Below are positions 1 to 64,000 of a stretch of DNA of 64,000 bases, in pieces. The DNA lies in assembly GCA_947259005.1 (NCBI GenBank), contig CAMYKP010000006.1:744001-808000 (forward strand). The letters run 5' to 3'. The notes under the pieces are model-generated. The model had not been told where the DNA came from. It ran no database searches and saw only the letters and a program-made list of their open reading frames with translations. The DNA is from an uncultured Parasphingopyxis sp. Lineage in GTDB: Bacteria; Pseudomonadota; Alphaproteobacteria; Sphingomonadales; Sphingomonadaceae. The translations under genes and the position numbers were made by a program. Each line of letters begins with the position of its first letter. Within the stretch, counting starts at the first letter, position 1.

Positions 1-1
1 C

Positions 2-343
2 ACGGTTATGGGAATGGCCTATCTGTTCCAGCCGCTCGACATCGCCGCCAGCTTTTTCGTCGAACCGGTCGGAATTCAGGGCTTGGCAACGCTCCGTGCA
101 GATTTCTCGGCCTTCTTCCTGACTACCGCGATTTTCGCGCTTTATGCAGCGGTAAAAAACCGCCCGGGCGCGTTGCTCGCTCCGCTATGCCTCTTCGCTA
201 TCGCCCTGACCGGCCGCTTCGTCGGCCTTGCACTGGACGGAATGGAACCGACGGCCATTCAGCCGATGGTGGTAGAAGCGGTAACGATCGTGATATTCCT
301 GCTTGGCTATCGCTCCCACAAAGGTAGCGCAGCCCAGGGATAG
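2..343 (+). CDS. DUF4345-like small membrane protein (5' partial)
   Basis: The reading frame is open to the left edge of the window. It encodes about 113 residues with hydrophobic segments at roughly residues 30-50, 55-75 and 85-105, separated by short basic loops. The motif GLATLRADFSAFFL and the later GRFVGLALDG resemble DUF4345-type integral membrane proteins of unknown function. Those are usually a little longer at the N-terminus, so the true start probably lies outside the window; an internal ATG at 8 is possible. The next gene begins 10 bp after the stop, so the two may be co-transcribed. Function unknown; family assignment moderate. Confidence 0.6.
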   Translation, partial: TVMGMAYLFQPLDIAASFFVEPVGIQGLATLRADFSAFFLTTAIFALYAAVKNRPGALLAPLCLFAIALTGRFVGLALDGMEPTAIQPMVVEAVTIVIFLLGYRSHKGSAAQG

Positions 344-353
344 GAGCCGAAAA

Positions 354-1196
354 ATGCCCGATCAGATCGCCGTAAAGCCCATCGCCGGTGCGCTTGGCGC
401 TGAAATCGAAGGCGTCGATCTGGCATCGGATATTTCCAACCAGGTCTTCGATACGATCCACCAGGCGTTTCTGGACCATCATGTGATCTTCTTTCGGGAT
501 CAGCACAGCCTGACGCCCGAAGCGCATAAAGCCTTTGGCCGGCGCTTCGGCAGCCTCAATATCCATCCCTATGTGACCGGTATGGATGGCCATCCCGAAA
601 TCCTGGAGATCATCAAGGAACCGGACGAGCAGATCAATTTCGGCGGCGGCTGGCATTCCGATATGTCCTATATCGAAAAGCCGGCACTGGGCTCCATCCT
701 CCATGCGCTCGAAGTGCCCGACCATGGCGGCGATACGCTTTTCGCGAACCAGATGATGGCCTATGAGGCACTGTCGGACGGCATGAAGAAAATGCTCGGC
801 AGCCTGACCGCCATCCATTCCGCATCCCGCGAATATAGCGCCAAAGGTCAATCAGCCCAGGCCCGCAAATCGATGGATACGCATACGACCGATGAAGCAC
901 CGGAATATGAGCATCCGGTCGTCCGCACCCATCCCGAAACCGGTAAGAAGGGCCTGTACGTAAATCCCGCCTTCACGCTGCGCTTCAAGGATATGAGCAA
1001 GCGTGAGAGCAGGCCACTGCTGAACTTCCTGTTCGACCATTGCCGCGACGAACGTTTCACCTGCCGGTTCCGCTGGAGCGACGGCGCGGTGGCCTTTTGG
1101 GACAATCGCTGCGTCTGGCATTATGCGCTGAATGACTATCACGGCCAGCGCCGCCACATGCGGCGCGTGACCGTGAATGGCGACCGGCCGGTCTAG
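354..1196 (+). CDS. TauD/TfdA family Fe(II)/2-oxoglutarate dioxygenase
   Basis: This 280-residue protein is a non-haem Fe(II), 2-oxoglutarate-dependent dioxygenase of the taurine dioxygenase/TfdA family. The iron-binding HxD is H101-S-D103 in GGWHSDMSYIEKP, and the distal histidine is H256 in WHYALNDY. It is followed by the basic RRHMRR stretch that normally holds the 2-oxoglutarate-binding arginine. Length fits the family (about 280). The start at 354 is preferred over upstream in-frame codons because AGGAG sits just before it and the protein then begins MPDQIAVKPIAGALGAEIEG, as family members do. The substrate cannot be read from the sequence; taurine, sulfonates and aryloxyalkanoates are family precedents. 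No sulfonate transport genes are adjacent. Confidence 0.9.
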   Translation: MPDQIAVKPIAGALGAEIEGVDLASDISNQVFDTIHQAFLDHHVIFFRDQHSLTPEAHKAFGRRFGSLNIHPYVTGMDGHPEILEIIKEPDEQINFGGGWHSDMSYIEKPALGSILHALEVPDHGGDTLFANQMMAYEALSDGMKKMLGSLTAIHSASREYSAKGQSAQARKSMDTHTTDEAPEYEHPVVRTHPETGKKGLYVNPAFTLRFKDMSKRESRPLLNFLFDHCRDERFTCRFRWSDGAVAFWDNRCVWHYALNDYHGQRRHMRRVTVNGDRPV

Positions 1197-1401
1197 TCAG
1201 CCGACGCCCCATCACACCGCAATCATACTGAGCATTTCGAACGGAAGCTTGCGGTCCGCCTTTTCTGGCCCGGGTTTCTTTACCTTTCGTTTTGGCGATG
1301 GCCGCCGCTGTGCGGAGGCGGCCGAAATATCGCTGGTACGACCATGACCATGCTGAACCATCGCGGCACAGAAACGCTGCCACCGGGATTTCGCGTTTCC
1401 C

Positions 1402-1782
1402 TTATGCATAGCTCACCACCTCGAACTCGATGCCGTTCCAGTCGAAAAAGTAGAAGCGCCGCCCCGGTTCATAATCGGCATGGCTGAACGGTTCGAGCCC
1501 GGCGGCTACGACCTTGGCCTCCACGGCATCGAGATCGTCGACCGTGATACCGATATGGTTGAGCGGCTCACTCTTGCGGAATTTCGGGTCCGCCGCAGCG
1601 ATTTCCGCGTTCGTATAGATAGCGAGATAATCGTCATCATTGCCGACATGGATCGTATGGCCGCCCAGCATCCCCTCGCCTTCCCAGCGAATGTGCCAAC
1701 CGAAAAGATCGCGCATCAAGTCGGCCGAACGCTGGGGATCGGTAACGCTGATATTCACATGCTCGAGTTTACCCTGGGTCAT
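1402..1782 (-). CDS. VOC (glyoxalase/bleomycin resistance) family protein
   Basis: A 126-residue single-domain vicinal oxygen chelate protein. It starts MTQGKLEHVNISVTD, and has a second half beginning LNHIGITVDDLDAVEAKV and ending FFDWNGIEFEVVSYA: the paired beta-alpha-beta-beta-beta modules of the fold. H8 and E122 are plausible metal ligands. The start at 1782 is chosen because AAAGGAG precedes it and its ATG overlaps the stop of the upstream VOC gene (ATGA), indicating translational coupling. The operon is divergent from a SoxR-type regulator with a sox box between, so a role in handling redox-active or electrophilic compounds is inferred. The reaction is unknown. Confidence 0.85.
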   Translation of the reverse strand: MTQGKLEHVNISVTDPQRSADLMRDLFGWHIRWEGEGMLGGHTIHVGNDDDYLAIYTNAEIAAADPKFRKSEPLNHIGITVDDLDAVEAKVVAAGLEPFSHADYEPGRRFYFFDWNGIEFEVVSYA

Positions 1783-2180
1783 TCTATATTCTCCTTTGCT
1801 GCTGTTTGGTGATCGATCCGCCATGGCGGGAAACGGCGATTGTCGCCGGCCAGGAAAAGACAGAGGGGATTGCCAGCCGGATCGCGAAGCCGCGCCTCGC
1901 GCCAACCCCAGCTTTCGTCCTGCGGGCCGCGTTCAAACCGGATTCCGGCCGCCTTCAAAGCCGCGACCTTCTGGTCCAGCGTTTCGATTTCGAAATAGAC
2001 GACAGTGCTGTCACCGGTGATGGCGTCGACCTTGTGGATCGAGAAGGTCTCCCCCGTCGGCGTTTCAAACCGCGCATATCGCGGCGGTGCATCGACGATC
2101 TGTGTCAGGCCGAGGGCCCGATAAAAAGCGACCGAGGCCGCATAATCGGTGCAGCCGACCGTGATCTGATTGAGGCGCAT
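1779..2180 (-). CDS. VOC family protein, first gene of a sox-box operon
   Basis: A 133-residue VOC superfamily protein beginning MRLNQITVGCTDYAASVAFYRALG and ending RLRDPAGNPLCLF plus a polar tail, typical of glyoxalase-like proteins. The start at 2180 is preferred because the upstream codons carry an atypical polar extension, and AAGGAA lies a few bases before this ATG. It is the first gene of a two-gene operon with the VOC gene at 1402-1782, joined by ATGA. The 117-bp gap to the divergent SoxR-type gene holds a sox-box palindrome with a TTGATC -35-like element pointing at this gene. Substrate unknown; regulation by SoxR is inferred. Confidence 0.85.
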   Translation of the reverse strand: MRLNQITVGCTDYAASVAFYRALGLTQIVDAPPRYARFETPTGETFSIHKVDAITGDSTVVYFEIETLDQKVAALKAAGIRFERGPQDESWGWREARLRDPAGNPLCLFLAGDNRRFPPWRIDHQTAAKENIE

Positions 2181-2264
2181 GGCCCGTTCCTTCTTCCTGT
2201 TTGGGCAGGAGCAGTCCGGGCGTTGAAACCGAACCATCGCTGCTTCGGTTGCATGAACTACAAC

Positions 2265-2280
2265 CTCAACCTAAGTTGAG
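2265..2280. promoter_or_regulatory. Candidate SoxR-binding site (sox box)
   Basis: CTCAACCTAAGTTGAG has perfect 6-bp inverted arms (CTCAAC/GTTGAG) around a 4-bp centre, and matches the known SoxR consensus (CCTCAAGTTAACTTGAGG) in most positions, including an extra C at 2264. On the minus strand a TTGATC hexamer overlaps its edge and a TGTAGT hexamer follows 17 bp later, the layout in which SoxR acts within an elongated spacer. It sits between the SoxR-like gene and the VOC operon. Binding is inferred. Confidence 0.75.
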
Positions 2281-2297
2281 ATCAAGATTTATTTCAA

Positions 2298-2762
2298 ATG
2301 GAAAAAGCGATCACAGTTATGGCGAAAACAGCATTGCTCTCGATCGGCGATCTCGCGGCGCGAACCGGCCTCTCGGTATCGGCCATCCGCTTCTATGAGG
2401 AAAAGGGCCTGGTGCATCCGCTGCGCAGCGGCGGTGGCCAGCGGCGCTTCCTGCGCTCGGACATTCGCCGCCTCTCCTTTGTCCTGATCGCCCAGCAGCT
2501 CGGCCTGTCAATCGGCGAGATCGAGGCCCAGCTGGCGAAACTGCCCGAAGGCCGGGCCCCGACGCAGCGGGACTGGACACGAATCAGCAAAGCCATTCGC
2601 GGAGTAATCGATGCGCGCATCGCCGAGTTGCAACGCACCCGCGACCGGCTCGACGGCTGTATCGGGTGCGGTTGCCTGAGCCTGAAGAAATGCCAGCTCT
2701 ACAATCCCGAGGACCGGGCCGGTCTCAAAGGCCCGGGGCCAAGACTTTTGATCGAGGCATAG
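2298..2762 (+). CDS. soxR: SoxR-type redox-sensing MerR regulator
   Basis: A 154-residue MerR-family activator. The N-terminal winged helix-turn-helix spans about residues 13-80 (LSIGDLAARTGLSVSAIRFYEEKGL), followed by a dimerisation helix and the cysteine cluster C121-x2-C124-x-C126-x5-C132. That is exactly the [2Fe-2S]-binding pattern of SoxR, so it should respond to redox-cycling compounds by oxidation of the cluster. Two starts are possible, ATG at 2298 or ATG at 2319 (MAKTALLSIG); neither has a strong ribosome-binding site. It is divergent from a two-gene VOC operon and has a sox box in the shared intergenic region. In many non-enteric bacteria SoxR directly controls small detoxification operons, which fits this arrangement. 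Confidence 0.92.
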   Translation: MEKAITVMAKTALLSIGDLAARTGLSVSAIRFYEEKGLVHPLRSGGGQRRFLRSDIRRLSFVLIAQQLGLSIGEIEAQLAKLPEGRAPTQRDWTRISKAIRGVIDARIAELQRTRDRLDGCIGCGCLSLKKCQLYNPEDRAGLKGPGPRLLIEA

Positions 2763-2934
2763 TCTGAACTGCTTCTAACGCGCCCGTCACCTGCCCGATT
2801 CAGCAGAATTGCCGCACACCATGACTCTCAACCGCAAATTTGCTAGGATGTTAGCGCGAGCCGGGCGACTGTAGCGTTTCTCGGGCGGTCCGTGCCCAAG
2901 CGAAAACGCGGGGCAACAGGGGAACTAGGAGAGA

Positions 2935-3411
2935 ATGATGAGAAAGTTTGTTGGAGGCGGCTTGATAGCCGCCGCGATGCTGTGCGCAAGTGCGGCCAGT
3001 GCCGAAAATTTCACGTATGAAATAACCTGGGGCGATGTTTCCATGGTCGGGGGAATCGGACCCGATGGAACTTGGGGTCAAGGTGGCAGCGTTGAAGGAA
3101 CCTATGTCACAACCCTGGCCGATGGCAGCACGGTAAACGGGGATGTGAGATGTGTCGGTATGGATCAACCGCCTTCGGCTGGCGTCTTTAGTTTGACCCT
3201 TGCCTGCGATGCGGTTCGCGAAGGTGCCACTGAGGCTACGACGATCGCCTATGGCTGCAACTATCTCGGCGAACCGGGACCGGATACGGCTCTCGGATGT
3301 GTCGGCGGGATCCGCTACCAGCAGGACATGGGAGCCCTCCGTATCGGGTCGGTAACCATGCACTGGAACACTGACACAACTGCCCATGGCACAGGGCAAT
3401 GGTACGAATAG
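2935..3411 (+). CDS. Hypothetical secreted protein
   Basis: A 158-residue protein with a clear Sec signal peptide (MMRKFVGGGLIAAAMLCASAASA, cleavage expected after ASA at about residue 23), then a glycine-rich, beta-prone mature part with four cysteines (C59, C76, C93 and C106 by rough count) that could form disulfides in the periplasm. AGGAGAG precedes the start; ATG at 2935 or 2938 could be used. I do not recognise a family. The gene stands alone with a 172-bp upstream gap and faces a convergent DUF1772 gene. Function unknown. Confidence 0.75.
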   Translation: MMRKFVGGGLIAAAMLCASAASAENFTYEITWGDVSMVGGIGPDGTWGQGGSVEGTYVTTLADGSTVNGDVRCVGMDQPPSAGVFSLTLACDAVREGATEATTIAYGCNYLGEPGPDTALGCVGGIRYQQDMGALRIGSVTMHWNTDTTAHGTGQWYE

Positions 3412-3515
3412 AAAGCTAGTACAAAGTATCGGCCGTTGATTGCGCTAACAATTATGTTGGTGCGGTTGGCGGGCGATGCTTTTTTCGCACTATCGCCAAG
3501 AACTTGCCTGGTAGG

Positions 3516-4013
3516 TCAGCTGGTGAGGGGCATCGAAACGGCTGCAGCCAGAAAGCAGATCGCAGCCGCCAACGAACCCAGCGTCCGGACATGATTCCAC
3601 CGTGTCCAGACCAGGCCATATATCTGCCAATAATCAACCGATCCCGCGCTGCCTGAGTCCATCCGGTCCAGCCGGTTGTTCATCGGAACATTGCCCAGCA
3701 TCGTGACCAGAAAAACGCTGATGATATAGGTGACAGCGCCAGCGATGATCCAGCTTGCGCTTGCGCCGCTCATCCAGAGAAAAGCATAGGCTCCCAATGC
3801 AAGAGAGGCCGGAGCCAGCCCCAGCAACATGACGAGGAACACGGACCGGAAGACCGTGCGGTTGATCATCTGCATCGATTCCATGCCGGCGGACGGCTTG
3901 GCCGCGATCAGCGCCCGCATGACGAAATCCGAAAAGGACTGAAACACACCGGCGACGAGCGCGCTGCTCAGGCCCATGGTCAGGCAGGCAAATATTATCC
4001 AGTCATTGGTCAT
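3516..4013 (-). CDS. DUF1772 family membrane protein
   Basis: About 165 residues with four predicted transmembrane helices (N-terminal IIFACLTMGLSSALVAGVF, then VFLVMLLGLAPASLALGAY, SWIIAGAVTYIISVFLVTM and a C-terminal LAAAICFLAAAVSM). The motif GNVPMNNRLDRMD between helices 3 and 4 is characteristic of DUF1772 (anthrone oxygenase-like) proteins. Two ATGs are 6 bp apart; the inner one (4013) has GGAG at a better distance than 4019. It lies downstream of the quinone-reductase-like gene in the same direction, separated by a short gap, so both may belong to the TetR-controlled unit. Function uncertain. Confidence 0.8.
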   Translation of the reverse strand: MTNDWIIFACLTMGLSSALVAGVFQSFSDFVMRALIAAKPSAGMESMQMINRTVFRSVFLVMLLGLAPASLALGAYAFLWMSGASASWIIAGAVTYIISVFLVTMLGNVPMNNRLDRMDSGSAGSVDYWQIYGLVWTRWNHVRTLGSLAAAICFLAAAVSMPLTS

Positions 4014-4058
4014 GATCATTCTCCAATATCCTTGAATCTACAATATATGGCGCGCGCT

Positions 4059-4643
4059 TTATGCCGCCGCCTTGACTCCCATCTGCCTGGCGCGCTCGAT
4101 CCAGCTGTTAATCCTGGCAGGCGTCGAGGTTTTGACGGAGCCCAGCTGGATAACCTTCCGGACCTTCACGCCGCAAAATCCCAGCACCTGGGTTTTCAAG
4201 ACCCTGCGTGCGGGCTTCCGATAGAGCAGCGTATCGATCAGCGGCGGCGTGTCCGACGTGATAATCGCATCGGCCGTCTTCCCTGTGAGAAGCTTGTCCC
4301 AAGCTACCTTTTTGTCGTGATATTTGAATGCGAAGCCAGGCAGCAGGGCGCGGTCCAGCACGGCCTTCGCTTTGCTCGGCATCGCACCCCACCAATAGGG
4401 GTGAACGAAGAAGAGATGATCCGCCCAGACGATATTATCCTGCCAGGCCTTGAGGTCAGGTTCGAGCGGCGGCGTCGCATCGGTATAGCCCGGAAAGTCA
4501 GTCCCGAACGTCATGTCACTCAGATTAAGCTGGCGGACTTCGGCGCCGCCCTGCTGCGCTCCTGCTGCATAGGCATCCGCAAGCGCGTCACTCAGAGACC
4601 CTGCCCGGGGATGAGCCGACCAGACAAAAATTTTCTTCGTCAT
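4059..4643 (-). CDS. NAD(P)H dehydrogenase (quinone)-like flavodoxin-fold protein
   Basis: A 194-residue protein of the NQO1/MdaB/KefF flavodoxin-like family. It opens MTKKIFVWSAHPRAGSLSDAL, a beta strand followed by the phosphate-binding loop for FMN/FAD, and contains the family motif FVHPYWWGAMPSKAKAVLDRALLPGFAF around residues 80-105. Members reduce quinones or related electrophiles by two electrons, or act as ancillary subunits of Kef channels. The ATG at 4643 is preferred over 4688 because AAAAGGA precedes it and the longer form would run through the operator region. It is divergent from a TetR regulator with tandem operators between, so it is probably repressed by that regulator and induced by a quinone-like ligand. 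Confidence 0.88.
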   Translation of the reverse strand: MTKKIFVWSAHPRAGSLSDALADAYAAGAQQGGAEVRQLNLSDMTFGTDFPGYTDATPPLEPDLKAWQDNIVWADHLFFVHPYWWGAMPSKAKAVLDRALLPGFAFKYHDKKVAWDKLLTGKTADAIITSDTPPLIDTLLYRKPARRVLKTQVLGFCGVKVRKVIQLGSVKTSTPARINSWIERARQMGVKAAA

Positions 4644-4658
4644 TTCATTTTCCTTTTC

Positions 4659-4688
4659 TTGACACCGTGTCAATTGACAGGGCGTCAA
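4659..4688. promoter_or_regulatory. Tandem TetR-type operators
   Basis: Two 15-bp inverted repeats abut directly: TTGACACCGTGTCAA (4659-4673; arms TTGACA/TGTCAA) and TTGACAGGGCGTCAA (4674-4688; arms TTGAC/GTCAA). A third degenerate copy, TTTACGCCATGTCAA, lies at 4700-4714 and overlaps the start codon of the TetR gene. The placement between a TetR regulator and its divergent enzyme gene is typical of autoregulated repressor operators. Each copy also contains a TTGACA-like -35 hexamer, so occupancy would block both promoters. Binding is inferred. Confidence 0.7.
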
Positions 4689-4707
4689 GTGAACGTTACT
4701 TTACGCC

Positions 4708-5310
4708 ATGTCAAGAAAAAATCTCGAAACCCGAACCCGCATCGTGCAGGCCACATGGAAAATGATGGAAGGTGGCGATGCCAATGCCGTGCGCATGGGC
4801 GACATCGCAAAGGAGGCCGGAATCAGCCGCCAGGCGCTCTATCTGCACTTTCCCGCCCGCGCGGACCTGCTGGATGCAACCGCCCGTTATCTCGACGAAT
4901 ATTATGAAATCGACAAACGCCTCGCGGCGAGCCGATCGGCGAAGACCGGGGTCGAAAGGCTCGATGCCTTTATCGAGGCCTGGGGCGATTACATCCCGAA
5001 AATATACGGGATGGCCAAGGCGTTCCTGGCGATGAAAGACAGTGACGAAGCCGCGATGATCGCATGGACCAATCGCATGGAGGCCCTGCGCCATGGGTGC
5101 CGGGCCGCGATTCGCGCGCTCAACCGGGATGGCACATTGTCGCCCGACCACTCTCCCGGCCAGGCTGCCGACATTCTCTGGACGATGCTGTCAGTCCGCA
5201 ACTGGGAGCAACTCCGCCATGACTGCGGATGGTCGCAGAAACGCTATGTCAGCGTGACGAAACGCTCGGCGCGGCGCTTGCTGGTCAATGAAAACAGGGT
5301 TGGCCGGTAA
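4708..5310 (+). CDS. TetR/AcrR family transcriptional regulator
   Basis: A 200-residue regulator with an N-terminal TetR helix-turn-helix at about residues 8-55 (TRTRIVQATWKMM then MGDIAKEAGISRQALYLHFPARADLL) and an all-helical C-terminal ligand domain. The start codon lies within a third, degenerate copy of the palindrome found twice just upstream, implying tight autoregulation and a very short leader. The ligand is unknown. The divergent quinone reductase-like gene and the DUF1772 gene behind it are the likely targets. The ligand domain has no specific signature that I recognise. Confidence 0.9.
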   Translation: MSRKNLETRTRIVQATWKMMEGGDANAVRMGDIAKEAGISRQALYLHFPARADLLDATARYLDEYYEIDKRLAASRSAKTGVERLDAFIEAWGDYIPKIYGMAKAFLAMKDSDEAAMIAWTNRMEALRHGCRAAIRALNRDGTLSPDHSPGQAADILWTMLSVRNWEQLRHDCGWSQKRYVSVTKRSARRLLVNENRVGR

Positions 5311-5324
5311 CGCGCCGACGAACG

Positions 5325-6701
5325 CTATTTCGCCGCCTTTTTCCGCGTCATTGCGTCACGGAATTTCCTGGCCCAGCCCGGCTTCGCGCTTTGCTCGCCC
5401 CGCGTCATGCCCAGCGCATCGGCCTCGACATCTTTCGTCACGACCGATCCCGCGCCGACAATCGCGCCCGCGCCGATCTTCACCGGGGCAACCAGCGCAC
5501 TGTTCGATCCGATAAAGGCCCCTTCCCCGATCTCGGTCCGATATTTGAAAAAGCCGTCATAATTGCAGGTGATCGTACCGGCGCCGATATTGGCGCCCGC
5601 GCCGACCGTCGCATCGCCGAGATAGGTCAGGTGGCTGGCCTTCGCACCCGGCCCGAGCACCGCCTTTTTCATCTCGACGAAATTGCCGACTTTCGAGCCT
5701 TTTTCCATCACCGCACCGGGACGCAGCCGCGCATAGGGCCCGACCGAACAATCCGGCCCGACGCTTGCCCCTTCGATATGGCTGAACGCATGGATCGTCG
5801 CATTGTCGGCGACGCTGGAACCGGGGCCGAAACGCACCTGCGGTTCTATCGTCACATCGCGGCCGATCCGGGTATCATGGCTGAACCAGACGGTCGCGGG
5901 ATCGACCAACGTAGCTCCATCGGCCATCGCCTGCGCGCGGCGGCGATCCTGCCATTGGCGCTCAACCTCGGCCAGTTCGGCGCGGCTGTTGATCCCGGCC
6001 ACTTCCCAGGGAGCCGCTTCGATCACGGCGCTGTGGCGGCCATCCTGCTGCGCCACCATCACCATGTCGGGCAGATAATATTCGCCCTGCGCATTGTCGT
6101 TCCCGACCCGGTCCAGCAGCGCAAACATATCCGCCGCCTTCGCCGCGATCAGGCCGGAATTGCACAGGTTTACGGCGCGCTCTTCTTCGCTCGCATCCTT
6201 GTATTCAACCATCTTTTCGATGCGCCCGTTGTCGTCGGCAATGATCCGGCCATAGGCCAGCGCGTCGTCGGGGCGGAAACCCAGCACCACGCAGGCGGGA
6301 CCATCGGGACCATTCAGCGTTTCCAGCATTTGGGCGATTGTCTCAGCCCGCACCATCGGCACATCGCCGAAACAGGCCAGAACCGCGCCGTCGAAATCGG
6401 CCAGCGCCCCGCGCGCCTGCAGGACGGCATGACCGGTGCCGAGCTGGTCTTCCTGCACCGCAACCGATGCGCCCCTTTCGATCGCAAAGGGTTCGACCTC
6501 TTCGCGTCCGGCGCCCAGAACGACGACAGTTTTTGCGGGTTCGAGCCGGGCCAGCTCGTCCATCAGATGGCCGAGCATCGGCTTTCCAGCGATCGGGTGC
6601 AGCACCTTGTGGCGCGCGGATTTCATCCGGGTGCCTTTGCCCGCAGCAAGAATGATCGCGGCAAAGGGCGTGGAAATGGTTGGAGCGTCTTGTGCTGTCA
6701 T
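5325..6701 (-). CDS. glmU: Bifunctional UDP-N-acetylglucosamine pyrophosphorylase / glucosamine-1-phosphate N-acetyltransferase
   Basis: A 458-residue enzyme catalysing the last two steps to UDP-GlcNAc, the precursor of peptidoglycan and lipid A. The N-terminal nucleotidyltransferase domain has the signature LAAGKGTRMKS (about residues 18-28) and later DGPACVVLGFRP. The C-terminal half is a left-handed beta helix of hexapeptide repeats, with the acetyltransferase active-site region NFVEMKKAVLGPGAKASHLTYLGD and TITCNYDGFFKYRT. Length and domain order match GlmU. It is followed on the opposite strand by the TetR gene, and preceded by a 129-bp gap. Confidence 0.97.
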   Translation of the reverse strand: MTAQDAPTISTPFAAIILAAGKGTRMKSARHKVLHPIAGKPMLGHLMDELARLEPAKTVVVLGAGREEVEPFAIERGASVAVQEDQLGTGHAVLQARGALADFDGAVLACFGDVPMVRAETIAQMLETLNGPDGPACVVLGFRPDDALAYGRIIADDNGRIEKMVEYKDASEEERAVNLCNSGLIAAKAADMFALLDRVGNDNAQGEYYLPDMVMVAQQDGRHSAVIEAAPWEVAGINSRAELAEVERQWQDRRRAQAMADGATLVDPATVWFSHDTRIGRDVTIEPQVRFGPGSSVADNATIHAFSHIEGASVGPDCSVGPYARLRPGAVMEKGSKVGNFVEMKKAVLGPGAKASHLTYLGDATVGAGANIGAGTITCNYDGFFKYRTEIGEGAFIGSNSALVAPVKIGAGAIVGAGSVVTKDVEADALGMTRGEQSAKPGWARKFRDAMTRKKAAK

Positions 6702-6830
6702 GCTGACCGTCTGCCAGCAATCGCGTTAAAATTCCATGGGCGAGTTTTCGAGTTCGGCGATCGCCCGTGCCGAATGTGGTTCCGGGTAGAAAAGCAGTTT
6801 CGCCTTCCTACCCGGGACCATTGTGCAGGA

Positions 6831-7235
6831 TCATTGTGGATCCATTCCATTCGCAATGTTGCGATACACTTCGCGGAGCAATTCGTTCGCGTAGATCCGG
6901 AAAAGATCGTCCATCAACGTCTGGATCAGTGCCAGATGACCGGCTCCTGTGCCGGTTCCGACCCAGCCAGTACCGCCCGCAGCCTTCAGTTTCGCCTCGT
7001 CGGCGGCAACTTTCGCCTTCAGCGCCTTGTACATCGCGATCAGAACCTGAAGTCTTGCCAGATCGGATGTCGCATTGCCCAGGCCATCGACCAGTTCGTC
7101 TTTCAGGTCCGACGGCAGGCCCGCAATTGCGGCAGCCTTTGATAAATCGGCTGCAGTGCGCGCATTCTCTGCGATTGTGTCATGCGCTTCTGCCAGAACG
7201 CGGTAATTGTCCGCTAACGGTTTTAGACTTGCCAT
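6831..7235 (-). CDS. Hypothetical alpha-helical protein downstream of the HPr-rel-A cassette
   Basis: A 134-residue soluble-looking protein, rich in Ala, Leu, Lys and Asp, predicted to be almost entirely helical with heptad-like stretches (NARTAADLSKAAAIAGL; LARLQVLIAMYKALKAKVA) broken by a glycine-rich linker GGTGWVGTGTGAG. The start at 7235 is supported by AGAGGAG; longer frames run through the nucleotidyltransferase gene in another frame. It is on the same strand as the kinase/PqqD/nucleotidyltransferase genes, 88 bp downstream of the last, so it may be a fifth member of that operon or an independent gene. No family recognised. Confidence 0.7.
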   Translation of the reverse strand: MASLKPLADNYRVLAEAHDTIAENARTAADLSKAAAIAGLPSDLKDELVDGLGNATSDLARLQVLIAMYKALKAKVAADEAKLKAAGGTGWVGTGTGAGHLALIQTLMDDLFRIYANELLREVYRNIANGMDPQ

Positions 7236-7323
7236 CACTATTCTCCTCTGTTGTTGGCAGAGTGAATATGATCCGGTTGCCTTGTACCCGCTGTGCGCCA
7301 AAGCACAGTTTGGAGCGGTTGCC

Positions 7324-8343
7324 CTATCCCTTCCGCCACTTCGTCCAGAGATGCTTCGCGAGCATAAACGGCGGCATGCGGAGCCAGTGGGAACGGATAT
7401 AGAAAGCAAGGCGCAGCAGCTTGCGGATTTCGCGTCCCCAGCCATCGCGGGCCAGCAAGCGGCGGATATAGAGCGCATCGCCTGCCCTGCCCCGGCCCGC
7501 CGCGTCACCTTCCAGCGGCGTGCCATATAGCGCCTCGGCAAGGCGTAGCGCCCGGGCGACCGGCTTTTGCAATTGATGCCGCTGCGCGCGTTCACCCAGA
7601 GCCTGCCAGAATCCGTCTCGCGGTCCGAAATCGCGGACCAGCCGGTCGATATCCCACAGGTTGCGCAGCCCGCCCGCCAGATCGCCATCGGCGAAGAGAT
7701 GCGCTGCGGAATGGCAAACCATATCGGCGGGAGAGAGGACGCGCAGTCCGTTCGCCAGTTCCACGCTGTCGGCAATCATCGCTTCGGCATCGGGCGTCGG
7801 CTTGGCCGTCAGCGGCAATACCGTGTGATGGACATCGATCATCCGGTCACGCTCTTTATGGATCAGCGGCGGCAGCTCATGCATGTAATCGCGATAATAG
7901 GCGTCGTCATAGGCATCCTCCTTCACCCACTCCCAGCCGCCCTGTTCGATCAACGCCCGCTCGACCGCATCGAGAGCATCCCGGCGCACAAGGATGTCGA
8001 GATCGCCAATCGACCGGCCTATCCCCGCCGACAGGCCAGCCGCGACATAGGCCGTGCCTTTCAGCAGCACGACGGGTTCGCCCAGCGGAGCCAGCACGCG
8101 GCGCGCCATTTCGGCTTCCCATAGCGCCTGCCGCCGCGCGTGTTCGGCGGACTGGCGGGCATCGGTGCAAAGCTGCGCTACTTTTTCGGGCAAATGGTCG
8201 AGTCCGTCGAGCCGGTGGGCAAGACTGCCCATCAATTGCTCGGCGCGCGCCATGGCGATCAGGGCGGTCCAGCCTTCGGCGTCGAGAGCCCGGGTAGTGG
8301 CGGGATCAACGAGCGCGCGAACAAGGAGGCGAGCGTCGGTCAT
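7324..8343 (-). CDS. Nucleotidyltransferase family protein of the HPr-rel-A cassette
   Basis: A 339-residue protein of the uncharacterised nucleotidyltransferase family (NTP_transf_5-like). The catalytic region reads VVLLKGTAYVAAGL then GRSIGDLDILVRRDAL (residues about 91-124), with the metal-binding pair D114-x-D116 after a GRS motif. The C-terminal half is helical. Its ATG overlaps the stop of the HprK-like kinase gene (ATGA at 8340-8343), so the two are translationally coupled. Related nucleotidyltransferases accompany HprK-like kinases in several peptide-tailoring loci, including some lasso peptide clusters. Here the substrate is unknown, and a peptide or phosphopeptide is an inference from neighbours. 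Confidence 0.85.
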   Translation of the reverse strand: MTDARLLVRALVDPATTRALDAEGWTALIAMARAEQLMGSLAHRLDGLDHLPEKVAQLCTDARQSAEHARRQALWEAEMARRVLAPLGEPVVLLKGTAYVAAGLSAGIGRSIGDLDILVRRDALDAVERALIEQGGWEWVKEDAYDDAYYRDYMHELPPLIHKERDRMIDVHHTVLPLTAKPTPDAEAMIADSVELANGLRVLSPADMVCHSAAHLFADGDLAGGLRNLWDIDRLVRDFGPRDGFWQALGERAQRHQLQKPVARALRLAEALYGTPLEGDAAGRGRAGDALYIRRLLARDGWGREIRKLLRLAFYIRSHWLRMPPFMLAKHLWTKWRKG

Positions 8344-9200
8344 TCGGCCAACTCCGCCCAGAGCCGCTCGACACTGGCGACAGCGCTTTCGGTATCGGGA
8401 TAGTCGACCGCCCGGGTCGGGATCGTGCGCACCAGCGAAGAGAGTGCGTCGAAACCCGCCTCGCCCAGCGCGACATAGTTGGTCGAAGCCTGGGTCAGCC
8501 GGACGAATATTTCCGCCTCGCCGACTTTGCGGATATCCACGGCATGGCCGAAACGCGGGAAGAGGAGCAGCGCCGGTTTGGCGGGCTCGCGCATTCTCGC
8601 CACAGCCTCTTTCGGCGGGCGCAAATGCCGGATATCTCCCTTGGGCGTATCGCGCATCAGCGGACCAAGACGGTCAGATTGAACCTCCCCTTCCATCACC
8701 GCTATGGCTTCATTTTTGAGGCTCACCAGTCTGGGAAAGGCGTGCAGCGCACCGGAGTCCAGGTCGATCAGCGCAAATTCGTCGCCCATGAAGCGCCAGC
8801 CGCGCTCACCGAGCAATGCGGAGAGCGTCGATTTGCCCGCGCCCGAATGACCGGTCATCAGCAATGCCCTGCCATCGCGCTCCACCGCCGAGGCATGGAG
8901 CAGCAGATAGCGACGCTGGCCGAGCGCCATTTGCAGGTTCATCCCCATCTCGGCGGCCAGCAGGCCATGGGCGAGCGACAGGGGCGCTGCATCCGGCAGC
9001 ATATAATCGCCGCCGATCATCACCGAGGGACGGATAAAGCGCCGCCACGGCCGCTGGGCGAACAGCCTTACGGTAAAATCGGGAATATCGGGAGCCGGAT
9101 AGTCGGCATAAAGCGCCGACAGCTGGTCGAGCGGCCGCTTCCAGTCCGATCCTATCCGGAAACCGACCGGCCCGACGGTGACGCGAAACTCATGCTTCAT
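8340..9200 (-). CDS. HprK-related kinase A
   Basis: A 286-residue protein related to HPr kinase/phosphorylase. The ATP-binding P-loop is GHSGAGKST (residues 117-125), preceded by LLLHASAVERDGRALLMT and followed by GWRFMGDEFALIDLDSG, the hallmark order of HprK-like kinases (a His-containing strand, Walker A, then an acidic motif). No HPr, EI or other PTS protein lies in the window, so a PTS role is unlikely. The start at 9200 is preferred over a GTG at 9209 because its ATG overlaps the stop of the PqqD-like gene (ATGA). It matches the HprK-related kinase A group that occurs with a PqqD-like protein and a nucleotidyltransferase in sphingomonads. The substrate is unknown. Confidence 0.87.
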   Translation of the reverse strand: MKHEFRVTVGPVGFRIGSDWKRPLDQLSALYADYPAPDIPDFTVRLFAQRPWRRFIRPSVMIGGDYMLPDAAPLSLAHGLLAAEMGMNLQMALGQRRYLLLHASAVERDGRALLMTGHSGAGKSTLSALLGERGWRFMGDEFALIDLDSGALHAFPRLVSLKNEAIAVMEGEVQSDRLGPLMRDTPKGDIRHLRPPKEAVARMREPAKPALLLFPRFGHAVDIRKVGEAEIFVRLTQASTNYVALGEAGFDALSSLVRTIPTRAVDYPDTESAVASVERLWAELAE

Positions 9201-9478
9201 GCCCGCCACACCAGGCCGGATGTTTCCAGCTCGGCCAGCCGCGCTTCCAGAGCCGCTTCCAGATCGTCGCTGTCGCCGAAATCATAATCGCGCCTCAGAC
9301 GTTCGAGCAGGGCCGCAGGCTCTGCTTCACCCTCGGCCAGCGCTTCGAGAATCTGCGGCGCGGGCGGCGCCAATATATGGGTCAGGCCGGAGGGGCGGTG
9401 GAAAATGAGCGCCACGCCATCGAGCGCAACCAAATACCGGGCCTCGGGTGGATCGGCGCGATAGGCAGGTGCGTTCAT
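9197..9478 (-). CDS. HPr-rel-A system PqqD family peptide chaperone
   Basis: A 93-residue PqqD-like protein: a short beta-rich N-terminal half (RYLVALDGVALIFHRPSGLTHILAPPA) followed by helices (QILEALAEGEAEPAALLERLRRDYDF and DDLEAALEARLAELETSGLVWRA), the standard PqqD winged fold of about 90 residues. PqqD proteins bind leader peptides of ribosomally made precursors and deliver them to modifying enzymes. The gene starts 19 bp after a gene for a small Tat-signal protein and overlaps the kinase gene by ATGA. This suggests that the small upstream protein is the bound peptide and the kinase the modifying enzyme; that pairing is inference. Confidence 0.82.
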   Translation of the reverse strand: MNAPAYRADPPEARYLVALDGVALIFHRPSGLTHILAPPAPQILEALAEGEAEPAALLERLRRDYDFGDSDDLEAALEARLAELETSGLVWRA

Positions 9479-9497
9479 GACGGGAAGCGGCGGAGCG

Positions 9498-9908
9498 TCA
9501 GCCCCGGGACATCTGGATCGAGGCGTAGCAGGTAAAGCCGCTCATGCCGTTCTGGAGACGGCGAATGTAATTGGTATAGGCTTGGCTTTCTTCATAGCCA
9601 TAGCCGGGAATGGGGCCGCCGCTCTGCAATGCGCCGCGAACTTCCTCGCCAACCAGGTTGCGACCCGGCGGCGGAAATGCGCCCGGTGTACCCGGAGGCA
9701 CAACCGATCCGTCGGCAGCGATATAATTGCCCATCCGGCCGGGATCGGGAATCGGGATTTCGCAGGCCATGATGGATGCCTGGGTCTGGGCCAGAGCGGG
9801 GCGCACGGTGACGACGGTCGACGCGGCAGCCGCGCCCATCATCAACACATGGCGACGGTCCGGCTTGGTTATGCCCCGCTCGCCTGTCTCTTCGCTTTCT
9901 TCAGCCAT
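9498..9908 (-). CDS. Small Tat-signal protein, candidate substrate of the HPr-rel-A cassette
   Basis: A 136-residue protein with a twin-arginine-like signal: acidic start, then PDRRHVLMMGAAAASTVVTVRPALA (RR at residues 18-19; cleavage expected after ALA at about residue 40). The mature part is about 95 residues, rich in Gly and Pro, with a conserved-looking C-terminus YTNYIRRLQNGMSGFTCYAS and final residues IQMSRG. Cysteines are C49 and C127; serines near the C-terminus are S123, S130 and S134. It is the first gene of the operon leading into the PqqD-like, HprK-like and nucleotidyltransferase genes, with GGGAAG before the start. Being first, short and exported makes it the best candidate for the modified product, but I do not recognise its family. 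Confidence 0.72.
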   Translation of the reverse strand: MAEESEETGERGITKPDRRHVLMMGAAAASTVVTVRPALAQTQASIMACEIPIPDPGRMGNYIAADGSVVPPGTPGAFPPPGRNLVGEEVRGALQSGGPIPGYGYEESQAYTNYIRRLQNGMSGFTCYASIQMSRG

Positions 9909-9936
9909 GCCGTTCTTCCCAAATCCCGCTCTTCAG

Positions 9937-9979
9937 TTGTTACACTAGTCCGCCGCGCCTGTACTGGCGAGTGTAACAA
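9937..9979. promoter_or_regulatory. Widely spaced inverted repeat between the HPr-rel-A operon and phoR
   Basis: TTGTTACACT (9937-9946) and its exact reverse complement AGTGTAACAA (9970-9979) are separated by 23 bp, giving a centre-to-centre distance of 33 bp, close to three helical turns. They lie in the 93-bp gap between the divergent small Tat-signal gene and phoR. No PHO-box-like CTGTCAT repeats are seen. The element could be an operator for either direction. No regulator is assigned. Confidence 0.5.
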
Positions 9980-10001
9980 TAGCACTGTATCAATCCGCTT
10001 A

Positions 10002-11306
10002 ATGCCCCAGATAACCCCTCTTCGCGCCATTGTCGCGCTATTAACCACCTTTGGCCTTGGCTATGTCGCCTACACGCTCGGCGCCGAACCGTTGCCGGTG
10101 ATATTGGCCTGTATCGGCGGTTTGGCCGGAGGGATCGCTCTCGGAAGCTCCGGGAATCCGAACGCCGTCCCATCAGAACCGGCCAGTCCGGAGCCTCCGC
10201 CCATATCCGACGAATCGCTGTTTCCGACCCTGGAAGAGTTGATGAACGCCATCGACGATCCGAGCCTGATCATCGTCGGTCGCCGGGTGGTGCGAGCCAA
10301 TCCGAGCGCGCTGAACTTGCTCGGCACGCATATCATCGGTGAAGATGTCAGACTTGCCATCCGCCACCCTGCCGCCGCCGAACGCCTGACCGGCGAGGCA
10401 GGCGCGGAAGAATCGCGCGTCGCGATGGAACTGGTCGGGATTGGCGAGCTGGAACGCCCATGGGAACTCATCATCCATGAACTGAAGGGCAATGCGCGCT
10501 TCATTCGGCTGGCGGATCGCAGCAGCGCCCATGCTGCAGAAAAGATGCGCGCCGATTTCGTCGCCAATGCCAGCCATGAACTGCGTACGCCGCTCGCCTC
10601 CCTGCTCGGCTATATCGAAACCCTTCAGGATGGCGCGGCCAAGGACAAGAAAACCCGCAATCGCTTTCTCGAAATCATGCATGGCGAAGCCAGCCGGATG
10701 CAGCGCCTGATCGGCGACCTCATGTCGCTTTCCCGGATTGAGGCGGAGAAATACCGCGCCCCGGCAGACGATATAGATCTCGGTCCATTGATCGAAGAGG
10801 CCTGCCGCGCGACCTGCACAGAATCCGGCTTCGACAGCACAAGCGTTGAGATCCGTCCCGAGACAGGGGACGTCCATATCGCCGGGGACCGGGTTCAGGT
10901 TACCCAGTTGATCAGCAATCTTGTCGGCAACGCCCTTAAATATGGCAAAGGCGCCGATCCGGTCGTGGTGGGCTATGGCTCGATTTCGGAAACCATGGTC
11001 CGTATTACGGTACAAGATCATGGCGAAGGTATAGCGCCTGAACATCTGCCCCGCCTGACCGAGCGTTTTTACCGGATAGACCCGGGCCGCAGCCGGTCTT
11101 TGGGCGGAACGGGGCTGGGTCTGGCCATCGTCAAACATATCGTCGAGCGGCATCGGGGCAGGCTCAATATCGAGAGCGAAGTCGGGTCGGGCACGAAGGT
11201 CAGTGTCGATTTACCGAAAAAACCGTCTGCGATGTCATCTTCCCGTAATGAGAATGTCACAAAGGCGGGGACACCATCTCTGGTCGCAACGCGCGATTCG
11301 CGATGA
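10002..11306 (+). CDS. phoR: Phosphate regulon sensor histidine kinase PhoR
   Basis: A 434-residue kinase. Two N-terminal membrane helices (about residues 8-28 and 31-50) are followed by a PAS-like segment (about 78-175), then the dimerisation/phosphoacceptor domain with H192 in ANASHELRTPLASLLGY. The ATPase domain has the N box NLVGNALKYGKG, G1 VQDHGEGIAP and G2 GGTGLGLAIVKHIVERHRG. The ATG at 10002 is used because the longer frame upstream is the antisense of the small Tat gene. It heads the phoR-pstC-pstA-pstB-phoU-phoB gene run, the order known from Caulobacter and sphingomonads. It should phosphorylate PhoB under phosphate limitation and be restrained by Pst/PhoU. Confidence 0.93.
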   Translation: MPQITPLRAIVALLTTFGLGYVAYTLGAEPLPVILACIGGLAGGIALGSSGNPNAVPSEPASPEPPPISDESLFPTLEELMNAIDDPSLIIVGRRVVRANPSALNLLGTHIIGEDVRLAIRHPAAAERLTGEAGAEESRVAMELVGIGELERPWELIIHELKGNARFIRLADRSSAHAAEKMRADFVANASHELRTPLASLLGYIETLQDGAAKDKKTRNRFLEIMHGEASRMQRLIGDLMSLSRIEAEKYRAPADDIDLGPLIEEACRATCTESGFDSTSVEIRPETGDVHIAGDRVQVTQLISNLVGNALKYGKGADPVVVGYGSISETMVRITVQDHGEGIAPEHLPRLTERFYRIDPGRSRSLGGTGLGLAIVKHIVERHRGRLNIESEVGSGTKVSVDLPKKPSAMSSSRNENVTKAGTPSLVATRDSR

Positions 11307-11449
11307 ACCGAATAGCTGACTGAATTTTCAAACCTGCCATGCATTCGCGCATGCCAATCGAAGGAAGAGTGCATGCAATCGGTGCTTCCACGGAGCAGAT
11401 CAAGGCAATCGGTTGATATTTCAGCCGAAAAAGGGATTTAAGCAAGGCC

Positions 11450-12829
11450 GTGTCGATTTTCTCCTTGTCTGTAATGGTGATCGGATTTGCGGTCATCGCC
11501 TGGTTTACGGCGCGGTTTCGGGCAGCACGGTTGCGGCCGCTGGGCGGCGACCGGCCGCATTCCCTGCCGGGCTATCATGGCTGGTATGTTGCGCTCTGGC
11601 TGGCGATTCCCGCCCTGCTGTTTCTCACTGTCTGGTCGCTTTTCCTGCCCGGCCTTGTCGAGCAATCGGTATTGCTCGATCCCGCCGCTCAGAACCTCCC
11701 GGCATCGCAGATAGAACGCACCGCCATTTTGGGCGAAGCGCGGGCGCTGGCCGACGGCTCGCTCACCGCTGCTTTCAACGAGGAAGCCGAAGCGCTGGTC
11801 CCCGCCTATCAGGAAGCATCGGGCTTTTATGGCGTGATCGGCATCATTGCGACGTTGCTCCTCGCCTTTGCCTGCGGTGCCTATGCCTTTTTGCGCGTGC
11901 GCCCGGATTTCAGGGCGCGCAACCGCGTCGAACGTGTGGTGATGTGGGTGCTGCTGATCGCTTCGCTGATCGCAATCCTCACAACCATCGGGATCGTCGC
12001 CTCGCTATTGTTCGAGACGATCCGCTTCTTCGAGCGCATTTCAATTGTCGAGTTCATATTCGGCACGCACTGGAACCCCCAATCGACCACTTTCAGTGAC
12101 GATCCGGGGTCTTTCGGCGCCATTCCGCTCTTCTGGGGCACGATCCTGATCGGCGCGATTATCGCGATGATCGTCGCCATCCCGCTCGGCCTGATGAGCG
12201 CAGTCTATCTGACCCAATATGCGCCCGCGAAAGTGCGTTCGGTCATGAAGCCAGTGCTGGAGATTCTCGCCGGTGTTCCGACCGTGGTCTATGGCTATTT
12301 TGCGGCGCTGACCGTCGCACCGGCAATCCGCGATTTCGCCGTCAATGTTATGGGCGTCAGCAGTGCCTCGTCAGAGTCCGCGCTTGCCGCCGGTGTCGTC
12401 ATGGGCGTGATGATTATTCCCTTCGTCTCCTCGATGGCCGACGATTCGCTCGCTGCCGTCCCCGGGGCGATGCGCGACGGCAGCCTCGCCATGGGCGCAA
12501 CCAATTCCGAAACGATCAAGCGCGTGCTTATTCCAGCCGCACTTCCCGGCATCGTTGGCGGCGTATTGCTGGCCGTCAGCCGGGCAATCGGCGAAACGAT
12601 GATCGTGGTCATGGCTGCTGGTCTCGCTGCCAACCTTACCGCCAATCCGTTCGAGAGCGTAACGACCGTGACCGTCCAGATCGTCCAGCTGCTGACCGGC
12701 GATCAGGAATTTGACAGCTCCAAAACGCTCGCGGCCTTTGCGCTGGGCCTGGTGCTCTTCATCGTGACCCTGCTGCTGAACATCATCGCACTCGGCGTCG
12801 TCAAACGCTTCCGGGAGGCCTATGAATAG
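11450..12829 (+). CDS. pstC: Phosphate ABC transporter permease PstC
   Basis: A 459-residue inner-membrane permease of the high-affinity phosphate transporter. The N-terminal third is an extension (two helices plus a loop) common in alphaproteobacterial PstC. The core carries the permease domain with FGAIPLFWGTILIGAIIAMI, the motif EILAGVPTVVYGYFAAL and the EAA-like loop MGATNSETIKRVLIPAALPGIVGG. The start is a GTG at 11450 with AAGG immediately upstream. The stop is followed directly by the pstA start, indicating co-translation. The periplasmic binding protein PstS is not encoded nearby. Confidence 0.93.
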   Translation: MSIFSLSVMVIGFAVIAWFTARFRAARLRPLGGDRPHSLPGYHGWYVALWLAIPALLFLTVWSLFLPGLVEQSVLLDPAAQNLPASQIERTAILGEARALADGSLTAAFNEEAEALVPAYQEASGFYGVIGIIATLLLAFACGAYAFLRVRPDFRARNRVERVVMWVLLIASLIAILTTIGIVASLLFETIRFFERISIVEFIFGTHWNPQSTTFSDDPGSFGAIPLFWGTILIGAIIAMIVAIPLGLMSAVYLTQYAPAKVRSVMKPVLEILAGVPTVVYGYFAALTVAPAIRDFAVNVMGVSSASSESALAAGVVMGVMIIPFVSSMADDSLAAVPGAMRDGSLAMGATNSETIKRVLIPAALPGIVGGVLLAVSRAIGETMIVVMAAGLAANLTANPFESVTTVTVQIVQLLTGDQEFDSSKTLAAFALGLVLFIVTLLLNIIALGVVKRFREAYE

Positions 12830-14125
12830 ATGAATACCGCCATCGCCTCTTCCCCCGATCGTCAACCGACCGACTGGAGCGCGGATGCCATGCAGCGGCG
12901 CATCCGGGCACGGTATCGCGCCGAAAAGCGCTTCCGCTTCTACGGACTGTTCGCCGTGCTGCTTTCGGCGGGTTTCCTCGCATTCCTGCTTGTCACCATG
13001 ATTTCGAGTGGCGCGCGGGGCTTCACCCAGACGCAGATCGCCCTGCCCGTGAACTTCCCCGCATCTGACATTTTCCTCGAACCGAGCCAGCTTGACGGTG
13101 ACGACCGGGATCAATTGCTCGCCCAGACGGATTTCCAGGGACTGGCCCGTCAATCGGCGATTGCCGCCTATGGTGAAGACGGCCCAGCCTTTCTTTCCAA
13201 CGGCGCATGGGTGTTGCTGCGTGATGCGGTGTCGGAAGATCCCTCCCTGCTGACACGCAACGAAACTTTATGGGTCCCCGCGTCGACCGAGGTCGATTTT
13301 GCAGCGCGGGGCGATAGCGGCATGCGCCAATCCGAAGAGCGCGACACGATGAGCACGCGATACGCCGAACTCGAAGCGGCCGATCAGGTGCGCCGTACGC
13401 TGAGCTGGAACTTCCTCACGCTTGCCGATTCGAGCGATCCGACGCTGGTCGGAATCTGGGGCGCGCTCAAGGGTTCGCTGCTGACGATGACGATCACCTT
13501 GCTGCTAGCCTTCCCGATCGGCGTGCTGACCGCCGTCTATCTGGAAGAATATGCGCCGGAGAATCGCTGGACGGACATCATCGAGGTATCGATCAACAAC
13601 TTGGCCGCCGTCCCCTCGATCATTTTCGGGCTGCTCGGGCTCGCGGTGTTCATCAATGTCTTCTACCTGCCCCGATCCGCCGCCATTGTCGGCGGGCTTA
13701 CGCTGGCACTGATGACGATGCCGGTGATCGTGATCGCCGGGCGCAACGCCATCAAATCGGTACCGCCCTCTATCCGCGATGCCGCACTGGGAATCGGGGC
13801 TTCCCCGGTTCAGGTCCTCACCCATCACGTCCTGCCGCTGTCGCTGCCCGGCATCCTGACCGGCACGATCATCGGCATGAGCCGTGCGCTGGGCGAAACG
13901 GCACCGCTGCTGTTGATCGGGATGCGCGCCTTTGTCGCGACACCGCCGGGCGGATTTACCGATCCTGCGACCGTGCTGCCGGTGCAGATTTTCCTCTGGT
14001 CGGACGAGTTGGACCCCGGCTTTGTCGAGAAAACTTCGGCGGCGATTATCGTGCTGCTGCTCTTCCTGCTGGCCATGAACGGCATCGCGATCTGGCTGCG
14101 CAACAAATATGAACAACGTTGGTGA
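12830..14125 (+). CDS. pstA: Phosphate ABC transporter permease PstA
   Basis: A 431-residue permease partner of PstC. A hydrophobic anchor (about residues 40-62) and a ~150-residue periplasmic insert precede the permease core. The core has [20 protein letters not shown] then [16 protein letters not shown], and the cytoplasmic coupling loop [26 protein letters not shown]. Its ATG directly follows the pstC stop. The 3' end overlaps the longest possible pstB frame by 17 bp. Length is above the usual ~300, explained by the N-terminal insert known from alphaproteobacterial homologues. Confidence 0.93.
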
Positions 14126-14948
14126 TATGATGAACGACGCTACGGACACTCAAGCCGAATCCAGAGCCGACGCGCCTGCCCTGGCGCAGGATACGCTCAA
14201 GATGACGGCGCGCAATGTCGACGTATATTACGGCGACAAGCAGGCCATCGACAATGTTTCGATCGATATCGGCATGGAGAATGTCACCGCCTTTATCGGC
14301 CCGTCAGGCTGCGGAAAATCGACCTTCTTGCGCTGTCTCAACCGGATGAACGATACGATTCCGATCGCCCGCGTCACCGGGCAGATCGAGCTCGACGAGA
14401 AAGATATATACGATCCCGCGATGGACGTGGTCCAGCTACGCGCGCGGGTCGGCATGGTGTTCCAGAAGCCAAACCCCTTCCCCAAATCGATCTTCGAAAA
14501 TGTCGCTTATGGCCCGCGCATTCACGGCCTGGCGACATCCAAGTCCGAGCTTGACGAGATCGTCGAGAAATCGCTGATCCGGGCAGGCCTTTTCGAAGAG
14601 GTGAAGGACAGGCTGCATGACAGCGGCACGGCGCTTTCCGGCGGACAGCAGCAGCGGCTGTGCATCGCCCGGGCCATCGCAGTCGATCCCGAGGTCATCC
14701 TGATGGACGAGCCCTGTTCGGCGCTCGATCCGATTGCCACCGCCAAGATCGAGGAACTTATCAACGACCTGCGCGGGAAATATGCGATCGTGATCGTCAC
14801 CCACAATATGCAGCAGGCCGCCCGCGTCTCCCAGCGCACCGCCTTTTTCCATCTCGGTACGCTCGTCGAATATGGCGAAACCTCCGACCTGTTCACCAAT
14901 CCGAGCCAGGACAGGACGAAGGACTATATCACCGGCCGTTACGGCTAG
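14109..14948 (+). CDS. pstB: Phosphate ABC transporter ATP-binding protein PstB
   Basis: The ATPase of the phosphate importer, up to 279 residues. Walker A is GPSGCGKST, the Q-loop region is [21 protein letters not shown], the signature is [17 protein letters not shown] and Walker B is [13 protein letters not shown]; the PstB-specific opening [19 protein letters not shown] is present. The start is ambiguous: ATG at 14109 overlaps pstA, while ATGs at 14127 and 14130 lie just after the pstA stop. In addition to transport it relays phosphate status, with PhoU, to PhoR. Confidence 0.95.
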
Positions 14949-14959
14949 TCAGGACAGTT

Positions 14960-15679
14960 ATGATGCCAAAAAACAGCGAACATACGGTCTCCGCGTTCGA
15001 CGACGATATTGGCGAACTGCGAGCCCTTGTCTCGGAAATGGGCGGACTCGCCGAAACGGCCATCGGCGATGCGATCCACGCGCTGATCCGGCACGACCTG
15101 GAAACGGCATCGCGGATCGTTGAGGAAGATTCCCGGATCGACGAACTGGAATCAGAAGTGGAGCGCCTCGCCGTCCGCCTGATCGCGCTGCGCGCGCCCA
15201 TGGCCAACGACCTGCGCGAAGCGGTCGCTGCTATCAAGATCGCCACCGTTCTTGAGCGGATCGGCGACTATGCGAAAAACATCGCCAAGCGCGTGCCGAT
15301 TTTCGATCATCGCACTGATATCGAACCACTCAGCATCCTGCCGTCCATGGCCCAGATCGTTCAGGAAATGGTTCATAATGTGCTGGATGCGTTCGCCGCG
15401 CGGGATGCGGAAGTGGCGAAACAGGTGATCGAACGGGACAGTGCCGTCGACGATTTCTACGACAGCCTGTTTCGGGCATTGCTCACCTATATGATGGAAA
15501 ATTCGCACAACATCACCCAGTCCACCCATCTGCTTTTCATCGCCAAGAACCTGGAACGCGTTGGCGACCATGCAACGAACATTGCGGAAATGGTGTATTT
15601 CGCCGCCACCGGCGATTATCTCGACGATCGGCTCGTGGGAGAGCCACCGGTGCCGGAAGCCGGGGAGACGGAAGAATGA
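14960..15679 (+). CDS. phoU: Phosphate signalling protein PhoU
   Basis: A 239-residue protein with the two tandem three-helix PhoU repeats. The first contains LRALVSEMGGLAETAIGDAIHALI and RLIALRAPMANDLREAVAAIKIATVLERIGDYAKNIAKR; the second contains MVHNVLDAFAARDAEVAKQV and FIAKNLERVGDHATNIAEMV. The E-x-x-x-D metal-binding motifs (ERIGD, ERVGD) are intact. The start at 14960 (or 14963) lies 11 bp after pstB; a longer frame would run inside pstB. The stop overlaps the phoB start (ATGA). It couples the Pst transporter to PhoR and represses the regulon when phosphate is plentiful. Confidence 0.95.
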   Translation: MMPKNSEHTVSAFDDDIGELRALVSEMGGLAETAIGDAIHALIRHDLETASRIVEEDSRIDELESEVERLAVRLIALRAPMANDLREAVAAIKIATVLERIGDYAKNIAKRVPIFDHRTDIEPLSILPSMAQIVQEMVHNVLDAFAARDAEVAKQVIERDSAVDDFYDSLFRALLTYMMENSHNITQSTHLLFIAKNLERVGDHATNIAEMVYFAATGDYLDDRLVGEPPVPEAGETEE

Positions 15680-16374
15680 GCAAGGCAAAACTTCTGCTGG
15701 TCGAAGACGATATGGCGCTGACCGAATTGCTGATCTGGCATTTCGAGCGCGAGGAATTCAACGTCAAGCATACGGTCGATGGCGAAGAAGCGATCCTTCT
15801 GGCGCGCGAAAATCCGCCCGACCTCGTCCTGCTCGACTGGATGATCGAAGGCCTTTCCGGCATTGAAGTGTGCCGCCGCCTCCGCCGCATGCCCGATACC
15901 GCCAATGTGCCGATCATCATGCTCACCGCGCGCGGCGAGGAGGAAGACCGGGTCCGCGGACTTGAAACCGGGGCCGATGACTATGTCACCAAGCCCTTCA
16001 GCCCGCGCGAACTGGTTGCCCGGGTCGGCGCGGTGCTGCGCCGCGTGCGCCCTGCCCTTGCCGGCGAGCCATTGCTCCATGGCGATCTTGCGATGGACAC
16101 GGTGAGCTACAAGGTCCGCCGCGACGGCGAGGTAATCCCGCTCGGCCCCACCGAATTCCGCCTGCTCAAGCATTTTCTCGAGCATCCGGGCCGCGTGTTC
16201 AGCCGGGAACGCCTGCTCGATTCCGTCTGGGGCCATGACTCAGATATCGAACCGCGCACGGTAGACGTGCATATCCGGCGGCTGCGCAAGGCGCTGAACA
16301 AGGGCGGCAAGACGGACATTATCCGCACCGTTCGTTCCGCCGGTTATGCGCTGGATTCAGACGGCGCCGGTTAG
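15676..16374 (+). CDS. phoB: Phosphate regulon response regulator PhoB
   Basis: A 232-residue OmpR/PhoB-type regulator. The receiver domain has the acidic pair in LLVEDDMALTELL, the phosphoacceptor D54 in LVLLDWMIEGLSG, T in MLTARGEEED and K in DYVTKPFSPREL. The C-terminal winged-helix domain contains PTEFRLLKHFLEHPGRVFSRERLLDSVWG and EPRTVDVHIRRLRKAL. It is the last gene of the operon, coupled to phoU by ATGA and followed by a hairpin terminator. It should activate high-affinity phosphate uptake genes by binding PHO boxes; none was recognised convincingly in this window. Confidence 0.95.
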   Translation: MSKAKLLLVEDDMALTELLIWHFEREEFNVKHTVDGEEAILLARENPPDLVLLDWMIEGLSGIEVCRRLRRMPDTANVPIIMLTARGEEEDRVRGLETGADDYVTKPFSPRELVARVGAVLRRVRPALAGEPLLHGDLAMDTVSYKVRRDGEVIPLGPTEFRLLKHFLEHPGRVFSRERLLDSVWGHDSDIEPRTVDVHIRRLRKALNKGGKTDIIRTVRSAGYALDSDGAG

Positions 16375-16380
16375 CGGATC

Positions 16381-16407
16381 ACCCTTCTCCCCATCGGGAG
16401 AGGGTTT
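16381..16407 (+). terminator. Candidate intrinsic terminator after phoB
   Basis: ACCCTTCTCCC and GGGAGAGGGT form a GC-rich stem with a 4-base CATC loop and one mismatch, followed by TTT. It begins 7 bp after the phoB stop, the expected end of the phoR-pst-phoU-phoB transcript. The short T run makes it a weak terminator by sequence. Confidence 0.55.
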
Positions 16408-16470
16408 GTCAGATTTGGCTCGCCGCGAAATCTCGCATAAAACTCCCGCTTGAACCTGTTGCCCTCACAG

Positions 16471-16488
16471 GTTAACGCGCACGTAAAC
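16471..16488. promoter_or_regulatory. 18-bp palindromic operator candidate, copy 1 (upstream of SDR)
   Basis: GTTAACGCGCACGTAAAC shares 15 of 18 positions with the copy at 27460-27477 and is related to the copy at 29529-29546. The consensus GTTxACG-N4-CGTxAAC is an inverted repeat. It lies 30 bp upstream of the SDR start. The layout resembles binding sites of LiuR/PsrA-type regulators of acyl-CoA catabolism in general character; the actual regulator is not in the window. Confidence 0.55.
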
Positions 16489-16518
16489 CACAATCACACC
16501 AATACGGAGTCACCCCTC

Positions 16519-17424
16519 ATGACCATTTCGTTCGCAGATAAAGTCGCCATTGTAACCGGCGCCGGCGGCGGTCTCGGCCGCGCTTATGCCCTCGACCTTG
16601 CCAAGCGCGGCGCGAAAGTTGTCGTCAACGATCTGGGCGGTGCGCGCGATGGCACGGGATCTTCGGACGCCGCGCAGCAGGTTGTCGAGGAAATCGAAGC
16701 GGCTGGCGGCACGGCGATGGCCAATGGCGGCAGCGTGACCGACGAAGCGCAGATGGTCGAGATGGTCGCCAAGACCAAGGAAGCCTGGGGCGGCGTGCAT
16801 GTCGTCATCAACAATGCCGGCATCCTGCGTGACAAGAGCTTCGCAAAGATGACGATGGAAGATTTCCGCCTTGTCGTCGAAGTCCATCTTAACGGATCGG
16901 CAAACGTGACGAAGGCCGTGTGGGAAACGATGCGCGAACAGGCCTATGGACGTCTTCTCATGACCGCCTCGTCGACCGGCCTGTACGGCAATTTCGGCCA
17001 GGCGAACTATGGCGCGGCCAAGCTCGGCCTTGCCGGCCTCACCAAGACGATCGCCATCGAAGGCGCGAAATACAATATCAAGTGCAACACGCTGGCACCG
17101 ATCGCCGGTACGCGGATGACCGAAGACATCATGCCGCCGGAAATGTTCCAGGCGCTCTCGCCTGAGAACGTCGCCCCGGCCGCCGTCTATCTTGTTTCCG
17201 AGGACGCGCCGACAAACATGATCGTCGGCGCTGGCGGCGGCTTTTTCCATGCCGCCTATGTAACCCACACCCAGGGCGTTGCCCTGCCCGAGGACGAGCG
17301 CAATGCCGAAGGCGTCGCCGCTGTCTGGGAGCAGATCATCGACCGCGCCGACGAATTCGTACCGCAAAGCGGTGCCGAACAAGGCATGCAGGCGATGAAA
17401 AAGCTGCAGGGATTGGCTGGATAA
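16519..17424 (+). CDS. SDR family oxidoreductase, 3-hydroxyacyl-CoA dehydrogenase-like
   Basis: A 301-residue short-chain dehydrogenase/reductase. The dinucleotide-binding motif is [19 protein letters not shown], the structural motif NNAG (98-101), and the catalytic S151, Y164 and K168 lie in [20 protein letters not shown]. The opening [20 protein letters not shown] with NDLGGARDG closely resembles the (3R)-hydroxyacyl-CoA dehydrogenase domain of peroxisomal-type multifunctional enzyme 2, so NAD-dependent oxidation of 3-hydroxyacyl-CoA in fatty acid or steroid side-chain degradation is likely. The start at 16519 follows ACGGAG and gives the normal SDR N-terminus. A palindrome shared with crotonase and nitronate monooxygenase genes lies upstream. 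Confidence 0.88.
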
Positions 17425-17454
17425 CAGCCGAAAGCCGTTCAATGAAACAGCCAG

Positions 17455-17483
17455 AGGGCGCTTCCAGCAATGGAGGCGCCCTT
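17455..17483 (+). terminator. Intrinsic terminator after SDR gene
   Basis: AGGGCGCTTCCA and TGGAGGCGCCCT form a stem (with one unpaired position) around GCAA, followed by TTGCTATT. It is 30 bp downstream of the SDR stop and upstream of a convergent gene. Confidence 0.6.
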
Positions 17484-17561
17484 TGCTATTGAGGGCAGTC
17501 GGCTCGCATTCGTGCGATGGCCGGAATGCCTACCTTGCACCCGTTGCGGGCGCGTTCGTTG

Positions 17562-19010
17562 CTAGAAGCACTCGGGAAAATTTGATTCTATGTCCGACGG
17601 TTCATAACCGATGCCGGTCAACGGCAATGGGTCTTCAAGCGCACCATTGAGCGCGTGGGTCTCACTGATCGACGCGGTCAAGGCGTCGGTATCGATCTCG
17701 ATCCGGTGCGGTGGGCCGAAGCCACCCATGGAAATCAATGTCACCGTGGTTGGGCTTCTCGCCTGCTCGAAATAGGCGACCTGATGGTCCCTGTCCGTGA
17801 ACACTCTGATCCAGTTGAGCGGACAACCGGTTCTGACGAACTGACCGCCATCATAATCGATGGTTTCCATGTCAATCGCGGTCAGCGGCGTTTGATCGAT
17901 TGCCTCTGCCTGATCCGGATCGGCCATGATCCAGTACCGGTTGTTTACAACCCCGGCCCCGTCAACGATCCGGACGGATCGATCCGCCAGTTCGATGACG
18001 GCAGTCAGGTCATACTCGTCATTGTGGAGAATCAGCGTGGCAGCCCCGCTATCGACGATATCATATTCAACGAACTGGAGCCCGTTTTGTCCTTCGCCCG
18101 CCCATTCAAGCCCCCAAAAACCATTGGCCCTCACATAAAAGGATCCGGCGCGAAAATCGACAGAATCCACCGGGAACTCGCCCGCATTGCTTACGCTTGT
18201 CGGAAGGGTAGCAGGTGTGAGCGCGGGCGTGCATTCATCAGCCTGTATGGGCGTTCTGTCCGCTGAGACTCCGGTCAGCCTGATCTGTTCATAATTGGGT
18301 TCGGATCGCGGTCGCACGACGGTCATCTGCATGCGAGCCGGATAGATCGTGATCTGGACGTCATTGATCTCATCGTAAATTGGATGGGCTTCTTCAGACA
18401 CTTGCCCCACGCGAAATATGTCGCACCGCCCATCATTGCCGCGTCTTATCCATCGGCCAGCCGCAACATAGCGCAATTGCCCGCCTTCGAAATCGACGGT
18501 TTCAATATACCAGCCATCCGGTCGCGTCGGCCTTTCATATCCGCGTTCAGCGGTTTCAATCGACGTGACCAGAAATCGTTCTTCTTGCGCGGACTCGCTC
18601 GGATCGGGCTGACTGGAAATGAAAACCGCTTCCATCTGAAAGGCGAAAGTTGCGCTAACAAGGCGCTCCGGATCGTGCAGGAAGGCGTGATTGGGCCCGG
18701 TCCTGATCACATCATAGGTGAATGTCTCGCCCGTGTCGGTTGTCTGCGTCCAGCCGGTTGCCGATTCCTCGAACGTTCCGCCTTCGTAGCGCAGGGCAGT
18801 CACCCGCTCCGGCGAAACGTTCAAATCATAACCTGGCATACGCGGAGGCTCAGGCAGATTCTGGGGATTTTCGTCTTGGGTCACCTCTGTTTCGGTGGCC
18901 ATTTGCGCCTGTGCGGGCATTGCCCACACGCCCAGCAGGACCGAACTTGCCAGCAGGAATGCCCTTGGTCTCCTACCCCTACACGCTTGGTTGATCATCA
19001 GAATTTGCAT
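17562..19010 (-). CDS. Secreted protein with four copies of an unrecognised ~65-residue repeat
   Basis: A 482-residue protein with a long Sec signal peptide (basic RGRRPRAF, then LLASSVLLGVWA, cleavage near AQA at about residue 36) and a proline/acid-rich linker. The mature part contains four related beta-rich repeats at about residues 72-133, 171-232, 283-349 and 383-449. Each opens with a pattern like V-D-F-x-G-G-x-F (ALRYEGGTF, TVDFEGGQL, SVDFRAGSF, TIDYDGGQF), followed by an aromatic W/F position, and later a hydrophobic strand with D or R (VSATFAF, VQITIYP, LTAVIEL, IEIDTDA). I do not recognise the family. A periplasmic or surface-exposed structural or binding role is a guess. ATG at 19010 is preceded by GGGGGG; ATG at 18998 (MINQACRG) is the alternative. 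Confidence 0.75.
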   Translation of the reverse strand: MQILMINQACRGRRPRAFLLASSVLLGVWAMPAQAQMATETEVTQDENPQNLPEPPRMPGYDLNVSPERVTALRYEGGTFEESATGWTQTTDTGETFTYDVIRTGPNHAFLHDPERLVSATFAFQMEAVFISSQPDPSESAQEERFLVTSIETAERGYERPTRPDGWYIETVDFEGGQLRYVAAGRWIRRGNDGRCDIFRVGQVSEEAHPIYDEINDVQITIYPARMQMTVVRPRSEPNYEQIRLTGVSADRTPIQADECTPALTPATLPTSVSNAGEFPVDSVDFRAGSFYVRANGFWGLEWAGEGQNGLQFVEYDIVDSGAATLILHNDEYDLTAVIELADRSVRIVDGAGVVNNRYWIMADPDQAEAIDQTPLTAIDMETIDYDGGQFVRTGCPLNWIRVFTDRDHQVAYFEQARSPTTVTLISMGGFGPPHRIEIDTDALTASISETHALNGALEDPLPLTGIGYEPSDIESNFPECF

Positions 19011-19249
19011 ACCCCCCGGAAAGCATCACTAGAGCAGTCCTGAACTACCATGGCCAGAATTTAGTCAAATCGGGTTTCAGATACTGGCCTTGCTGCGAAC
19101 CCGGACGGTCCATTGGCACTGCTGCCGAAATCAAAGCCCCCTTTACCCCCGGACCTGAATTGGCGAGCGCCAATCGTATAGCCGTATTGCAACACTAATA
19201 CAGTTATGCTATGCCGAGCCCATAAAGGTGCAAAAAGGAAGGATTCCTG

Positions 19250-20299
19250 ATGTATAGTGATAGCGATCTGGAGGCTGCGATCGACGCGGGAGCGTTTAGC
19301 GAGGCCGATGTAGCGAAATTCCGGCGGTTCATGGCGGCCGACCGCTCGACAACGCTGGTGGACGAGGAGCATTTCCGTCTGATCAGCGGGTTCAACGATA
19401 TTTTCGTGGCGATAGCGAGCATATTGCTGCTCGTCGCCATTGCCTGGCTGGGCGGTGAAGTCACGCCTTGGCTCGGAGCGCTCGGCGTAGCGGTCGCGGC
19501 CTGGGGCCTGGCCGAATATTTCACCCGGGTGCGCCGCATGGCCTTTCCCTCGATACTGCTCCTGCTCGCCTTTGTTGGCGGATTGTTCGCGGCTGTCGGC
19601 ACAGGGCTGATCGGTGACGAGAACCAATATGGGCCGGGCGACGAAGCGATCCTCGCCACCTATATCTCGATCGCTGGCGCAGTCGCCGTGGTCGGCGCAT
19701 TCTTCCACTGGCGGCGGTTTACCGTGCCGATCACCATCGCGGCGGGCGCAGCAGCGCTGGTCGCCACGGTCATAGGCATTTCGGCAGTGGCTACGGATGG
19801 CGAAGTCGAACCCTTCATCAATCCGCTGCTGTTCATATCCGGCCTCGTGGTGTTCGCTTTCGCCATGCGCTGGGACATGAGCGATTCGGTTCGCAAGACA
19901 CGGCGTTCGGACGTTGCCTTCTGGCTCCACCTGCTGGCCGCTCCGCTGATCGTGCATCCGATCTTTGCCGAGATTGGCGTGTTCGAAGGCACGTTGACGG
20001 TGGCCGGCGCGGTTCTGGTTATCGGCCTCTACATCGTGATGGCGGCAATCGCTCTGGCGATCGACCGGCGGGCGCTGATGGTATCGAGCCTAGCTTATGT
20101 GCTGTGGGCGCTGAACGGTCTGTTCGACCGGTTCGGGGCCGTGGAAACCAATATCGCCTTTGCTGCCCTGATCATCGGATCGGCGCTGCTGCTGCTCTCC
20201 GCCTTCTGGCACAATGCCCGCGGGCTGGTGGTCAAGCCGCTTCCCGAAGCAATCACGAGCCGCTTGCCCGTGATCGGAACGGAAACGGCGACGGCGTAA
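19250..20299 (+). CDS. Hypothetical polytopic membrane protein (DUF2157-like)
   Basis: A 349-residue protein with a short cytoplasmic N-terminus (MYSDSDLEAAIDAGAFSEADVAKF, resembling the helical start of DUF2157 proteins) followed by about ten hydrophobic segments beginning at IFVAIASILLLVAIAWLGG, with several single-turn loops, ending with a short polar tail. GGAAGG precedes the start. No transporter signature or catalytic motif was seen. It stands alone, with a terminator shared with the convergent DUF2794 gene. Function unknown. Confidence 0.75.
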   Translation: MYSDSDLEAAIDAGAFSEADVAKFRRFMAADRSTTLVDEEHFRLISGFNDIFVAIASILLLVAIAWLGGEVTPWLGALGVAVAAWGLAEYFTRVRRMAFPSILLLLAFVGGLFAAVGTGLIGDENQYGPGDEAILATYISIAGAVAVVGAFFHWRRFTVPITIAAGAAALVATVIGISAVATDGEVEPFINPLLFISGLVVFAFAMRWDMSDSVRKTRRSDVAFWLHLLAAPLIVHPIFAEIGVFEGTLTVAGAVLVIGLYIVMAAIALAIDRRALMVSSLAYVLWALNGLFDRFGAVETNIAFAALIIGSALLLLSAFWHNARGLVVKPLPEAITSRLPVIGTETATA

Positions 20300-20343
20300 T
20301 TGTTGTCAGACTCGACCTGAGCGTCGGGACTGTATGAAAAGGG

Positions 20344-20377
20344 GCGGATCCGGTCGAAAGGCCGGGTCCGCTTTTTT
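20344..20377. terminator. Intrinsic terminator between convergent genes
   Basis: GCGGATCCGG and CCGGGTCCGC pair across an 8-base loop and are followed by six T on the plus strand. It closes the membrane-protein gene ending at 20299; the opposite side (AAAAGGGG, read CCCCTTTT on the minus strand) may also serve the convergent gene ending at 20386. Confidence 0.75.
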
Positions 20378-20385
20378 CGCTCTTT

Positions 20386-20745
20386 CTAATCGCCGACGAT
20401 TTTAAGCAGCCGCCGCTCTACCGGGGCCAGCACCGGTGCCAGCTCATGCCCGCGTTTCAGGATCATGCCCGCTTCGTTAAGGAGCGCCCACATGCCCTGG
20501 CGATTGCGCAGGGCAGGACGTTTTTCGATCCGGTATTCGGGTCTCTCTGCAGTCCGGCGAAAGGCGGAGAAGGAGGCGAAATCCTTCTCGAAATTCATTG
20601 CATAGTCGCGCCAATGCCCGGCCGCCACCATCCGCCCGTAAAGGTCCAGAATCCGATTGAGCTCGGTGCGTTCAAAACCGACCTGGCTGGGTTTGTGTTG
20701 GCCCGACGGACCGCGCGAATTCGGAAACGGCGTAACGGTTCCCAT
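20386..20745 (-). CDS. DUF2794 domain-containing protein
   Basis: A 119-residue protein with the DUF2794 signature: VGFERTELNRILDLYGRMVAAGHWRDYAMNF, then FSAFRRTAERPEYRIEKRP and the C-terminal KRGHELAPVLAPVERRLLKIV. The family is restricted largely to alphaproteobacteria and has no known function. Its ATG overlaps the stop of cysE by one base (TGATG), so it is co-translated with the serine acetyltransferase, a pairing that may hint at a link with sulfur metabolism. Confidence 0.88.
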   Translation of the reverse strand: MGTVTPFPNSRGPSGQHKPSQVGFERTELNRILDLYGRMVAAGHWRDYAMNFEKDFASFSAFRRTAERPEYRIEKRPALRNRQGMWALLNEAGMILKRGHELAPVLAPVERRLLKIVGD

Positions 20746-21443
20746 CAGGCGCAGTCACTCTCCTGACGGTTCTCATCGTCCCCGTCCCGTTCTGCAATCA
20801 GCGCATCGATCTGCTTGTGCATTGCCTCGAGTTCGCAGCGCATCAGTTCAAGCTTCTGGGTCGAGGGATCGAACATTTCGCTGCACGGCGTACCATAAGG
20901 CACAAAACCCTCGGGTTTGTCCTCTGCATTCATAAGCGTCGGCTTGGCCGGGATGCCGACCATTACGGCGCCCGGCTGTACATCCTTCGTCACCACGGCA
21001 TTGGCTCCGATCCGCGCGCCCTTGCCGACGGTGATCGGCCCGAGGATCTGCGCGCCCGAGCCGATAATCACATCGTCCTCGATCGTCGGGTGGCGCTTGC
21101 CAGGCACACCGTCAGCCGGATTCGTCCCGCCCAGCGTAACATTCTGGTAGATGGTTACATTGTCGCCAATCGTGGCCGTTTCGCCAATGACGCTAAAGCC
21201 ATGGTCGATGAACAGGTGGCGCCCGATTTTTGCACCCGGATGAATGTCGATCGCCGTCACGAAACGCGACCAGTGGTTGACCCAGCGGGCAAGGAAGAAC
21301 AGCCGCATCCGAAACAGACGGTGCGCGATCCGGTGATAGCCGAATGCCCATACGCCGGGGTAGAGCAATACTTCCATACGCGAGCGCGGCGCGGGGTCGC
21401 GCGCCATGATCGAATCGATATATGCCCTGAGCCCATTGGCCAT
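20745..21443 (-). CDS. cysE: Serine O-acetyltransferase (EpsC/CysE type)
   Basis: A 232-residue enzyme making O-acetyl-L-serine for cysteine synthesis. It has the short N-terminal helical region of EpsC-type enzymes ([28 protein letters not shown]) and a left-handed beta helix of hexapeptide repeats, with the signatures [18 protein letters not shown] and TLGGT then [35 protein letters not shown]. The start at 21443 is preferred over 21494 because AGGGAG lies upstream and MANGLRAY fits homologues. The C-terminus has an additional acidic helix. It is followed by DUF2794 through a TGATG overlap. Confidence 0.92.
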
Positions 21444-21645
21444 TGAGGATCTCCCTATCCCTGCCGCCAAACTTCGTTGTTTGTTAAAACCCATTTAGCG
21501 TCTCCCGCGCCCAAAGCCAATTGCGCGCCTGCTTTCGGGGAGGAAAGCCAGACTATCGCGGCGAAATAGCAAATTTTTATTGCCGAACCGGAATTCCAGC
21601 GCCAAAGGCAAATTTACGGGATATCTCTCCCCAGGGCTTCACGCT

Positions 21646-22410
21646 GTGATCGACATTTCGACCCTCGAAACCCTGTTGCCCTTTATCGCTATTGGCTTTG
21701 CCGCACAGATTGTAGACGGCGCGCTGGGCATGGCATTTGGCGTTATCTGCAACACTTTTCTGGTGGGCATGCTGGGCCTGTCGCCGGCCCGCGCATCCGC
21801 CAAGGTCCACCTCGTCGAATGCTTTACCACCTGCGTTTCCGCGATCAGCCACATGATCCATGGCAATATCGACAAGAGCCTCTTCCTGCGCCTGCTGATA
21901 CCCGGAATGATCGGCGGTGCCGCCGGCGCCTATCTGCTCAGCAGCGTCGACGCTTCGATCGTCAAGCCGTTCGTTCTCATCTACCTGATCGCCATCGGCA
22001 TTTATCTTCTCGTGCGCGGTATCCTCTACCCGCCCACCCATCAGAAACCGAAAGTTGTCGGGCCGCTCGGGCTTGTCGGCGGATTTCTCGACGCAGCCGG
22101 TGGCGGCGGCTGGGGACCTATCGTCACGAGCAACCTCCTCGTCCAGGGTGTCGAGCCCCGCAAGGTCATCGGCACCGTCAATACCGTGGAATTCTTCCTG
22201 ACACTGACGATCTCCGCGACGTTCATCTACAATCTGGGGCTGGCCGATTTCGCGGGGCCTGTGGTCGGCCTGCTGATTGGCGGCGTCGTCGCCGCACCGT
22301 TCGGAGCAGTCATGGCCAAGCGCATCCCGACCAAGGCGATGCTGATAATGGTCGGCATCGTCCTGACGGTGACCAGCACCTATGGGACATATCTGGCGCT
22401 GAATGCGTAA
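21646..22410 (+). CDS. TSUP family (TauE/SafE) anion exporter
   Basis: About 254 residues with eight predicted membrane helices in the two-fold TauE/SafE arrangement. The hallmark first motif is VDGALGMAFGVICNTFLVG, and the second half starts GGFLDAAGGGGWGPIVTSNLLVQG. Members move sulfite, sulfonates or other organic anions. The frame is open to a TTG at 21580, but a GTG at 21646 gives the conserved N-terminus (VIDISTLETLLPFIAIG) and follows an AGGG. It is divergent from cysE with about 200 bp between, consistent with but not proof of a sulfur-related role. Confidence 0.85.
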   Translation: MIDISTLETLLPFIAIGFAAQIVDGALGMAFGVICNTFLVGMLGLSPARASAKVHLVECFTTCVSAISHMIHGNIDKSLFLRLLIPGMIGGAAGAYLLSSVDASIVKPFVLIYLIAIGIYLLVRGILYPPTHQKPKVVGPLGLVGGFLDAAGGGGWGPIVTSNLLVQGVEPRKVIGTVNTVEFFLTLTISATFIYNLGLADFAGPVVGLLIGGVVAAPFGAVMAKRIPTKAMLIMVGIVLTVTSTYGTYLALNA

Positions 22411-22473
22411 TTCAGACTGGTATTAAACGCATAAATTGCTTACAGATCGATTATTAATGGAGAGGATCGATTT

Positions 22474-23391
22474 ATGGCAACCTATCTGCCGACGCTGAAA
22501 CAGCTCCAATATCTGGTGGCGCTGCGCGATCATGGCCATTTCGGCAAGGCGGCCGAGGCCTGTTTCGTGACCCAGTCGACCCTGTCTGCGGGCCTGCGCG
22601 AACTGGAATCGCTGATCGGCATTACATTGGTCGAACGCACCCGCCGGGTCGTGCGCTTTACGCCGCTGGGCCTCGCCATTGCCGAAAAAGCCCAGCGCGT
22701 CTTGCGCGAAGCGGAAGAACTCTCGGAAATGGCGCGCGCTGCGGGCAAGCCATTGTCGGGAGAGATGCGGATGGGCGTTATTCCCACGATTGCCCCCTTC
22801 CTCTTGCCGCACATCCTGCCCAAGCTGCGCACCGACTGGCCGGATCTCAAACTTTTCCTGCGTGAGGAAACCAGCCCCGCAGCCTGCGATTCCCTGCAGC
22901 GCGGGCAGATTGACTGCATATTGCTGGCGCTGCCGTACAGCTGCGGCGAGGTCGATACGGCGGAACTGTTCGACGACCGCCTGTTCGTCGCCTTTCCGAA
23001 GGGCGAGCCGGACAATCCACCCAAAAAGATTTCTCCGGAAACCCTTGATGAAGGACGCCTGTTGCTTCTCGAAGACGGCCATTGCCTCAAGGATCATGCG
23101 CTCGCCGCCTGCAACCGGCCTGAACTGCGCGCCGAGGCGCGGATGATGGGCACGTCTCTCCACACGCTCGTGCAGATGGTCGATAATGGGCTTGGAACAA
23201 CGATGCTGCCGGAAATGGCCATCGATGCGGGAATATTGCGCGATACCCATATCGTCGCCCGCCCGTTGGATGCCGAGCACCCGTCTCGCACCATCGCCCT
23301 GGTGTGGCGCAAGAACAGCCCGCGCGAAAAGGATTTCCGGCTACTTGCAAAGGCAATGAAAGAAGCCTCGGCCGCAAAAAAAAGCGCCTAA
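22474..23391 (+). CDS. oxyR: OxyR-type LysR family peroxide regulator
   Basis: A 305-residue LysR-type regulator. The N-terminal helix-turn-helix is LVALRDHGHFGKAAEACFVTQSTLSAGLRELES. The effector domain contains the OxyR redox motif GHCLKDHALAAC with C204 and C213, nine positions apart as in the peroxide-sensing C199/C208 pair of E. coli OxyR. It is therefore likely to sense hydrogen peroxide by disulfide formation and activate peroxidase genes; none are adjacent. An 8-bp GATCGATT is repeated 20 bp apart immediately before the start, a possible autoregulatory element. The 3' end overlaps moaE on the other strand by 4 bp. Confidence 0.92.
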   Translation: MATYLPTLKQLQYLVALRDHGHFGKAAEACFVTQSTLSAGLRELESLIGITLVERTRRVVRFTPLGLAIAEKAQRVLREAEELSEMARAAGKPLSGEMRMGVIPTIAPFLLPHILPKLRTDWPDLKLFLREETSPAACDSLQRGQIDCILLALPYSCGEVDTAELFDDRLFVAFPKGEPDNPPKKISPETLDEGRLLLLEDGHCLKDHALAACNRPELRAEARMMGTSLHTLVQMVDNGLGTTMLPEMAIDAGILRDTHIVARPLDAEHPSRTIALVWRKNSPREKDFRLLAKAMKEASAAKKSA

Positions 23392-23405
23392 GCCCAGCGC
23401 TTTTT
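23379..23405. terminator. Bidirectional terminator inside the overlapping 3' ends of oxyR and moaE
   Basis: AAAAAGCGC and GCGCTTTTT form a 9-bp perfect stem around a 9-base loop. Both strands read stem then five T, so each convergent transcript ends in the other gene's last codons. The structure is formed by the lysine-rich C-terminal codons of both genes (AAKKSA; TQKKRWA). Confidence 0.7.
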
Positions 23406-23831
23406 CTGTGTGATATCGCCCTCGCGCGCCTCGACCCAGGAGGAGCGACCATCTGCAAACTCTTCGCGTTTCCAGAAGGGAGCGTCGGTTTTCAGCCAGT
23501 CGATCACGAAATGCATGGCATCGATCGCGTCGCCTCGGTGGCGCGACGCGGCGCCGACGAAAACGATCCGGTCGCCCGGTGTCATGCGCCCGACCCGGTG
23601 AATGACCGTCAGGCCTGCCAGCGACCAGCGGCCCGCAGCATCCTCAGCGATCCGGCGTAGCGCGTCCTCCGTCATCGCGGGATAATGTTCGAGGGTCAGC
23701 GCGGCGAGGCCACCCTCCCCGCGCACCAGTCCGGTGAAACTCGCTACTGCACCGACATTGTCGATCTCAAGCCTGGCGCATTCGACCCCCGGGTCGAACG
23801 CCTCATGCTGGACTCGAATATCCGGTGTCAT
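23388..23831 (-). CDS. moaE: Molybdopterin synthase catalytic subunit MoaE
   Basis: A 147-residue large subunit of molybdopterin synthase, which transfers sulfur from the MoaD thiocarboxylate onto precursor Z (cPMP). Family motifs are VGAVASFTGLVR, LTLEHYPAMTEDAL, VIHRVGRMTPGDRIVFVGAASRHRGDAIDAMHFVIDWLKTDAPFWKRE and the C-terminal W of SSWVEA. The catalytic lysines fall in the LKTDAPFWKRE region. It starts within the 3' end of moaD (ATGA overlap), so the two subunits are made together. Confidence 0.95.
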   Translation of the reverse strand: MTPDIRVQHEAFDPGVECARLEIDNVGAVASFTGLVRGEGGLAALTLEHYPAMTEDALRRIAEDAAGRWSLAGLTVIHRVGRMTPGDRIVFVGAASRHRGDAIDAMHFVIDWLKTDAPFWKREEFADGRSSWVEAREGDITQKKRWA

Positions 23832-24085
23832 CCGCCGGTTACCGGCGGAAAAAGCGCAATCTCACGCACGCCTGCCAAAGAGGCGTCCAATCCCGCAAAT
23901 TCCTGATCGACGGCGACCCGAAGGCGTGACCTGTCAACAAAGGCTTCAGTATATCCGCCGCCCCGCTCCGCCAACCAATCGATCAGCATAGCGACGGTTT
24001 TCACGCCATCAGGCAAGTCGACAGTTTCACCGTCACGGCCAATGGCTTCCCGGATCCAGGCAAAATAGAGCAGGTCGATTGCCAT
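23828..24085 (-). CDS. moaD: Molybdopterin synthase sulfur carrier subunit MoaD
   Basis: An 85-residue ubiquitin-like sulfur carrier ending in the required double glycine (FPPVTGG), which is adenylated and thiocarboxylated before donating sulfur in MoaE. It begins MAIDLLYFAWIREAIGRDGE, as in MoaD proteins. The start at 24085 gives the usual length; upstream in-frame codons belong to the pgsA antisense frame. It lies 5 bp after pgsA and is coupled to moaE by ATGA. Confidence 0.94.
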   Translation of the reverse strand: MAIDLLYFAWIREAIGRDGETVDLPDGVKTVAMLIDWLAERGGGYTEAFVDRSRLRVAVDQEFAGLDASLAGVREIALFPPVTGG

Positions 24086-24090
24086 GCCCC

Positions 24091-24654
24091 TCAATCCATA
24101 TGCTTGAGGCCGGCACGCAGATAGTCCCAACCCGTTATCATGGTCAGCCCTGCGGCCACCCAAAGCGATACAAGGCCGACAGTCTCGACCCAGGCGAAAT
24201 CTGTCCAGCCGCCATGCCGCACGGCGCCCGCCAGGATCAGCGCGCCGAGAGCGATCATCTGGATGGCGGTTTTCCATTTGGCGAGCTGGCTCACCGGCAC
24301 CGATACGCTGAGCCCCGCCAGAAACTCCCGCAGGCCCGATACGATGATCTCACGCAGCAGGATCACGATCGCTGCAATGACATGCCAGCTTTCGATATCA
24401 CGCGTGAAAATGAGCATCACGATAACCGAGGCCACCATGATCTTGTCCGCAATGGGATCGAGAAAAATGCCGAGTTTGGACACGGTGCCCTGTGATCGTG
24501 CGAGATAGCCGTCGAGATAGTCCGTGAGGCCGACGACGCAGTAGAGAATGAAAGCGCAGATATAGCCCAGCCATGCCGAGTCCCAAAGCAGGGCGACAAG
24601 CACAGGGACGGCAAATATGCGCGACAGCGTAAGCAGGTTGGGCAAGGTCAGCAT
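24091..24654 (-). CDS. pgsA: CDP-diacylglycerol--glycerol-3-phosphate 3-phosphatidyltransferase
   Basis: A 187-residue integral membrane enzyme that makes phosphatidylglycerol phosphate. The CDP-alcohol phosphotransferase signature D48-G-x2-A-R-x8-G-x3-D66-x3-D70 is complete in DGYLARSQGTVSKLGIFLDPIADK. It opens MLTLPNLLTLSRIFAVPVL as in PgsA and has about five transmembrane helices. It is followed 5 bp later by moaD and moaE on the same strand, an arrangement known in other alphaproteobacteria. Confidence 0.94.
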   Translation of the reverse strand: MLTLPNLLTLSRIFAVPVLVALLWDSAWLGYICAFILYCVVGLTDYLDGYLARSQGTVSKLGIFLDPIADKIMVASVIVMLIFTRDIESWHVIAAIVILLREIIVSGLREFLAGLSVSVPVSQLAKWKTAIQMIALGALILAGAVRHGGWTDFAWVETVGLVSLWVAAGLTMITGWDYLRAGLKHMD

Positions 24655-24800
24655 GACACGCCCCTCCTAACCGCTTTTGCCAGTGCAACAAAGCCTCCTT
24701 CTGTTCATCGCCCTGGGATGTCCTCTTGGCCTGCCGCCAAGCCTCGGCTATGCGTGCTTGCGAATTCAGAAGCACCCCTTCCCTTTCCTCGAAGGAATGC

Positions 24801-26081
24801 ATGCCAACATCGCTCGATCTTTTGACCAAGCGCCGTTTTGCGCCGCTGTTCGTTACCCAGATGCTGGGCGCGTTTAACGACAATCTGTTCAAGTTCGCGA
24901 TGCTCGTGCTGGTGATCTACGAAATCTATGACGACGAGGCGCTGGAGTTTCAGTTCAGCACGGTTTCGACCGGACTCTTCATCCTGCCCTTTTTCCTGCT
25001 TTCGGCCATTGCCGGGCAGCTGGCCGACAATTTCGACAAGGCCAGGGTCATCCGGTTCGTCAAAACGCTGGAGATATTTATCGCCCTGACCGGCGCTGCC
25101 GGGCTGATCCTCCAGTCGATCCCGCTCATGCTGGCCGCGCTGTTCGCGCTGGGCGCGCAATCGACATTTTTCGGACCGATCAAATATGCGATCCTGCCGC
25201 AGCATCTCAAGAAAGAAGAGGTGCTGGCGGGCACCGGCCTTGTCGAGGCGGGTACCTATGTTGCGATCCTTGCCGGAACGATCCTCGGCGGCGTGATTGT
25301 CGACTGGCTCGGCGCATTCTGGGCGGCCATCTGGGTGCTGACCGTGGCGCTACTGGGCCGGATCGCCGCGCATTTCGTGCCGGACGCGCCCGCGCAAAAA
25401 GAGCCCGAGCCGATCGACTACAATATTTTCCGGTCATCCTACCGGCTGGTGAACGGCACGATGCATATCCGCCGGCTATTCCTGGCGATCGTCGCGATCA
25501 GCTTTTTCTGGACGATCGGGTCCGTCCTGATCATCCAGTTCCCGCCGCTCGTGAAGAATGTGCTGACCGCAGACCCCAAGGTCGCCAGCCTGTTTCTCGG
25601 AATATTCTCGATCGGGATCGCCATCGGATCAATACTGGCCAATCGCCTCCTGAAGGGCAAAGTTTCGGCTCGAATCGCGCCGTTCAGCGTGATCCTGATG
25701 GGCGTCTTCGTCCTCATTCTCTACTTTATCTCGATCCAGTGGGAGGGCCTGGAGAATGGCGAACTCTATGACCTTGTCGGCTTCATCATGCATCCGGGAA
25801 GCTGGCTGTTGCTGGTTGTGCTGCTGGGTGTCGCAATGGCGGGCGGAATGTTCGTCGTGCCGCTCTACGCATTCCTGACGACGACGGTCGATATCAGTGA
25901 AACGGCGCGAACCGTTGCGGCCAACAATGTGGTCAATTCCGGTTGCATGGTGCTGGGCGCGCTGGCCGCACTCGGCCTTAGCCTGATGGGCGTTTCAACG
26001 ACCGAACAGCTGTTCCTTGTCGCAACCATGTGCCTGGTGTCGGCCTGGACGGCCTGGCTGCTGCACAAAGCCTGCGATTAG
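24801..26081 (+). CDS. LplT-like MFS transporter (lysophospholipid transporter family)
   Basis: A 426-residue major facilitator protein with twelve predicted membrane helices. The opening LLTKRRFAPLFVTQMLGAFNDNLFKFAML with FNDN and the loop QSTFFGPIKYAILPQHLKKEEVLAGTGLVEAGTY are typical of the LplT family, which flips lysophosphatidylethanolamine inward. In many proteobacteria LplT is joined or adjacent to an acyltransferase/acyl-ACP synthetase (Aas); here it stands alone. The ATG at 24801 follows GAAGGA; an upstream frame adds a non-conserved basic stretch. Its divergent neighbour is pgsA, another phospholipid gene. Confidence 0.85.
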   Translation: MPTSLDLLTKRRFAPLFVTQMLGAFNDNLFKFAMLVLVIYEIYDDEALEFQFSTVSTGLFILPFFLLSAIAGQLADNFDKARVIRFVKTLEIFIALTGAAGLILQSIPLMLAALFALGAQSTFFGPIKYAILPQHLKKEEVLAGTGLVEAGTYVAILAGTILGGVIVDWLGAFWAAIWVLTVALLGRIAAHFVPDAPAQKEPEPIDYNIFRSSYRLVNGTMHIRRLFLAIVAISFFWTIGSVLIIQFPPLVKNVLTADPKVASLFLGIFSIGIAIGSILANRLLKGKVSARIAPFSVILMGVFVLILYFISIQWEGLENGELYDLVGFIMHPGSWLLLVVLLGVAMAGGMFVVPLYAFLTTTVDISETARTVAANNVVNSGCMVLGALAALGLSLMGVSTTEQLFLVATMCLVSAWTAWLLHKACD

Positions 26082-26131
26082 GGGTTTTCGCCAGGGTCTT
26101 TCTGTCAGACTCTCACATTCGTTCGAACGCC

Positions 26132-26208
26132 GCACCGGCCCGCTCCCTCACCCGGCCTCCCATTCAGGGTACACTCGTGGGAGGCCGGGTGGGGGAGCGG
26201 GCCGGTGC
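26132..26208. repeat. Long GC-rich hairpin element
   Basis: Two 31-base arms (26132-26162 and 26178-26208) are reverse complements except for one T-G position, flanking a 15-base loop TTCAGGGTACACTCG. No T run follows on either strand, so it is not a classic intrinsic terminator although it sits at the 3' ends of two convergent genes. It may be a dispersed palindromic repeat; only one copy was seen in this window. Confidence 0.7.
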
Positions 26209-26249
26209 AGCGATTTCCCGCGAGGGACATTCTGACAAAACTCTGCGGT

Positions 26250-26444
26250 TCAGCCCAAAAACGTCAGGAAGAAAACAAATCCGCCAGCCCAGGTCATCGT
26301 AAAGAGCTTGGCGTTTTCCACGAATTCCGACCGGCCCGGGAAAGGCTGCCTGCGCAGCGTTATCACCGTTTCGACATCCTGCGGACGGCGAATGAGATCG
26401 GCAGTCAGTGGCGCATAGAGCGAGTCGGGCGGTACAGTGGCCAT
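26250..26444 (-). CDS. Small single-pass membrane protein
   Basis: A 64-residue protein with a polar N-terminus (MATVPPDSLYAPLTADLIRR) and a single C-terminal membrane helix (LFTMTWAGGFVFFLTFLG). Size and topology resemble small accessory proteins such as the aa3-type oxidase subunit IV family, but the usual short motif is not clear, so no assignment is made. The ribosome-binding site is weak (GAGCGGG). A CtrA-like site lies just upstream. Confidence 0.6.
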   Translation of the reverse strand: MATVPPDSLYAPLTADLIRRPQDVETVITLRRQPFPGRSEFVENAKLFTMTWAGGFVFFLTFLG

Positions 26445-26453
26445 GCCCGCTCG

Positions 26454-26468
26454 TTAACATTTTATTTA
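26454..26468. promoter_or_regulatory. CtrA-like half-perfect site
   Basis: TTAACATTTTATTTA matches the alphaproteobacterial CtrA consensus TTAA-N7-TTAA except for one base in the second half. It lies 10 bp upstream of the start of the small membrane protein gene and in an AT-rich patch. Single-site matches are common by chance. Confidence 0.3.
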
Positions 26469-26561
26469 CCATCCCGTTTACACCCAAAGAGGGTTAAGAT
26501 GGGGATGGCCCGCACCTGTCTCCTATCGGGACAGCCGCAAATCCGGCACGATCACAAAGGA

Positions 26562-27422
26562 TCAGTCGCCCTCTTGCTCCCGTTCGGCAATCGCATCGGC
26601 CAGCGCCACGAGCCTCTCAGCCTCGGCGAGATGCAGACGCTCGACCATGACACCGTCAATTTCGAGCACGCCCTTGTCGTCATTCGCGGGATCGGCAAAC
26701 GCCTCGATCGTCGCCCGCGCATCCTCAAGCGCGCTGCGCGACGGAGCGAAAATCCGGTTGGCGGCATCAAGCTGGTCGGGATGGATCACCGTCTTTCCGT
26801 CGAAACCGAATTCCCGTCCCTGCTCGCATTCCGCGGCTAGCCCGGCTGAATCGCTGATCGGGTTGTACACGCCGTCCAGGACTATCTTGCCATGTACCCG
26901 CGCTGCCATGACAGTCATCGACATGGCCGTCACGAAAGCTTCGCGCCCGGTCCGCAGCTTGGCCTGCATGTCCTTGGCCAGATCGTTCGTGCCCATCACC
27001 ATCGCGGCAAGATTCTTCGCTGCGGCGATCTCGGCGATGTTGAAAATGGCCAACGGCGTTTCGATCATCGCCCAGATCGGAACGCCGACGCCAGCCGCAT
27101 CGTCCACATCCTTCGCACGCGAGATTTTGGGAATCAGCACGCCATCGGGCTTTGCCGCCTTCACCATCTTCAGGTCGTCTGCGGCCCATTCGGTTTCCAA
27201 CCCGTTGATACGGATGATGACTTCCCGCAGGCCATAGCCACCCGCCTTGACCGCCTCGGCGACCCGCTCCCGCGCTTCCGCTTTTACGGAAGGCGCAACT
27301 GCATCCTCCAGATCGAAAATCACCACATCGGCTGGAAGCGTCTTGGCCTTTTCGAGCGCCCGGGCATTGGCACCGGGCATATAGAGACAGGATCGGCGGG
27401 GTCGGAACTGGGGCTGGGTCAT
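26562..27422 (-). CDS. HpcH/HpaI aldolase / citrate lyase family protein (CitE-like CoA lyase)
   Basis: A 286-residue TIM-barrel enzyme of the CitE/malyl-CoA lyase group. The opening RPRRSCLYMPGANARALEKAKTLPADVVIFDLEDAVAP holds the family's YxPG and substrate-binding DLED motif, followed by a metal-site glutamate in PIWAMIETPLAIFN and the C-terminal GFDGKTVIHPDQLDAANRIFAPS. Relatives cleave or hydrolyse (3S)-malyl-CoA, beta-methylmalyl-CoA or citramalyl-CoA. The start at 27422 is used (AAGG upstream; RPRRSxLYMPG near the N-terminus). It is divergent from a crotonase, sharing an 18-bp palindrome in the gap, which suggests a common acyl-CoA degradation role. Confidence 0.9.
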   Translation of the reverse strand: MTQPQFRPRRSCLYMPGANARALEKAKTLPADVVIFDLEDAVAPSVKAEARERVAEAVKAGGYGLREVIIRINGLETEWAADDLKMVKAAKPDGVLIPKISRAKDVDDAAGVGVPIWAMIETPLAIFNIAEIAAAKNLAAMVMGTNDLAKDMQAKLRTGREAFVTAMSMTVMAARVHGKIVLDGVYNPISDSAGLAAECEQGREFGFDGKTVIHPDQLDAANRIFAPSRSALEDARATIEAFADPANDDKGVLEIDGVMVERLHLAEAERLVALADAIAEREQEGD

Positions 27423-27459
27423 GCCGCGCCTTATTCCGCATTGCGGCACACAAACCAAG

Positions 27460-27477
27460 GTTGACGTTCACGTAAAC
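27460..27477. promoter_or_regulatory. 18-bp palindromic operator candidate, copy 2 (between HpcH and crotonase)
   Basis: GTTGACGTTCACGTAAAC is an inverted repeat (GTTGACGT/ACGTAAAC with one mismatch) in the 97-bp gap between the divergent HpcH/HpaI-type and crotonase genes. It shares 15 of 18 positions with 16471-16488. Its position allows control of both genes. Confidence 0.6.
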
Positions 27478-27519
27478 CGACGCAACAGTGCAAAAAACAG
27501 AATCACTGGAGAAGCCATC

Positions 27520-28281
27520 ATGTCGGAAGCCGTCCTCACCAACGCCGAAAACGGCGTCCTGACCATCACGATCAACCGCCCGGAAGCAAAAAATGCTGTA
27601 AACCGCGCCGTTGCCGAAGGCGTCGCTGCGGCAATCGAAACGCTTGAGACTGACGACAGCCTGACCATCGGCATCATCACCGGCGCGGGCGGAACATTCT
27701 GCTCGGGCATGGACCTGAAGGCGTTTCTGCAGGGCGAACTGCCTGTGGTCAGCGGCAAGGGCTTTGCCGGCTTTGTCGAAGCGCCGCCCGCCAAGCCTCT
27801 GATCGCGGCAGTTGACGGCTATGCCCTGGCCGGCGGAATGGAAGTCGCCATCGCCTGCGATCTCGTGGTTGCGAACAAGGATGCCAAATTCGGCATTCCC
27901 GAAGTAAAACGCGGCCTGGCCGCCGGTGCCGGCGCCCTGCTCCGCCTGCCCCGCCTGATCCCGCAACGCTACGCCATGGAGCTTGCGCTGACCGGTGAAT
28001 TTATCGACGCCGAACGCGCAGCGGAAATCGGCTTCGTCAACCGGGTGGTCGATGGCCCTGCGCTCGACGGCGCGAAGGAACTGGCCGCCATAATCGCGGC
28101 GAATGGACCGCTGGCGGTGAAGGCTAGCAAGGAAGTAATCGCCAAGACCGAAGACTGGTCGCATGATGAAATGTGGGCCGAGCAGCAGAAAATCATCGGC
28201 GGCATTTTCACTTCGGAGGATGCCCGCGAAGGCGCAGCCGCTTTCGCCCAGAAACGCAAACCCGAATGGAAGGGCCGCTAA
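27520..28281 (+). CDS. Crotonase / enoyl-CoA hydratase family protein
   Basis: A 253-residue crotonase-fold protein. The oxyanion-hole segments are TGAGGTFCSGMDLKAF and VDGYALAGGMEVAIACDLVVA, and the usual active-site region FGIPEVKRGLAAGAGALLRLPR follows, with E in GIPEVKRG. This is a standard enoyl-CoA hydratase layout. The ATG at 27520 follows CTGGAG. The exact acyl-CoA is not predictable. It shares an operator-like palindrome with the divergent CoA lyase gene and with SDR and nitronate monooxygenase genes. Confidence 0.92.
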   Translation: MSEAVLTNAENGVLTITINRPEAKNAVNRAVAEGVAAAIETLETDDSLTIGIITGAGGTFCSGMDLKAFLQGELPVVSGKGFAGFVEAPPAKPLIAAVDGYALAGGMEVAIACDLVVANKDAKFGIPEVKRGLAAGAGALLRLPRLIPQRYAMELALTGEFIDAERAAEIGFVNRVVDGPALDGAKELAAIIAANGPLAVKASKEVIAKTEDWSHDEMWAEQQKIIGGIFTSEDAREGAAAFAQKRKPEWKGR

Positions 28282-28342
28282 AAACGCCCCTCCCCGTCCG
28301 AACGTTCGATCAATCTCCGAACCATGGGGGCGGAATTACGGG

Positions 28343-29089
28343 TCATCCCTGCATTGAGGGGCCTTCTGGCTCATTCACCAGCACATCTTCCGTGCAGTCT
28401 CCGCAGAGCAGATTGGCCGGGACGGCTACATCGATTCTCTTGGGATAGGGCAGATTGAGATTGTCCATGATCTCGATAAACTCATCCATAGTGCGATTGT
28501 CGCCGAGCCTTGCGTTGCGTTCCTTTTCCTGGCCGATCGAGCTTACGTGCCGATGCTGATAATCATGGGCAGGATAAACCAGTGTCTCGTCGGGAAGCGT
28601 AAAGAGCTTGTCATGCACCGAACGATACAATGTTGCGGCGTCGCCTGACTGGAAGTCGGTCCGGCCGCAACCATCGATCAAAAGCGCGTCGCCCGTGAAA
28701 ATCTGCCCCGTCCCTGCTTCGTCGAGAAGATAGCAATGATGCGTGTCCGTATGACCGGGTGTGAACCGCGGCTGGAAGGTCGTTCCGCCAACTTTCAGGG
28801 GTTCGATCTCGCTCACGCCAAGATCAGGACAAGGCAGATTGTCCATCGCCGGATATACGACCTTGCACCCGGTCAGGCTGCGCAACCGGCATGCCGAAGT
28901 TATGTGATCGGCGTGAACGTGCGTTTCCAGCGTATAGCTCAAGGTGAGCCCCAGCTCCTGAATAACCGACAAGTCCCTGTCGATCATCTCGCAGACCGGA
29001 TCGAGAAGCAGCGCCTCTCCCGTCTCCGGAAAGCCGAACAGATATGTGTAGGTCCAGGATTCCGGATCGGTTAGTTGCCGAAAGATCAT
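28343..29089 (-). CDS. Persulfide dioxygenase-like MBL protein (ETHE1 type)
   Basis: A 248-residue metallo-beta-lactamase fold protein. Metal ligands are in ETHVHADH (H57, H59, D61, H62), H113 in TPGHTDTH and D134 in FTGDALLIDG. The run DGCGRTDFQSGD is characteristic of ETHE1 persulfide dioxygenases, which oxidise glutathione persulfide to sulfite using mononuclear iron and protect against sulfide. The start overlaps the stop of a 36-codon ORF (ATGA), and AGGA lies inside that ORF. No rhodanese or sulfide:quinone reductase is adjacent. Confidence 0.9.
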   Translation of the reverse strand: MIFRQLTDPESWTYTYLFGFPETGEALLLDPVCEMIDRDLSVIQELGLTLSYTLETHVHADHITSACRLRSLTGCKVVYPAMDNLPCPDLGVSEIEPLKVGGTTFQPRFTPGHTDTHHCYLLDEAGTGQIFTGDALLIDGCGRTDFQSGDAATLYRSVHDKLFTLPDETLVYPAHDYQHRHVSSIGQEKERNARLGDNRTMDEFIEIMDNLNLPYPKRIDVAVPANLLCGDCTEDVLVNEPEGPSMQG

Positions 29090-29196
29090 TCTGTCATCCT
29101 GTCGTCGAAACGTTGATGGCTGGGTTCCACCTCGTCGTACGCCTCGTGGACTGTCGTATCAATATGCTCCGGCAGGCCTTGGAATTCCGGTGACAT
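29086..29196 (-). CDS. Possible 36-residue ORF coupled to the persulfide dioxygenase gene
   Basis: An open frame from an ATG at 29196 to a TGA that overlaps the ATG of the persulfide dioxygenase gene. It encodes an acidic peptide beginning MSPEFQGLPEHIDTTVHEAY and ending DRMTE, with no membrane segment or cysteine. A G-run precedes the start instead of a normal ribosome-binding site. The exact stop/start overlap argues for a translated leader or small protein, but chance cannot be excluded. Confidence 0.4.
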   Translation of the reverse strand: MSPEFQGLPEHIDTTVHEAYDEVEPSHQRFDDRMTE

Positions 29197-29259
29197 GGCC
29201 CCCCCAAATCGCTCAATCCTATTTCCTGTCCTACATACATCCAGCCATGCTAATCTGGC

Positions 29260-29279
29260 GCCAGCGACGCGTCGCTGGC
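29260..29279. repeat. Perfect 20-bp palindrome
   Basis: GCCAGCGACGCGTCGCTGGC is identical to its reverse complement. It could act as a protein-binding site or form a cruciform. TCTTTG follows on the plus strand, too weak for a clear terminator. Confidence 0.55.
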
Positions 29280-29432
29280 TCTTTGAATCCGTTGTCTCCC
29301 CCTACCTGACACGCTGCGTTCTGGTGGACATAGTAGCCTCATTCCAAAGCAACGTTGCGCGTAAACTGTGTAAACTTTTCGCAACAATATTACAAAGACC
29401 TCCATTTGATCCCCGGCATTTGCCCCCCGTCC

Positions 29433-29453
29433 TGTGTCAACCAGTGTCAACAT
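29433..29453 (-). repeat. Dispersed 21-bp motif, copy 1
   Basis: Read on the minus strand this is GTTGACACTGGTTGACACAGG, itself a tandem of two nearly identical 10-mers (TTGACACTGG, TTGACACAGG). The same 21 bases occur on the plus strand at 47494-47514, and weaker similarity continues for about 15 bases (a G run followed by AAA). Both copies lie in long intergenic regions between divergent genes. Confidence 0.65.
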
Positions 29454-29528
29454 GGCTTCAGAACCGTTTTCTCCGACAGGCTCAGGGGGAACGAATGCCG
29501 GATTGCTTGATACCGGCACATTCCGACG

Positions 29529-29546
29529 GTTGACGCCAACGTCAAC
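29529..29546. promoter_or_regulatory. 18-bp palindromic operator candidate, copy 3 (upstream of nitronate monooxygenase)
   Basis: GTTGACGCCAACGTCAAC has perfect 7-bp arms (GTTGACG/CGTCAAC) around CCAA. It has the same frame and spacing as the copies at 16471 and 27460. It lies 169 bp upstream of the nitronate monooxygenase start, before the 84-bp repeat element. Confidence 0.55.
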
Positions 29547-29601
29547 TATCGCGAAAAGCATCTGAAATTACAGATTGGGAAAGACTGCCACCAAACACCT
29601 T

Positions 29602-29685
29602 CGTCATGCCGGACCTGACCCGGCATCCAAAGCCAAAAGCGCCATCGCTCGCCGCCCTGGCCCCCGGATCAAGTCCGGGGTGACG
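29602..29685. repeat. 84-bp double-hairpin dispersed-repeat-like element
   Basis: The element starts CGTCA and ends TGACG. It contains two small hairpins, ATGCCGG/CCGGCAT (29606-29626) and CCCCGGA/TCCGGGG around TCAAG (29662-29680). The second, CCCCGGATCAAGTCCGGGG, is a sequence type I know from palindromic repeats scattered through alphaproteobacterial genomes. It ends 29 bp before the nitronate monooxygenase start, so it may lie in its 5' leader. Confidence 0.65.
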
Positions 29686-29714
29686 ATCACCGAAAGACAC
29701 AGGAGACCGACGCC

Positions 29715-30692
29715 ATGAAGACCCGCATCACCGAATTGTTCGGCATTGAACATCCCATCATCCAGGGCGGCATGCATTATGTCGGCTTTGCGGAACTGGC
29801 GGCGGCGGTCTCGAACGCGGGCGGGCTTGGTATCATCACGGCGCTGACCCAGCCCTCTGCTGCAGCGCTGGCGGACGAAATCGCCAAATGCCGGGACATG
29901 ACCGACAAGCCGTTCGGTGTGAACCTGACCTTTCTTCCGGTGGTCAATTCGCCCGACTATGAAGGCATGGTCAAGGCCATCATCGATGGCGGCGTGAAGG
30001 CCGTGGAAACCGCCGGCAACAATCCGGTTCAGGTTCTCCCCGCGCTGCACGATGCAGGCATCAAGGTTATCCATAAATGTACGGCCGTTCGGCACGCTCT
30101 CAAGGCACAGAGCATTGGCTGCGACGCCGTGTCCGTCGATGGTTTCGAATGCGGCGGCCATCCGGGCGAAGACGATATTCCCAACATGATCCTGCTGCCC
30201 CGCGCGGCCGATGAGCTGGACATTCCCTTTGTCTCGTCCGGTGGTCAGGCCGATGGCCGCAGCCTCGTCGCCTCGCTCGCCATGGGTGCGGAAGGCATGA
30301 ATATGGGCACCCGCTTTATCGCGACAAAGGAAGCCCCGGTGCACCAGAATGTGAAAGACGCGATCGTCGCAGCCAGCGAGCTCGACACGCGCCTTGTCAT
30401 GCGCCCGCTGCGCAACACCGAACGGGTGCTCAACAATCCGGCCGTCGAACGGCTGCTGGAAATCGAGAAGGAAAAAGGCGCGGACCTGCAGTTCGGCGAC
30501 ATCATCGAACAGGTTGCGGGCGTCTATCCCAAGATCATGATGGAAGGCGATATGGACATCGGTGCATGGAGCTGCGGCATGGTCGCGGGCCTGATCAACG
30601 ACATCCCGACCTGCCAGGAGCTGATCGACCGGATCATGGACGAAGCCGAAACGATCATCCGGCAGCGGCTTGAGGGTTTCCTCGCGGCGTAA
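29715..30692 (+). CDS. Nitronate monooxygenase (2-nitropropane dioxygenase-like)
   Basis: A 325-residue FMN-dependent TIM-barrel protein. It opens ITELFGIEHPIIQGGMHYVGFAELAAAVSNAGGLGIITA as in the family, with the flavin-binding PFGVNLTFLP, the H in CDAVSVDGFECGGHPGED and the phosphate loop VSSGGQADGRSLVASLAMGAEGMNMGTRF. Members oxidise alkyl nitronates such as propionate 3-nitronate; in actinobacteria and sphingomonads relatives often sit with acyl-CoA catabolism genes. AGGAGA precedes the start. It shares the 18-bp palindrome with the SDR and crotonase loci. Confidence 0.88.
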   Translation: MKTRITELFGIEHPIIQGGMHYVGFAELAAAVSNAGGLGIITALTQPSAAALADEIAKCRDMTDKPFGVNLTFLPVVNSPDYEGMVKAIIDGGVKAVETAGNNPVQVLPALHDAGIKVIHKCTAVRHALKAQSIGCDAVSVDGFECGGHPGEDDIPNMILLPRAADELDIPFVSSGGQADGRSLVASLAMGAEGMNMGTRFIATKEAPVHQNVKDAIVAASELDTRLVMRPLRNTERVLNNPAVERLLEIEKEKGADLQFGDIIEQVAGVYPKIMMEGDMDIGAWSCGMVAGLINDIPTCQELIDRIMDEAETIIRQRLEGFLAA

Positions 30693-30706
30693 CTAACCGC
30701 CCACCG

Positions 30707-31468
30707 TCATTCTCCGGCGTCCGGCTCCGGCAGCGCCAGAAACTGCATGTCCTGGCCGACCACGTCGATACGAACGACGCGGCGATCCTCGCCCCGGCTG
30801 ACATATACGTCATTGTCGGGCGTGCCGCCGCGTATCTCGTACCGCGTCGTATCGAAACTGCCGGCTGGCGTTTCGATCACGCCGCCGGGACGCGCCGTGA
30901 TCGTGACATCGGCAAAGGCATTGCCGAGCGGGCCATACCAGTGGAACGCGGCCTCCGTCCCCTCTTCCTCCGCCATGACCAGCGGCATGATAAAGGCAAC
31001 GGGTCGCGGCAGGGTGCCAGCCGGGACTTCGACATCGACAGGATTGTCTTCGACGGATTCGAGTCGCCGGATCACGCGGCTGCCCGTCGCCCGGCCATCG
31101 GCAAATTCGAGGTCGAGATTCATGTACGCGGTACCGCGATGAAATTCGAGATGAAGGGATTCGAAGGCAAGGTCCGGCGTCAGGTTGAAAACCAGGGTCT
31201 CGTAAACCTGAGCGCTGGGCATCATGGTCCGGTCGTAGAGCATCACACCTTCGGCGGACTTGATCCAGCCCAGGCGCATAAAGCCGTCCCGCTCGCCCGC
31301 GTTGACGAGACCGAGAAAAAACTCGCCCCTTTCCGGCAGGGCTGCGGCCGTCTGCGCGCCGATAGTGTCCTGTGCCGGCGCCACCGTTGCGACAGAAAGC
31401 GCCGGAATGGCCAGCATGACGGCCAATGCGGTTCGGATAGGCAGGAATCTGTTTGATCGAAATATCAT
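30707..31468 (-). CDS. Secreted protein, DUF3108-like
   Basis: A 253-residue protein with a Sec signal peptide (FLPIRTALAVMLAIPALSVATVAPAQA-like, cleavage at about residue 33) followed by a beta-rich domain. Phrases such as YETLVFNLTPDLAFESLHLEFHRG and a C-terminal VIETPAGSFDTTRYEI suggest a lipocalin-like DUF3108 relative. GGGGGAC precedes the start. The gene is convergent with nitronate monooxygenase, 14 bp apart. Function unknown; family assignment tentative. Confidence 0.7.
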   Translation of the reverse strand: MIFRSNRFLPIRTALAVMLAIPALSVATVAPAQDTIGAQTAAALPERGEFFLGLVNAGERDGFMRLGWIKSAEGVMLYDRTMMPSAQVYETLVFNLTPDLAFESLHLEFHRGTAYMNLDLEFADGRATGSRVIRRLESVEDNPVDVEVPAGTLPRPVAFIMPLVMAEEEGTEAAFHWYGPLGNAFADVTITARPGGVIETPAGSFDTTRYEIRGGTPDNDVYVSRGEDRRVVRIDVVGQDMQFLALPEPDAGE

Positions 31469-31589
31469 GACTGTCCCCCTTGTTGGGGAAGACAGCTAAC
31501 AGCGCATACCCGATACGCGTACCGGGGTTCGACCAACCGCCGCCGAAAATCTGACGAACGCATATGTTTCAGAGATTCTGAGGGAAGTT

Positions 31590-31665
31590 TGGTGGAGCCG
31601 AGGGGGATCGAACCCCTGACCTCTACACTGCCAGTGTAGCGCTCTCCCAGCTGAGCTACGGCCCC
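31590..31665 (-). tRNA. tRNA-Ala(GGC)
   Basis: The 76-nt minus-strand sequence folds as a tRNA: acceptor stem GGGGCCG with CGGCTCC, D arm GCTCAGCTGGGAGAGC, anticodon arm with loop CTGGCAG (anticodon GGC), T arm with GGTTCGATCC, and an encoded CCA end. It reads alanine GCC/GCU codons. It lies between a secreted-protein gene and the TIGR02300 gene. Confidence 0.97.
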
Positions 31666-31725
31666 ATCAGATGCGGGAGCGGCGCATTTAGCGCCGCTGC
31701 CCGCGTTAGGCAAGACAGCCTGTTA

Positions 31726-32085
31726 TTAAGTGTCGTCTTCCTTGCCGTCCTTGGCCCCGCTGGTGTCTACCTGCAGGTCGTCATCGCCGCCCAGATCGAC
31801 TTCGTCATCCGGATTGATTTCAGCGTCTTCGTCGACACCGGCAGCGAGATCTTCCTCATCCTCATCGTCATCGCCGGAAAGATCCGCATCGTCCGCTTTG
31901 GATTTTGAGTCTTTCTTGCTGTCGTCAAACATGACCGGCTGTTTCGATTTGAGTACGGGTTCCGGTTCCCAGATCGCCCCGCATTCACCATTGATGCAGG
32001 TTACGGGATCCTCTTCACCAAGGTCATAGAAACGGGTTCCGCATTTCGGGCAGGTTCGCTTCGTGCCCCATTCTGGCTTCACCAT
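31726..32085 (-). CDS. TIGR02300 (FYDLN acid) family protein
   Basis: A 119-residue protein beginning MVKPEWGTKRTCPKCGTRFY, with two CxxC-like metal sites (CPKC and the following C-x4-C in VTCINGECG) in the first 40 residues, then a very acidic Asp/Glu tail to the C-terminus. This is the alphaproteobacterial FYDLN acid family, whose function is unknown; the N-terminal zinc-ribbon-like part suggests nucleic acid or protein binding. The start at 32085 gives the family N-terminus. It is divergent from aroA. Confidence 0.9.
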   Translation of the reverse strand: MVKPEWGTKRTCPKCGTRFYDLGEEDPVTCINGECGAIWEPEPVLKSKQPVMFDDSKKDSKSKADDADLSGDDDEDEEDLAAGVDEDAEINPDDEVDLGGDDDLQVDTSGAKDGKEDDT

Positions 32086-32280
32086 TGAATTGTATCTTTC
32101 ATCGCTACGGAAAATTGTATTGCAGGCTAAGCCCACGGTCGGGCGGGCGCTTGCCACATGGGGTTGCCACTGTCAAAAGCCAAGACACGCAATTGCGTTT
32201 CAGGCCGGGCTGGCAGGAAGGCAAATTGCCCCTACATACAAGCTTTCAGGCCAGCCACGCCCCTCCCGATAAGGACTATC

Positions 32281-33624
32281 ATGTCAAACGCGCCGATCCC
32301 ACGCACTTTTACATCTACAGGTCCTGTCCATGGCTATGCCCGCGTACCCGGCGACAAGTCGATCAGCCACCGCGCACTGATTCTTTCGGCCATGGCAGTC
32401 GGTGAGAGTCGAATCGAGGGATTGCTCGAAAGCGAAGACGTTATCGCGACCGTCGCCGCGTTGTGGACGATGGGGTCCGAGATCGGCCAGGATTCGAATG
32501 GCAACTGGGTGGTCAATGGTGTCGGCGTCGGCGGGCTCCTGCAGCCCGAGACGGCGCTCGACATGGGCAATTCGGGAACCAGCGCACGGCTGCTGATGGG
32601 GCTAGTGGCGAGCAATGCGATCACGGCAACCTTTATCGGGGATCCCTCGCTCTCGAAACGCCCCATGGGCCGGGTTATCGAGCCACTATCGAAAATGGGC
32701 GCAAGTTTCTCGGTCACACCGGGCGATCGACTGCCGCTCATGGTTCATGGCCGCGTACCCGCCATTCCTGTCGAATACCGCCTGCCGGTCGCTTCGGCCC
32801 AAGTGAAATCGGCGATCATGCTCGCCGCGCTCAACACGCCGGGGATTACCCGGATTATAGAGCCTGAACGCACCCGCGATCACAGCGAAAGGATGCTGGC
32901 CGGTTTCGGAGCAGAAGTCGGTATAGAGGAAGTGGATGGCGAACGCGTCATCAGCGTGACCGGCGAAGCGGAACTCAAACCGCATAATATGAGCATTCCC
33001 GGCGACCCCTCCTCCGCCGCCTTCCCGATCGTCGCGGCCCTGCTCGTGCCGGGTTCTGAAGTCGTGATACAGCATGTCGGCATCAATCCGACCCGCACCG
33101 GCCTGTTCGAAGTGCTCAGGGAAATGGGCGCGGACATCACCTATGAGAATGAGCGCAATGTGGGCGGCGAACCGGTCGCCGACATCCGCGCCCGCCACAG
33201 CGCGCTCAAGGGCATCGAGATATCGCCGGACATCGCGCCGCGCATGATCGACGAATTCCCGATTTTGTTTGTTGCGGCTGCGCTGGCCGAAGGTGAAACC
33301 GTCACGACGGGCCTCGACGAGCTGCGCCACAAGGAATCCGACAGATTGGCACTGATGGCTGAGGGCCTCGCCAAGCTCGGCGTCCGCTTGCGCGAACACC
33401 CTGACGGCCTGACCATCACCGGATCGGGCGGCGAAAAACTGAAGGGCGAATATGCGACGCCGCAGATCGCCACGGCCCTCGATCACCGCATCGCCATGAG
33501 TTTCGCCGTGGCCGGGCTCGTGTCGGCCCATGGCGTGACGATCGACGATATCCGTCCGATGGCGACCAGCTTCCCCAGCTTCCCGCCCATGCTTGCCGAT
33601 CTCGGCGCTATCGCTCCTCAGTAA
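32281..33624 (+). CDS. aroA: 3-phosphoshikimate 1-carboxyvinyltransferase (EPSP synthase)
   Basis: A 447-residue enzyme of the shikimate pathway joining shikimate-3-phosphate and PEP. Signatures are VHGYARVPGDKSISHRALI at the N-terminus, LDMGNSGTSARLLMGL and DHSERMLAGFGAE, with DEFPILFVAAALAEGET and RHKESDRLALMAEGL in the C-terminal half. The N-terminal phosphate-binding lysine is in GDKSISHR. The ATG at 32281 is chosen because the longer frame upstream is not conserved. The gene is followed by a small membrane protein and cmk, an aroA-cmk-rpsA-ihfB order typical of proteobacteria. Confidence 0.96.
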   Translation: MSNAPIPRTFTSTGPVHGYARVPGDKSISHRALILSAMAVGESRIEGLLESEDVIATVAALWTMGSEIGQDSNGNWVVNGVGVGGLLQPETALDMGNSGTSARLLMGLVASNAITATFIGDPSLSKRPMGRVIEPLSKMGASFSVTPGDRLPLMVHGRVPAIPVEYRLPVASAQVKSAIMLAALNTPGITRIIEPERTRDHSERMLAGFGAEVGIEEVDGERVISVTGEAELKPHNMSIPGDPSSAAFPIVAALLVPGSEVVIQHVGINPTRTGLFEVLREMGADITYENERNVGGEPVADIRARHSALKGIEISPDIAPRMIDEFPILFVAAALAEGETVTTGLDELRHKESDRLALMAEGLAKLGVRLREHPDGLTITGSGGEKLKGEYATPQIATALDHRIAMSFAVAGLVSAHGVTIDDIRPMATSFPSFPPMLADLGAIAPQ

Positions 33625-33643
33625 CGGCCGGCGGCTGACTGCT

Positions 33644-33898
33644 ATGGATCCCTTCATCGCCAATATCGTGGGGATTCTGGGCGGGATCCTGATCGTTGTC
33701 GCCTATGCCTATGCCAATGTCGCCAACCCAGTGCGCCTGCTGCCTTACAATCTCGTCAATCTCGCCGGTGCTGTGTTGCTGACCCTGTCGTTGATGGTGC
33801 ATTTCAATCTTGCATCGCTGCTTCTGGAGATCGTCTGGATGGCGATCGCCATTTATGGCATCGTCAAAGCGCTCCGTAAGAAGGAGGACCAGGCATGA
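33644..33898 (+). CDS. Small two/three-helix membrane protein (CBU_0592-like)
   Basis: An 84-residue hydrophobic protein with helices at about residues 5-24 (IVGILGGILIVVAYAYANV), 34-52 (LVNLAGAVLLTLSLMVHF) and 56-75 (LLLEIVWMAIAIYGIVKAL), ending in KKEDQA. This layout, including the GGILIVVAYA and ENVWMxIAxYG-like third helix, resembles CBU_0592-type membrane proteins of unknown function. It lies between aroA and cmk and overlaps the cmk start by ATGA. The start at 33644 avoids overlap with aroA. Confidence 0.8.
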   Translation: MDPFIANIVGILGGILIVVAYAYANVANPVRLLPYNLVNLAGAVLLTLSLMVHFNLASLLLEIVWMAIAIYGIVKALRKKEDQA

Positions 33899-34521
33899 TC
33901 ATTGCCGTCGACGGCCCGGCAGCATCGGGCAAAGGAACGATAGCGCGCGCACTCGCTGCCCATTTCGGGCTGCCCTGGCTCGATACCGGCCTGCTCTACC
34001 GGGCGGTGGGCGTCAGCGCCGTGCGTGCCGGCCGCGATCCCAACAATGCCGAAGACGCGTTGGCCGCCTGCGATTTCCCGGAAGCATTGCTCGACGATCC
34101 GGAGCTGCGCAGCGAGGCTGCAGGGAAATATGCATCCTTCGTTTCGACCCATCCCGCTGTGCGCGAGGCGCTTGTCCACCGGCAGCGATCCTTTGCCCAC
34201 CAGCCCGGCGGGGCTGTCCTGGATGGCCGGGATATCGGGACCATTATCGCGCCCGATGCCGACGCCAAGCTGTTCGTCACGGCCAGCACGGAAGCGCGGG
34301 CGGAACGGCGCTACAGGGATGAGCTGAAGACCAATGCCGAGGCAGATCTTGCCGCGATTCTCGCCGATATCGAAGATCGCGACCGCCGGGACAGTGAACG
34401 GGCCAGCGCACCGCTCAAACGTGCAGGCGATGCGGACTTGCTCGATACCACGAACCTGACTATATCGGCCGCCGTCCAGCGGGCAATTGCGCTCGTAGAA
34501 GCTCGGACGGGTAAGCGGTAA
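33895..34521 (+). CDS. cmk: Cytidylate kinase
   Basis: A 208-residue (d)CMP kinase. The P-loop is AVDGPAASGKGTIARALA, and the CMP-binding region is WLDTGLLYRAVGVSA; VLDGRDIGTIIAPDADAKLFVTAS and the LID-like ARAERRYRDE are present. It is slightly shorter than E. coli Cmk (227) but complete. It is coupled upstream to the small membrane gene and lies upstream of rpsA, the usual cmk-rpsA pairing. Confidence 0.96.
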   Translation: MIIAVDGPAASGKGTIARALAAHFGLPWLDTGLLYRAVGVSAVRAGRDPNNAEDALAACDFPEALLDDPELRSEAAGKYASFVSTHPAVREALVHRQRSFAHQPGGAVLDGRDIGTIIAPDADAKLFVTASTEARAERRYRDELKTNAEADLAAILADIEDRDRRDSERASAPLKRAGDADLLDTTNLTISAAVQRAIALVEARTGKR

Positions 34522-34728
34522 CAACCGCATCCACCCAGCAACGTATCAGGCAGTGGCGCTCGCGCTGCGGTCTTGGTGCGTTTTTGTGCTTTGTTCAAAG
34601 CACGGGCTTTTACGGCTAAAATGCGCGGATGGATGCGGGATCGGCATGGGGCCGGCATCGCAACACTGTTCCAAGACCTCCGGAGACAACCGGATGGCCT
34701 GAAACGAAATTGTAAGGACATTTTATCC

Positions 34729-36444
34729 ATGGCAACTGCGCCAAATCCCACACGGGACGATTTTGAAAAACTGCTCAACGAAACCCTGGGCGATTCCGAA
34801 GGCTTTGAAGGCCGCGTCGTCAAAGGCACCGTAACCGGTATCGAGAATGACCTCGCCGTCATCGATGTCGGCCTGAAATCCGAAGGCCGCGTCCCGCTGC
34901 GCGAATTCGCGATGCCCGGCAAGAAAGCCGATCTTTCGGTTGGTGACGAAGTCGAAGTCTTTGTCGACCGCGTTGAAAACAACAATGGCGAAGCAATGCT
35001 CAGCCGCGACCGCGCCCGGCGCGAAGCTGCCTGGGATCGCCTCGAAGCCGAATATGATACCGAAGCACGTGTCGAAGGCACGATCTTCGGCCGCGTCAAA
35101 GGCGGCTTCACCGTCGACCTTGGCGGTGCTGTGGCCTTCCTGCCCGGCAGCCAGGTCGATATCCGCCCCGTGCGCGATGTCACCCCGCTGATGGACATTC
35201 CCCAGCCCTTCCAGATCCTGAAAATGGATCGCCGCCGCGGCAACATCGTTGTTTCGCGCCGCGCCGTTCTCGAAGAGACGCGGGCCGAACAGCGTTCGGA
35301 CCTGATCCAGTCGCTGACGGAAAACCAGATCATCGAAGGCGTGGTCAAGAACATCACCGACTATGGTGCGTTCGTCGATCTCGGCGGCATCGATGGCCTG
35401 CTCCATGTCACCGACATGAGCTACAAGCGGATCAATCACCCGTCCGAAATGGTCAATATCGGCGACAAGGTCACCGTTCAGATCGTCCGCATCAACCGCG
35501 AAACCCAGCGCATCAGCCTCGGCATGAAGCAGCTGGAAACCGATCCGTGGGAAGGTGCATCGGCCAAATATCCGATCGACGCCCGCTTCACCGGCCGCGT
35601 CACGAACATCACCGAATATGGTGCGTTTGTGGAGCTGGAATCCGGCATCGAAGGCCTTGTCCACGTTTCGGAAATGAGCTGGACCAAGAAGAACGTCCAT
35701 CCCGGCAAGATCGTTTCGACGAGCGAGCAGGTGGAAGTCGTTGTTCTCGAAGTCGACGAAGAGAAACGCCGGATCAGCCTTGGCCTCAAACAGGCACAGG
35801 ACAATCCCTGGGACAGCTTCGCAGAACGCTTCCCTGTCGGCGCTGAAGTCGAAGGCGAAGTCAAGAACGCCACCGAATTCGGCCTGTTCATCGGCCTCGA
35901 CGGCGATGTCGACGGCATGGTCCACATGTCCGACATCAGCTGGGGCGTTTCGGGTGAAGAAGCTCTCGAACTTCATCACAAGGGCGAAACGGTCAAAGCG
36001 GTCGTGCTCGATGTCGATCCCGAAAAGGAACGTATCAGCCTTGGCATGAAGCAGCTCGAACGTGGCGGTGCTTCCACCGACACTGGCGATCTGCGCAAGG
36101 GCAAGATCTCGACGGTTACCGTGCTCGACGTTCGCGATGGCGGGCTCGACGTTCAGGTTGGCGACGATGGCCCCACCGGCTTCGTCAAGCGTGCCGATCT
36201 TGGCCGCGACCGCGACGAGCAACGCCCCGATCGGTTCCAGGTCGGCCAGAAGTTCGATGCAATGGTTGTCGGATTCGATCGCTCCAAGAAGCCGAACTTC
36301 TCGATCAAGGCGCTTGAAGTTGCCGAAGAGAAGAAGGCCGTTAAACAATATGGTTCGACCGACTCCGGTGCCAGCCTTGGCGATATTCTCGGCGAAGCTC
36401 TCAAGCAGAAGAGCGACGACGGAGAAGCCAAAGACGGCGAATAA
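34729..36444 (+). CDS. rpsA: 30S ribosomal protein S1
   Basis: A 571-residue S1 with six OB-fold S1 repeats. Clear ones are EGRVVKGTVTGIENDLAVIDVGLKSEGRV, ARVEGTIFGRVKGGFTVDLGGAVAFLPGSQVD, GVVKNITDYGAFVDLGGIDGLLHVTDMSY, GRVTNITEYGAFVELESGIEGLVHVSEMSW and EVKNATEFGLFIGLDGDVDGMVHMSDISWG; a diverged sixth follows. The protein helps recruit mRNA to the 30S subunit. The start at 34729 has TAAGGA upstream. A GTGCTTTG/CAAAGCAC palindrome at 34586-34603 lies in the leader region. Confidence 0.97.
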   Translation: MATAPNPTRDDFEKLLNETLGDSEGFEGRVVKGTVTGIENDLAVIDVGLKSEGRVPLREFAMPGKKADLSVGDEVEVFVDRVENNNGEAMLSRDRARREAAWDRLEAEYDTEARVEGTIFGRVKGGFTVDLGGAVAFLPGSQVDIRPVRDVTPLMDIPQPFQILKMDRRRGNIVVSRRAVLEETRAEQRSDLIQSLTENQIIEGVVKNITDYGAFVDLGGIDGLLHVTDMSYKRINHPSEMVNIGDKVTVQIVRINRETQRISLGMKQLETDPWEGASAKYPIDARFTGRVTNITEYGAFVELESGIEGLVHVSEMSWTKKNVHPGKIVSTSEQVEVVVLEVDEEKRRISLGLKQAQDNPWDSFAERFPVGAEVEGEVKNATEFGLFIGLDGDVDGMVHMSDISWGVSGEEALELHHKGETVKAVVLDVDPEKERISLGMKQLERGGASTDTGDLRKGKISTVTVLDVRDGGLDVQVGDDGPTGFVKRADLGRDRDEQRPDRFQVGQKFDAMVVGFDRSKKPNFSIKALEVAEEKKAVKQYGSTDSGASLGDILGEALKQKSDDGEAKDGE

Positions 36445-36479
36445 ATACGCTGCCTGAACTTTCGGGCGGAAAATGATCT

Positions 36480-36537
36480 GGCCCGCGACTCGCAAATTCG
36501 GACACCTCCGAAATGCGAGACGCGGGCCACTTTTTTT
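36480..36537 (+). terminator. Strong intrinsic terminator after rpsA
   Basis: Arms at 36480-36502 and 36507-36528 (GGCCCGCG... pairing with ...CGCGGGCC) form a ~22-bp stem with one mismatch and one bulge around a 4-base loop, followed by AC and seven T. It lies 36 bp after the rpsA stop. Confidence 0.85.
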
Positions 36538-36609
36538 GCCGATCCGTCCCTAATCGCTACAAAAATGCCTGTTATTGGCCGATTCCATGTCAAATAGGCC
36601 CCACTCGGC

Positions 36610-36638
36610 TTGAAAAAGCTACTAAACCAGAACATTAA
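36610..36638 (+). promoter_or_regulatory. Candidate promoter of ihfB
   Basis: TTGAAA and CATTAA are separated by 17 bp in an AT-rich patch after the rpsA terminator, about 100 bp upstream of the ihfB start. The hexamers match sigma-70 consensus moderately. Confidence 0.35.
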
Positions 36639-36744
36639 GATGAAACTGAGGTCTGAAACATGAAAATCATGCGCAGCCTCCGCTGCAATGACAAAAGTCA
36701 TGCATATGGTGTCGCAACTAATGGCCTTTCGGGGGAAATTCGTC

Positions 36745-37023
36745 ATGATCCGATCTGAACTTGTTCAGAAGATCGCCGTTGATAATCCAGAGCTTTCGAC
36801 CAAAGACGTCGAACGCCTGGTCAACAGCTTCTTCGATACGATTACTGAACAACTGGCCAAAGGTGGGCGAGTGGAGCTGCGCGGTTTCGGAGCTTTTTCT
36901 ACCCGCAAACGCGACGCGCGCATCGGACGCAATCCTCGCACGGGAGAATCGGTCAACGTGCCGTCCAAGCGCGTTCCCTATTTCAAGCCCGGCAAGGAAA
37001 TGCGCGAGCGCCTGAACGTCTGA
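36745..37023 (+). CDS. ihfB: Integration host factor subunit beta
   Basis: A 92-residue DNA-bending protein of the HU/IHF family. IHF-beta features are [60 protein letters not shown] and [20 protein letters not shown], with the DNA-intercalating proline in GRNPRTGE. The start at 36745 follows GGGGGAAA and gives the normal length (94 in E. coli). It lies after rpsA, as in most proteobacteria, and a small CCGAA-CGAG-TTCGG hairpin follows it. Confidence 0.95.
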
Positions 37024-37079
37024 CCGCTCTCGTTTTACGCTTGTAACGCCGAACGAGTTCGGCCACCCCTTCTTGCCAT

Positions 37080-37166
37080 GCGGACGTGGCGAAACCGGTA
37101 GACGCTGCAGACTTAAAATCTGCTTCCCGTAAGGGAGTGCGGGTTCGAGTCCCGCCGTCCGCACCA
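37080..37166 (+). tRNA. tRNA-Leu(TAA)
   Basis: An 87-nt tRNA with acceptor stem GCGGACG/CGTCCGC, anticodon arm GCAGA-CTTAAAA-TCTGC (anticodon TAA), a long variable arm TTCCCGTAAGGGAG typical of class II leucine tRNAs, T arm CGGGTTCGAGTCCCG and an encoded CCA. Confidence 0.97.
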
Positions 37167-37231
37167 TTTCCATTTGTAACAATTCAGCGTTAGGTTCGGC
37201 AGCATCGAAACATAACCATGCTGGAAACCCT

Positions 37232-38647
37232 ATGCCATTCTCCAGACGAACCTTCCTGAAATATGGCCAGGCGGCGGGCCTGTTCTATTCTGCCTCTGCA
37301 CTTGGAGCCCTCACGGCATCGCGCGCCTTCGCCCAATCGCCCGGTTTGATCAGCGATACGGATGGCATCCTGGATCTCCCTCACGGCTTTACCTATTCGG
37401 TCGTCTCGACGACGGGCGGTACGATGGCAGACGGCTTTTTCCGGCCTGGCCGGCCGGACGGCATGGCCTGTTTCGCCGATCCGGAAAATGCCGACCGCTG
37501 CATCCTGATGCGCAACCATGAAAACTGGCCCGATACGGAAGCAGGCAGTCCGTTCGGCGCGAACAACGAGCTCCTGTCACGTCTGGACGATGATCTGGTG
37601 TTCGGGCTCAAACCGGACGGAAGCCCCTTTTTCGGCGGCGTAACCAAAGTCGTATATGATATGCGCACCGGCCAAATGGTGGAAGATTATCTGGTGCTGA
37701 CCGGAACAGCCGCCAACTGCGCAGGCGGCGCAACCCCTTGGGGCTCATGGCTGAGCTGTGAAGAGTCGATGCGCCGTCCTCCCGAAGAATCCCAGCGCTA
37801 TCATGGCTGGGTCTTCGAAACGCCATCGTCGGCGACAGGTGTGATTGCGCCCGTTCCCCTCACCGCAATGGGCCGCTTTGCGCATGAGGCAGTGGCGATC
37901 GATCCCGATACCGGCATCGCCTATATGACAGAAGATAGCGGCACCGGCCTCTTCTACAGATTCCTGCCCCATACGCCCGGCGAACTGCATCGCGGCGGAC
38001 GGCTTCAGGCTCTGGCTATTCGCGACTGGCCTTCGGCCAGTACAAGCAACTGGCCCCGCGACTGGGGCGGACCCGGCCTCGGCCATATTCAACCGGGCCA
38101 GTCTTTCGATGTCGAGTGGATCGATCTTGAAGAGGTCGAGTCGCCCGAGGGCGATCTCGCCGCGCGCGGCCATGCGGCCGGCGCAGCGCAGTTCCTGCGC
38201 GGTGAAGGCATGGACTATGCCCGCAGGCCCGATGGCAGTGGCGGCGATGTTTTCTTCAACTGCACCCAGGGCGGCACCCAGAGATCCGGCCAGGTCTGGC
38301 GCTATACGCCGAGCGCATCGGAAGGGCAGAGCGGCGAAAGCAACGCGCCGGGCGCACTGACCCTGATCTATGAGTCACCGGGAGCCGATACACTCGACAT
38401 GTGCGATAATCTTGCGGTTGCGCCATGGGGCGATCTGATCCTGTGCGAAGACGGCCGCGGCGACCAATATCTGCGCGGGCTGACACCGGCGGGGCAGATA
38501 TACAATTTCGCCCGTAACGCCCATCCGGATCGCAGCGAATTTTGCGGTGCCTGTTTTTCGCCCGATGGCCAGATCATGTTCGTCAATATTCAGGAACCCG
38601 GTATTACGCTCGCCATAAGCGGGCCGTGGGAATCGTTGCACGCCTGA
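37232..38647 (+). CDS. PhoX-like Tat-exported phosphatase (DUF839)
   Basis: A 471-residue protein with a textbook twin-arginine signal (FSRRTFLKYGQAAGLFYSASALGALTASRAFA, cleavage near residue 36). The mature domain follows the DUF839/PhoX plan: HGFTYSVVSTTGG, CILMRNHENWPD, NCAGGATPWGSWLSCEE, GRFAHEAVAIDPDTGIAYMTEDSG and DNLAVAPWGDLILCEDG, residues that in PhoX bind calcium and iron. It is shorter than classical PhoX (about 600+), so it belongs to a compact subgroup. No PHO box is evident. It lies 45 bp before a binding-protein gene, possibly in one operon. Confidence 0.85.
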   Translation: MPFSRRTFLKYGQAAGLFYSASALGALTASRAFAQSPGLISDTDGILDLPHGFTYSVVSTTGGTMADGFFRPGRPDGMACFADPENADRCILMRNHENWPDTEAGSPFGANNELLSRLDDDLVFGLKPDGSPFFGGVTKVVYDMRTGQMVEDYLVLTGTAANCAGGATPWGSWLSCEESMRRPPEESQRYHGWVFETPSSATGVIAPVPLTAMGRFAHEAVAIDPDTGIAYMTEDSGTGLFYRFLPHTPGELHRGGRLQALAIRDWPSASTSNWPRDWGGPGLGHIQPGQSFDVEWIDLEEVESPEGDLAARGHAAGAAQFLRGEGMDYARRPDGSGGDVFFNCTQGGTQRSGQVWRYTPSASEGQSGESNAPGALTLIYESPGADTLDMCDNLAVAPWGDLILCEDGRGDQYLRGLTPAGQIYNFARNAHPDRSEFCGACFSPDGQIMFVNIQEPGITLAISGPWESLHA

Positions 38648-38692
38648 TTTGATCCTTGGTCCCGGTGCGCGGCTTGGCCTAAGACCAGCAAC

Positions 38693-40240
38693 ATGCAAGG
38701 CCTGCGCGCGATAGCCATTCTGCTCTTTCTCCTGATCGCCGGCTGTGGCGCGCAGGAGGCTAATCCGCTTCCTTCGGATACGCTGATCCGTTTAGCCGAT
38801 GACGAGATCAAATCGCTCGATCCGCACAGCGTTTCCGACCTCGCTTCGCTGCGCGTAGCTTCCGACCAGTTCGAGGGCTTGACCCGTTATGCCGCCGATG
38901 GCGAAATCGAGCCAGGGCTCGCGGCTTCATGGTCGGCATCCGATGACGGACTGGTGTGGGCGTTCACCCTGCGCGATGGGCTGACCTTCTCCGACGGGAC
39001 ACCCATTGCCGCTTCACTCTTCCCTGCCATCTTTGAACGGCTCCGTGATCCGGCTACCGCTGCTCCTACTGCCTCTCTGTTCGATGCGATCGAAACGGTT
39101 GAAAGCACAGGGCCTGACCGCGTGACGATCATCCTCGCCTATCCCTATCCGGCCCTGTTGGAGTTGCTCGCCCATCCGGCAATGGCCGCGCTCCCCCTTC
39201 ACCGCATTACGGAGGCGGGGGAAGACTGGACTGGAGAACGGCCATTGGTCACGTCAGGCCCCTACAGGCTGACCGATTGGACGCTCAACGATCGGGCACT
39301 GCTGGAACGCAATCCGTGCTGGCACGAAGGCGCGGCCCCGATTGCGCGAATAGCATGGCGACCGGTTGATGACAGCCTCACCGCGATGCGGATATTTCTT
39401 GCAGGCGGCGCGGATATTGCGGGCGAGTTTCCATCGACACGACTGGAATCCCTGCGCACCAACCGCCCCGAAGCGACACGCGTGGCCGGATATCGGGGTG
39501 CCTATTATTTCGCGTTCAATACAAGACAGCCACCGTTCGACGATGTGCGCGTCCGCCGAGCGATGAGCCTTGCCGTCGATCGCCGCTGGATATCGGAAGA
39601 ACTACTGGCCATCGGCACAGAACCCGCCTGGGGCATCATCCCGCCGGGCCTGTCTGGCCTCGATCCGATCATGCCGGATAGCGAGGGCATGACGCGCAGC
39701 GCTCGGCTTGATGAAGCACGGAGATTGCTGAGCGAGGCCGGCTATGGTCCGGACAGCCCCCTCTCCTTCGACATCCGGTTCAACAGTGCGGCCGAGCATC
39801 GCCGTATCTCCGTTGCGCTCGCGGCCATGTGGGAACCGCTTGGCGTCGAAGCGCGGCTGTTCAACAGCGAGGCCACGCTGCATTTCGCCGCTCTCCGGCG
39901 CGGCGATTTCACACTCGCTCGCTCGGGATGGATTGGCGATATCTCCGCACCCGAAAATTTCCTTGCCGTGCACCGCTCGGATGCCGGAGCGATCAACTAT
40001 TCCGGCTATGCCAATGCAGAATATGATGCGGCGCTGGATACAGCTCTTGCCGAACCCGATCCCGCAGCACGGGCGCGGCAGATGCGCGCAGCCGAGGCGA
40101 TCCTTGTTCGCGACGTGCCCGTCCTGCCCATCTATTATTATGTCAGCCGCTCGCTTGTGGGGCCGCGTGTTTCGGGCTGGATCGACAATCCGGCCAATGT
40201 GCATCCCAGCCGCACACTGCTACTGACCGAGGTGGAATGA
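38693..40240 (+). CDS. ABC transporter substrate-binding lipoprotein, family 5 (copy 1)
   Basis: A 515-residue extracytoplasmic solute-binding protein of the oligopeptide/nickel (SBP_bac_5) family. The lipobox LIAGC (C18) indicates a lipoprotein. Family motifs are [47 protein letters not shown]-like residues, [21 protein letters not shown] and [23 protein letters not shown]. The second half has [28 protein letters not shown]. No permease or ATPase genes are near, and the gene is coupled by ATGA to a second, diverged binding protein. Ligand unknown; peptides are likely. Confidence 0.87.
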
Positions 40241-41742
40241 ACCGCTTCGCACATCCGATTCTGGCCGTGATTATGGCCCCCGCACTGGCCCTGTTTGCCG
40301 CAGCCTGTTCGAATGGCGAAGATTTGGGCCCCATGCGCGTTGACATGATCGGAGACCCGACGGCGTTTACGCGGCCGATTGCCGCTCTGCCCTCTCCATC
40401 GGACGCGCTGTTGCTCGAAGCGACGGCGCAGGGGCTGGTAAGGCTGGATGGCGAAGGCCAGATTGAGCCGGCCCTCGCCCAGCGCTGGATCGTCCTCGAT
40501 GAAGGGCGAACATATATATTCCGCCTGAACGCCATCACCTGGGATGACGGTACGGCCGTTACAGCGGGCCAGATTGCGCAGCAATTGCGCAATGCCAGCC
40601 GGTCCGGCAGCCGAAATCGACTGGCTCGCCTGCTCAGCGATATAGAGGCGGTCCAGGCTGTCACACCGCAGATCGTCGAGATAAATCTTTCCCGTCCGCG
40701 ACTCGATTTTCTCCAGCTGTTGGCGGCGCCCGATCTTGCCATCTTCGTCGAAGGGAGGGGCCTGGGCCCCTACACCCTCACCGACGACGAGGCTGCAGCC
40801 GAGGACGGGATCAGGATTCTCGCTCCGCGCCGCGAACCGCCCGAAGAGATTGACGGAGAGATTGTTGAAGCACTTCCAGTCTCGTCCGAAGAAACGGTTC
40901 AGCTGCGATTCCTCAGCGCGCCAGCTGCCGTTGCGCGTTTCGATGCGGGGCTTGCCGATATCGTGCTCGGTGGGGACTGGGCAACACTACTCTATGCCGA
41001 TGCGATCGATCCCAATTCCAACCAGCTTCGGATCGATCCTGTCGATGGCCTGTTCGGCCTTGCCATTGTCGAACAAGGCCCCTTTCTCACTGTCCCGCAA
41101 AACCGGGAGATACTGTCTCTCGCGATCGACCGCGGGCAGCTTGCCGGATATTTCGGCGGCAACCGTGCCGAAGCACGGCTGGAGATCGTGCCTTCCGACG
41201 TCGAAGGACTAAGCGATCCTGTCGGACCGCCCTGGGCAAACAGCACCATGGCCTTGCGCCGTACATTTGCGCGGCAGTCCATCGCGGACTGGCGTGCAAA
41301 CAATGGCGAGATCGAACCGCTGCGCGTTGCCCTGCCCGAGGGCGCCGGCAGCCGGATCATCTTTGCCGTGCTGCGGACCAACTGGGCTGCGGTCGGCATT
41401 CCTGCCGTGCGCGTTGCATGGGAAGCGGACGCCGATCTGCGCCTGATCGACCGTGTTGCGGCCACCGAAAGCGCAACCTGGTATCTTGAGCAATTCCGCT
41501 GTTCACGCGGCCTGCCCTGCAGCGATGCCTATACCCAGAAACTGACCGAGATACAGGACGCACCCTCGGAGCGGGTCCGTTCGATCAGGATCGCCGAAGC
41601 AGCAACCGAATTGCAGAGAGTAACGCCGTTCATCCCGCTGCTGAGACCCATCCGCTGGTCGCTCGTGTCCCAGCGCATCACGGGTTTTTCGGTGAACCGC
41701 TTCGCCAGGCATCCGCTCGATACACTGGTGCCGCCTAGCTAA
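40237..41742 (+). CDS. ABC transporter substrate-binding lipoprotein, family 5 (copy 2, diverged)
   Basis: A 501-residue protein with the same overall plan as its upstream neighbour but low similarity. The lipobox is FAAAC (C25), followed by [40 protein letters not shown], the family-5 signature. The usual strong SGPY motif is replaced by [11 protein letters not shown]. The ATGA overlap shows translational coupling. As no transporter subunits are present, both may work as receptors for a distant permease, or as non-transport binding proteins. Confidence 0.82.
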
Positions 41743-41779
41743 CCGTCCTTTCGCTTCCTATATCGGGACTGGGCGTCAG

Positions 41780-41799
41780 ACGCTTTTTGGGAAAAGCGT
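41780..41799 (+). terminator. Hairpin after the binding-protein genes
   Basis: ACGCTTTT and AAAAGCGT pair perfectly around TGGG, followed by TTTAG. It lies between the second binding protein and DUF4112 genes, and could terminate the first transcript weakly. Confidence 0.45.
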
Positions 41800-41819
41800 T
41801 TAGTTAGAGAAGGTTGCTC

Positions 41820-42254
41820 ATGGCTCTTACACAGGAACATCTGGACCGGATTGCGAATAGCGTCCCCGAGATCGGGCGCGACCCTGCCTCTGTCCGGCAG
41901 CGGGTGGAAGCGATGGAAGCCCTGCTGGAGCGCGGCTTCACTATGCCCCTCATCAATCGCCAGTTCGGGCTGGATTTCATTCTAGGAATTATCCCCGTCA
42001 TCGGAGACGTCATAGCCGCCGCCATGGGTACATGGCTGGTCTGGGAGGCGCGAAATCTCGGCATGCCGCGCTGGAAAATTGCCTGGATGCTCGGCAATAT
42101 CGGCGTTGATCTTGCAGTCGGCGCCGTGCCCTTTGTCGGTGATGCAGTGGACTTCGTCTTCCGGTCCAACACGCGCAACCTGAGGATCATCAGAAAACAT
42201 CTCGACAAGCATCACCCTGAAACGGTGATTATCGAGGGTCAGGTCAAACGGTAG
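41820..42254 (+). CDS. DUF4112 domain-containing membrane protein
   Basis: A 144-residue protein with the DUF4112 core FGLDFILGIIPVIGDVIAAAMGTWLVWEARNLGMPRWKIAWMLGNIGVDLAVGAVPFVGDAVDFVFRSNTRNLRIIRKHL, containing two G-x-I/V-P-x-x-G-D repeats that line two hydrophobic hairpins. The start at 41820 is preferred because AGAAGG lies 6 bp upstream; a TTG at 41814 is in frame. Function unknown. Confidence 0.9.
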   Translation: MALTQEHLDRIANSVPEIGRDPASVRQRVEAMEALLERGFTMPLINRQFGLDFILGIIPVIGDVIAAAMGTWLVWEARNLGMPRWKIAWMLGNIGVDLAVGAVPFVGDAVDFVFRSNTRNLRIIRKHLDKHHPETVIIEGQVKR

Positions 42255-42393
42255 AAAAGCCGCTGCGGGGCCGTAATTTTGCCCGCGTGGATTTTCAGGA
42301 CACCGCAATCGACGGATTTCGCTCGCTGTACTGGCAGCAGTAATTCTGTTAGTTTTGGCTGGTAGGACAGTTTTCGGTGTAGTCAGGAATTTG

Positions 42394-43374
42394 GTGATCA
42401 CAGACAGCCGCCCCGCGATTCTCAGCATTCACGCAGAACCCGACAGACCCTTTTTCGGTGAAGGCAATATCGGGAACGCTGATCGATGGCATGGGTTTGA
42501 AGCCAGTGTCCGCCATGTTCAGACGCTCAGGGAGAAAGTCGGAGACGCATTCCGCGTTCATTGGCTCATTCGGCTCGATCCCCAAGTTGCCGAAATCTAT
42601 GGAGCTGCCGAATGGGCGTTCGATCAATATGGCAAAGCTATCGAGGAGTTGCTTGCCGCAGGTGATCATTTCGGTCTGCACGTCCATACGAATCGCCTTG
42701 AATATCCCGGTCGAGGATGGATTCTCAACGTCGACGACCATAACTGGCAAAGCCACTGCATCAGTTCAGCGCATGATGCGTTCAACGCTTGTTTCGGTTA
42801 CGAACCGAAGTCCATTGCCATCGGAGCCAATATTATCAGTCAGCCCCTTGTTGATATGGTGACCGGTCTTGGCTTCCAATATGACATGACGACAATCGCG
42901 CGCACGCCGGAAATGTCGTTCAATCCCCATCTGCACGCCGATGGAGGCCAACCTGACTTTTCCGCCATCGATCAACTCCCATATCGCGCATCGATAGAGG
43001 ATTTTCGAACACCAGGCGATGGCCCCTTGTGGATCCTTCCGACATCGTCGGTGCCCGCACAGCCTGCCGATAACCAGCTTGGCGGGAAAGCCGGTACCGC
43101 GGAAGACGAGCAGACATATGAACGGTTCCGGATGCGAAAAGGGTCAGCCGGAATCGGCTCTGCGGTCCGTAAGATGGAGGCGGATGGAGTGACCCCGTTC
43201 CTCCATTTCGCATGCCGTTCCAACTTCTTCAATCAGATGGATGCGGCCCAGAACCTTGAAGCAATCGTCAAATCTTGCCTCGAACGGGATTTCCGCTTTG
43301 TTCCCGCTGATGAGGCCGTCGCTCACTATGAAACTGTATCCGTTCCGGATCGCATTGCCGCACTTGCCGACTAG
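42394..43374 (+). CDS. Divergent NodB-like polysaccharide deacetylase fold protein
   Basis: About 326 residues. The order of elements resembles the NodB/polysaccharide deacetylase fold: ILSIHAEPDRPFFG at the start (where the canonical TFDDG would be), HFGLHVHTNRLEYPGRGW (metal-type histidines HxxxHxH), and later SIAIGANIISQPLVDMVTGLGFQYDMTT, as in deacetylase barrels. The canonical acidic pair is replaced by E-P-D, so catalysis is uncertain. The frame opens at a TTG (42355), but a GTG at 42394 has AGGA at proper distance. Base composition looks less GC-rich than its neighbours, which may indicate transfer. Partner genes for a glycan pathway are not adjacent. Confidence 0.65.
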   Translation: MITDSRPAILSIHAEPDRPFFGEGNIGNADRWHGFEASVRHVQTLREKVGDAFRVHWLIRLDPQVAEIYGAAEWAFDQYGKAIEELLAAGDHFGLHVHTNRLEYPGRGWILNVDDHNWQSHCISSAHDAFNACFGYEPKSIAIGANIISQPLVDMVTGLGFQYDMTTIARTPEMSFNPHLHADGGQPDFSAIDQLPYRASIEDFRTPGDGPLWILPTSSVPAQPADNQLGGKAGTAEDEQTYERFRMRKGSAGIGSAVRKMEADGVTPFLHFACRSNFFNQMDAAQNLEAIVKSCLERDFRFVPADEAVAHYETVSVPDRIAALAD

Positions 43375-43419
43375 TTTTTCGGTTCCGGACTGCGGTTGCA
43401 GCCCAATAATAAGCGCACT

Positions 43420-44139
43420 TCAGCCCCGTCCGCGCCAGATCCGCACCCGGGCGTTCGTCCGTGCACCGCGCCTTGATGCACTGCACCGGATTGGCCGGAA
43501 GTTCTCGCCCAGGCATATTCGCACTTCGGTCAACCAGCCGCGATCATTAATCCCCACGCGCAGCATCTCGGCCGATACACCGCGATTGGCGGCAGCGAAG
43601 GCGCGGGTGAACTGGCCAACGGTCAGATCGCGCCGCGACAGTGCATCCATGTCCGGATAGCGGACAGCGCGGTACAGGATCGTTCCCGCCCGCAAATAGC
43701 GTTGCGGGTCGCGGGTCATGCAACTGCCATGCTTCGCCCATTCATGCTGGATCAGGCGCACCGAGGGCGTCGTGCACAGATGCTCGCGGACCAGGCGCCG
43801 GGGGAGTGCGGATACCGGCCTGCACCATTGCGGCCAGCGCGGTCCGTTCGTTTCCGGCCAGAGGCCGTGCAGTATGAAACTGAACCGCCCTGCCCCGCCA
43901 TTGGCGATACCGCCGCATTGCAACCGGTGCGCCGGATCGCGGCCGCGCGTCCGGCAGAATTCCGGAGACCAGCTCAGGGCCAGGATATAGTCGGTAACCG
44001 GTGCAATGCGGCGCGCACCCGGGGGTATCGATTCGGCGCGCGGCGCGGCGATCCGGTCCGGAATGCGGCATTCACGCGCCTGGGCGTGCAGCATGGCCGG
44101 CATGGCGAGCAGCGCCAGCGCGGCCGCCCATCGCCGCAT
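43420..44139 (-). CDS. Secreted ribonuclease T2 family protein
   Basis: A 239-residue protein with a Sec signal peptide (MRRWAAALALLAMPAMLHAQA). Both RNase T2 catalytic segments are present: CAS I SFILHGLWPE (H91) and CAS II IQHEWAKHGSC (H132, E133, H137). Several cysteines suit a periplasmic, disulfide-bonded enzyme that cleaves RNA to 2',3'-cyclic phosphates. The start overlaps the nadC stop by one base (TGATG), so it is translated with the NAD synthesis genes. The tail is unusually arginine-rich. Confidence 0.92.
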   Translation of the reverse strand: MRRWAAALALLAMPAMLHAQARECRIPDRIAAPRAESIPPGARRIAPVTDYILALSWSPEFCRTRGRDPAHRLQCGGIANGGAGRFSFILHGLWPETNGPRWPQWCRPVSALPRRLVREHLCTTPSVRLIQHEWAKHGSCMTRDPQRYLRAGTILYRAVRYPDMDALSRRDLTVGQFTRAFAAANRGVSAEMLRVGINDRGWLTEVRICLGENFRPIRCSASRRGARTNARVRIWRGRG

Positions 44140-44990
44140 CAGTCTATCTCGGCGAAATCGAGACCGATATCTGCCGCCGGTGCGGACTGGGTCAGACGCC
44201 CGACCGAGATGAAGTCGACCCCGGTCTTCGCAATCTCATTGATCGATTCGAGCCTGACACCGCCCGATGCTTCGGTCGGCACGCGGTCGCCAATCTGTTC
44301 GACGGCGCTTCGCAGCATTTCCACCGGCATATTGTCGAGCAGCAAATTGGTGGCCCCTGCCTCCAGCGCCGGTTCGATCTGATCGAGCCGGTCGACCTCG
44401 ACGATGACCTGCTCGATCCCCGCATCGACCGCGCGGCGCACCGCTTCCCCGACACTGCCCGCAACCGCGACATGATTGTCCTTGATCATCGCGGCATCCC
44501 ACAGGCCCATCCGGTGGTTTTGCGCGCCGCCCATGCGGGTCGCATATTTCTCAAGCGCACGCAGGCCCGGGATCGTCTTGCGGGTATCGAGCAATATCGC
44601 CCCCGTCCCCGCAATTTCGTCGACATAGCTGCGCGTCATGGTCGCGATGCCGGACAGATGCTGGACGGTGTTGAGCGCCGAGCGTTCGGCGGTGAGCATC
44701 GCGCGCGCACGGCCGGTCAGCCGCATCAGGTCCGTCCCTGCGGATATGCTGTCTCCATCCCGGACCAGCATCTCGATCTCGACATCGGGATCCAGCGCCC
44801 GGAAGAAAGCCTCGGCAATCGGCAGCCCGGCGACGACGATTGCATCCCGGCTGTCCATTACTCCGCGAAAGCGCGCATCCTCGGGAATTACCGCTTCGGA
44901 CGTAACATCCACGCCATCGCCAAGATCTTCGGCGAATGTGGATGCAACGAAAGCGTCAAGATCGAACCGGTCGAGTGTAAAGTCTGTCAT
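44139..44990 (-). CDS. nadC: Nicotinate-nucleotide diphosphorylase (quinolinate phosphoribosyltransferase)
   Basis: A 283-residue enzyme converting quinolinate and PRPP to nicotinate mononucleotide. Motifs are EDLGDGVDVTSEAVIP, RSALNTVQHLSGIATMTRSYVDEI, LLDTRKTIPGLRALEKYATRMGGAQNHRMGLWDAAMIKDNHV and the C-terminal VRLESINEIAKTGVDFISVGRLTQSAPAADIGLDF. It sits in an nadA-DUF2254-nadC-RNase T2 run. It is coupled at both ends: by ATGA to DUF2254 and by TGATG to the RNase. Confidence 0.96.
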   Translation of the reverse strand: MTDFTLDRFDLDAFVASTFAEDLGDGVDVTSEAVIPEDARFRGVMDSRDAIVVAGLPIAEAFFRALDPDVEIEMLVRDGDSISAGTDLMRLTGRARAMLTAERSALNTVQHLSGIATMTRSYVDEIAGTGAILLDTRKTIPGLRALEKYATRMGGAQNHRMGLWDAAMIKDNHVAVAGSVGEAVRRAVDAGIEQVIVEVDRLDQIEPALEAGATNLLLDNMPVEMLRSAVEQIGDRVPTEASGGVRLESINEIAKTGVDFISVGRLTQSAPAADIGLDFAEID

Positions 44991-46318
44991 ATGCCCTGTT
45001 TCTGGATGGCTTCGACGAAATTGTCGAATCGCGTTTCAAGTTCCTCGAGCGACGGCCCCTCCATATTCGTGCGGGCTTGTATCACAAGGTTGGTCGCCTC
45101 TTCGACAAGCAATCGGCGACGCTGATCGGAATTGCAGGCGAGCGAACCGGTCTGCAGCGCATCGATGAATTTCTTGGACGCTAGCGGACTGCCCGCTGCC
45201 GATGCCCGTATGCCGCCGAAGCCCCGCTGCAGGAAATGCTCGAAATCGTCGTCGAGCGGCTGGACGCGGGCGGGATCGTAATTGTCCTGTTCCGGCCCGC
45301 GGTTGAGATTGCGATGGGCTAGCTCGGCCGTCGCCGCGCCGAGCCAGTGCAGTGCGGTAATCGCCGTGAACGGATCGTTGATCCCCGGCGAAAGCGCCCT
45401 GAGCGCGATCTCGACCAGCTCGTCGAACAGGAATTCAAGATCCTGGGTCGGCGTGCGCATGCCCCCGGAACTGAAACAGGCGCGGATATCGGCAGCGATA
45501 TCGTCGCTCAGGCCAGCCCTGGCCAATTCGGCAATCGGCATCTGCGGATGAACGAAATCTCCGGTCCGCACCTTGAGCGCGATCACCCCGCCCGTTCGCT
45601 CGGCAATGGAATCTAGCGTTTCGAAATCGATGATTTTGACATAGCCGGTTGCCGTGGCCGTCACGGGTTCGCCGGTGAATGGCTCGCCGGGCTCCTCGCC
45701 GTCCCCGTCTTCGGGAAAACGTTCGCCGATATCGTCGATCAGGCGCTCGCCAATGCCCCTGAGCACGGTGTTGATGCGGATGCTGTCGGGAATACGATGG
45801 AGGAAATAGACGAGCACGGCCACGGCGAACAGCGCCAGTACAGTGGCGATCAGCAGCGAAAGTTGGGGCGTGAAGCCCGGCAGAGCGGTCGCCGCCGCGT
45901 CGACCGCGTCGCTCGCCTGCTCGTCCGCTCCGCGCACCACGCGCAACACCAGCACCGCATAGACGAAAGTGGCGATAAACACGCCGAGGGAAAGCTGGTT
46001 GCCCTTGTCCTGCATGAAATTGGTGAGCAGCCGCGGACCATAATTGCCGCTCGCATAGGCCACTGCGGCAATGGTGATCGAAAAGACCGTCGAGGCGACG
46101 CCGATCATCGATCCGGCGATTACAGTCAGCACGGTGCGCGCGCCCTCGGGCCGACTCGAATGAATCCAGCTGACCTCGTTCAGCCAGTCGGCAAAGCCGT
46201 TGCGATCGAGATAGACGGTCACAAAGGCCGCCACCCCCGCGATGATCGAGAAGAGCGCCGGATAGAACCAGTAGCTGGCGTTGACGTTCAGCCAGAAGGA
46301 CCGGAGCCGGGCGATCAT
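44987..46318 (-). CDS. DUF2254 domain-containing membrane protein
   Basis: A 443-residue protein with four N-terminal membrane helices (SYWFYPALFSIIAGVAAFVTVYL; AGSMIGVASTVFSITIAAVAYA; SLGVFIATFVYAVLVLRVV; LLIATVLALFAVAVLVYFL) and a soluble C-terminal half. The motif VFSITIAAVAYASGNYGPRLLTNFMQDKGNQ and the later SPGINDPFTAITALHWLG are the DUF2254 signature. Function unknown. It lies between nadA and nadC and overlaps nadC by ATGA, so an effect on NAD synthesis cannot be excluded, though this looks like convenience linkage. No clear ribosome-binding site is seen at the start. Confidence 0.88.
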   Translation of the reverse strand: MIARLRSFWLNVNASYWFYPALFSIIAGVAAFVTVYLDRNGFADWLNEVSWIHSSRPEGARTVLTVIAGSMIGVASTVFSITIAAVAYASGNYGPRLLTNFMQDKGNQLSLGVFIATFVYAVLVLRVVRGADEQASDAVDAAATALPGFTPQLSLLIATVLALFAVAVLVYFLHRIPDSIRINTVLRGIGERLIDDIGERFPEDGDGEEPGEPFTGEPVTATATGYVKIIDFETLDSIAERTGGVIALKVRTGDFVHPQMPIAELARAGLSDDIAADIRACFSSGGMRTPTQDLEFLFDELVEIALRALSPGINDPFTAITALHWLGAATAELAHRNLNRGPEQDNYDPARVQPLDDDFEHFLQRGFGGIRASAAGSPLASKKFIDALQTGSLACNSDQRRRLLVEEATNLVIQARTNMEGPSLEELETRFDNFVEAIQKQGI

Positions 46319-46353
46319 CGCAGGATCATTTTGAGCTTGCTGATCACGCTGGC

Positions 46354-47361
46354 CTAATCACCACTGATCGGAGGCCCAAGATCGCCCTGCCCAACAGTCG
46401 CGCTTGCCATTTCGAGCATCTTGTCGAGGCTCTTCTTCGCCTGGAGGCGCAGTTCCTCGTCCATCACGATCTGCGGCTCGAGATCACGCAGCGCGATGTA
46501 CAGCTTCTCCATCGTGTTGAGCGCCATGTACGGGCAGATATTGCAGCTGCAGTTGCCGTCCGCGCCCGGCGCGCCGATGAAGGTGACTTCGGGCAGCGCC
46601 TTTTCCATCTGGTGCATGATATGCGGCTCGGTCGCGACGATCACGGTATCGCTCTCAGTCGCCTTGGCTTCTGCGAGGATCGAACTGGTCGAGCCGATAT
46701 GATCGGCATGGTCGAGAATCGCCGCCGGGCATTCGGGATGGGCGAGAACCGGGGCGCCCGGATGCTTGGCCTTGAGCTTCAGCAGCTCGGTCTCGGAAAA
46801 GGCTTCATGCACGATGCAAACGCCCGGCCAGAGCAGCATGTCGCGGCCGGTCTTTTTCGCCAGATAGCCGCCCAGATGCTTGTCGGGGGCGAAGATGATC
46901 TTTTGGTCGAGCGGAATTTGCGAGAGGATTTTCTCGGCAGATGAAGAGGTTACGATGATATCCGAAAGCGCTTTCACATCGGCCGAACAGTTGATGTAGG
47001 TCAGCGCGATATGATCGGGATTGGCCTCGCGAAACGCCTTGAACTTGTCGGGCGGACAGCTGTCTTCAAGGCTGCACCCGGCATTCATGTCAGGCAGCAC
47101 GACGATCTTTTCGGGCGACAGGATCTTGGCGGTTTCGGCCATGAACTTGACGCCGCAAAAGGCAATCACATCGGCATCGGTATCGGCCGCCTTGCGCGAC
47201 AGATCGAGACTGTCACCGACAAAATCGGCAATGTCCTGAATTTCCGGGGCCTGGTAATAATGGGCAAGGATTACGGCGTTCCGCTCCTTGCGCAACCGGT
47301 TGATCTCTTCCCTGATATCGACCCCAGCCAAGCTGCCGCCGATTCCCTTGCGTGCGTCCAT
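46354..47361 (-). CDS. nadA: Quinolinate synthase NadA
   Basis: A 335-residue [4Fe-4S] enzyme condensing iminoaspartate with dihydroxyacetone phosphate. Features are NAVILAHYYQAPEIQDIADFVGDSLDLSRKA, the cluster cysteines in NCSADVKA, VLAHPECPAAIL and CSCNICPYMALNT, and ILSPEKIVVLPDMNAGCSLEDSCP. AAAGGAG precedes the start. No nadB (L-aspartate oxidase) or aspartate dehydrogenase gene is in the operon, so iminoaspartate must come from an enzyme encoded elsewhere. It is the first gene of the operon. Confidence 0.96.
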   Translation of the reverse strand: MDARKGIGGSLAGVDIREEINRLRKERNAVILAHYYQAPEIQDIADFVGDSLDLSRKAADTDADVIAFCGVKFMAETAKILSPEKIVVLPDMNAGCSLEDSCPPDKFKAFREANPDHIALTYINCSADVKALSDIIVTSSSAEKILSQIPLDQKIIFAPDKHLGGYLAKKTGRDMLLWPGVCIVHEAFSETELLKLKAKHPGAPVLAHPECPAAILDHADHIGSTSSILAEAKATESDTVIVATEPHIMHQMEKALPEVTFIGAPGADGNCSCNICPYMALNTMEKLYIALRDLEPQIVMDEELRLQAKKSLDKMLEMASATVGQGDLGPPISGD

Positions 47362-47493
47362 GAATCTGCTCCTTTGGGATTATATAGTTACTCAAACAGG
47401 GAATGTCTTGGGGAGAGTCCCGCCCTGTCTGCCATGAACTCCGGGACATTTCGTTCATCATGACCGGCCATTGAATGAACGCCACCCCCGCAA

Positions 47494-47514
47494 GTTGACA
47501 CTGGTTGACACAGG
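47494..47514 (+). repeat. Dispersed 21-bp motif, copy 2
   Basis: GTTGACACTGGTTGACACAGG is identical to the minus-strand copy at 29433-29453. Each contains two 10-bp tandem units with TTGACA. A G run and an A-rich hexamer follow in both copies. Confidence 0.65.
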
Positions 47515-47713
47515 TCCGGGGGTAAAATGGGTCCTATCCCTCACCCAAAGGCAAAAACTGTGCCCAATAGGACACAAATGCGCGGGCCTTCCGGCGGTCC
47601 ATCGAATGTGCAATTCCTGTCATCTGCCCAGTCTTTCAAAGATTTTCCTACTTTGGAAGAGAAATGACGGGCGCGTCCCTGAGATCGATATCAGTCATTC
47701 GGAAGGGATATAC

Positions 47714-47757
47714 GCATGTCGATAGTGTATTGGTTATATAGTACACTATGGACATGC
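47714..47757. promoter_or_regulatory. Inverted repeat upstream of the CPBP protease gene
   Basis: GCATGTCGATAGTGTA (47714-47729) and TACACTATGGACATGC (47742-47757) are reverse complements except for one position, around a 12-bp AT-rich core TTGGTTATATAG. The inner AGTGTA/TACACT pair recalls operators of GntR/YtrA-type repressors. The core holds a TATAT -10-like element, so a repressor here could block the promoter. It ends 28 bp before the CPBP start; no regulator gene is adjacent. Confidence 0.6.
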
Positions 47758-47784
47758 GCGGAAATCGCCATTAGGGGGCCCCCG

Positions 47785-48633
47785 ATGGAACAAGATCAAT
47801 CAAACAGGCGAGATGCATGGAAAACCATTTCCATTTTTCTCATTGCCTTATTCGCGCTCAGCGCCGTCGTTCACTATGCAATCGTTACGCTGAATCCCGC
47901 CAGCATCTATGTTGGCGCGTTGATGTGGTGCCCGGCAATCGCGGCTTTCGTGACTTTGAAGATTAGAGGTCAAACGCTCGCCACCCTGCCCTGGAAGTGG
48001 GGAAGCTGGTCGAGCAACTGGGCCGCCTATGCTGTGCCGGTTTTGTACATTTCCGTCGCCTATGCACTGATCTGGCTGCTGGGGTACGGCGGGGTGCCGA
48101 ATCCGGAAACAATCACAGAATGGGCTCAGGAGCTAGGATTTTCAGCCGCGTCGCCCATCATGACAATCGCAGTGATGGTCTTCCTGCTGGGAACGGTACA
48201 GCTCATCAAATCGCTGGGATCGATCACCGGCGAGGAAATAGGATGGCGTGGTTTCTTTATCTGGGAGCTCCGCAAGGTCATGCCGTTCGGTGCGGTATCG
48301 ATCGTTAGCGGCGTCATCTGGGCGATGTGGCATTATCCGATCATCATTGCCTATGGCGGCGGCAATGCGACATTTCAGCTCGCCTGCTTCACGCTCATGA
48401 TCATCAGCATGTCCGTCATCATGGCCTATTTTACATTCAGGTCCGAGAGCGTTTGGCCCGCCATTTTCTTTCACGCCGCGCACAATATCTACATTCAGAA
48501 GATATTCTCGCCGCTCACGGTTGAAAATGAGCAAACCGGCTTCTGGATCGACGAATATGGCCTGATGATTCCGATCGTCGTGACCTTGCTAGCTCTATAT
48601 TTTTGGAGAAAGGCCAAATCGGAAGGGATGTAA
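47785..48633 (+). CDS. CPBP family intramembrane glutamic/metallo-protease
   Basis: A 282-residue protein with about eight membrane helices. All conserved CPBP (Abi/CAAX protease-like) motifs are present: EExxxR as E150-E151-I-G-W-R155, H183 in WAMWHYP, and H230/H233 in FFHAAHN. These residues form the intramembrane active site. The start at 47785 follows AGGGGG within a GGGGGCCCCC palindrome, so the ribosome-binding site may be masked by structure. Family members process prenylated or signal proteins, or give immunity to bacteriocins; the target here is unknown. An inverted repeat upstream suggests specific repression. Confidence 0.9.
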   Translation: MEQDQSNRRDAWKTISIFLIALFALSAVVHYAIVTLNPASIYVGALMWCPAIAAFVTLKIRGQTLATLPWKWGSWSSNWAAYAVPVLYISVAYALIWLLGYGGVPNPETITEWAQELGFSAASPIMTIAVMVFLLGTVQLIKSLGSITGEEIGWRGFFIWELRKVMPFGAVSIVSGVIWAMWHYPIIIAYGGGNATFQLACFTLMIISMSVIMAYFTFRSESVWPAIFFHAAHNIYIQKIFSPLTVENEQTGFWIDEYGLMIPIVVTLLALYFWRKAKSEGM

Positions 48634-48646
48634 GGCGGTCAAGCGC

Positions 48647-49417
48647 TTACTCACCCGTACTCCGCCGGGCTTCGCCCAGCACATCGCGCGAACGGTCCAT
48701 CTGGTTGGGGTTCGCTTCATTGCGGAACTGTGCACGGACCTCCGCATCGATCCCGGCCGCGCGCAGCGGTAGCGCGAAATTACTCTCGACTGCGCGCCGG
48801 GCCGCATCGCGGGCCAGCCGCATCGGGGCGGTTGCCTGCGCCTGCCTTAACAGCGAGCGCTGTCCTTCCGCGCGATTGGCGGCGTCGAGCGTGGATTCCG
48901 CATCGGTGACCGTGATCAATATTCCGCCATCGTCATATTCGCGGATCGCATCGATATCGATATCGGGGCCGGCAATACGCAGATCGGGCAAGGTAACGGT
49001 CAGCGTATTCGACGCCTCGTCCCATTCCACATCGTCATCGCCCAGCGCGGACAGATCGAGCTCGTAACGGACATTGCCCGGCATGATCAGCGTCTTGCGG
49101 GCCGACAGCCCAAAGCGCCGCTGGGTCGAGGTAACGACCGCCACGAACTGCGCGGAAAAGGGAATGAGGGTGTTCTGCTCGCGCAGGCCTTCAAGGCTGG
49201 CGCTGGCGACCGTTACCGGGTCCGGCCCGCTGCCGAAAATCCGCTCGCCGACACTGCCGATCCCGATGACGAATATCGTGACGATCGCGACAAGGCTTAG
49301 CAGACAGCCAAGCGCCCAGAAGCGGCCCGAGCCCTGGCGGATGATCATCGTCGGATGGGGACGCTCGAAACTGGGGGTTTCGGGAGGATCGATTTCTATG
49401 CGGCTGTCGTCGACCAT
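48647..49417 (-). CDS. DUF4230 domain-containing membrane-anchored protein
   Basis: A 256-residue protein with an N-terminal cytoplasmic segment and a single membrane helix (FWALGCLLSLVAIVTIFVIGIGSV, about residues 33-56). A periplasmic DUF4230 domain follows: SLEGLREQNTLIPFSAQFVAVVTS, then YELDLSALGDDDVEWDEASNTLTVTLPDLRIAGPDID, and a helical C-terminus. Function unknown. It overlaps the 3' end of the upstream MBL hydrolase gene by 22 bp. Confidence 0.85.
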   Translation of the reverse strand: MVDDSRIEIDPPETPSFERPHPTMIIRQGSGRFWALGCLLSLVAIVTIFVIGIGSVGERIFGSGPDPVTVASASLEGLREQNTLIPFSAQFVAVVTSTQRRFGLSARKTLIMPGNVRYELDLSALGDDDVEWDEASNTLTVTLPDLRIAGPDIDIDAIREYDDGGILITVTDAESTLDAANRAEGQRSLLRQAQATAPMRLARDAARRAVESNFALPLRAAGIDAEVRAQFRNEANPNQMDRSRDVLGEARRSTGE

Positions 49418-50265
49418 CGTTCTTCGCTTTCCTCGACAAGGCCGCGATCCCTGAGATCGATCAGATGCGCCAGTACGGACCGTCCGGCCGCTCCGTGCAG
49501 CCTCGGGTCGACACCCTTGTACATTTTCTGGACCATGTCCGGGATGGCCGTCAGCCCTTCGTCGATGGCGCGCAGAATCTGCCCCTCGCGCTGCTTGCGG
49601 TGGCCCATCAGGCCGCGCGTGAACCGCCGCGCCTTTTCGATCGGTTCGCCATGCGCCGGATAATAGAGTGTTTCCTCGCGATCGATGAGCTTGGCGAGGC
49701 TTTCCATATAGGATTTCATATCGCCGTCCGGCGGCACGATCACGGTTGTCGACCAGCCCATGATATGATCGCCGGTGAACATCGCCCCGGCCTCATGCAG
49801 CGCATAGCAGAGATGGTTGGACGTATGGCCGGGCGTTGCCACTGCTTCCAGCGTCCAGCCCTCGCCCGACAATATCTCGCCGTCTTCGAGCACCCGGTCG
49901 GGCGCATAACCGGAATCGAAGGCCGCATCGGCGCGCGGGCCGGTATCGTCGATTGCCAGATAGGCACAGCCGACTATCTCCGCTCCGGTGGCTTCCTTGA
50001 GCGGCGCTGCACCGGGGCTGTGGTCGCGGTGGGTGTGCGTGCAGGTAATGGCGCGGATTGTCTCGCCCTCGGTCGCTGCGAGGATCGCGTCGATATGGCG
50101 TTTGTCCTTTGGCCCGGGATCGATCACCGCAACATCGCCCCGGCCGACCAGATAGGTCTGGGTGCCGGTATAGGTGAAGGGCGACGGGTTGGGCGCCAGA
50201 ACGCGGCGCACCAGTGGATGCAGCTCGATCGTCTGGCCCGTGGGCATGTCGTCTACGGTTTTCAT
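49396..50265 (-). CDS. MBL fold metallo-hydrolase (LACTB2-like)
   Basis: A 289-residue metallo-beta-lactamase fold protein with the zinc motif CTHTHRDHSPG (H77, H79, D81, H82), ATPGHTSNHLCYAL, GDHIMGWSTTVIVPPDGDM and YYPAHGEPIEKA. A C-terminal winged-helix-like tail follows (HRKQREGQILRAI). The order matches the LACTB2-like clade with RNase-like or hydrolase activity. It overlaps DUF4230 downstream. Confidence 0.88.
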   Translation of the reverse strand: MKTVDDMPTGQTIELHPLVRRVLAPNPSPFTYTGTQTYLVGRGDVAVIDPGPKDKRHIDAILAATEGETIRAITCTHTHRDHSPGAAPLKEATGAEIVGCAYLAIDDTGPRADAAFDSGYAPDRVLEDGEILSGEGWTLEAVATPGHTSNHLCYALHEAGAMFTGDHIMGWSTTVIVPPDGDMKSYMESLAKLIDREETLYYPAHGEPIEKARRFTRGLMGHRKQREGQILRAIDEGLTAIPDMVQKMYKGVDPRLHGAAGRSVLAHLIDLRDRGLVEESEERWSTTAA

Positions 50266-50322
50266 GCCCTCCCTGTGCCAAGTTGCAGCGCCCGGCGAAA
50301 GGGAAAGATCGGAAAAAGGGCG

Positions 50323-50348
50323 CGAAAGTTTGTCGCCCGCACGGGGCC
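50323..50348 (-). terminator. Candidate terminator after the decapeptide-repeat gene
   Basis: On the minus strand, GGGCG and CGCCC flank an A/T-rich loop, followed by five T. It begins just after the stop at 50352. Confidence 0.45.
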
Positions 50349-50351
50349 GAA

Positions 50352-50945
50352 CTAGCGTGCCAGCATCGCAATCTGCGCGTCCAGGGTTGCCAGCACATCG
50401 GCGCGAACGTCGCTTGGAATATCTGCTTCGCTGGCGATTTCCGTGCGCGCTTCGCGCAAGCCTTCCAGCGCCCCGGCCCGGGCGTCGACTGCCAGAGCCT
50501 CACGGCAAATCATCAGGCGCAGATGCTCGCGGCCGGTCGCGGGATCCGTGCTCTCCTCGCTGTGAACGGCCTCCCCGCTCGCATGGCACGCTTCGACCGA
50601 TTCAATCACCGGGATCATGGCGAGCAGTTCTTCGCGGTCCGGAACCATCTCCTGCAATTCGGCCTCGCTGGGAATCATTGCGCGCAATTCGGCCTCGCTC
50701 GGGATCATGGCGGCCAGCTCTTCCCGGCTTGGAATCATCGCTTCGATCTCCTCGGCGGTCAGATACTCGCCATCGCCTCCATAATAGACATGGCGTTCCC
50801 CGTCATGGCGATGGGTGCCCGAGGCTGCGGCCTCATCCTCCGTCTGTGCCGATGCAGCACTGATCGTTGCCGCCATCGAGATTGCGACAGCTGCGCCAAT
50901 GGCAATCAGGCCCGTGGTACGGCGAAAATGGGATGGTCTGCGCAT
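50352..50945 (-). CDS. Secreted protein with five tandem decapeptide repeats
   Basis: A 197-residue protein with a Sec signal peptide (RTTGLIAIGAAVAISMAATISAASA, cleavage near residue 33) and a His-rich segment (THRHDGERHVYY). Five consecutive 10-residue units (residues about 64-113) follow, each with Met at the same position and mostly reading E-L-x-A-M-I-P-S. The repeat DNA (50607-50756) is itself partly conserved, suggesting recent unit duplication. The C-terminal part has C120 and C147 and a helical tail. No family recognised. GGAGAA precedes the start. Confidence 0.8.
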   Translation of the reverse strand: MRRPSHFRRTTGLIAIGAAVAISMAATISAASAQTEDEAAASGTHRHDGERHVYYGGDGEYLTAEEIEAMIPSREELAAMIPSEAELRAMIPSEAELQEMVPDREELLAMIPVIESVEACHASGEAVHSEESTDPATGREHLRLMICREALAVDARAGALEGLREARTEIASEADIPSDVRADVLATLDAQIAMLAR

Positions 50946-51246
50946 GGAAATTCTCCTGAAGTTCTGTGTTCCTGAAACGGGCTCGGGGCATCATCGAAAA
51001 TCCTTCCACCGAACCTCTTACGACAATGATCGTAATAGCATCGCGCATTTGTGTAAACGACAGGCGTCGTATCTCGTCGACGGGAAATGACCGATTGTCG
51101 AAATCTCTTACAGGTCGCCCATTGGTTAACGGCGTGAAAACCATCGAAACGACGGAATTCCGCCATTCATGCAAAACTGGCACGGCCGCTGCATGGTATA
51201 GGGCGTTCCATACCCACAATACCCCCATGAGGGACGGGTTAGCCAG
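50946..51246. other. 301-bp intergenic region
   Basis: No gene seen; the frames that cross it lack family features. It lies downstream of the flippase-like gene and upstream of the decapeptide-repeat gene, both on the minus strand, so it should hold the latter's promoter. AT-rich runs near 51035-51060 and 51100-51130 are candidates, but no clear hexamer pair stands out. The flippase-end hairpin begins at 51231. Confidence 0.5.
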
Positions 51247-51274
51247 CTATACTGGTCTCGCGCTAACCCGTCCC
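51231..51274. repeat. Hairpin at the end of the flippase-like gene
   Basis: GGGACGGGTTAGC (51231-51243) and GCTAACCCGTCCC (51262-51274) are perfect 13-base reverse complements around an 18-base loop; TGA/TCA extend it with one bulge. It spans the last codons of the flippase-like gene. No T run follows on the minus strand, so it may protect the 3' end rather than terminate. Confidence 0.55.
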
Positions 51275-52302
51275 CTCATCCCCAGAAAAATCAGCGCAGC
51301 CAGCCCGGTGGGCACGTAGAAGAGCATCAGGCGCCATATCACCATCACCGGCCCCAATGTGTCCGGCGAGACGAACGGCGCGTAAAGCAGCAGGAAAGCC
51401 GCTTCGGTGCCGCCTACGCCGCCCGGCGTGGGCACGATGGTGCTGAAGGTGAAGGTCAGCCATTGCAGCGCCCAATAGAGCAAGGGCAGCATGGTGCCCC
51501 CGGCAAAGCCGATAATCGCCGTCGCAACCGAATAGCGCGCGCCCCATTGCACGGCCGATAGCGCCATGCTCGCCATCACGACCGATTTGCCGCCCTTGAT
51601 CACGGTCTTCCAGTCGCTGGCAACATTGCGGCCAAGCTCGGCAGTGCGCCTACCCAGCCGCGTCGCCATATCGCCGATCCGTGCTCCGAACCATCCACGC
51701 CGCGCGATACCGAAAACCGTTCCCGCAATCAGGATGATTGCAACAAGAAACAGCATTGCCTGTGCGGTGGATGCGCGCGCACCCACCCAGTCGAGCCCCT
51801 GCAGCGTCGAGGGAAGTTCGAAACCGAAGGCGAAAAACAGCGCGAAGGCCAAAAGGCTGAGCATCACGATCGTGTCTTCGGCAATCTGCGTCGAAATCAG
51901 CGTTCCGGCCTTGTCGGCGGACACGCCTTCATTGACCAGAAACCCCCATTTGATGACCGTCCCGCCGGTTGCCGTCGGCGTCACCGAATTGGCGATGACC
52001 GTGCCGAGAATGATCCGGATATTCTGCTTCAGTTCCAGCGGCACCCCCAGGAAGCGGCACCAGATGGCGAGACGCAGGACATTGGTGATCCAGGGAACCA
52101 GCGAAAGCCCCGCCGCGATGGCGAGTAACCATGGCCGCTCGGCAATCGACGACAATGGCCGCCCGTCCAGCGCCCAGAGGAAGAAAATGATATTGCCGAG
52201 TGCCGCCAGCGGGAGCGCCCAAAGCGCCAGCCGGATGGCGTGACGACTCAGTCTGGCTGGCTTTGCCGGTTTGGCATCGCTGTCGTTCAAATCGTGCGGC
52301 AC
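51247..52302 (-). CDS. Lysylphosphatidylglycerol synthase TM-region/flippase-like protein
   Basis: A 351-residue polytopic protein with about eight membrane helices and the UPF0104 motifs VIANSVTPTATGGTVIKWGFLVNEGVSADKAGTLISTQIAEDTIVM and TFTFSTIVPTPGGVGGTEAAFLLL. These correspond to the flippase half of MprF/aglD-type proteins, without the lysyl-transferase domain. A role in moving a lipid or lipid-linked compound across the inner membrane is inferred from the family. Confidence 0.88.
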   Translation of the reverse strand: MPHDLNDSDAKPAKPARLSRHAIRLALWALPLAALGNIIFFLWALDGRPLSSIAERPWLLAIAAGLSLVPWITNVLRLAIWCRFLGVPLELKQNIRIILGTVIANSVTPTATGGTVIKWGFLVNEGVSADKAGTLISTQIAEDTIVMLSLLAFALFFAFGFELPSTLQGLDWVGARASTAQAMLFLVAIILIAGTVFGIARRGWFGARIGDMATRLGRRTAELGRNVASDWKTVIKGGKSVVMASMALSAVQWGARYSVATAIIGFAGGTMLPLLYWALQWLTFTFSTIVPTPGGVGGTEAAFLLLYAPFVSPDTLGPVMVIWRLMLFYVPTGLAALIFLGMRGRVSARPV

Positions 52303-52404
52303 CTGTATGGACCCGGAAAAAGCATGACAGGCCGTTTAGCCGAACGACCCGTCCGCGCAAAGCACTCCCCGCCCCGCCGCAGGGACGAACGGTCGCGAAA
52401 CGAT

Positions 52405-53190
52405 TCAACGGGTCCAGTTGTCGTGCAGTATCGCCGCGGTTTTCTCATCCGCCGGAAAAAAGGCTTCGATGGCGAGTTCCGACAGGGTGATGTCGACCGG
52501 CGTCCCGAAGATCGTGATCGTTGCCACGAAGGAAAGCCGCCCGAGCACCGTGTCGAGGATGAGCGGGACCCAGATCCTGTCCGGATCGGCGGGCGGCGGC
52601 TCCTTGTCGCTTTCATGCGGATAGGAGGCCACTTCGTCGCGCAGCTCCATCAAACCCGGATCGGCGCTGCTGGCAATCTGCTGGTCGAGCTGTTCCAGCA
52701 CATGCGCGTGCCATTCCGCGAGATTGACGACCTGCGGCGCCAGTCCGTCCGGATGGAGCGCCAGCTTGATCGCGTTGATCGGCGGTACGAGCAGCGTCGT
52801 CCCGATCTGCTCGGTAAAGAAGCTGATCGCATCGTTCATCGCGACAACATTCCAGTGCCGGTCGACGGCGATGGCCGGATAGGGCTCATGCCCTTTCAGG
52901 ATATGCTGGATCGAGTTCCGCGCAACGGCCATTGCCGGATCGTCAAGCGTGCGCTCGCCATGGCGCGGTGCAAAGCCCGCTGCCGTCAGCAGGCCGTTGC
53001 GGGCCCGATAGGGAATGTCCAGCCGCTCGGCGAGCCGGTCGATCGTGCCGGTACTGGGCTGCGAACGGCCCGTTTCAATAAAACTCAGATGGCGCGGCGA
53101 GATATCCGCCTCCAGCGCCAATTGCATCTGGCTGAGCCGCCTGCGCTCGCGCCATTGCCGGATCTGCTTTCCCACCACCATCGTCGCCAT
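52405..53190 (-). CDS. XRE family regulator with MmyB-like ligand domain
   Basis: A 261-residue regulator with an N-terminal helix-turn-helix (IRQWRERRRLSQMQLALEADISPRHLSFIETGRSQPS). The MmyB-like C-terminal domain carries YPAIAVDRHWNVVAMNDAISFF, with later acidic and His residues, a PAS-like fold thought to bind a fatty-acid-like ligand in this group. It is divergent from a small membrane protein across a perfect 17-bp palindrome, the probable shared operator. Confidence 0.9.
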   Translation of the reverse strand: MATMVVGKQIRQWRERRRLSQMQLALEADISPRHLSFIETGRSQPSTGTIDRLAERLDIPYRARNGLLTAAGFAPRHGERTLDDPAMAVARNSIQHILKGHEPYPAIAVDRHWNVVAMNDAISFFTEQIGTTLLVPPINAIKLALHPDGLAPQVVNLAEWHAHVLEQLDQQIASSADPGLMELRDEVASYPHESDKEPPPADPDRIWVPLILDTVLGRLSFVATITIFGTPVDITLSELAIEAFFPADEKTAAILHDNWTR

Positions 53191-53246
53191 CGGATCGCTC
53201 CCTGTCTCGATAGCTTCCGGGATAGGCCAGCCCGCGATCCAATTCC

Positions 53247-53263
53247 ATTACCTCCAAGGTAAT
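53247..53263. promoter_or_regulatory. Perfect 17-bp palindrome, likely operator of the XRE regulator
   Basis: ATTACCTCCAAGGTAAT has 7-bp arms ATTACCT/AGGTAAT around CCA. It lies in the 129-bp gap between the XRE/MmyB regulator gene and the divergent small membrane protein. XRE regulators bind such short palindromes. Regulation is inferred from position. Confidence 0.65.
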
Positions 53264-53319
53264 CGACTTGACCCCGGCCAGTGCGGAAAAGGCGCATGTT
53301 CCAACGACAGGAGGACCCC

Positions 53320-53718
53320 ATGACCCTGGATTATGTGAAGAAGATATTTCTTATCGACGCCGCGGCGTGCGCGCTGACCTTTGGCAGCGGTGTGTTCGCA
53401 ACTCAGATGATCGCCGCCGATACCGGGCTCAGTCCGTTTATCGTGGCCGAAGCTGGCTGGATCTGCCTTGGCGCGGCCCTGCTCTGGGGCTGGCTCGGCA
53501 CCCGTGCGCAGCCGCCCATCCGCATTTGCTGGCTGGCCATCGCGCTCAATATCGGCTGGATCGCAGCCAGTATCGGCGTGTTCGAACTGAACTATTCCAG
53601 CCTGACCACGCTCGGCAGAATCCTCGTCCCGCTTCAGGCGGCAGGGGTCCTGATGCTGGTAGTTTTGGAGATTATGGGCGTTCGGCAGATGGGCCGTCAG
53701 CGACCCGCTTCTGCCTGA
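53320..53718 (+). CDS. Small four-helix membrane protein
   Basis: A 132-residue protein with helices near residues 8-26 (FLIDAAACALTFGSGVF), 40-58 (FIVAEAGWICLGAALLWGWL), 66-84 (ICWLAIALNIGWIAASIGV) and 100-120 (ILVPLQAAGVLMLVVLEIMGV). The layout is similar to small DUF-type membrane proteins commonly located beside XRE/MmyB regulators. AGGAGG precedes the start at 53320. Function unknown; probably controlled by the divergent regulator. Confidence 0.8.
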   Translation: MTLDYVKKIFLIDAAACALTFGSGVFATQMIAADTGLSPFIVAEAGWICLGAALLWGWLGTRAQPPIRICWLAIALNIGWIAASIGVFELNYSSLTTLGRILVPLQAAGVLMLVVLEIMGVRQMGRQRPASA

Positions 53719-53734
53719 TATCGGGGAACGGGCG

Positions 53735-54067
53735 TCAGCTGGCTGCGGCCGCGACGCCCTTTTCCTGCAACAGCGCCTGCAGTTCGCCAGCTTCGTACAT
53801 TTCCATCATGATGTCCGACCCGCCGACAAATTCGCCCTTCACATAGAGCTGCGGCACGGTCGGCCAGTCGGAATATTCTTTCACGCCCTGGCGGACTTCC
53901 TGATCCTGCAACACATCGACGCTGGAAAATTCAACGCCGCAATGTTCGAGGATCGCGACCGCACGGCTGGAAAAGCCGCATTGCGGAAAAAGGGGCGAGC
54001 CCTTCATAAACAGGACTACATCGCTGCCTTTGACGGCCTGGTCGATCCGGGACTGTGCGTCGGACAT
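53735..54067 (-). CDS. grxD: Monothiol glutaredoxin, Grx4 family
   Basis: A 110-residue monothiol glutaredoxin with the active-site motif CGFS (C30) in MKGSPLFPQCGFSSRAV, TVPQLYVKGEFVGGSDIMMEMYEAGEL and the C-terminal LLQEKG. Such proteins bind a [2Fe-2S] cluster shared between two subunits with glutathione and hand it on, often as a heterodimer with BolA. The bolA gene is 11 bp upstream on the same strand, a strong sign of that partnership. GGAG precedes the start. Confidence 0.95.
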   Translation of the reverse strand: MSDAQSRIDQAVKGSDVVLFMKGSPLFPQCGFSSRAVAILEHCGVEFSSVDVLQDQEVRQGVKEYSDWPTVPQLYVKGEFVGGSDIMMEMYEAGELQALLQEKGVAAAAS

Positions 54068-54078
54068 GGTCTATACTC

Positions 54079-54312
54079 CTATTCGGGTGTTGCAGTGGTC
54101 AGCTGCAGGGCGTGAAGAACGCCGCCCATGCGGCCATCCAACGCCTTGTACACCGCCTGATGCTGTTTGATGCGGGTCATGCCGCGAAAGCTCTCTGCCA
54201 CTACGCGCGCTGCATAATGATCGCCATCGCCCGCGAGATCGGTAATCTCGACCTCGGCATCCGGAATCGCGTCACGGATCATCGTTTCAATATCATCGGC
54301 GGCCATCGGCAT
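54079..54312 (-). CDS. bolA: BolA family protein
   Basis: A 77-residue BolA-like protein: DIETMIRDAIPDAEVEITDLAGDGDHYAARVVAESFRGMTRIKQHQAVYKALDGRMGGVLHALQLTT, with conserved H50-equivalent and the KQHQxVYxAL motif. BolA partners bind Grx4 and share its iron-sulfur cluster. ATG at 54312 or 54306 could be the start; the usual start is M-P/M-x-D. It lies 4 bp after the DUF1476 gene and 11 bp before grxD. Confidence 0.9.
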   Translation of the reverse strand: MPMAADDIETMIRDAIPDAEVEITDLAGDGDHYAARVVAESFRGMTRIKQHQAVYKALDGRMGGVLHALQLTTATPE

Positions 54313-54316
54313 GAGG

Positions 54317-54643
54317 CTAGTCTGTCGATTCGATGAGCTGCCGGCGCGCTTCGATGGTCTTCTCGTCCAGCTTGGCGCGGATGGCGTCGGTATCGACATC
54401 CTGGCCGGCTGTGGCGAGATCTCCATGTACCTTGCGAATCACATCGTCATCGCCGACTTCCTCGAAATCGGCCTGGACAACGGCTTTGGCATAGGCGTCG
54501 GTTTCTTCCGCCGTCAGCCCCATCAGGCCAGCAGCCCATTCACCGACGAGGCGGTTACGCCGCGCCGTGATACGGAACTGCATTTCCTGATCATGGGCGA
54601 ACTTGTTTTCGAACCCTTTTTCACGATCCTTGAAATCGGCCAT
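54317..54643 (-). CDS. DUF1476 protein, F1Fo-ATPase inhibitor zeta-like
   Basis: A 108-residue protein beginning MADFKDREKGFENKFAHDQE, with WAAGLMGLTAEETDAYAKAVVQADFEEVGDDDVIRKV and a helical C-terminus. This is the DUF1476 family, whose Paracoccus member (zeta subunit) inhibits the F1-ATPase through its N-terminal helix. GGAGAAAGAGTTCC precedes the start at 54643. No ATP synthase genes are adjacent; it sits between a quinone oxidoreductase-like gene and bolA. Confidence 0.9.
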   Translation of the reverse strand: MADFKDREKGFENKFAHDQEMQFRITARRNRLVGEWAAGLMGLTAEETDAYAKAVVQADFEEVGDDDVIRKVHGDLATAGQDVDTDAIRAKLDEKTIEARRQLIESTD

Positions 54644-54732
54644 GGAACTCTTTCTCCGGGAAATGAATGCGTCTGCTTTCAAATAGGGAGCCGGGAGCTC
54701 CGGCGCAACGGGGCTGTGCCCGCTGCCCGAAC

Positions 54733-55734
54733 TTAGTCGGCAACCCTCACGACCAGCTTGCCGATCGCCTTGCGTGCACCCATTTTGGCAATTGCATCGC
54801 CGCCTTGTTCGAACGGAAAGACTTCGGTGACCTTCGGCGCAATCTTGCCTTCGCTCCACCAGCTGAAAAGCTGGTCGACATTTTTGCGATTATGCTGGGG
54901 ATCGCGCGCTGCAAAAGCCCCCCAGAAAACGCCGCGCACATCGCAGGATTTGAGAAGGGTAAGATTGAGCGGGAGTTTCGGGATACCGGCCGGAAAGCCG
55001 ATCACCAGATAGCGGCCTTCCCAGGCAATCGACCGCAGGGCGGGTTCGGCATAGTCGCCGCCGACCGCGTCATAGATAACATCGGCACCATTCGGCCCGA
55101 CCTTCTCCTTGAACTGACCCGCAAGCGCCTTGGACGCATCCTTGTCGAAAGGTCCGCGGTCATAGATCAGCACATCGTCTGCCCCGGCATCGCGCACCGC
55201 CTGCGCTTTCTCCTCGCTGGACACCGCGCCAATGACGCGCGCACCCATCGCCTTGCCAATCTCCACTGCAGCAAGGCCGACACCGCCGGCTGCACCCAGC
55301 ACAAGGAGAGTTTCTCCCTCTTTCAGGTCGCCGCGATCGGCCAGCGCATGAATGGTCGTGCCGTATGTCAGGATCATCGCCGAGCCATGCTCGAAATCCA
55401 CATCATCGGGGAGCTTGAACGCGCCCGTGGACTGCACGGCCAGATACTCCGCCATGCCGCCATTGCCGCACATGGCCAGCACACGGTCTCCCGCGGCGAA
55501 ATCGGTTACGCCTTCGCCAACCGCTTCGACGACGCCGGCAATCTCGCCACCCGGCGCGAAAGGACGCTCAGGCTTGAACTGGTATTTGTCTATGAGCATC
55601 AGGACGTCAGGATAATTGATGGCACAGGCCTTGACCGCGACCAGCAACTGCCCCGGTCCGGCCTCCGGCTTGTCCAGCTCGCCCATTTTGAGCGTTTCGG
55701 GTCCACCGGTTTCATAGGACAAAAGGGCTTTCAT
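54733..55734 (-). CDS. Zinc-free quinone oxidoreductase-like MDR protein
   Basis: A 333-residue medium-chain dehydrogenase/reductase. It starts [29 protein letters not shown] and carries the nucleotide-binding motif LVLGAAGGVGLAAVEIGKAMGARVIG, the quinone reductase-type NYPDVLMLIDKYQFKPERPFAPGGEIAGVVEAVGEGV and ADVIYDAVGGDYAEPALRSIAWEGRYLVIGFPAG. NADPH-dependent reduction of quinones or enals is likely. The start at 55734 overlaps the leuD stop by one base (TGATG). Confidence 0.9.
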   Translation of the reverse strand: MKALLSYETGGPETLKMGELDKPEAGPGQLLVAVKACAINYPDVLMLIDKYQFKPERPFAPGGEIAGVVEAVGEGVTDFAAGDRVLAMCGNGGMAEYLAVQSTGAFKLPDDVDFEHGSAMILTYGTTIHALADRGDLKEGETLLVLGAAGGVGLAAVEIGKAMGARVIGAVSSEEKAQAVRDAGADDVLIYDRGPFDKDASKALAGQFKEKVGPNGADVIYDAVGGDYAEPALRSIAWEGRYLVIGFPAGIPKLPLNLTLLKSCDVRGVFWGAFAARDPQHNRKNVDQLFSWWSEGKIAPKVTEVFPFEQGGDAIAKMGARKAIGKLVVRVAD

Positions 55735-56327
55735 CAGGCTGTCTCCTTTACGAGCCATGGCCGGGCGGCACTGGCTTTCTGTTCATAGACAGCAATTGCG
55801 TCCCCGCTCTCCAGCGTCAACCCGATCTCGTCGAGCCCCGCCACAAGGCAGGATTTGCGAAATGCATCGATCGGGAATTCGAACCGATCCTGAAACGGCG
55901 TCGTCACCACCTGATTTTCAAGATCGACAGTGATCGGATCGGTTGTCGCGACCTCCATCAGCCGGTCGATCGCCGATTGCGGGAGCTCAACGGCCAAAAT
56001 GCCGTTCTTGAACGCGTTGCTCGCAAAGATGTCGGAGAAGCTCGTCGCGATAACCACGCGAACACCCATATCGTTAAGCGCCCAGGCCGCATGTTCGCGG
56101 CTCGACCCGCAGCCGAAATTATCGCCTGCGATCAGGATCGGCGCGCCTGCATATTCGGGATCGTCGAATACATTGCCTTCCTCGGCACGCACGACCTTGA
56201 ACGCGCCCTCGAACAGGCCTTCGCGGCTGATCGTTTTCAGATACGCGGCCGGAATGATGATATCGGTATCGACATTTTCTCGCCCGAACGGATAGGCGCG
56301 GCCCTCGACTTGCTTGAACGCTTCCAT
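55734..56327 (-). CDS. leuD: 3-isopropylmalate dehydratase small subunit
   Basis: A 197-residue swivel subunit of isopropylmalate isomerase (leucine synthesis). Motifs are [47 protein letters not shown] and [26 protein letters not shown]. It pairs with LeuC, but a lactonase-like gene sits between them; each junction overlaps (TGATG). The following quinone oxidoreductase gene overlaps its stop as well. Confidence 0.96.
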
Positions 56328-57166
56328 CAGCGTGCACTTTCCGGGAAGGCTGGCAGCCGTTCGATATCGCCGGGATCGTGCTGGATGACGATCATCGCTT
56401 CCAGCGCCTGATCGATCTGCAGGAAGCGCTCGAACGAGGCCAGCGTATCGGCGCGATCGGTATTGAACACCGGTACCCCGTAATTCTCGATCTGTTCGCG
56501 GAAATGATAAAGATCGCCGGTCAGGAGCACCGGCCCGGTTTCAGGGAGGCGCACGAGCAGCGCACTATGCCCGGGCGTATGACCCGGCATCGAAAGTATC
56601 ATAACGCTGCCATCACCGAAGACATCATGATCACGCCCAAAATCCACGCTCTCCGCATCGCCGGAAATCCAGGGTGCAAGCGCGGCCTGGGCCGAAGGCA
56701 TTTCCTGATCGCGAACCGCAGCGATATCCCGCCGGTTCATGAGCAGGGTCGATGCCGCAAAATCGGATGCCTGCCCGATATGGTCGTCATGATAATGGCT
56801 CAGACCAAGGAAAGTGATATTTTCCGGCGTGAGCCCGATATCGCCAAGCTGGTCGGCGATCGTTCGGTCCAGAGACAGAGTGAATATCCATTGGGTGACC
56901 GACGTACCGAGCATTTGCCCGGAAAGTCCGGCATCCCAAAGCAGGTAACGATCGCCGTTCCGGATGACGTAACAGCCGACAGTCATTGTCCCCGTTTCGC
57001 CATCATAGAGATGGCCGTCCGAAAAAGGGCCGATATCGCTCAAGATCATGGTGCCGCAGTCGAGCCGCCACATTTCGATATCGGGCGCCGATGTGTCTTG
57101 GGCAAACGCGGCTGCCGGCATGAGGAGCGCGGCAAGCCCTAGTCCGAATTTACGCATCGTCTTCAT
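56327..57166 (-). CDS. Secreted MBL fold protein, N-acyl homoserine lactonase-like
   Basis: A 279-residue protein with a Sec signal peptide ([17 protein letters not shown], cleavage near residue 22). The MBL motif is [11 protein letters not shown] (H124, H126, D128, H129), followed by [15 protein letters not shown] (H) and LLTGDLYHF (D). Relatives include AHL lactonases (HxDH) and related lactone hydrolases that quench quorum sensing. The gene is embedded between leuC and leuD: its ATG overlaps the leuC stop (ATGA) and its stop overlaps the leuD start (TGATG). A link with leucine synthesis is otherwise unknown. The start at 57166 fits the signal peptide. Confidence 0.88.
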
Positions 57167-58593
57167 CCCATCATCTCCCTGATATCGGTGAGTTTTCCCG
57201 TTATGGCGGCAGCAGCGGCCATGGCTGGCGATACCAGATGCGTGCGCGCGCCCGGCCCCTGCCTGCCGACAAAATTGCGGTTCGAGGTCGATGCGCAGCG
57301 CTGACCGGGAGGAACCTTGTCCGGATTCATACCGAGACACATAGAGCAACCCGGTTCCCGCCATTCAAAGCCCGCCTCGATAAATATGCGATCGAGGCCC
57401 TCTACCTCGGCCTGGTGCTTCACAAGGCCCGAGCCCGGCACGACGAGGGCCTGCTTGATACCCTCTGCAATCTTGCGCCCTTTCGCAACCTCGGCAGCGG
57501 CGCGCAGATCCTCGATACGGCTATTCGTGCAACTGCCGATAAAGATATTGTCGACGGCGACATCCTGCATCCGCTGGCCGGGAGCCAGCCCCATATAATC
57601 AAGCGACTTGAGCGCGGCTGCGCGTTTCGATTCATCCGCAAAGCTGTCGGGATCCGGGACGATGCCCGTGATCGGCACCACATCTTCCGGGCTCGTGCCC
57701 CAGGTGACATTGGGGGCGATATCGGCAGCATCGAGATCTATGCGCTTGTCATAGGTCGCCCCCGGATCGCTCGGCAGCGACCGCCACCATGTGAGCGCAG
57801 CCTCCCAGTCCGCGCCTTCCGGTGCGTATGGACGGCCTTTCAGATAGGCGAAGGTTTTCTCGTCAGGTGCAATCAGCCCGGCCCGCGCGCCTGCCTCGAT
57901 AGACATGTTGGAAACGGTCAACCGCCCCTCGATACTCATGTCGCGGATCGTGGACCCGGTATATTCGATGACATGACCATTGCCGCCAGAAGCGCCAAGC
58001 TTGCCGACAATCGCCAGCACCAGATCCTTGGGCGAAACGCCGAAACCGAGCGTGCCTTCGACACGAACTTCCATGCTTTTCGATTGCTTGAGGAGCAAGG
58101 TCTGCGTCGCCAGCACATGTTCGACTTCGCTCGTCCCGATGCCGAATGCCAATGCGCCCAGCGCGCCATGGGCGGCCGTGTGGCTGTCTCCGCAGACCAG
58201 CGTACAGCCGGGGAGCGTGAAGCCCTGTTCGGGCCCCACGACATGAACGATACCCTGTTCGGGGGCGGCGTCATCGATATAGCGGATGCCAAAGGCGGGC
58301 GCGTTGGCTTCCAGCGCCTCAAGCTGCTTCGCCGACATCAGGTCTGCAATGGGGATACGATTGCCATCCGCATCGCGCCGCGCGGTCGTCGGGAGATTGT
58401 GATCGGCCACGGCAAGGGTCAGGTCGGGCCGGCGAACCGTGCGCCCGGCAGCGCGCAGACCTTCAAAGGCTTGCGGACTTGTAACCTCATGGACGAGGTG
58501 ACGATCGATAAAGACAATGCAGGTTCCGTCATCGCGCCTTTCGACGACATGCGAATCCCAGATTTTCTCGTAAAGCGTACGTGGCTGATTCAT
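57163..58593 (-). CDS. leuC: 3-isopropylmalate dehydratase large subunit
   Basis: A 476-residue aconitase-family [4Fe-4S] enzyme. Features are [53 protein letters not shown] and a cluster-cysteine region [21 protein letters not shown] with a later [13 protein letters not shown]. It runs from [17 protein letters not shown] to IREMMG. GGGAAG precedes the start at 58593. It is first in leuC-MBL-leuD-qor-DUF1476-bolA-grxD. It needs LeuD for activity. Confidence 0.96.
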
Positions 58594-58783
58594 TCGAGCT
58601 TCCCTAACCGTATTTTGCGGCAGTGCAAAAGAAGGAATGCTTAGAATACGAATGATTTGGAATATTGCAACCGGGCGCAAAGCTGATTCGCTTCGTCGCG
58701 AATGCCTGTCCGCCGGCTAGCCTTTGCCACAATTCCGGCGAACACGGGCATGTGTGTGGAACGTGTTGAGTAGGATCGCCAAA

Positions 58784-59416
58784 ATGAAGAACCAGCAACC
58801 GAAATTTATCGCCCCTTTTATCGCCCTGATGGCGACACCCCTCATGGCCGTGCCTGCCCAGGCCCAAAGCATCCCCTTCGTTCCCGACATCTATATGGGC
58901 CTGGAGGCCGGGACCGGCGAGCGCAGCGCCAGCCGTTTCGACCAGCCGGGCACCATCGTTTCGAGCGATGAAAGCAACGGCGTCGACTACGGAGCCTTTG
59001 TCGGAGTGGAACTGCCCGCCTTCCCGCTCGGCTATATGGCCGTCGAGGCCGGTATCGGGGATTCGACGGGAGAAACTACAGCCGTGGTCCGCGACGGAAC
59101 GACCGACCGCATGGTTACAAGCCAGGCCCGTTTCAACTGGAGCGCGACGGCACGGCTCGGCCTTGCTCCCCTGCCCGGCTTCGCCGCCTATGGCATCGCC
59201 GGATATGGCGGCGAACAGATCGATCTGACCGTTACGGATGTCGGGACCGGCGCCAGCTTCGACAGCGACGATTCGATGGATGGCATCATCTACGGCCTCG
59301 GCGCGCGCTATATGGTCGGTACCGATATCGGCATCCGGGCGGAATATCGCCACCGGGAAGCCAGCGGCGCCTATGATCCCGAACAGTTCATGATCGGGGC
59401 GTTTGTGAGTTTTTAG
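58784..59416 (+). CDS. Outer-membrane beta-barrel protein
   Basis: A 210-residue protein with a Sec signal peptide (FIAPFIALMATPLMAVPAQA, cleavage near residue 28). Alternating amphipathic strands follow (DIYMGLEAGTGERS, YGAFVGVELPA, FNWSATARLGLAPL, GLGARYMVGTDIGIRAEYRHRE), and the C-terminus ends in phenylalanine (FVSF), as do outer-membrane proteins recognised by BamA. It resembles opacity/OmpA-barrel proteins of about eight strands. It is convergent with GST, overlapping by 4 bp. Confidence 0.82.
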   Translation: MKNQQPKFIAPFIALMATPLMAVPAQAQSIPFVPDIYMGLEAGTGERSASRFDQPGTIVSSDESNGVDYGAFVGVELPAFPLGYMAVEAGIGDSTGETTAVVRDGTTDRMVTSQARFNWSATARLGLAPLPGFAAYGIAGYGGEQIDLTVTDVGTGASFDSDDSMDGIIYGLGARYMVGTDIGIRAEYRHREASGAYDPEQFMIGAFVSF

Positions 59417-60039
59417 CCGGGAAGGTCAACCAGCGGACCGCCAATTTCGATCGCCTTCTTATAGGCAGGGCGGGCCATCATCCGTTCGAGATAGGCTTTG
59501 GCGTTCGGACGCTCATCGAGCAGCCCGACGAGATTGGACAGTTCGAGCAGATATTCGAGGTTGATGTCTGCACCAGTCATCGCGTCGCCAACGAGGAATT
59601 CACGGCCATCCAGATGGGCATCGATATAGTCGAGCAGCTTTTTCACCTCGCCGCCGACAAATCCGCCCAGCACATCGCCCAGCCCGCCGAAACGGGGGCC
59701 CAGCAGGGTCAGCAGGATCGGCATGGCCAGCGTGCCTTCGGCAAATTGCAGCCATTCGAGATAGGGCGCGCGATCCGCATTGGATGCCGGGCCAAGCTGC
59801 CCTTCGCCGCGCGTTTCAATGATATATTCGATGATCGCACCCGATTCGACCATCACATGGCCGTCGATTTCGACAGTCGGCGCCTTGCCCAGCGGATGAA
59901 CCGCAAACAGGTCTTCCTGCGACCGGTTGGTCTCTGGGTGCCGGTGATGCTCCACCATGTCATAGGCAAGCCCAAGTTCCTCGAGCAACCAGATGATGCG
60001 CGTCGAACGGGAGAAGCGGAGATGATGGAGTTTGATCAT
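59413..60039 (-). CDS. Glutathione S-transferase family protein
   Basis: A 208-residue GST: N-terminal thioredoxin-like domain MIKLHHLRFSRSTRIIWLLEELGLAYDMVEH with the cis-Pro motif in KAPTVEIDGHVMVESGAIIEYI, and a helical C-terminal domain with REFLVGDAMTGADINLEYLLEL. Catalytic Ser/Cys type cannot be decided; S10/S12 in FSRSTR is a candidate. AGGAC precedes the start. Substrate unknown. Confidence 0.92.
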   Translation of the reverse strand: MIKLHHLRFSRSTRIIWLLEELGLAYDMVEHHRHPETNRSQEDLFAVHPLGKAPTVEIDGHVMVESGAIIEYIIETRGEGQLGPASNADRAPYLEWLQFAEGTLAMPILLTLLGPRFGGLGDVLGGFVGGEVKKLLDYIDAHLDGREFLVGDAMTGADINLEYLLELSNLVGLLDERPNAKAYLERMMARPAYKKAIEIGGPLVDLPG

Positions 60040-60108
60040 GATTGGGGTCCTGATTGATGTCTGTTCTGTTGTGAATTTGCGGCCTTGTTGCTGTTTGAGC
60101 GCGCAGGA

Positions 60109-61596
60109 TCAATGGCCAACGACGCCGAGGCTCTGAAAAGGCTTCTCATTATCGCTATATTTTTCGATCAGGGTGGCACTGGCCTGGTTAAGCCCGATCA
60201 CACGGACCTCCTTGCCCTCGCCCTGTAGCCGCGCAACGACCTTGTCGAGCACGCCGGTCGCTGAAATGTCCCAGAAATGGGCGTGAGTCACATCGATGTC
60301 GATATAGGTGATGCCCTCTTCATTGAACTCCATCGCTTCGGTGATGCGGTCGATCGAGGCGAAAAATATCTGCCCGGCGATCACATAATGGCGCGTCGTC
60401 CCTTCAAGGCTGGTGGTGATGGTGACGAGATCGCGCACCTTGGCAGCAAAGAATATCCCGCTGAGCAACACGCCAACCAGAACGCCCTGCGCCAGATCGT
60501 GGGTCCAGACCACGGTAACCACCGTTGCCAGCATGACGGCGGTTGACGCCTTGGGATGATGGTTGATCTCGAGGAAAGACTTCCAGCGAAAGGTGCTGAT
60601 CGAAACGAAGATCATGACCGCGACCAGCGCCGGCATCGGAATCTGCGCGACCCATGGGCCGAGCGCGACGATGAGAATCAGCAACAGGATACCCGCAAGC
60701 AGCGTCGAAAGCCTGTGCCGCCCGCCCGATTTGATATTGATGACCGACTGGCCGATCATCGCGCAGCCGCCCATGCCGCCGATGAAACCGGTGAAGAAGT
60801 TTGCAGCGCCCTGGCCATAGCATTCCTGCTTCTTGTCGCTTCGCGTCTCCGTCATATCGTCAACGATGGAGGCCGTGAGCAGCGATTCCAGCAGGCCGAC
60901 CGCCGCCATACCCGCCGCATAGGGCGCGATGATCTGGAGCGTCTCCAGGGTCAGCGGGACAACCGGCAGATGAAACATCGGGAGGCTTTCCGGCAGATGC
61001 CCCATATCGCCGACGGTCGAGACGCCGAACCCGCCAAAGATGCTGACAATGGCCAGCAACACGATAGCGACCAGCGGCGAAGGGACCGCCCTGGTGAGCA
61101 TCGGCAGCCCGTAGATAATGGCCAATCCTGCGCCGACCATCGCATAGGTTTCGATGGTGAAATTATCGCCGATAAGCTGCGGCACTTGCGCCATGAAAAT
61201 CAGGATCGCGAGCGCGTTGACGAAACCCGTGATGACCGAGCGCGAAACGAATCGCATCAACAGATCGAGCCGGAGCAGACCCGCCACGCCCTGAAACACG
61301 CCCATCAGGATCGTCGCAGCGAACAGATATTCAACGCCATGATCGCGCACCAGCGGGATAACGAGCACGGCCACAGCGGCTGTTGCCGCCGATATCATGC
61401 CGGGCCTGCCGCCCAACATCGCGGTTATCACGGCTATCGAGAAACTCGCATAGAGCCCAACGCGCGGATCGACGCCCGCGATGATCGAGAAGCCGATGGC
61501 TTCGGGAATCAGGGCTAGTGCGACGACGAGCCCGGCAAGGAACTCGGTGCGCGGCTGGGACAGCCAGTCGCGCTTGAAATTGCGGTGCATGGGCAT
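60109..61596 (-). CDS. SulP family inorganic anion transporter with STAS domain
   Basis: A 495-residue transporter with ten or more membrane helices. It opens [37 protein letters not shown] and contains [21 protein letters not shown] and [38 protein letters not shown], the SulP signature. A short C-terminal STAS region follows ([29 protein letters not shown]). Substrates in this family include sulfate, bicarbonate and others. It is the reverse neighbour of GST and stands on its own. Confidence 0.92.
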
Positions 61597-61773
61597 GCGA
61601 GCAGGGCTTTCAGGCAGTGCCGGGAAACCACGGGGCGCATATGCACTCCGCAGCTATCGCGGCTTTGGGATCAGGGGGCGAAGGCCAGTCAGGCCTTCAA
61701 TGCTGCGCTGCAATATAGGATGCGGGAGCGAAACGGAACCCCTGTCGGGCGGCAGGCGGTCTTTCGTCGTCGG

Positions 61774-63522
61774 TCAGGCCGCCTCGGACTCCGTGACGTT
61801 TATCCGATGCCGGCGCCGCGTTTCGGCATTTTTGGTCGAACGCGTCTGACTCAGCATTTCGCGATCGGCCTCATCATCAGGCGAAATTGCGGCATCGCGA
61901 TATTCCGTCCGCTTGGGGTCTTTCAGGATGCGCATCATGCGCGCCCGCAAGCGCCACCATGTCCGTGTGACACGCGCCGTGCTGTAGATTCCGCGGACCA
62001 GATATTTCGGATAGAAGATAAACGGATTTTCCCGCGGCATGCCCGGACGACGCTGGGTCCGGGAACGCAGGCGGATATAGCCCGATTCCAGTTTCGCGAT
62101 GCCTGCAATCCGCACGGACTCGCGATAGGCGACCAGTCGGTTCAGCGTCACATATTTCTTGTTCGAGCCAAGCGCCGCCATGCGCTTGATGATCCGTTCC
62201 ATATGCTCCCAGCTGTAAAAGCTGTTATGCGCATCGCGGAACGCGCGCTCCCATTCCTCATCGCTCATCTTCGGATGATGGGTGACGCGGTGGTTGAGAT
62301 CATATTTGGCAAGATCGGGGTCCATCCAGACGCCGGATTCATACAGCTTCTTGTGATCCTCGCTCCCCGGCAGCGGCGTCAGATAGTTGAGATACAGCGC
62401 ATCCACGGCGAGGTCGGTCTTGATCAGCTCGATATCGTGCATGATCGATTCATAGCTGTCGTTCGGAAAGCCGAGGATATAGCCGCACATGATGAATACC
62501 GGATGCTGCTTCCATGCGAGGAACATGTCGCGATATTCCTCGACCCGGTTCTGCCGCTTGTTCGCCGCTTCGAGATTGTCGGCGTTGACGTTTTCAAGAC
62601 CGATGAAAATCTGGTCGGCCCCGGCGGCGCAGCATTTGTCGATAAAGCCGTCGATCCGGTGGGCCAGCGTGTCGACCTGGATCGCCATATTGACCGGGAA
62701 GCCCTGTTTCCGAAGATCGATCAGCCGGTCGAGAAAGGATTCCCAGTTGCGGTTGCGCGCGAAATTGTCGTCGGTCAGCAGGAAGCGGGTCACCCCTTCC
62801 TTGGCGTTTTCGCGGACGATCAACTCAAGATCGTCTGCCGTGCGGAAGCGGCTCTTGCGCCCCTGCACATTAATGATCGTGCAGAAGGAACATTCGAACG
62901 GACAGCCGCGCCCCAGATCGAAGCTCGAATAGCTGTTGATGTTCCGCTTCACCTGTTCGGGCGGCATGAAGGGGATCGGCGCGCCAGCGAGATTGGGCGT
63001 ATCGTTCAGATAGTCATAAACCGGTTTAAGAGCGCCGTTGGATGCATCGATCAGGACCTCGTCGATCCGCCCCTCTTCGGCTTCCCCGCCGAACAGGCCG
63101 ATGCCGAGCTCCTGCGCCTCGATGATTTCAGGCGGCTGTTCCTTGAGCATCGACATGCAGCCGGAGACGTGAAAACCGCCGATTGAAACCGGCAGGTCGG
63201 CAGCGCGAAATTCGCGCGCCAGATCCATTGCCCGGGGATACTGGTTGGACTGGACGCCGACCAACCCGACAAACGCCTTGCCGCCATCCTTGCGGATCGT
63301 GCGGATGATCTTGGCCGGATTCACATTCTCGTGGATTTCGTCGATCGCGTGGACGACGCAGTCATATTCGGAAAGCACGCCGCGTTCGAGCGCGTCGTTC
63401 ACAATCCCCGCCAGGCAGGCGAGCGAGTTGGACGGAATGAGCGACCGCCACCATTGCAGCGGATAGCCATCATCATGATAGCGCGTCGGCTTGATCAGGT
63501 AGATATGAAATTTTTCGCGCAT
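61774..63522 (-). CDS. Radical SAM protein with N-terminal B12-binding-like region
   Basis: A 582-residue protein. The first ~150 residues resemble a cobalamin-binding Rossmann domain ([66 protein letters not shown]), although the DxHxxG motif typical of base-off B12 is not clear. The radical SAM motif C207-x3-C211-x2-C214 is in [19 protein letters not shown], followed by [13 protein letters not shown] and [13 protein letters not shown]. The C-terminal ~150 residues are basic and may be a tethering domain. The start is ATG at 63522 (AGGGGG upstream). No partner genes; the substrate is unknown (relatives act on hopanoids, bacteriochlorophyll and similar lipids). Confidence 0.88.
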
Positions 63523-63598
63523 CAATAGCCCCCTGTGGCAAGGAACCTACGCGAGAATTGCCTCTATCGCCACAATATTTCGCAACCGCAGCAGATAT

Positions 63599-64000
63599 TC
63601 AGCCCGCCGATACCCGCTCGATGTAATGGGCCGTCGTTTTCTCGCCGACTTCCTCCACCGTCACGCCCGGCGCCAGTTCGATCAGTTCAAAAGGGCTTTC
63701 ATGATCGGGCCGCTTGAACACGCCGAGATTGGTAACGATCATGTCGACGACATTCGTCCCGGTCAGCGGCAAGGTACAAGCGGGAATGAATTTGGGATCG
63801 CCGGCCTTGGAATTGTGATCCATGACGACGATGATCTTCTTCACGCCGGCGACGAGATCCATCGCGCCGCCCATGCCCTTGATCATCTTGCCGGGAATCA
63901 TCCAGTTGGCGATATCGCCATTTTCAGCGACTTCCATCGCGCCGAGCACGGTCAGATCGATATGCCCACCGCGGATCATCGCGAAGCTCTGGTCGGACCC
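63599..64000 (-). CDS. scoB: 3-oxoacid CoA-transferase subunit B (5' partial)
   Basis: The last 133 residues of a CoA-transferase beta subunit; its N-terminus lies beyond the right edge. Visible are GSDQSFAMIRGGHIDLTVLGAMEVAENGDIANWMIPGKMIKGMGGAMDLV and VKKIIVVMDHNSKAGDPKFIPACTLPLTGTNVVDMIVTNLGVF, with a C-terminal VTVEEVGEKT. This is the SCOT/ScoB succinyl-CoA:3-ketoacid CoA-transferase type; the catalytic Glu would be in the missing part. It belongs to ketone-body/acetoacetate use, and ScoA is expected next. Confidence 0.92.
   Translation of the reverse strand, partial: GSDQSFAMIRGGHIDLTVLGAMEVAENGDIANWMIPGKMIKGMGGAMDLVAGVKKIIVVMDHNSKAGDPKFIPACTLPLTGTNVVDMIVTNLGVFKRPDHESPFELIELAPGVTVEEVGEKTTAHYIERVSAG

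Follow-up and report, generated by a model that had tools for sequence, protein, structure and literature searches.

The analysed window is a stretch of 64,000 nucleotides, and its positions 5325 to 11306 hold GlmU, a helical ORF, the four genes of a cassette and a phoR-type gene. The features are as follows.

9498..9908, minus strand: small twin-arginine protein of class A, 136 aa, candidate substrate (ORF; profile homologues)
9789..9857, minus strand: leader/Tat-type signal, R18 to A40 (alignment A4; leader-only profiles)
9519..9533, minus strand: motif T126-C127-Y-A-S130, with S130 as the predicted modification site (conservation in A4)
9197..9478, minus strand: PqqD-like peptide-recognition protein (RRE), 93 aa (TIGR04353; AlphaFold2; PDB matches)
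8340..9200, minus strand: HprK-related kinase A, 286 aa, catalytic residues kept (TIGR04352; homologue alignment)
7324..8343, minus strand: nucleotidyltransferase (NTase) PF14907, 339 aa, D114 and D116 kept (PF14907; homologue alignment)
6831..7235, minus strand: helical ORF, judged to lie outside the system (seen in the window and L058 only, among 51 loci)
9909..10001, no strand: divergent promoter region common to the cassette and phoR, poorly conserved
10002..11306, plus strand: phoR-type gene, a conserved divergent neighbour and context rather than a part of the cassette (divergent next gene at most loci)

A preliminary description of this DNA had read five minus-strand ORFs as one operon. 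All five are present where it had placed them, and the ATGA overlaps that it saw joining the middle three genes lie at 9197-9200 (PqqD/HprK) and 8340-8343 (HprK/NTase); 19 bp separate the end of the small gene from the PqqD ATG. The operon membership of the helical protein was not borne out, and its ORF was ruled out as a member of the system because its cluster consists of the window and L058 alone. The kinase reaches 235.7 bits with TIGR04352 (NCBIfam cut-off 200), the PqqD protein 64.4 bits with TIGR04353 (NCBIfam cut-off 35) and the NTase 172.8 bits with PF14907 (Pfam cut-off 31.2). By both curated cut-offs, those of TIGR04352 and TIGR04353, the cassette is a member of the uncharacterised HPr-rel-A system. 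The matching NCBIfam models of this system cover the kinase and the PqqD protein, whereas the small protein of the window, like the helical protein and 10 representative small proteins from other loci, reaches no family cut-off in NCBIfam or Pfam. In an open-licence paper library, no paper turned up for HPr-rel-A, for PF14907, for the HprK-related kinase or for HprK combined with either PqqD or XrtA, and wider literature searches found nothing on the HPr-rel-A system among the papers listed.

The distribution of the small protein follows that of the kinase. The latter exceeds the TIGR04352 cut-off in 47 of 98 relatives and in 61 of 398 sampled genomes of the phylum. A single-sequence search with the small protein of the window matched 26 of the 98 relatives, all of them within the 47 kinase-bearing genomes. 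The more sensitive repeat on the same 98 genomes with profile A4 matched 45 of the 47 and 0 of the 51 others, the 0 of 51 being the independent part of this result, since A4 was built from kinase-bearing loci. A4 comprises 35 of 47 class A sequences (long, duplicate or leaderless rows were dropped), alignment A2 comprises 40 of 66 sequences and the leader-only profile A5 40 of 53. At E≤1e-4, A5 matched 48 times, in 45 genomes that all belong to the 47 kinase-bearing relatives, and at E up to 0.05 weak matches (the best at 8e-4) also appeared in kinase-less genomes. The genome G063, whose kinase is under the cut-off with 187.8 bits, is counted among the 51 others and its locus among the 48 loci of relatives; it was missed by A4 and A5, and the small gene at its locus was found by an iterated profile.

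A twin-arginine leader ORF precedes the kinase by no more than 1.5 kb at 44 of the 48 loci of relatives, 9 of 10 class loci, 42 of 55 phylum loci and 67 of 80 named loci, as scored with a leader profile that was built from many of the same loci. The named loci form the top 80 among at least 196 confirmed loci, the order being set by similarity to a Herbaspirillum-like kinase; therefore they are no fair sample, and they may overlap other sampled genomes. A profile built solely on leaders of the window's order found 13 of these best 80 of at least 196 and gave no false match among 7,862 ORFs. L117-L120, with a kinase under the cut-off, as well as G509, G714 and G555 were excluded from the counts. 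Additionally, two split cassettes retain all their parts: in G051 the small gene remains next to phoR, about 163 kb from PqqD-HprK-NTase, and in G049 the small gene and PqqD are on one contig, HprK and NTase on another. The small gene is doubled in L083 and in L095, and additional copies with leader and motif occur elsewhere in L272 and L273. Four of the 55 phylum loci (L154, L185, L186 and L187) have the kinase and no recognisable small gene or PqqD. Co-occurrence, split cassettes and extra copies together rule out the small protein as a chance neighbour. It is a near-constant partner of the HPr-rel-A system, not missing from most homologous cassettes, and the A4, A5 and upstream leader-ORF counts support the earlier proposal that it is a conserved partner and, probably, a substrate of the HPr-rel-A enzymes.

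The small proteins diverge widely in sequence, and amid this divergence the leader consensus RRxLLKxGAxxxPxxxTLxSxxAxA is kept. In A4, leader columns R2, L5 and G8 are invariant, and R1, A9 and A23 are present in at least 90% of the rows. The signal of the window protein has the twin arginine R18R19, an uncharged h-region and an AxA site, with one Arg (R36) in the c-region; a cut before Q41 was predicted by eye. TatC is encoded in the window's genome (219 bits, cut-off 132.7). The TAT signal model TIGR01409 gave no match for the window protein and a match under the cut-off for L163.

The second conserved element is a serine motif. We separated the small proteins by regular expression into class A (91 proteins, including that of the window), class B (65) and other (24). 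In class A, [ST]CxxS is kept near the C-terminus, and the A4 columns C110 and S113, which correspond to C127 and S130, are invariant in 35 of 35 rows, partly by selection because of the way the classes were split. Free of that selection are a homology-defined cluster from outside the window's class, where C and S are invariant in 33 of 33 rows, and two profile-found sets: among ORFs from the window's order [ST]C..S occurs in 49 of 50, against a mean of 0.89 and a maximum of 5 after shuffling, and the motif in 24 of 28 of the second set. Five proteins that resemble class A (L152, L238, L242, L244 and L252) have a degenerate form of it. The preliminary description had named S123, S130 and S134 as candidate sites; S130 is invariant in A4 and is likely the modification site, to judge from this conservation, whereas S123 and S134 are not invariant. 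Class B proteins have a near-invariant SGxxS directly after the leader, where 62 of 64 and 62 of 63, respectively, keep the first and the second Ser; the S(i)/S(i+4) resemblance between the classes was noticed post hoc. A model of a class B protein (pLDDT 83.6, folded part mostly above 90) matched nothing in the PDB at an E-value below 2.0.

The PqqD protein of the window was modeled by AlphaFold2 with a pLDDT of 92, and the best PDB matches of the model (5v1v, 5v1u and 6jx3; E 4e-4 to 9e-4, 20-22% identity) are lasso B1 proteins with leader peptide. Its predicted fold is that of an RRE, like the leader-bound RREs of lasso systems. A predicted RRE fold and a candidate precursor with a conserved leader, two features of a RiPP in the wide sense, are both present. 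The kinase residues H, GxGK, T, DE and N are invariant in 135 of 135 homologues and the P-loop Ser is kept in 134. The kinase shares the P-loop, the catalytic His and the Asp-Glu region with HPr kinase/phosphorylase, with a weak sequence match to 1knx, 1jb1 and 2qmh; contrastingly, it scores 19.2 bits with TIGR00679 against a cut-off of 240, and no match to HPr was found among the cassette genes. Both Asp of the NTase (D114 and D116) are invariant in 139 of 139 homologues. The place of the NTase in the core is less firm, since it was found at just 35 of 55 phylum loci, a count that partly reflects short stretches or an NTase lying further off; a search of it against PDB sequences gave no useful match.

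A kinase, RRE and NTase system without a cyclase was published in 2026 for Bacillota, that of the linear polyphosphorylated peptides (LPP). The report (PMC13381572) describes LPP as restricted to Bacillota and LppK as accepting Ser, neither Thr nor Tyr, at its site. LPP and the cassette have in common the discrete RRE, the HprK-like kinase, the NTP transferase and the absence of a cyclase, a precursor 35-200 aa long whose N-terminus is conserved and whose C-terminus varies, and a frequent home in polysaccharide loci. They differ in that LPP have a YxxPx leader motif, their own SipW-like peptidase and an MsbA-like exporter, whereas the cassette has a Tat-type leader, belongs to Proteobacteria and has its invariant Ser as part of CxxS or SGxxS; neither a SipW-like peptidase nor an MsbA-like transporter is among the genes from 5325 to 11306. 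The motif [YW]xxPx[LVIFA] occurs in 1 of 180 leaders, and therefore docking would have to differ from that of lasso and LPP RREs; the window leader has neither Tyr nor Trp. The phosphorylated lasso peptides (paeninodin, pseudomycoidin and that of S. yanoikuyae) are alike in an HprK-like kinase acting on a precursor Ser and in an RRE of the same fold, predicted in the case of the cassette. Two papers (PMC9266682, PMC8498205) give PadeK, PsmK and PsmN as precedents for kinase and NTase action at a precursor Ser, and the NTase of pseudomycoidin as required for the hexose on the phosphate.

Our best reading sees in the cassette a counterpart, coupled to Tat and found in Proteobacteria, of the LPP peptides of Bacillota. 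It builds on what the computation shows: the genes and their near-constant association, catalytic residues that are all in place, an RRE fold by prediction, a conserved leader and an invariant Ser. By sequence and analogy, the cassette is probably a peptide- or protein-modification system with a PqqD-docked leader, phosphorylation of S130, extension by the NTase and Tat export. The leader would serve at once as a Tat-type signal and as the place where the PqqD-like RRE docks. PqqD would present the substrate to the HprK-like kinase. The residue phosphorylated by this kinase would be the invariant Ser, which is S130 in the small protein of the window and the second Ser of SGxxS in class B, as its conservation and the precedents of PadeK, PsmK and LppK suggest. 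The NTase, if it acts as PsmN does, would add a hexose or a nucleotide onto that Ser phosphate. The product would cross the membrane via Tat, signal peptidase would cleave behind the AxA site, and C49 and C127, the cysteine pair of the window protein, may form a disulfide outside the cytoplasm.

It could be argued that a different chemistry takes place at the conserved motif, the NTase nucleotidylating the Ser directly, or the Cys being modified and the Ser only shaping the site. In class A, invariance extends to the Cys that lies three residues ahead of the Ser, the catalytic Asp of the NTase is intact, and deletion of lppN had no visible effect in the heterologous host, according to the LPP report (PMC13381572). 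However, class B has mostly Gly or Ala at the position of this Cys while the Ser stays, and the number of Cys is even in 91 of 91 class A proteins, which indicates disulfides. Thus we consider such chemistry rather unlikely.

It is unlikely that the small protein is an unmodified, exported partner or sensor and that the enzymes modify something else, e.g. a component of exopolysaccharide synthesis. A predicted RRE-fold protein implies a peptide client, and the leader columns are among the best kept, with one Ser invariant, in proteins that can otherwise barely be aligned. These points weigh against the XrtA/PEP-CTERM exopolysaccharide genes found near 38 of the 80 named loci (the best 80 of at least 196) and the cassettes without a recognised small gene, which would suit an unmodified partner. 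Tat redox enzymes have proofreading-type chaperones, and a twin-arginine signal with a chaperone-like partner recalls them: PqqD would mainly mask the signal until an unrelated folding or cofactor step is complete, and the kinase and NTase would regulate PqqD. This is quite improbable, as neither the window protein nor the 10 representatives reach the cut-off of a cofactor-binding family and the best structural matches of the PqqD model are RREs.

Kinase, RRE and NTase are also present in paeninodin-type clusters (PMC9266682, PMC8498205), and still a degenerate lasso-peptide cluster is hardly credible: the window's genome, 84% complete, has 0 matches to the B2 protease PF13471 at E≤0.001, and its only match resembling a macrolactam cyclase (NF033535, 215.9 bits, cut-off 525) is an XrtA amidotransferase about 570 kb away (936.8 bits, cut-off 816.9), while the precursors are larger than those of phosphorylated lasso peptides, the [YW]xxP leader is lacking and the small protein of the window ends in ...SIQMSRG with no C-terminal Ser. 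Within the limits of that genome, these data contradict the lasso reading. The proposal of a modification system distinct from lasso peptides therefore stands as to distinctness; as to novelty it is not wholly unprecedented, because the cyclase-less system of Bacillota has been published (PMC13381572).

If the modification reading is true, RRE-guided phosphorylation would reach beyond the small peptides of Bacillota and include Tat-exported proteins of larger size. We know of no description of one N-terminal peptide as both RRE leader and Tat signal. With a candidate substrate family and one predicted site, the orphan HPr-rel-A system becomes directly testable, and it offers a lead toward the products of XrtA exopolysaccharide loci. 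As a tentative possibility, it could be that HPr-rel-A makes a new phosphoserine-linked glycoprotein, a Tat-exported carrier that would be phosphorylated and then glycosylated at its invariant Ser and would act in the periplasm or outside as an anchor, primer or organiser of XrtA-type exopolysaccharide.

The phoR-type gene stands 93 bp upstream of the cassette in divergent orientation and is followed by pstC, pstA, pstB, phoU and phoB; its best match is TIGR02966 with 285.6 bits, below the cut-off of 334.2. A 10-nt inverted repeat (9937-9946/9970-9979) lies between the small gene and phoR. We left it aside as a conserved Pho-type site because a TGTTACA-like half-site recurs in some members of the genus only. 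At 37 of 48 small-gene loci, and in the window itself besides, the adjacent gene in divergent orientation is a phoR homologue, and a cassette facing phoR is the usual arrangement in the window's order.

The cassette of the window is a member of the HPr-rel-A system: its PqqD-like protein passes the NCBIfam cut-off of TIGR04353 and its kinase that of TIGR04352, and both names refer to the 'HPr-rel-A' or HprK-related system, on which no publication was found among the open-licence papers searched. The nucleotidyltransferase belongs to family PF14907, and the small protein of the window reached no family cut-off. The gene order on the minus strand is the one read previously from the DNA. A fifth gene (6831-7235), formerly counted as part of the set, was ruled out, having a homologue in just one of 50 other loci. 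The downstream neighbour of the cassette is glmU, and a phosphate regulon diverges from it upstream:

9908 to 7324, minus strand: 136-aa twin-arginine protein, 93-aa PqqD-like protein, HprK-like kinase, nucleotidyltransferase
10002-16374, divergent, upstream of the cassette: phosphate regulon phoR, pstC, pstA, pstB, phoU, phoB

Between phoR and the small gene lies a perfect 10-nt inverted repeat, TTGTTACACT/AGTGTAACAA (9937-9946 / 9970-9979, spacing 23 nt); a similar half-site is present in only part of the genus members.

The small protein and the kinase occur together. Among 98 relatives the kinase is over its cut-off in 47, which include all 26 genomes matched by the small protein of the window as a single query. 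The class A profile A4, built from 35 small proteins, matched 45 relatives, every one of them within the kinase-bearing 47, and none of the remaining 51; since this profile comes from kinase-bearing loci, the zero in the other 51 is the independent half of the result. The two genomes of the 47 that it missed (G079 and G088) have a small gene at the locus, and so does G063, where the kinase is under cut-off. A profile of the leader only, searched against the 98 whole genomes, gave 48 matches at E<=1e-4 in 45 genomes, all within the same 47, and some of its weaker matches (8e-4 upward) lie in kinase-less genomes. This is a cleaner test than the scan of cassette neighbourhoods described below, whose leader profile was made from many of the ORFs that it scored. 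As the preliminary description had anticipated, most homologous cassettes contain the small protein: in Sphingomonadales an iterated profile picked out 50 small ORFs, spread over 48 of 51 loci; almost every one immediately precedes PqqD, or the kinase where PqqD was uncalled.

Beyond the relatives, the same iterated profile was applied to 44 further loci (L107-L150) that had no part in building it, and 28 ORFs there matched at E<0.01. A leader profile made from 128 leaders, with an ORF counted if it lies <=1.5 kb upstream of the kinase, gave the counts below.

Presence of cassette genes in relatives' loci, class, phylum and named loci (the best 80 of 196 confirmed)
Leader ORF upstream of kinase: 44/48, 9/10, 42/55, 67/80
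PqqD: 46/48, 10/10, 43/55, 77/80
Nucleotidyltransferase: 45/48, 10/10, 35/55, 79/80

At E<0.01 the leader profile selected 180 of 17,647 ORFs, all drawn from cassette neighbourhoods and many also used to build it; 165 are kinase-upstream, and the other 15 are from redundant loci or are relocated, inverted or downstream copies. Twelve phylum loci away from contig ends have no leader-profile ORF upstream of the kinase: a twin-arginine ORF is visible by eye in seven (L178, L179, L183, L161, L163, L166, L167), L137 has a small ORF in inverted order, and in L154, L185, L186 and L187, where PqqD is absent by profile too, no twin-arginine ORF was recognised. The small gene is placed downstream of the nucleotidyltransferase, not upstream of PqqD, in L217, L228 and L241. 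The sole non-Proteobacteria locus by name among the best 80 of 196, from a Phycisphaeraceae MAG (L270), has kinase, PqqD and nucleotidyltransferase; the profile found no small gene in it.

The genes also occur together unlinked. In genome G051 the small gene stands beside phoR, ~163 kb from PqqD-HprK-NTase, and its usual place is held by another gene, MarR-like by eye, with no NCBIfam match at E<=1e-20. In G049 the small gene and PqqD adjoin phoR, and HprK with the nucleotidyltransferase is on a different contig. Two small genes are present in each of L083 and L095, and two cassette-bearing genomes (G083 and G096) have an extra copy elsewhere, each with the leader and the motif GISCI[IA]SI:

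L272:2803-3423, minus strand: extra small-protein copy away from the cassette
L273:3244-3861, plus strand: extra small-protein copy away from the cassette

The mature regions have diverged until alignment is nearly lost, and two regions remain: the leader, RRxLLKxGAxxxPxxxTLxSxxAxA, and, in class A, to which the window belongs, [ST]CxxS close to the C-terminus. In A4 two columns, C110 and S113 (C127 and S130 of the window protein), are invariant in 35/35 rows. Thus S130, one of three serines previously proposed as the modified residue, stands out, whereas S123 and S134 vary. A homology-grouped cluster of 33 proteins, none from the window's taxonomic class, has both C and S in 33/33, chiefly as SCWxS. 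The motif is found in 49/50 and 24/28 of the profile-found sets, while shuffled tails of the 50 contain it 0.89 times on average and 5 at most; L068, which alone of the 50 lacks it, has the look of a frame-shifted gene, with the C-terminal portion matching in a different frame. The cysteine count is even in 91/91 class A proteins, which would suit disulfides after export. Class B, occurring mainly in Beta/Gamma-type loci among the best 80 of 196, has its conserved site just after the leader, C....SGxxSGN (the two serines 62/64 and 62/63, the cysteine 62/62). Its remainder is a confidently folded predicted domain (SPGYW...LNA..., for example L208:6174-6656(+) and relatives, alignment A2), for which a PDB search gave no match and no family cut-off was reached in those tested. 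Both classes have a Ser/Thr four residues ahead of the invariant serine, a likeness spotted after the fact.

The enzymes are conserved at key positions. All 135 kinase homologues keep H, GxGK, T, DE and N unchanged, and 134 of the 135 keep the P-loop Ser (numbering from a start 3 codons upstream); in the nucleotidyltransferase K95, R110, D114, D116, D170 and H172 are invariant in 139/139. The predicted structure of the PqqD protein (pLDDT 92) has three PDB matches at E<=0.001, the best being leader-bound structures of TbiB1 (5v1v/5v1u) and of a lasso B1 protein (6jx3). TatC is encoded in the genome.

The lasso-peptide kinases PadeK and PsmK are described as phosphorylating a serine of their own precursor, and PsmN, a nucleotidyltransferase by annotation, as required for one to two hexoses on that phosphate (PMC9266682, PMC8498205). 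In the linear polyphosphorylated peptides (LPP), LppK is described as polyphosphorylating one core serine, with Thr or Tyr there not accepted, and LppN as having no effect in the host used (PMC13381572). From the computed genes, association, residues and predicted fold we infer by analogy that PqqD bound to the leader would guide the kinase to the small protein, HprK would place phosphate on S130, as PadeK, PsmK and LppK do on their substrates, the nucleotidyltransferase would extend it and Tat would export the product; we hold this whole chain to be somewhat more probable than its failure. By the lasso membership tests the cassette falls outside the lasso peptides, as had been proposed. Its supposed working resembles that of LPP; however, its leader does not carry the LPP leader motif, and an LPP-type peptidase and exporter are absent beside it. 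We file it, provisionally and by analogy, as RRE-guided serine phosphorylation in which the leader is of Tat type and the substrates are larger.

In 37 of 48 loci of the order, and in the window as well, the small gene has a phoR-type gene as its divergent neighbour; when five of the 39 members of this phoR-type cluster were compared with NCBIfam, TIGR02966 came top for four and second for one, all under cut-off. The phoR-to-phoB run divergent from the cassette, with phoR retained next to the small gene in most loci of the order, suggests phosphate control. At least one XrtA/PEP-CTERM cluster gene lies within 7 kb in 38 of the named loci (best 80 of 196), a raw count, and none in the other 42. 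These clusters (PrsK, PrsR, PrsT, export, chain length, tyrosine kinase, amidotransferase, glycosyltransferase, TIGR03016) were identified by model match of their representatives only. An XrtA amidotransferase is over cut-off in the window's genome, ~570 kb from the cassette, and LPP clusters are described as frequently lying within capsular polysaccharide loci (PMC13381572). A link of the cassette to exopolysaccharide is plausible. A gene for an HtrA/MarP-like serine protease lies <=7 kb from the cassette in 24 of the same best 80 of 196 loci, and another is found at L178:3678-4463.
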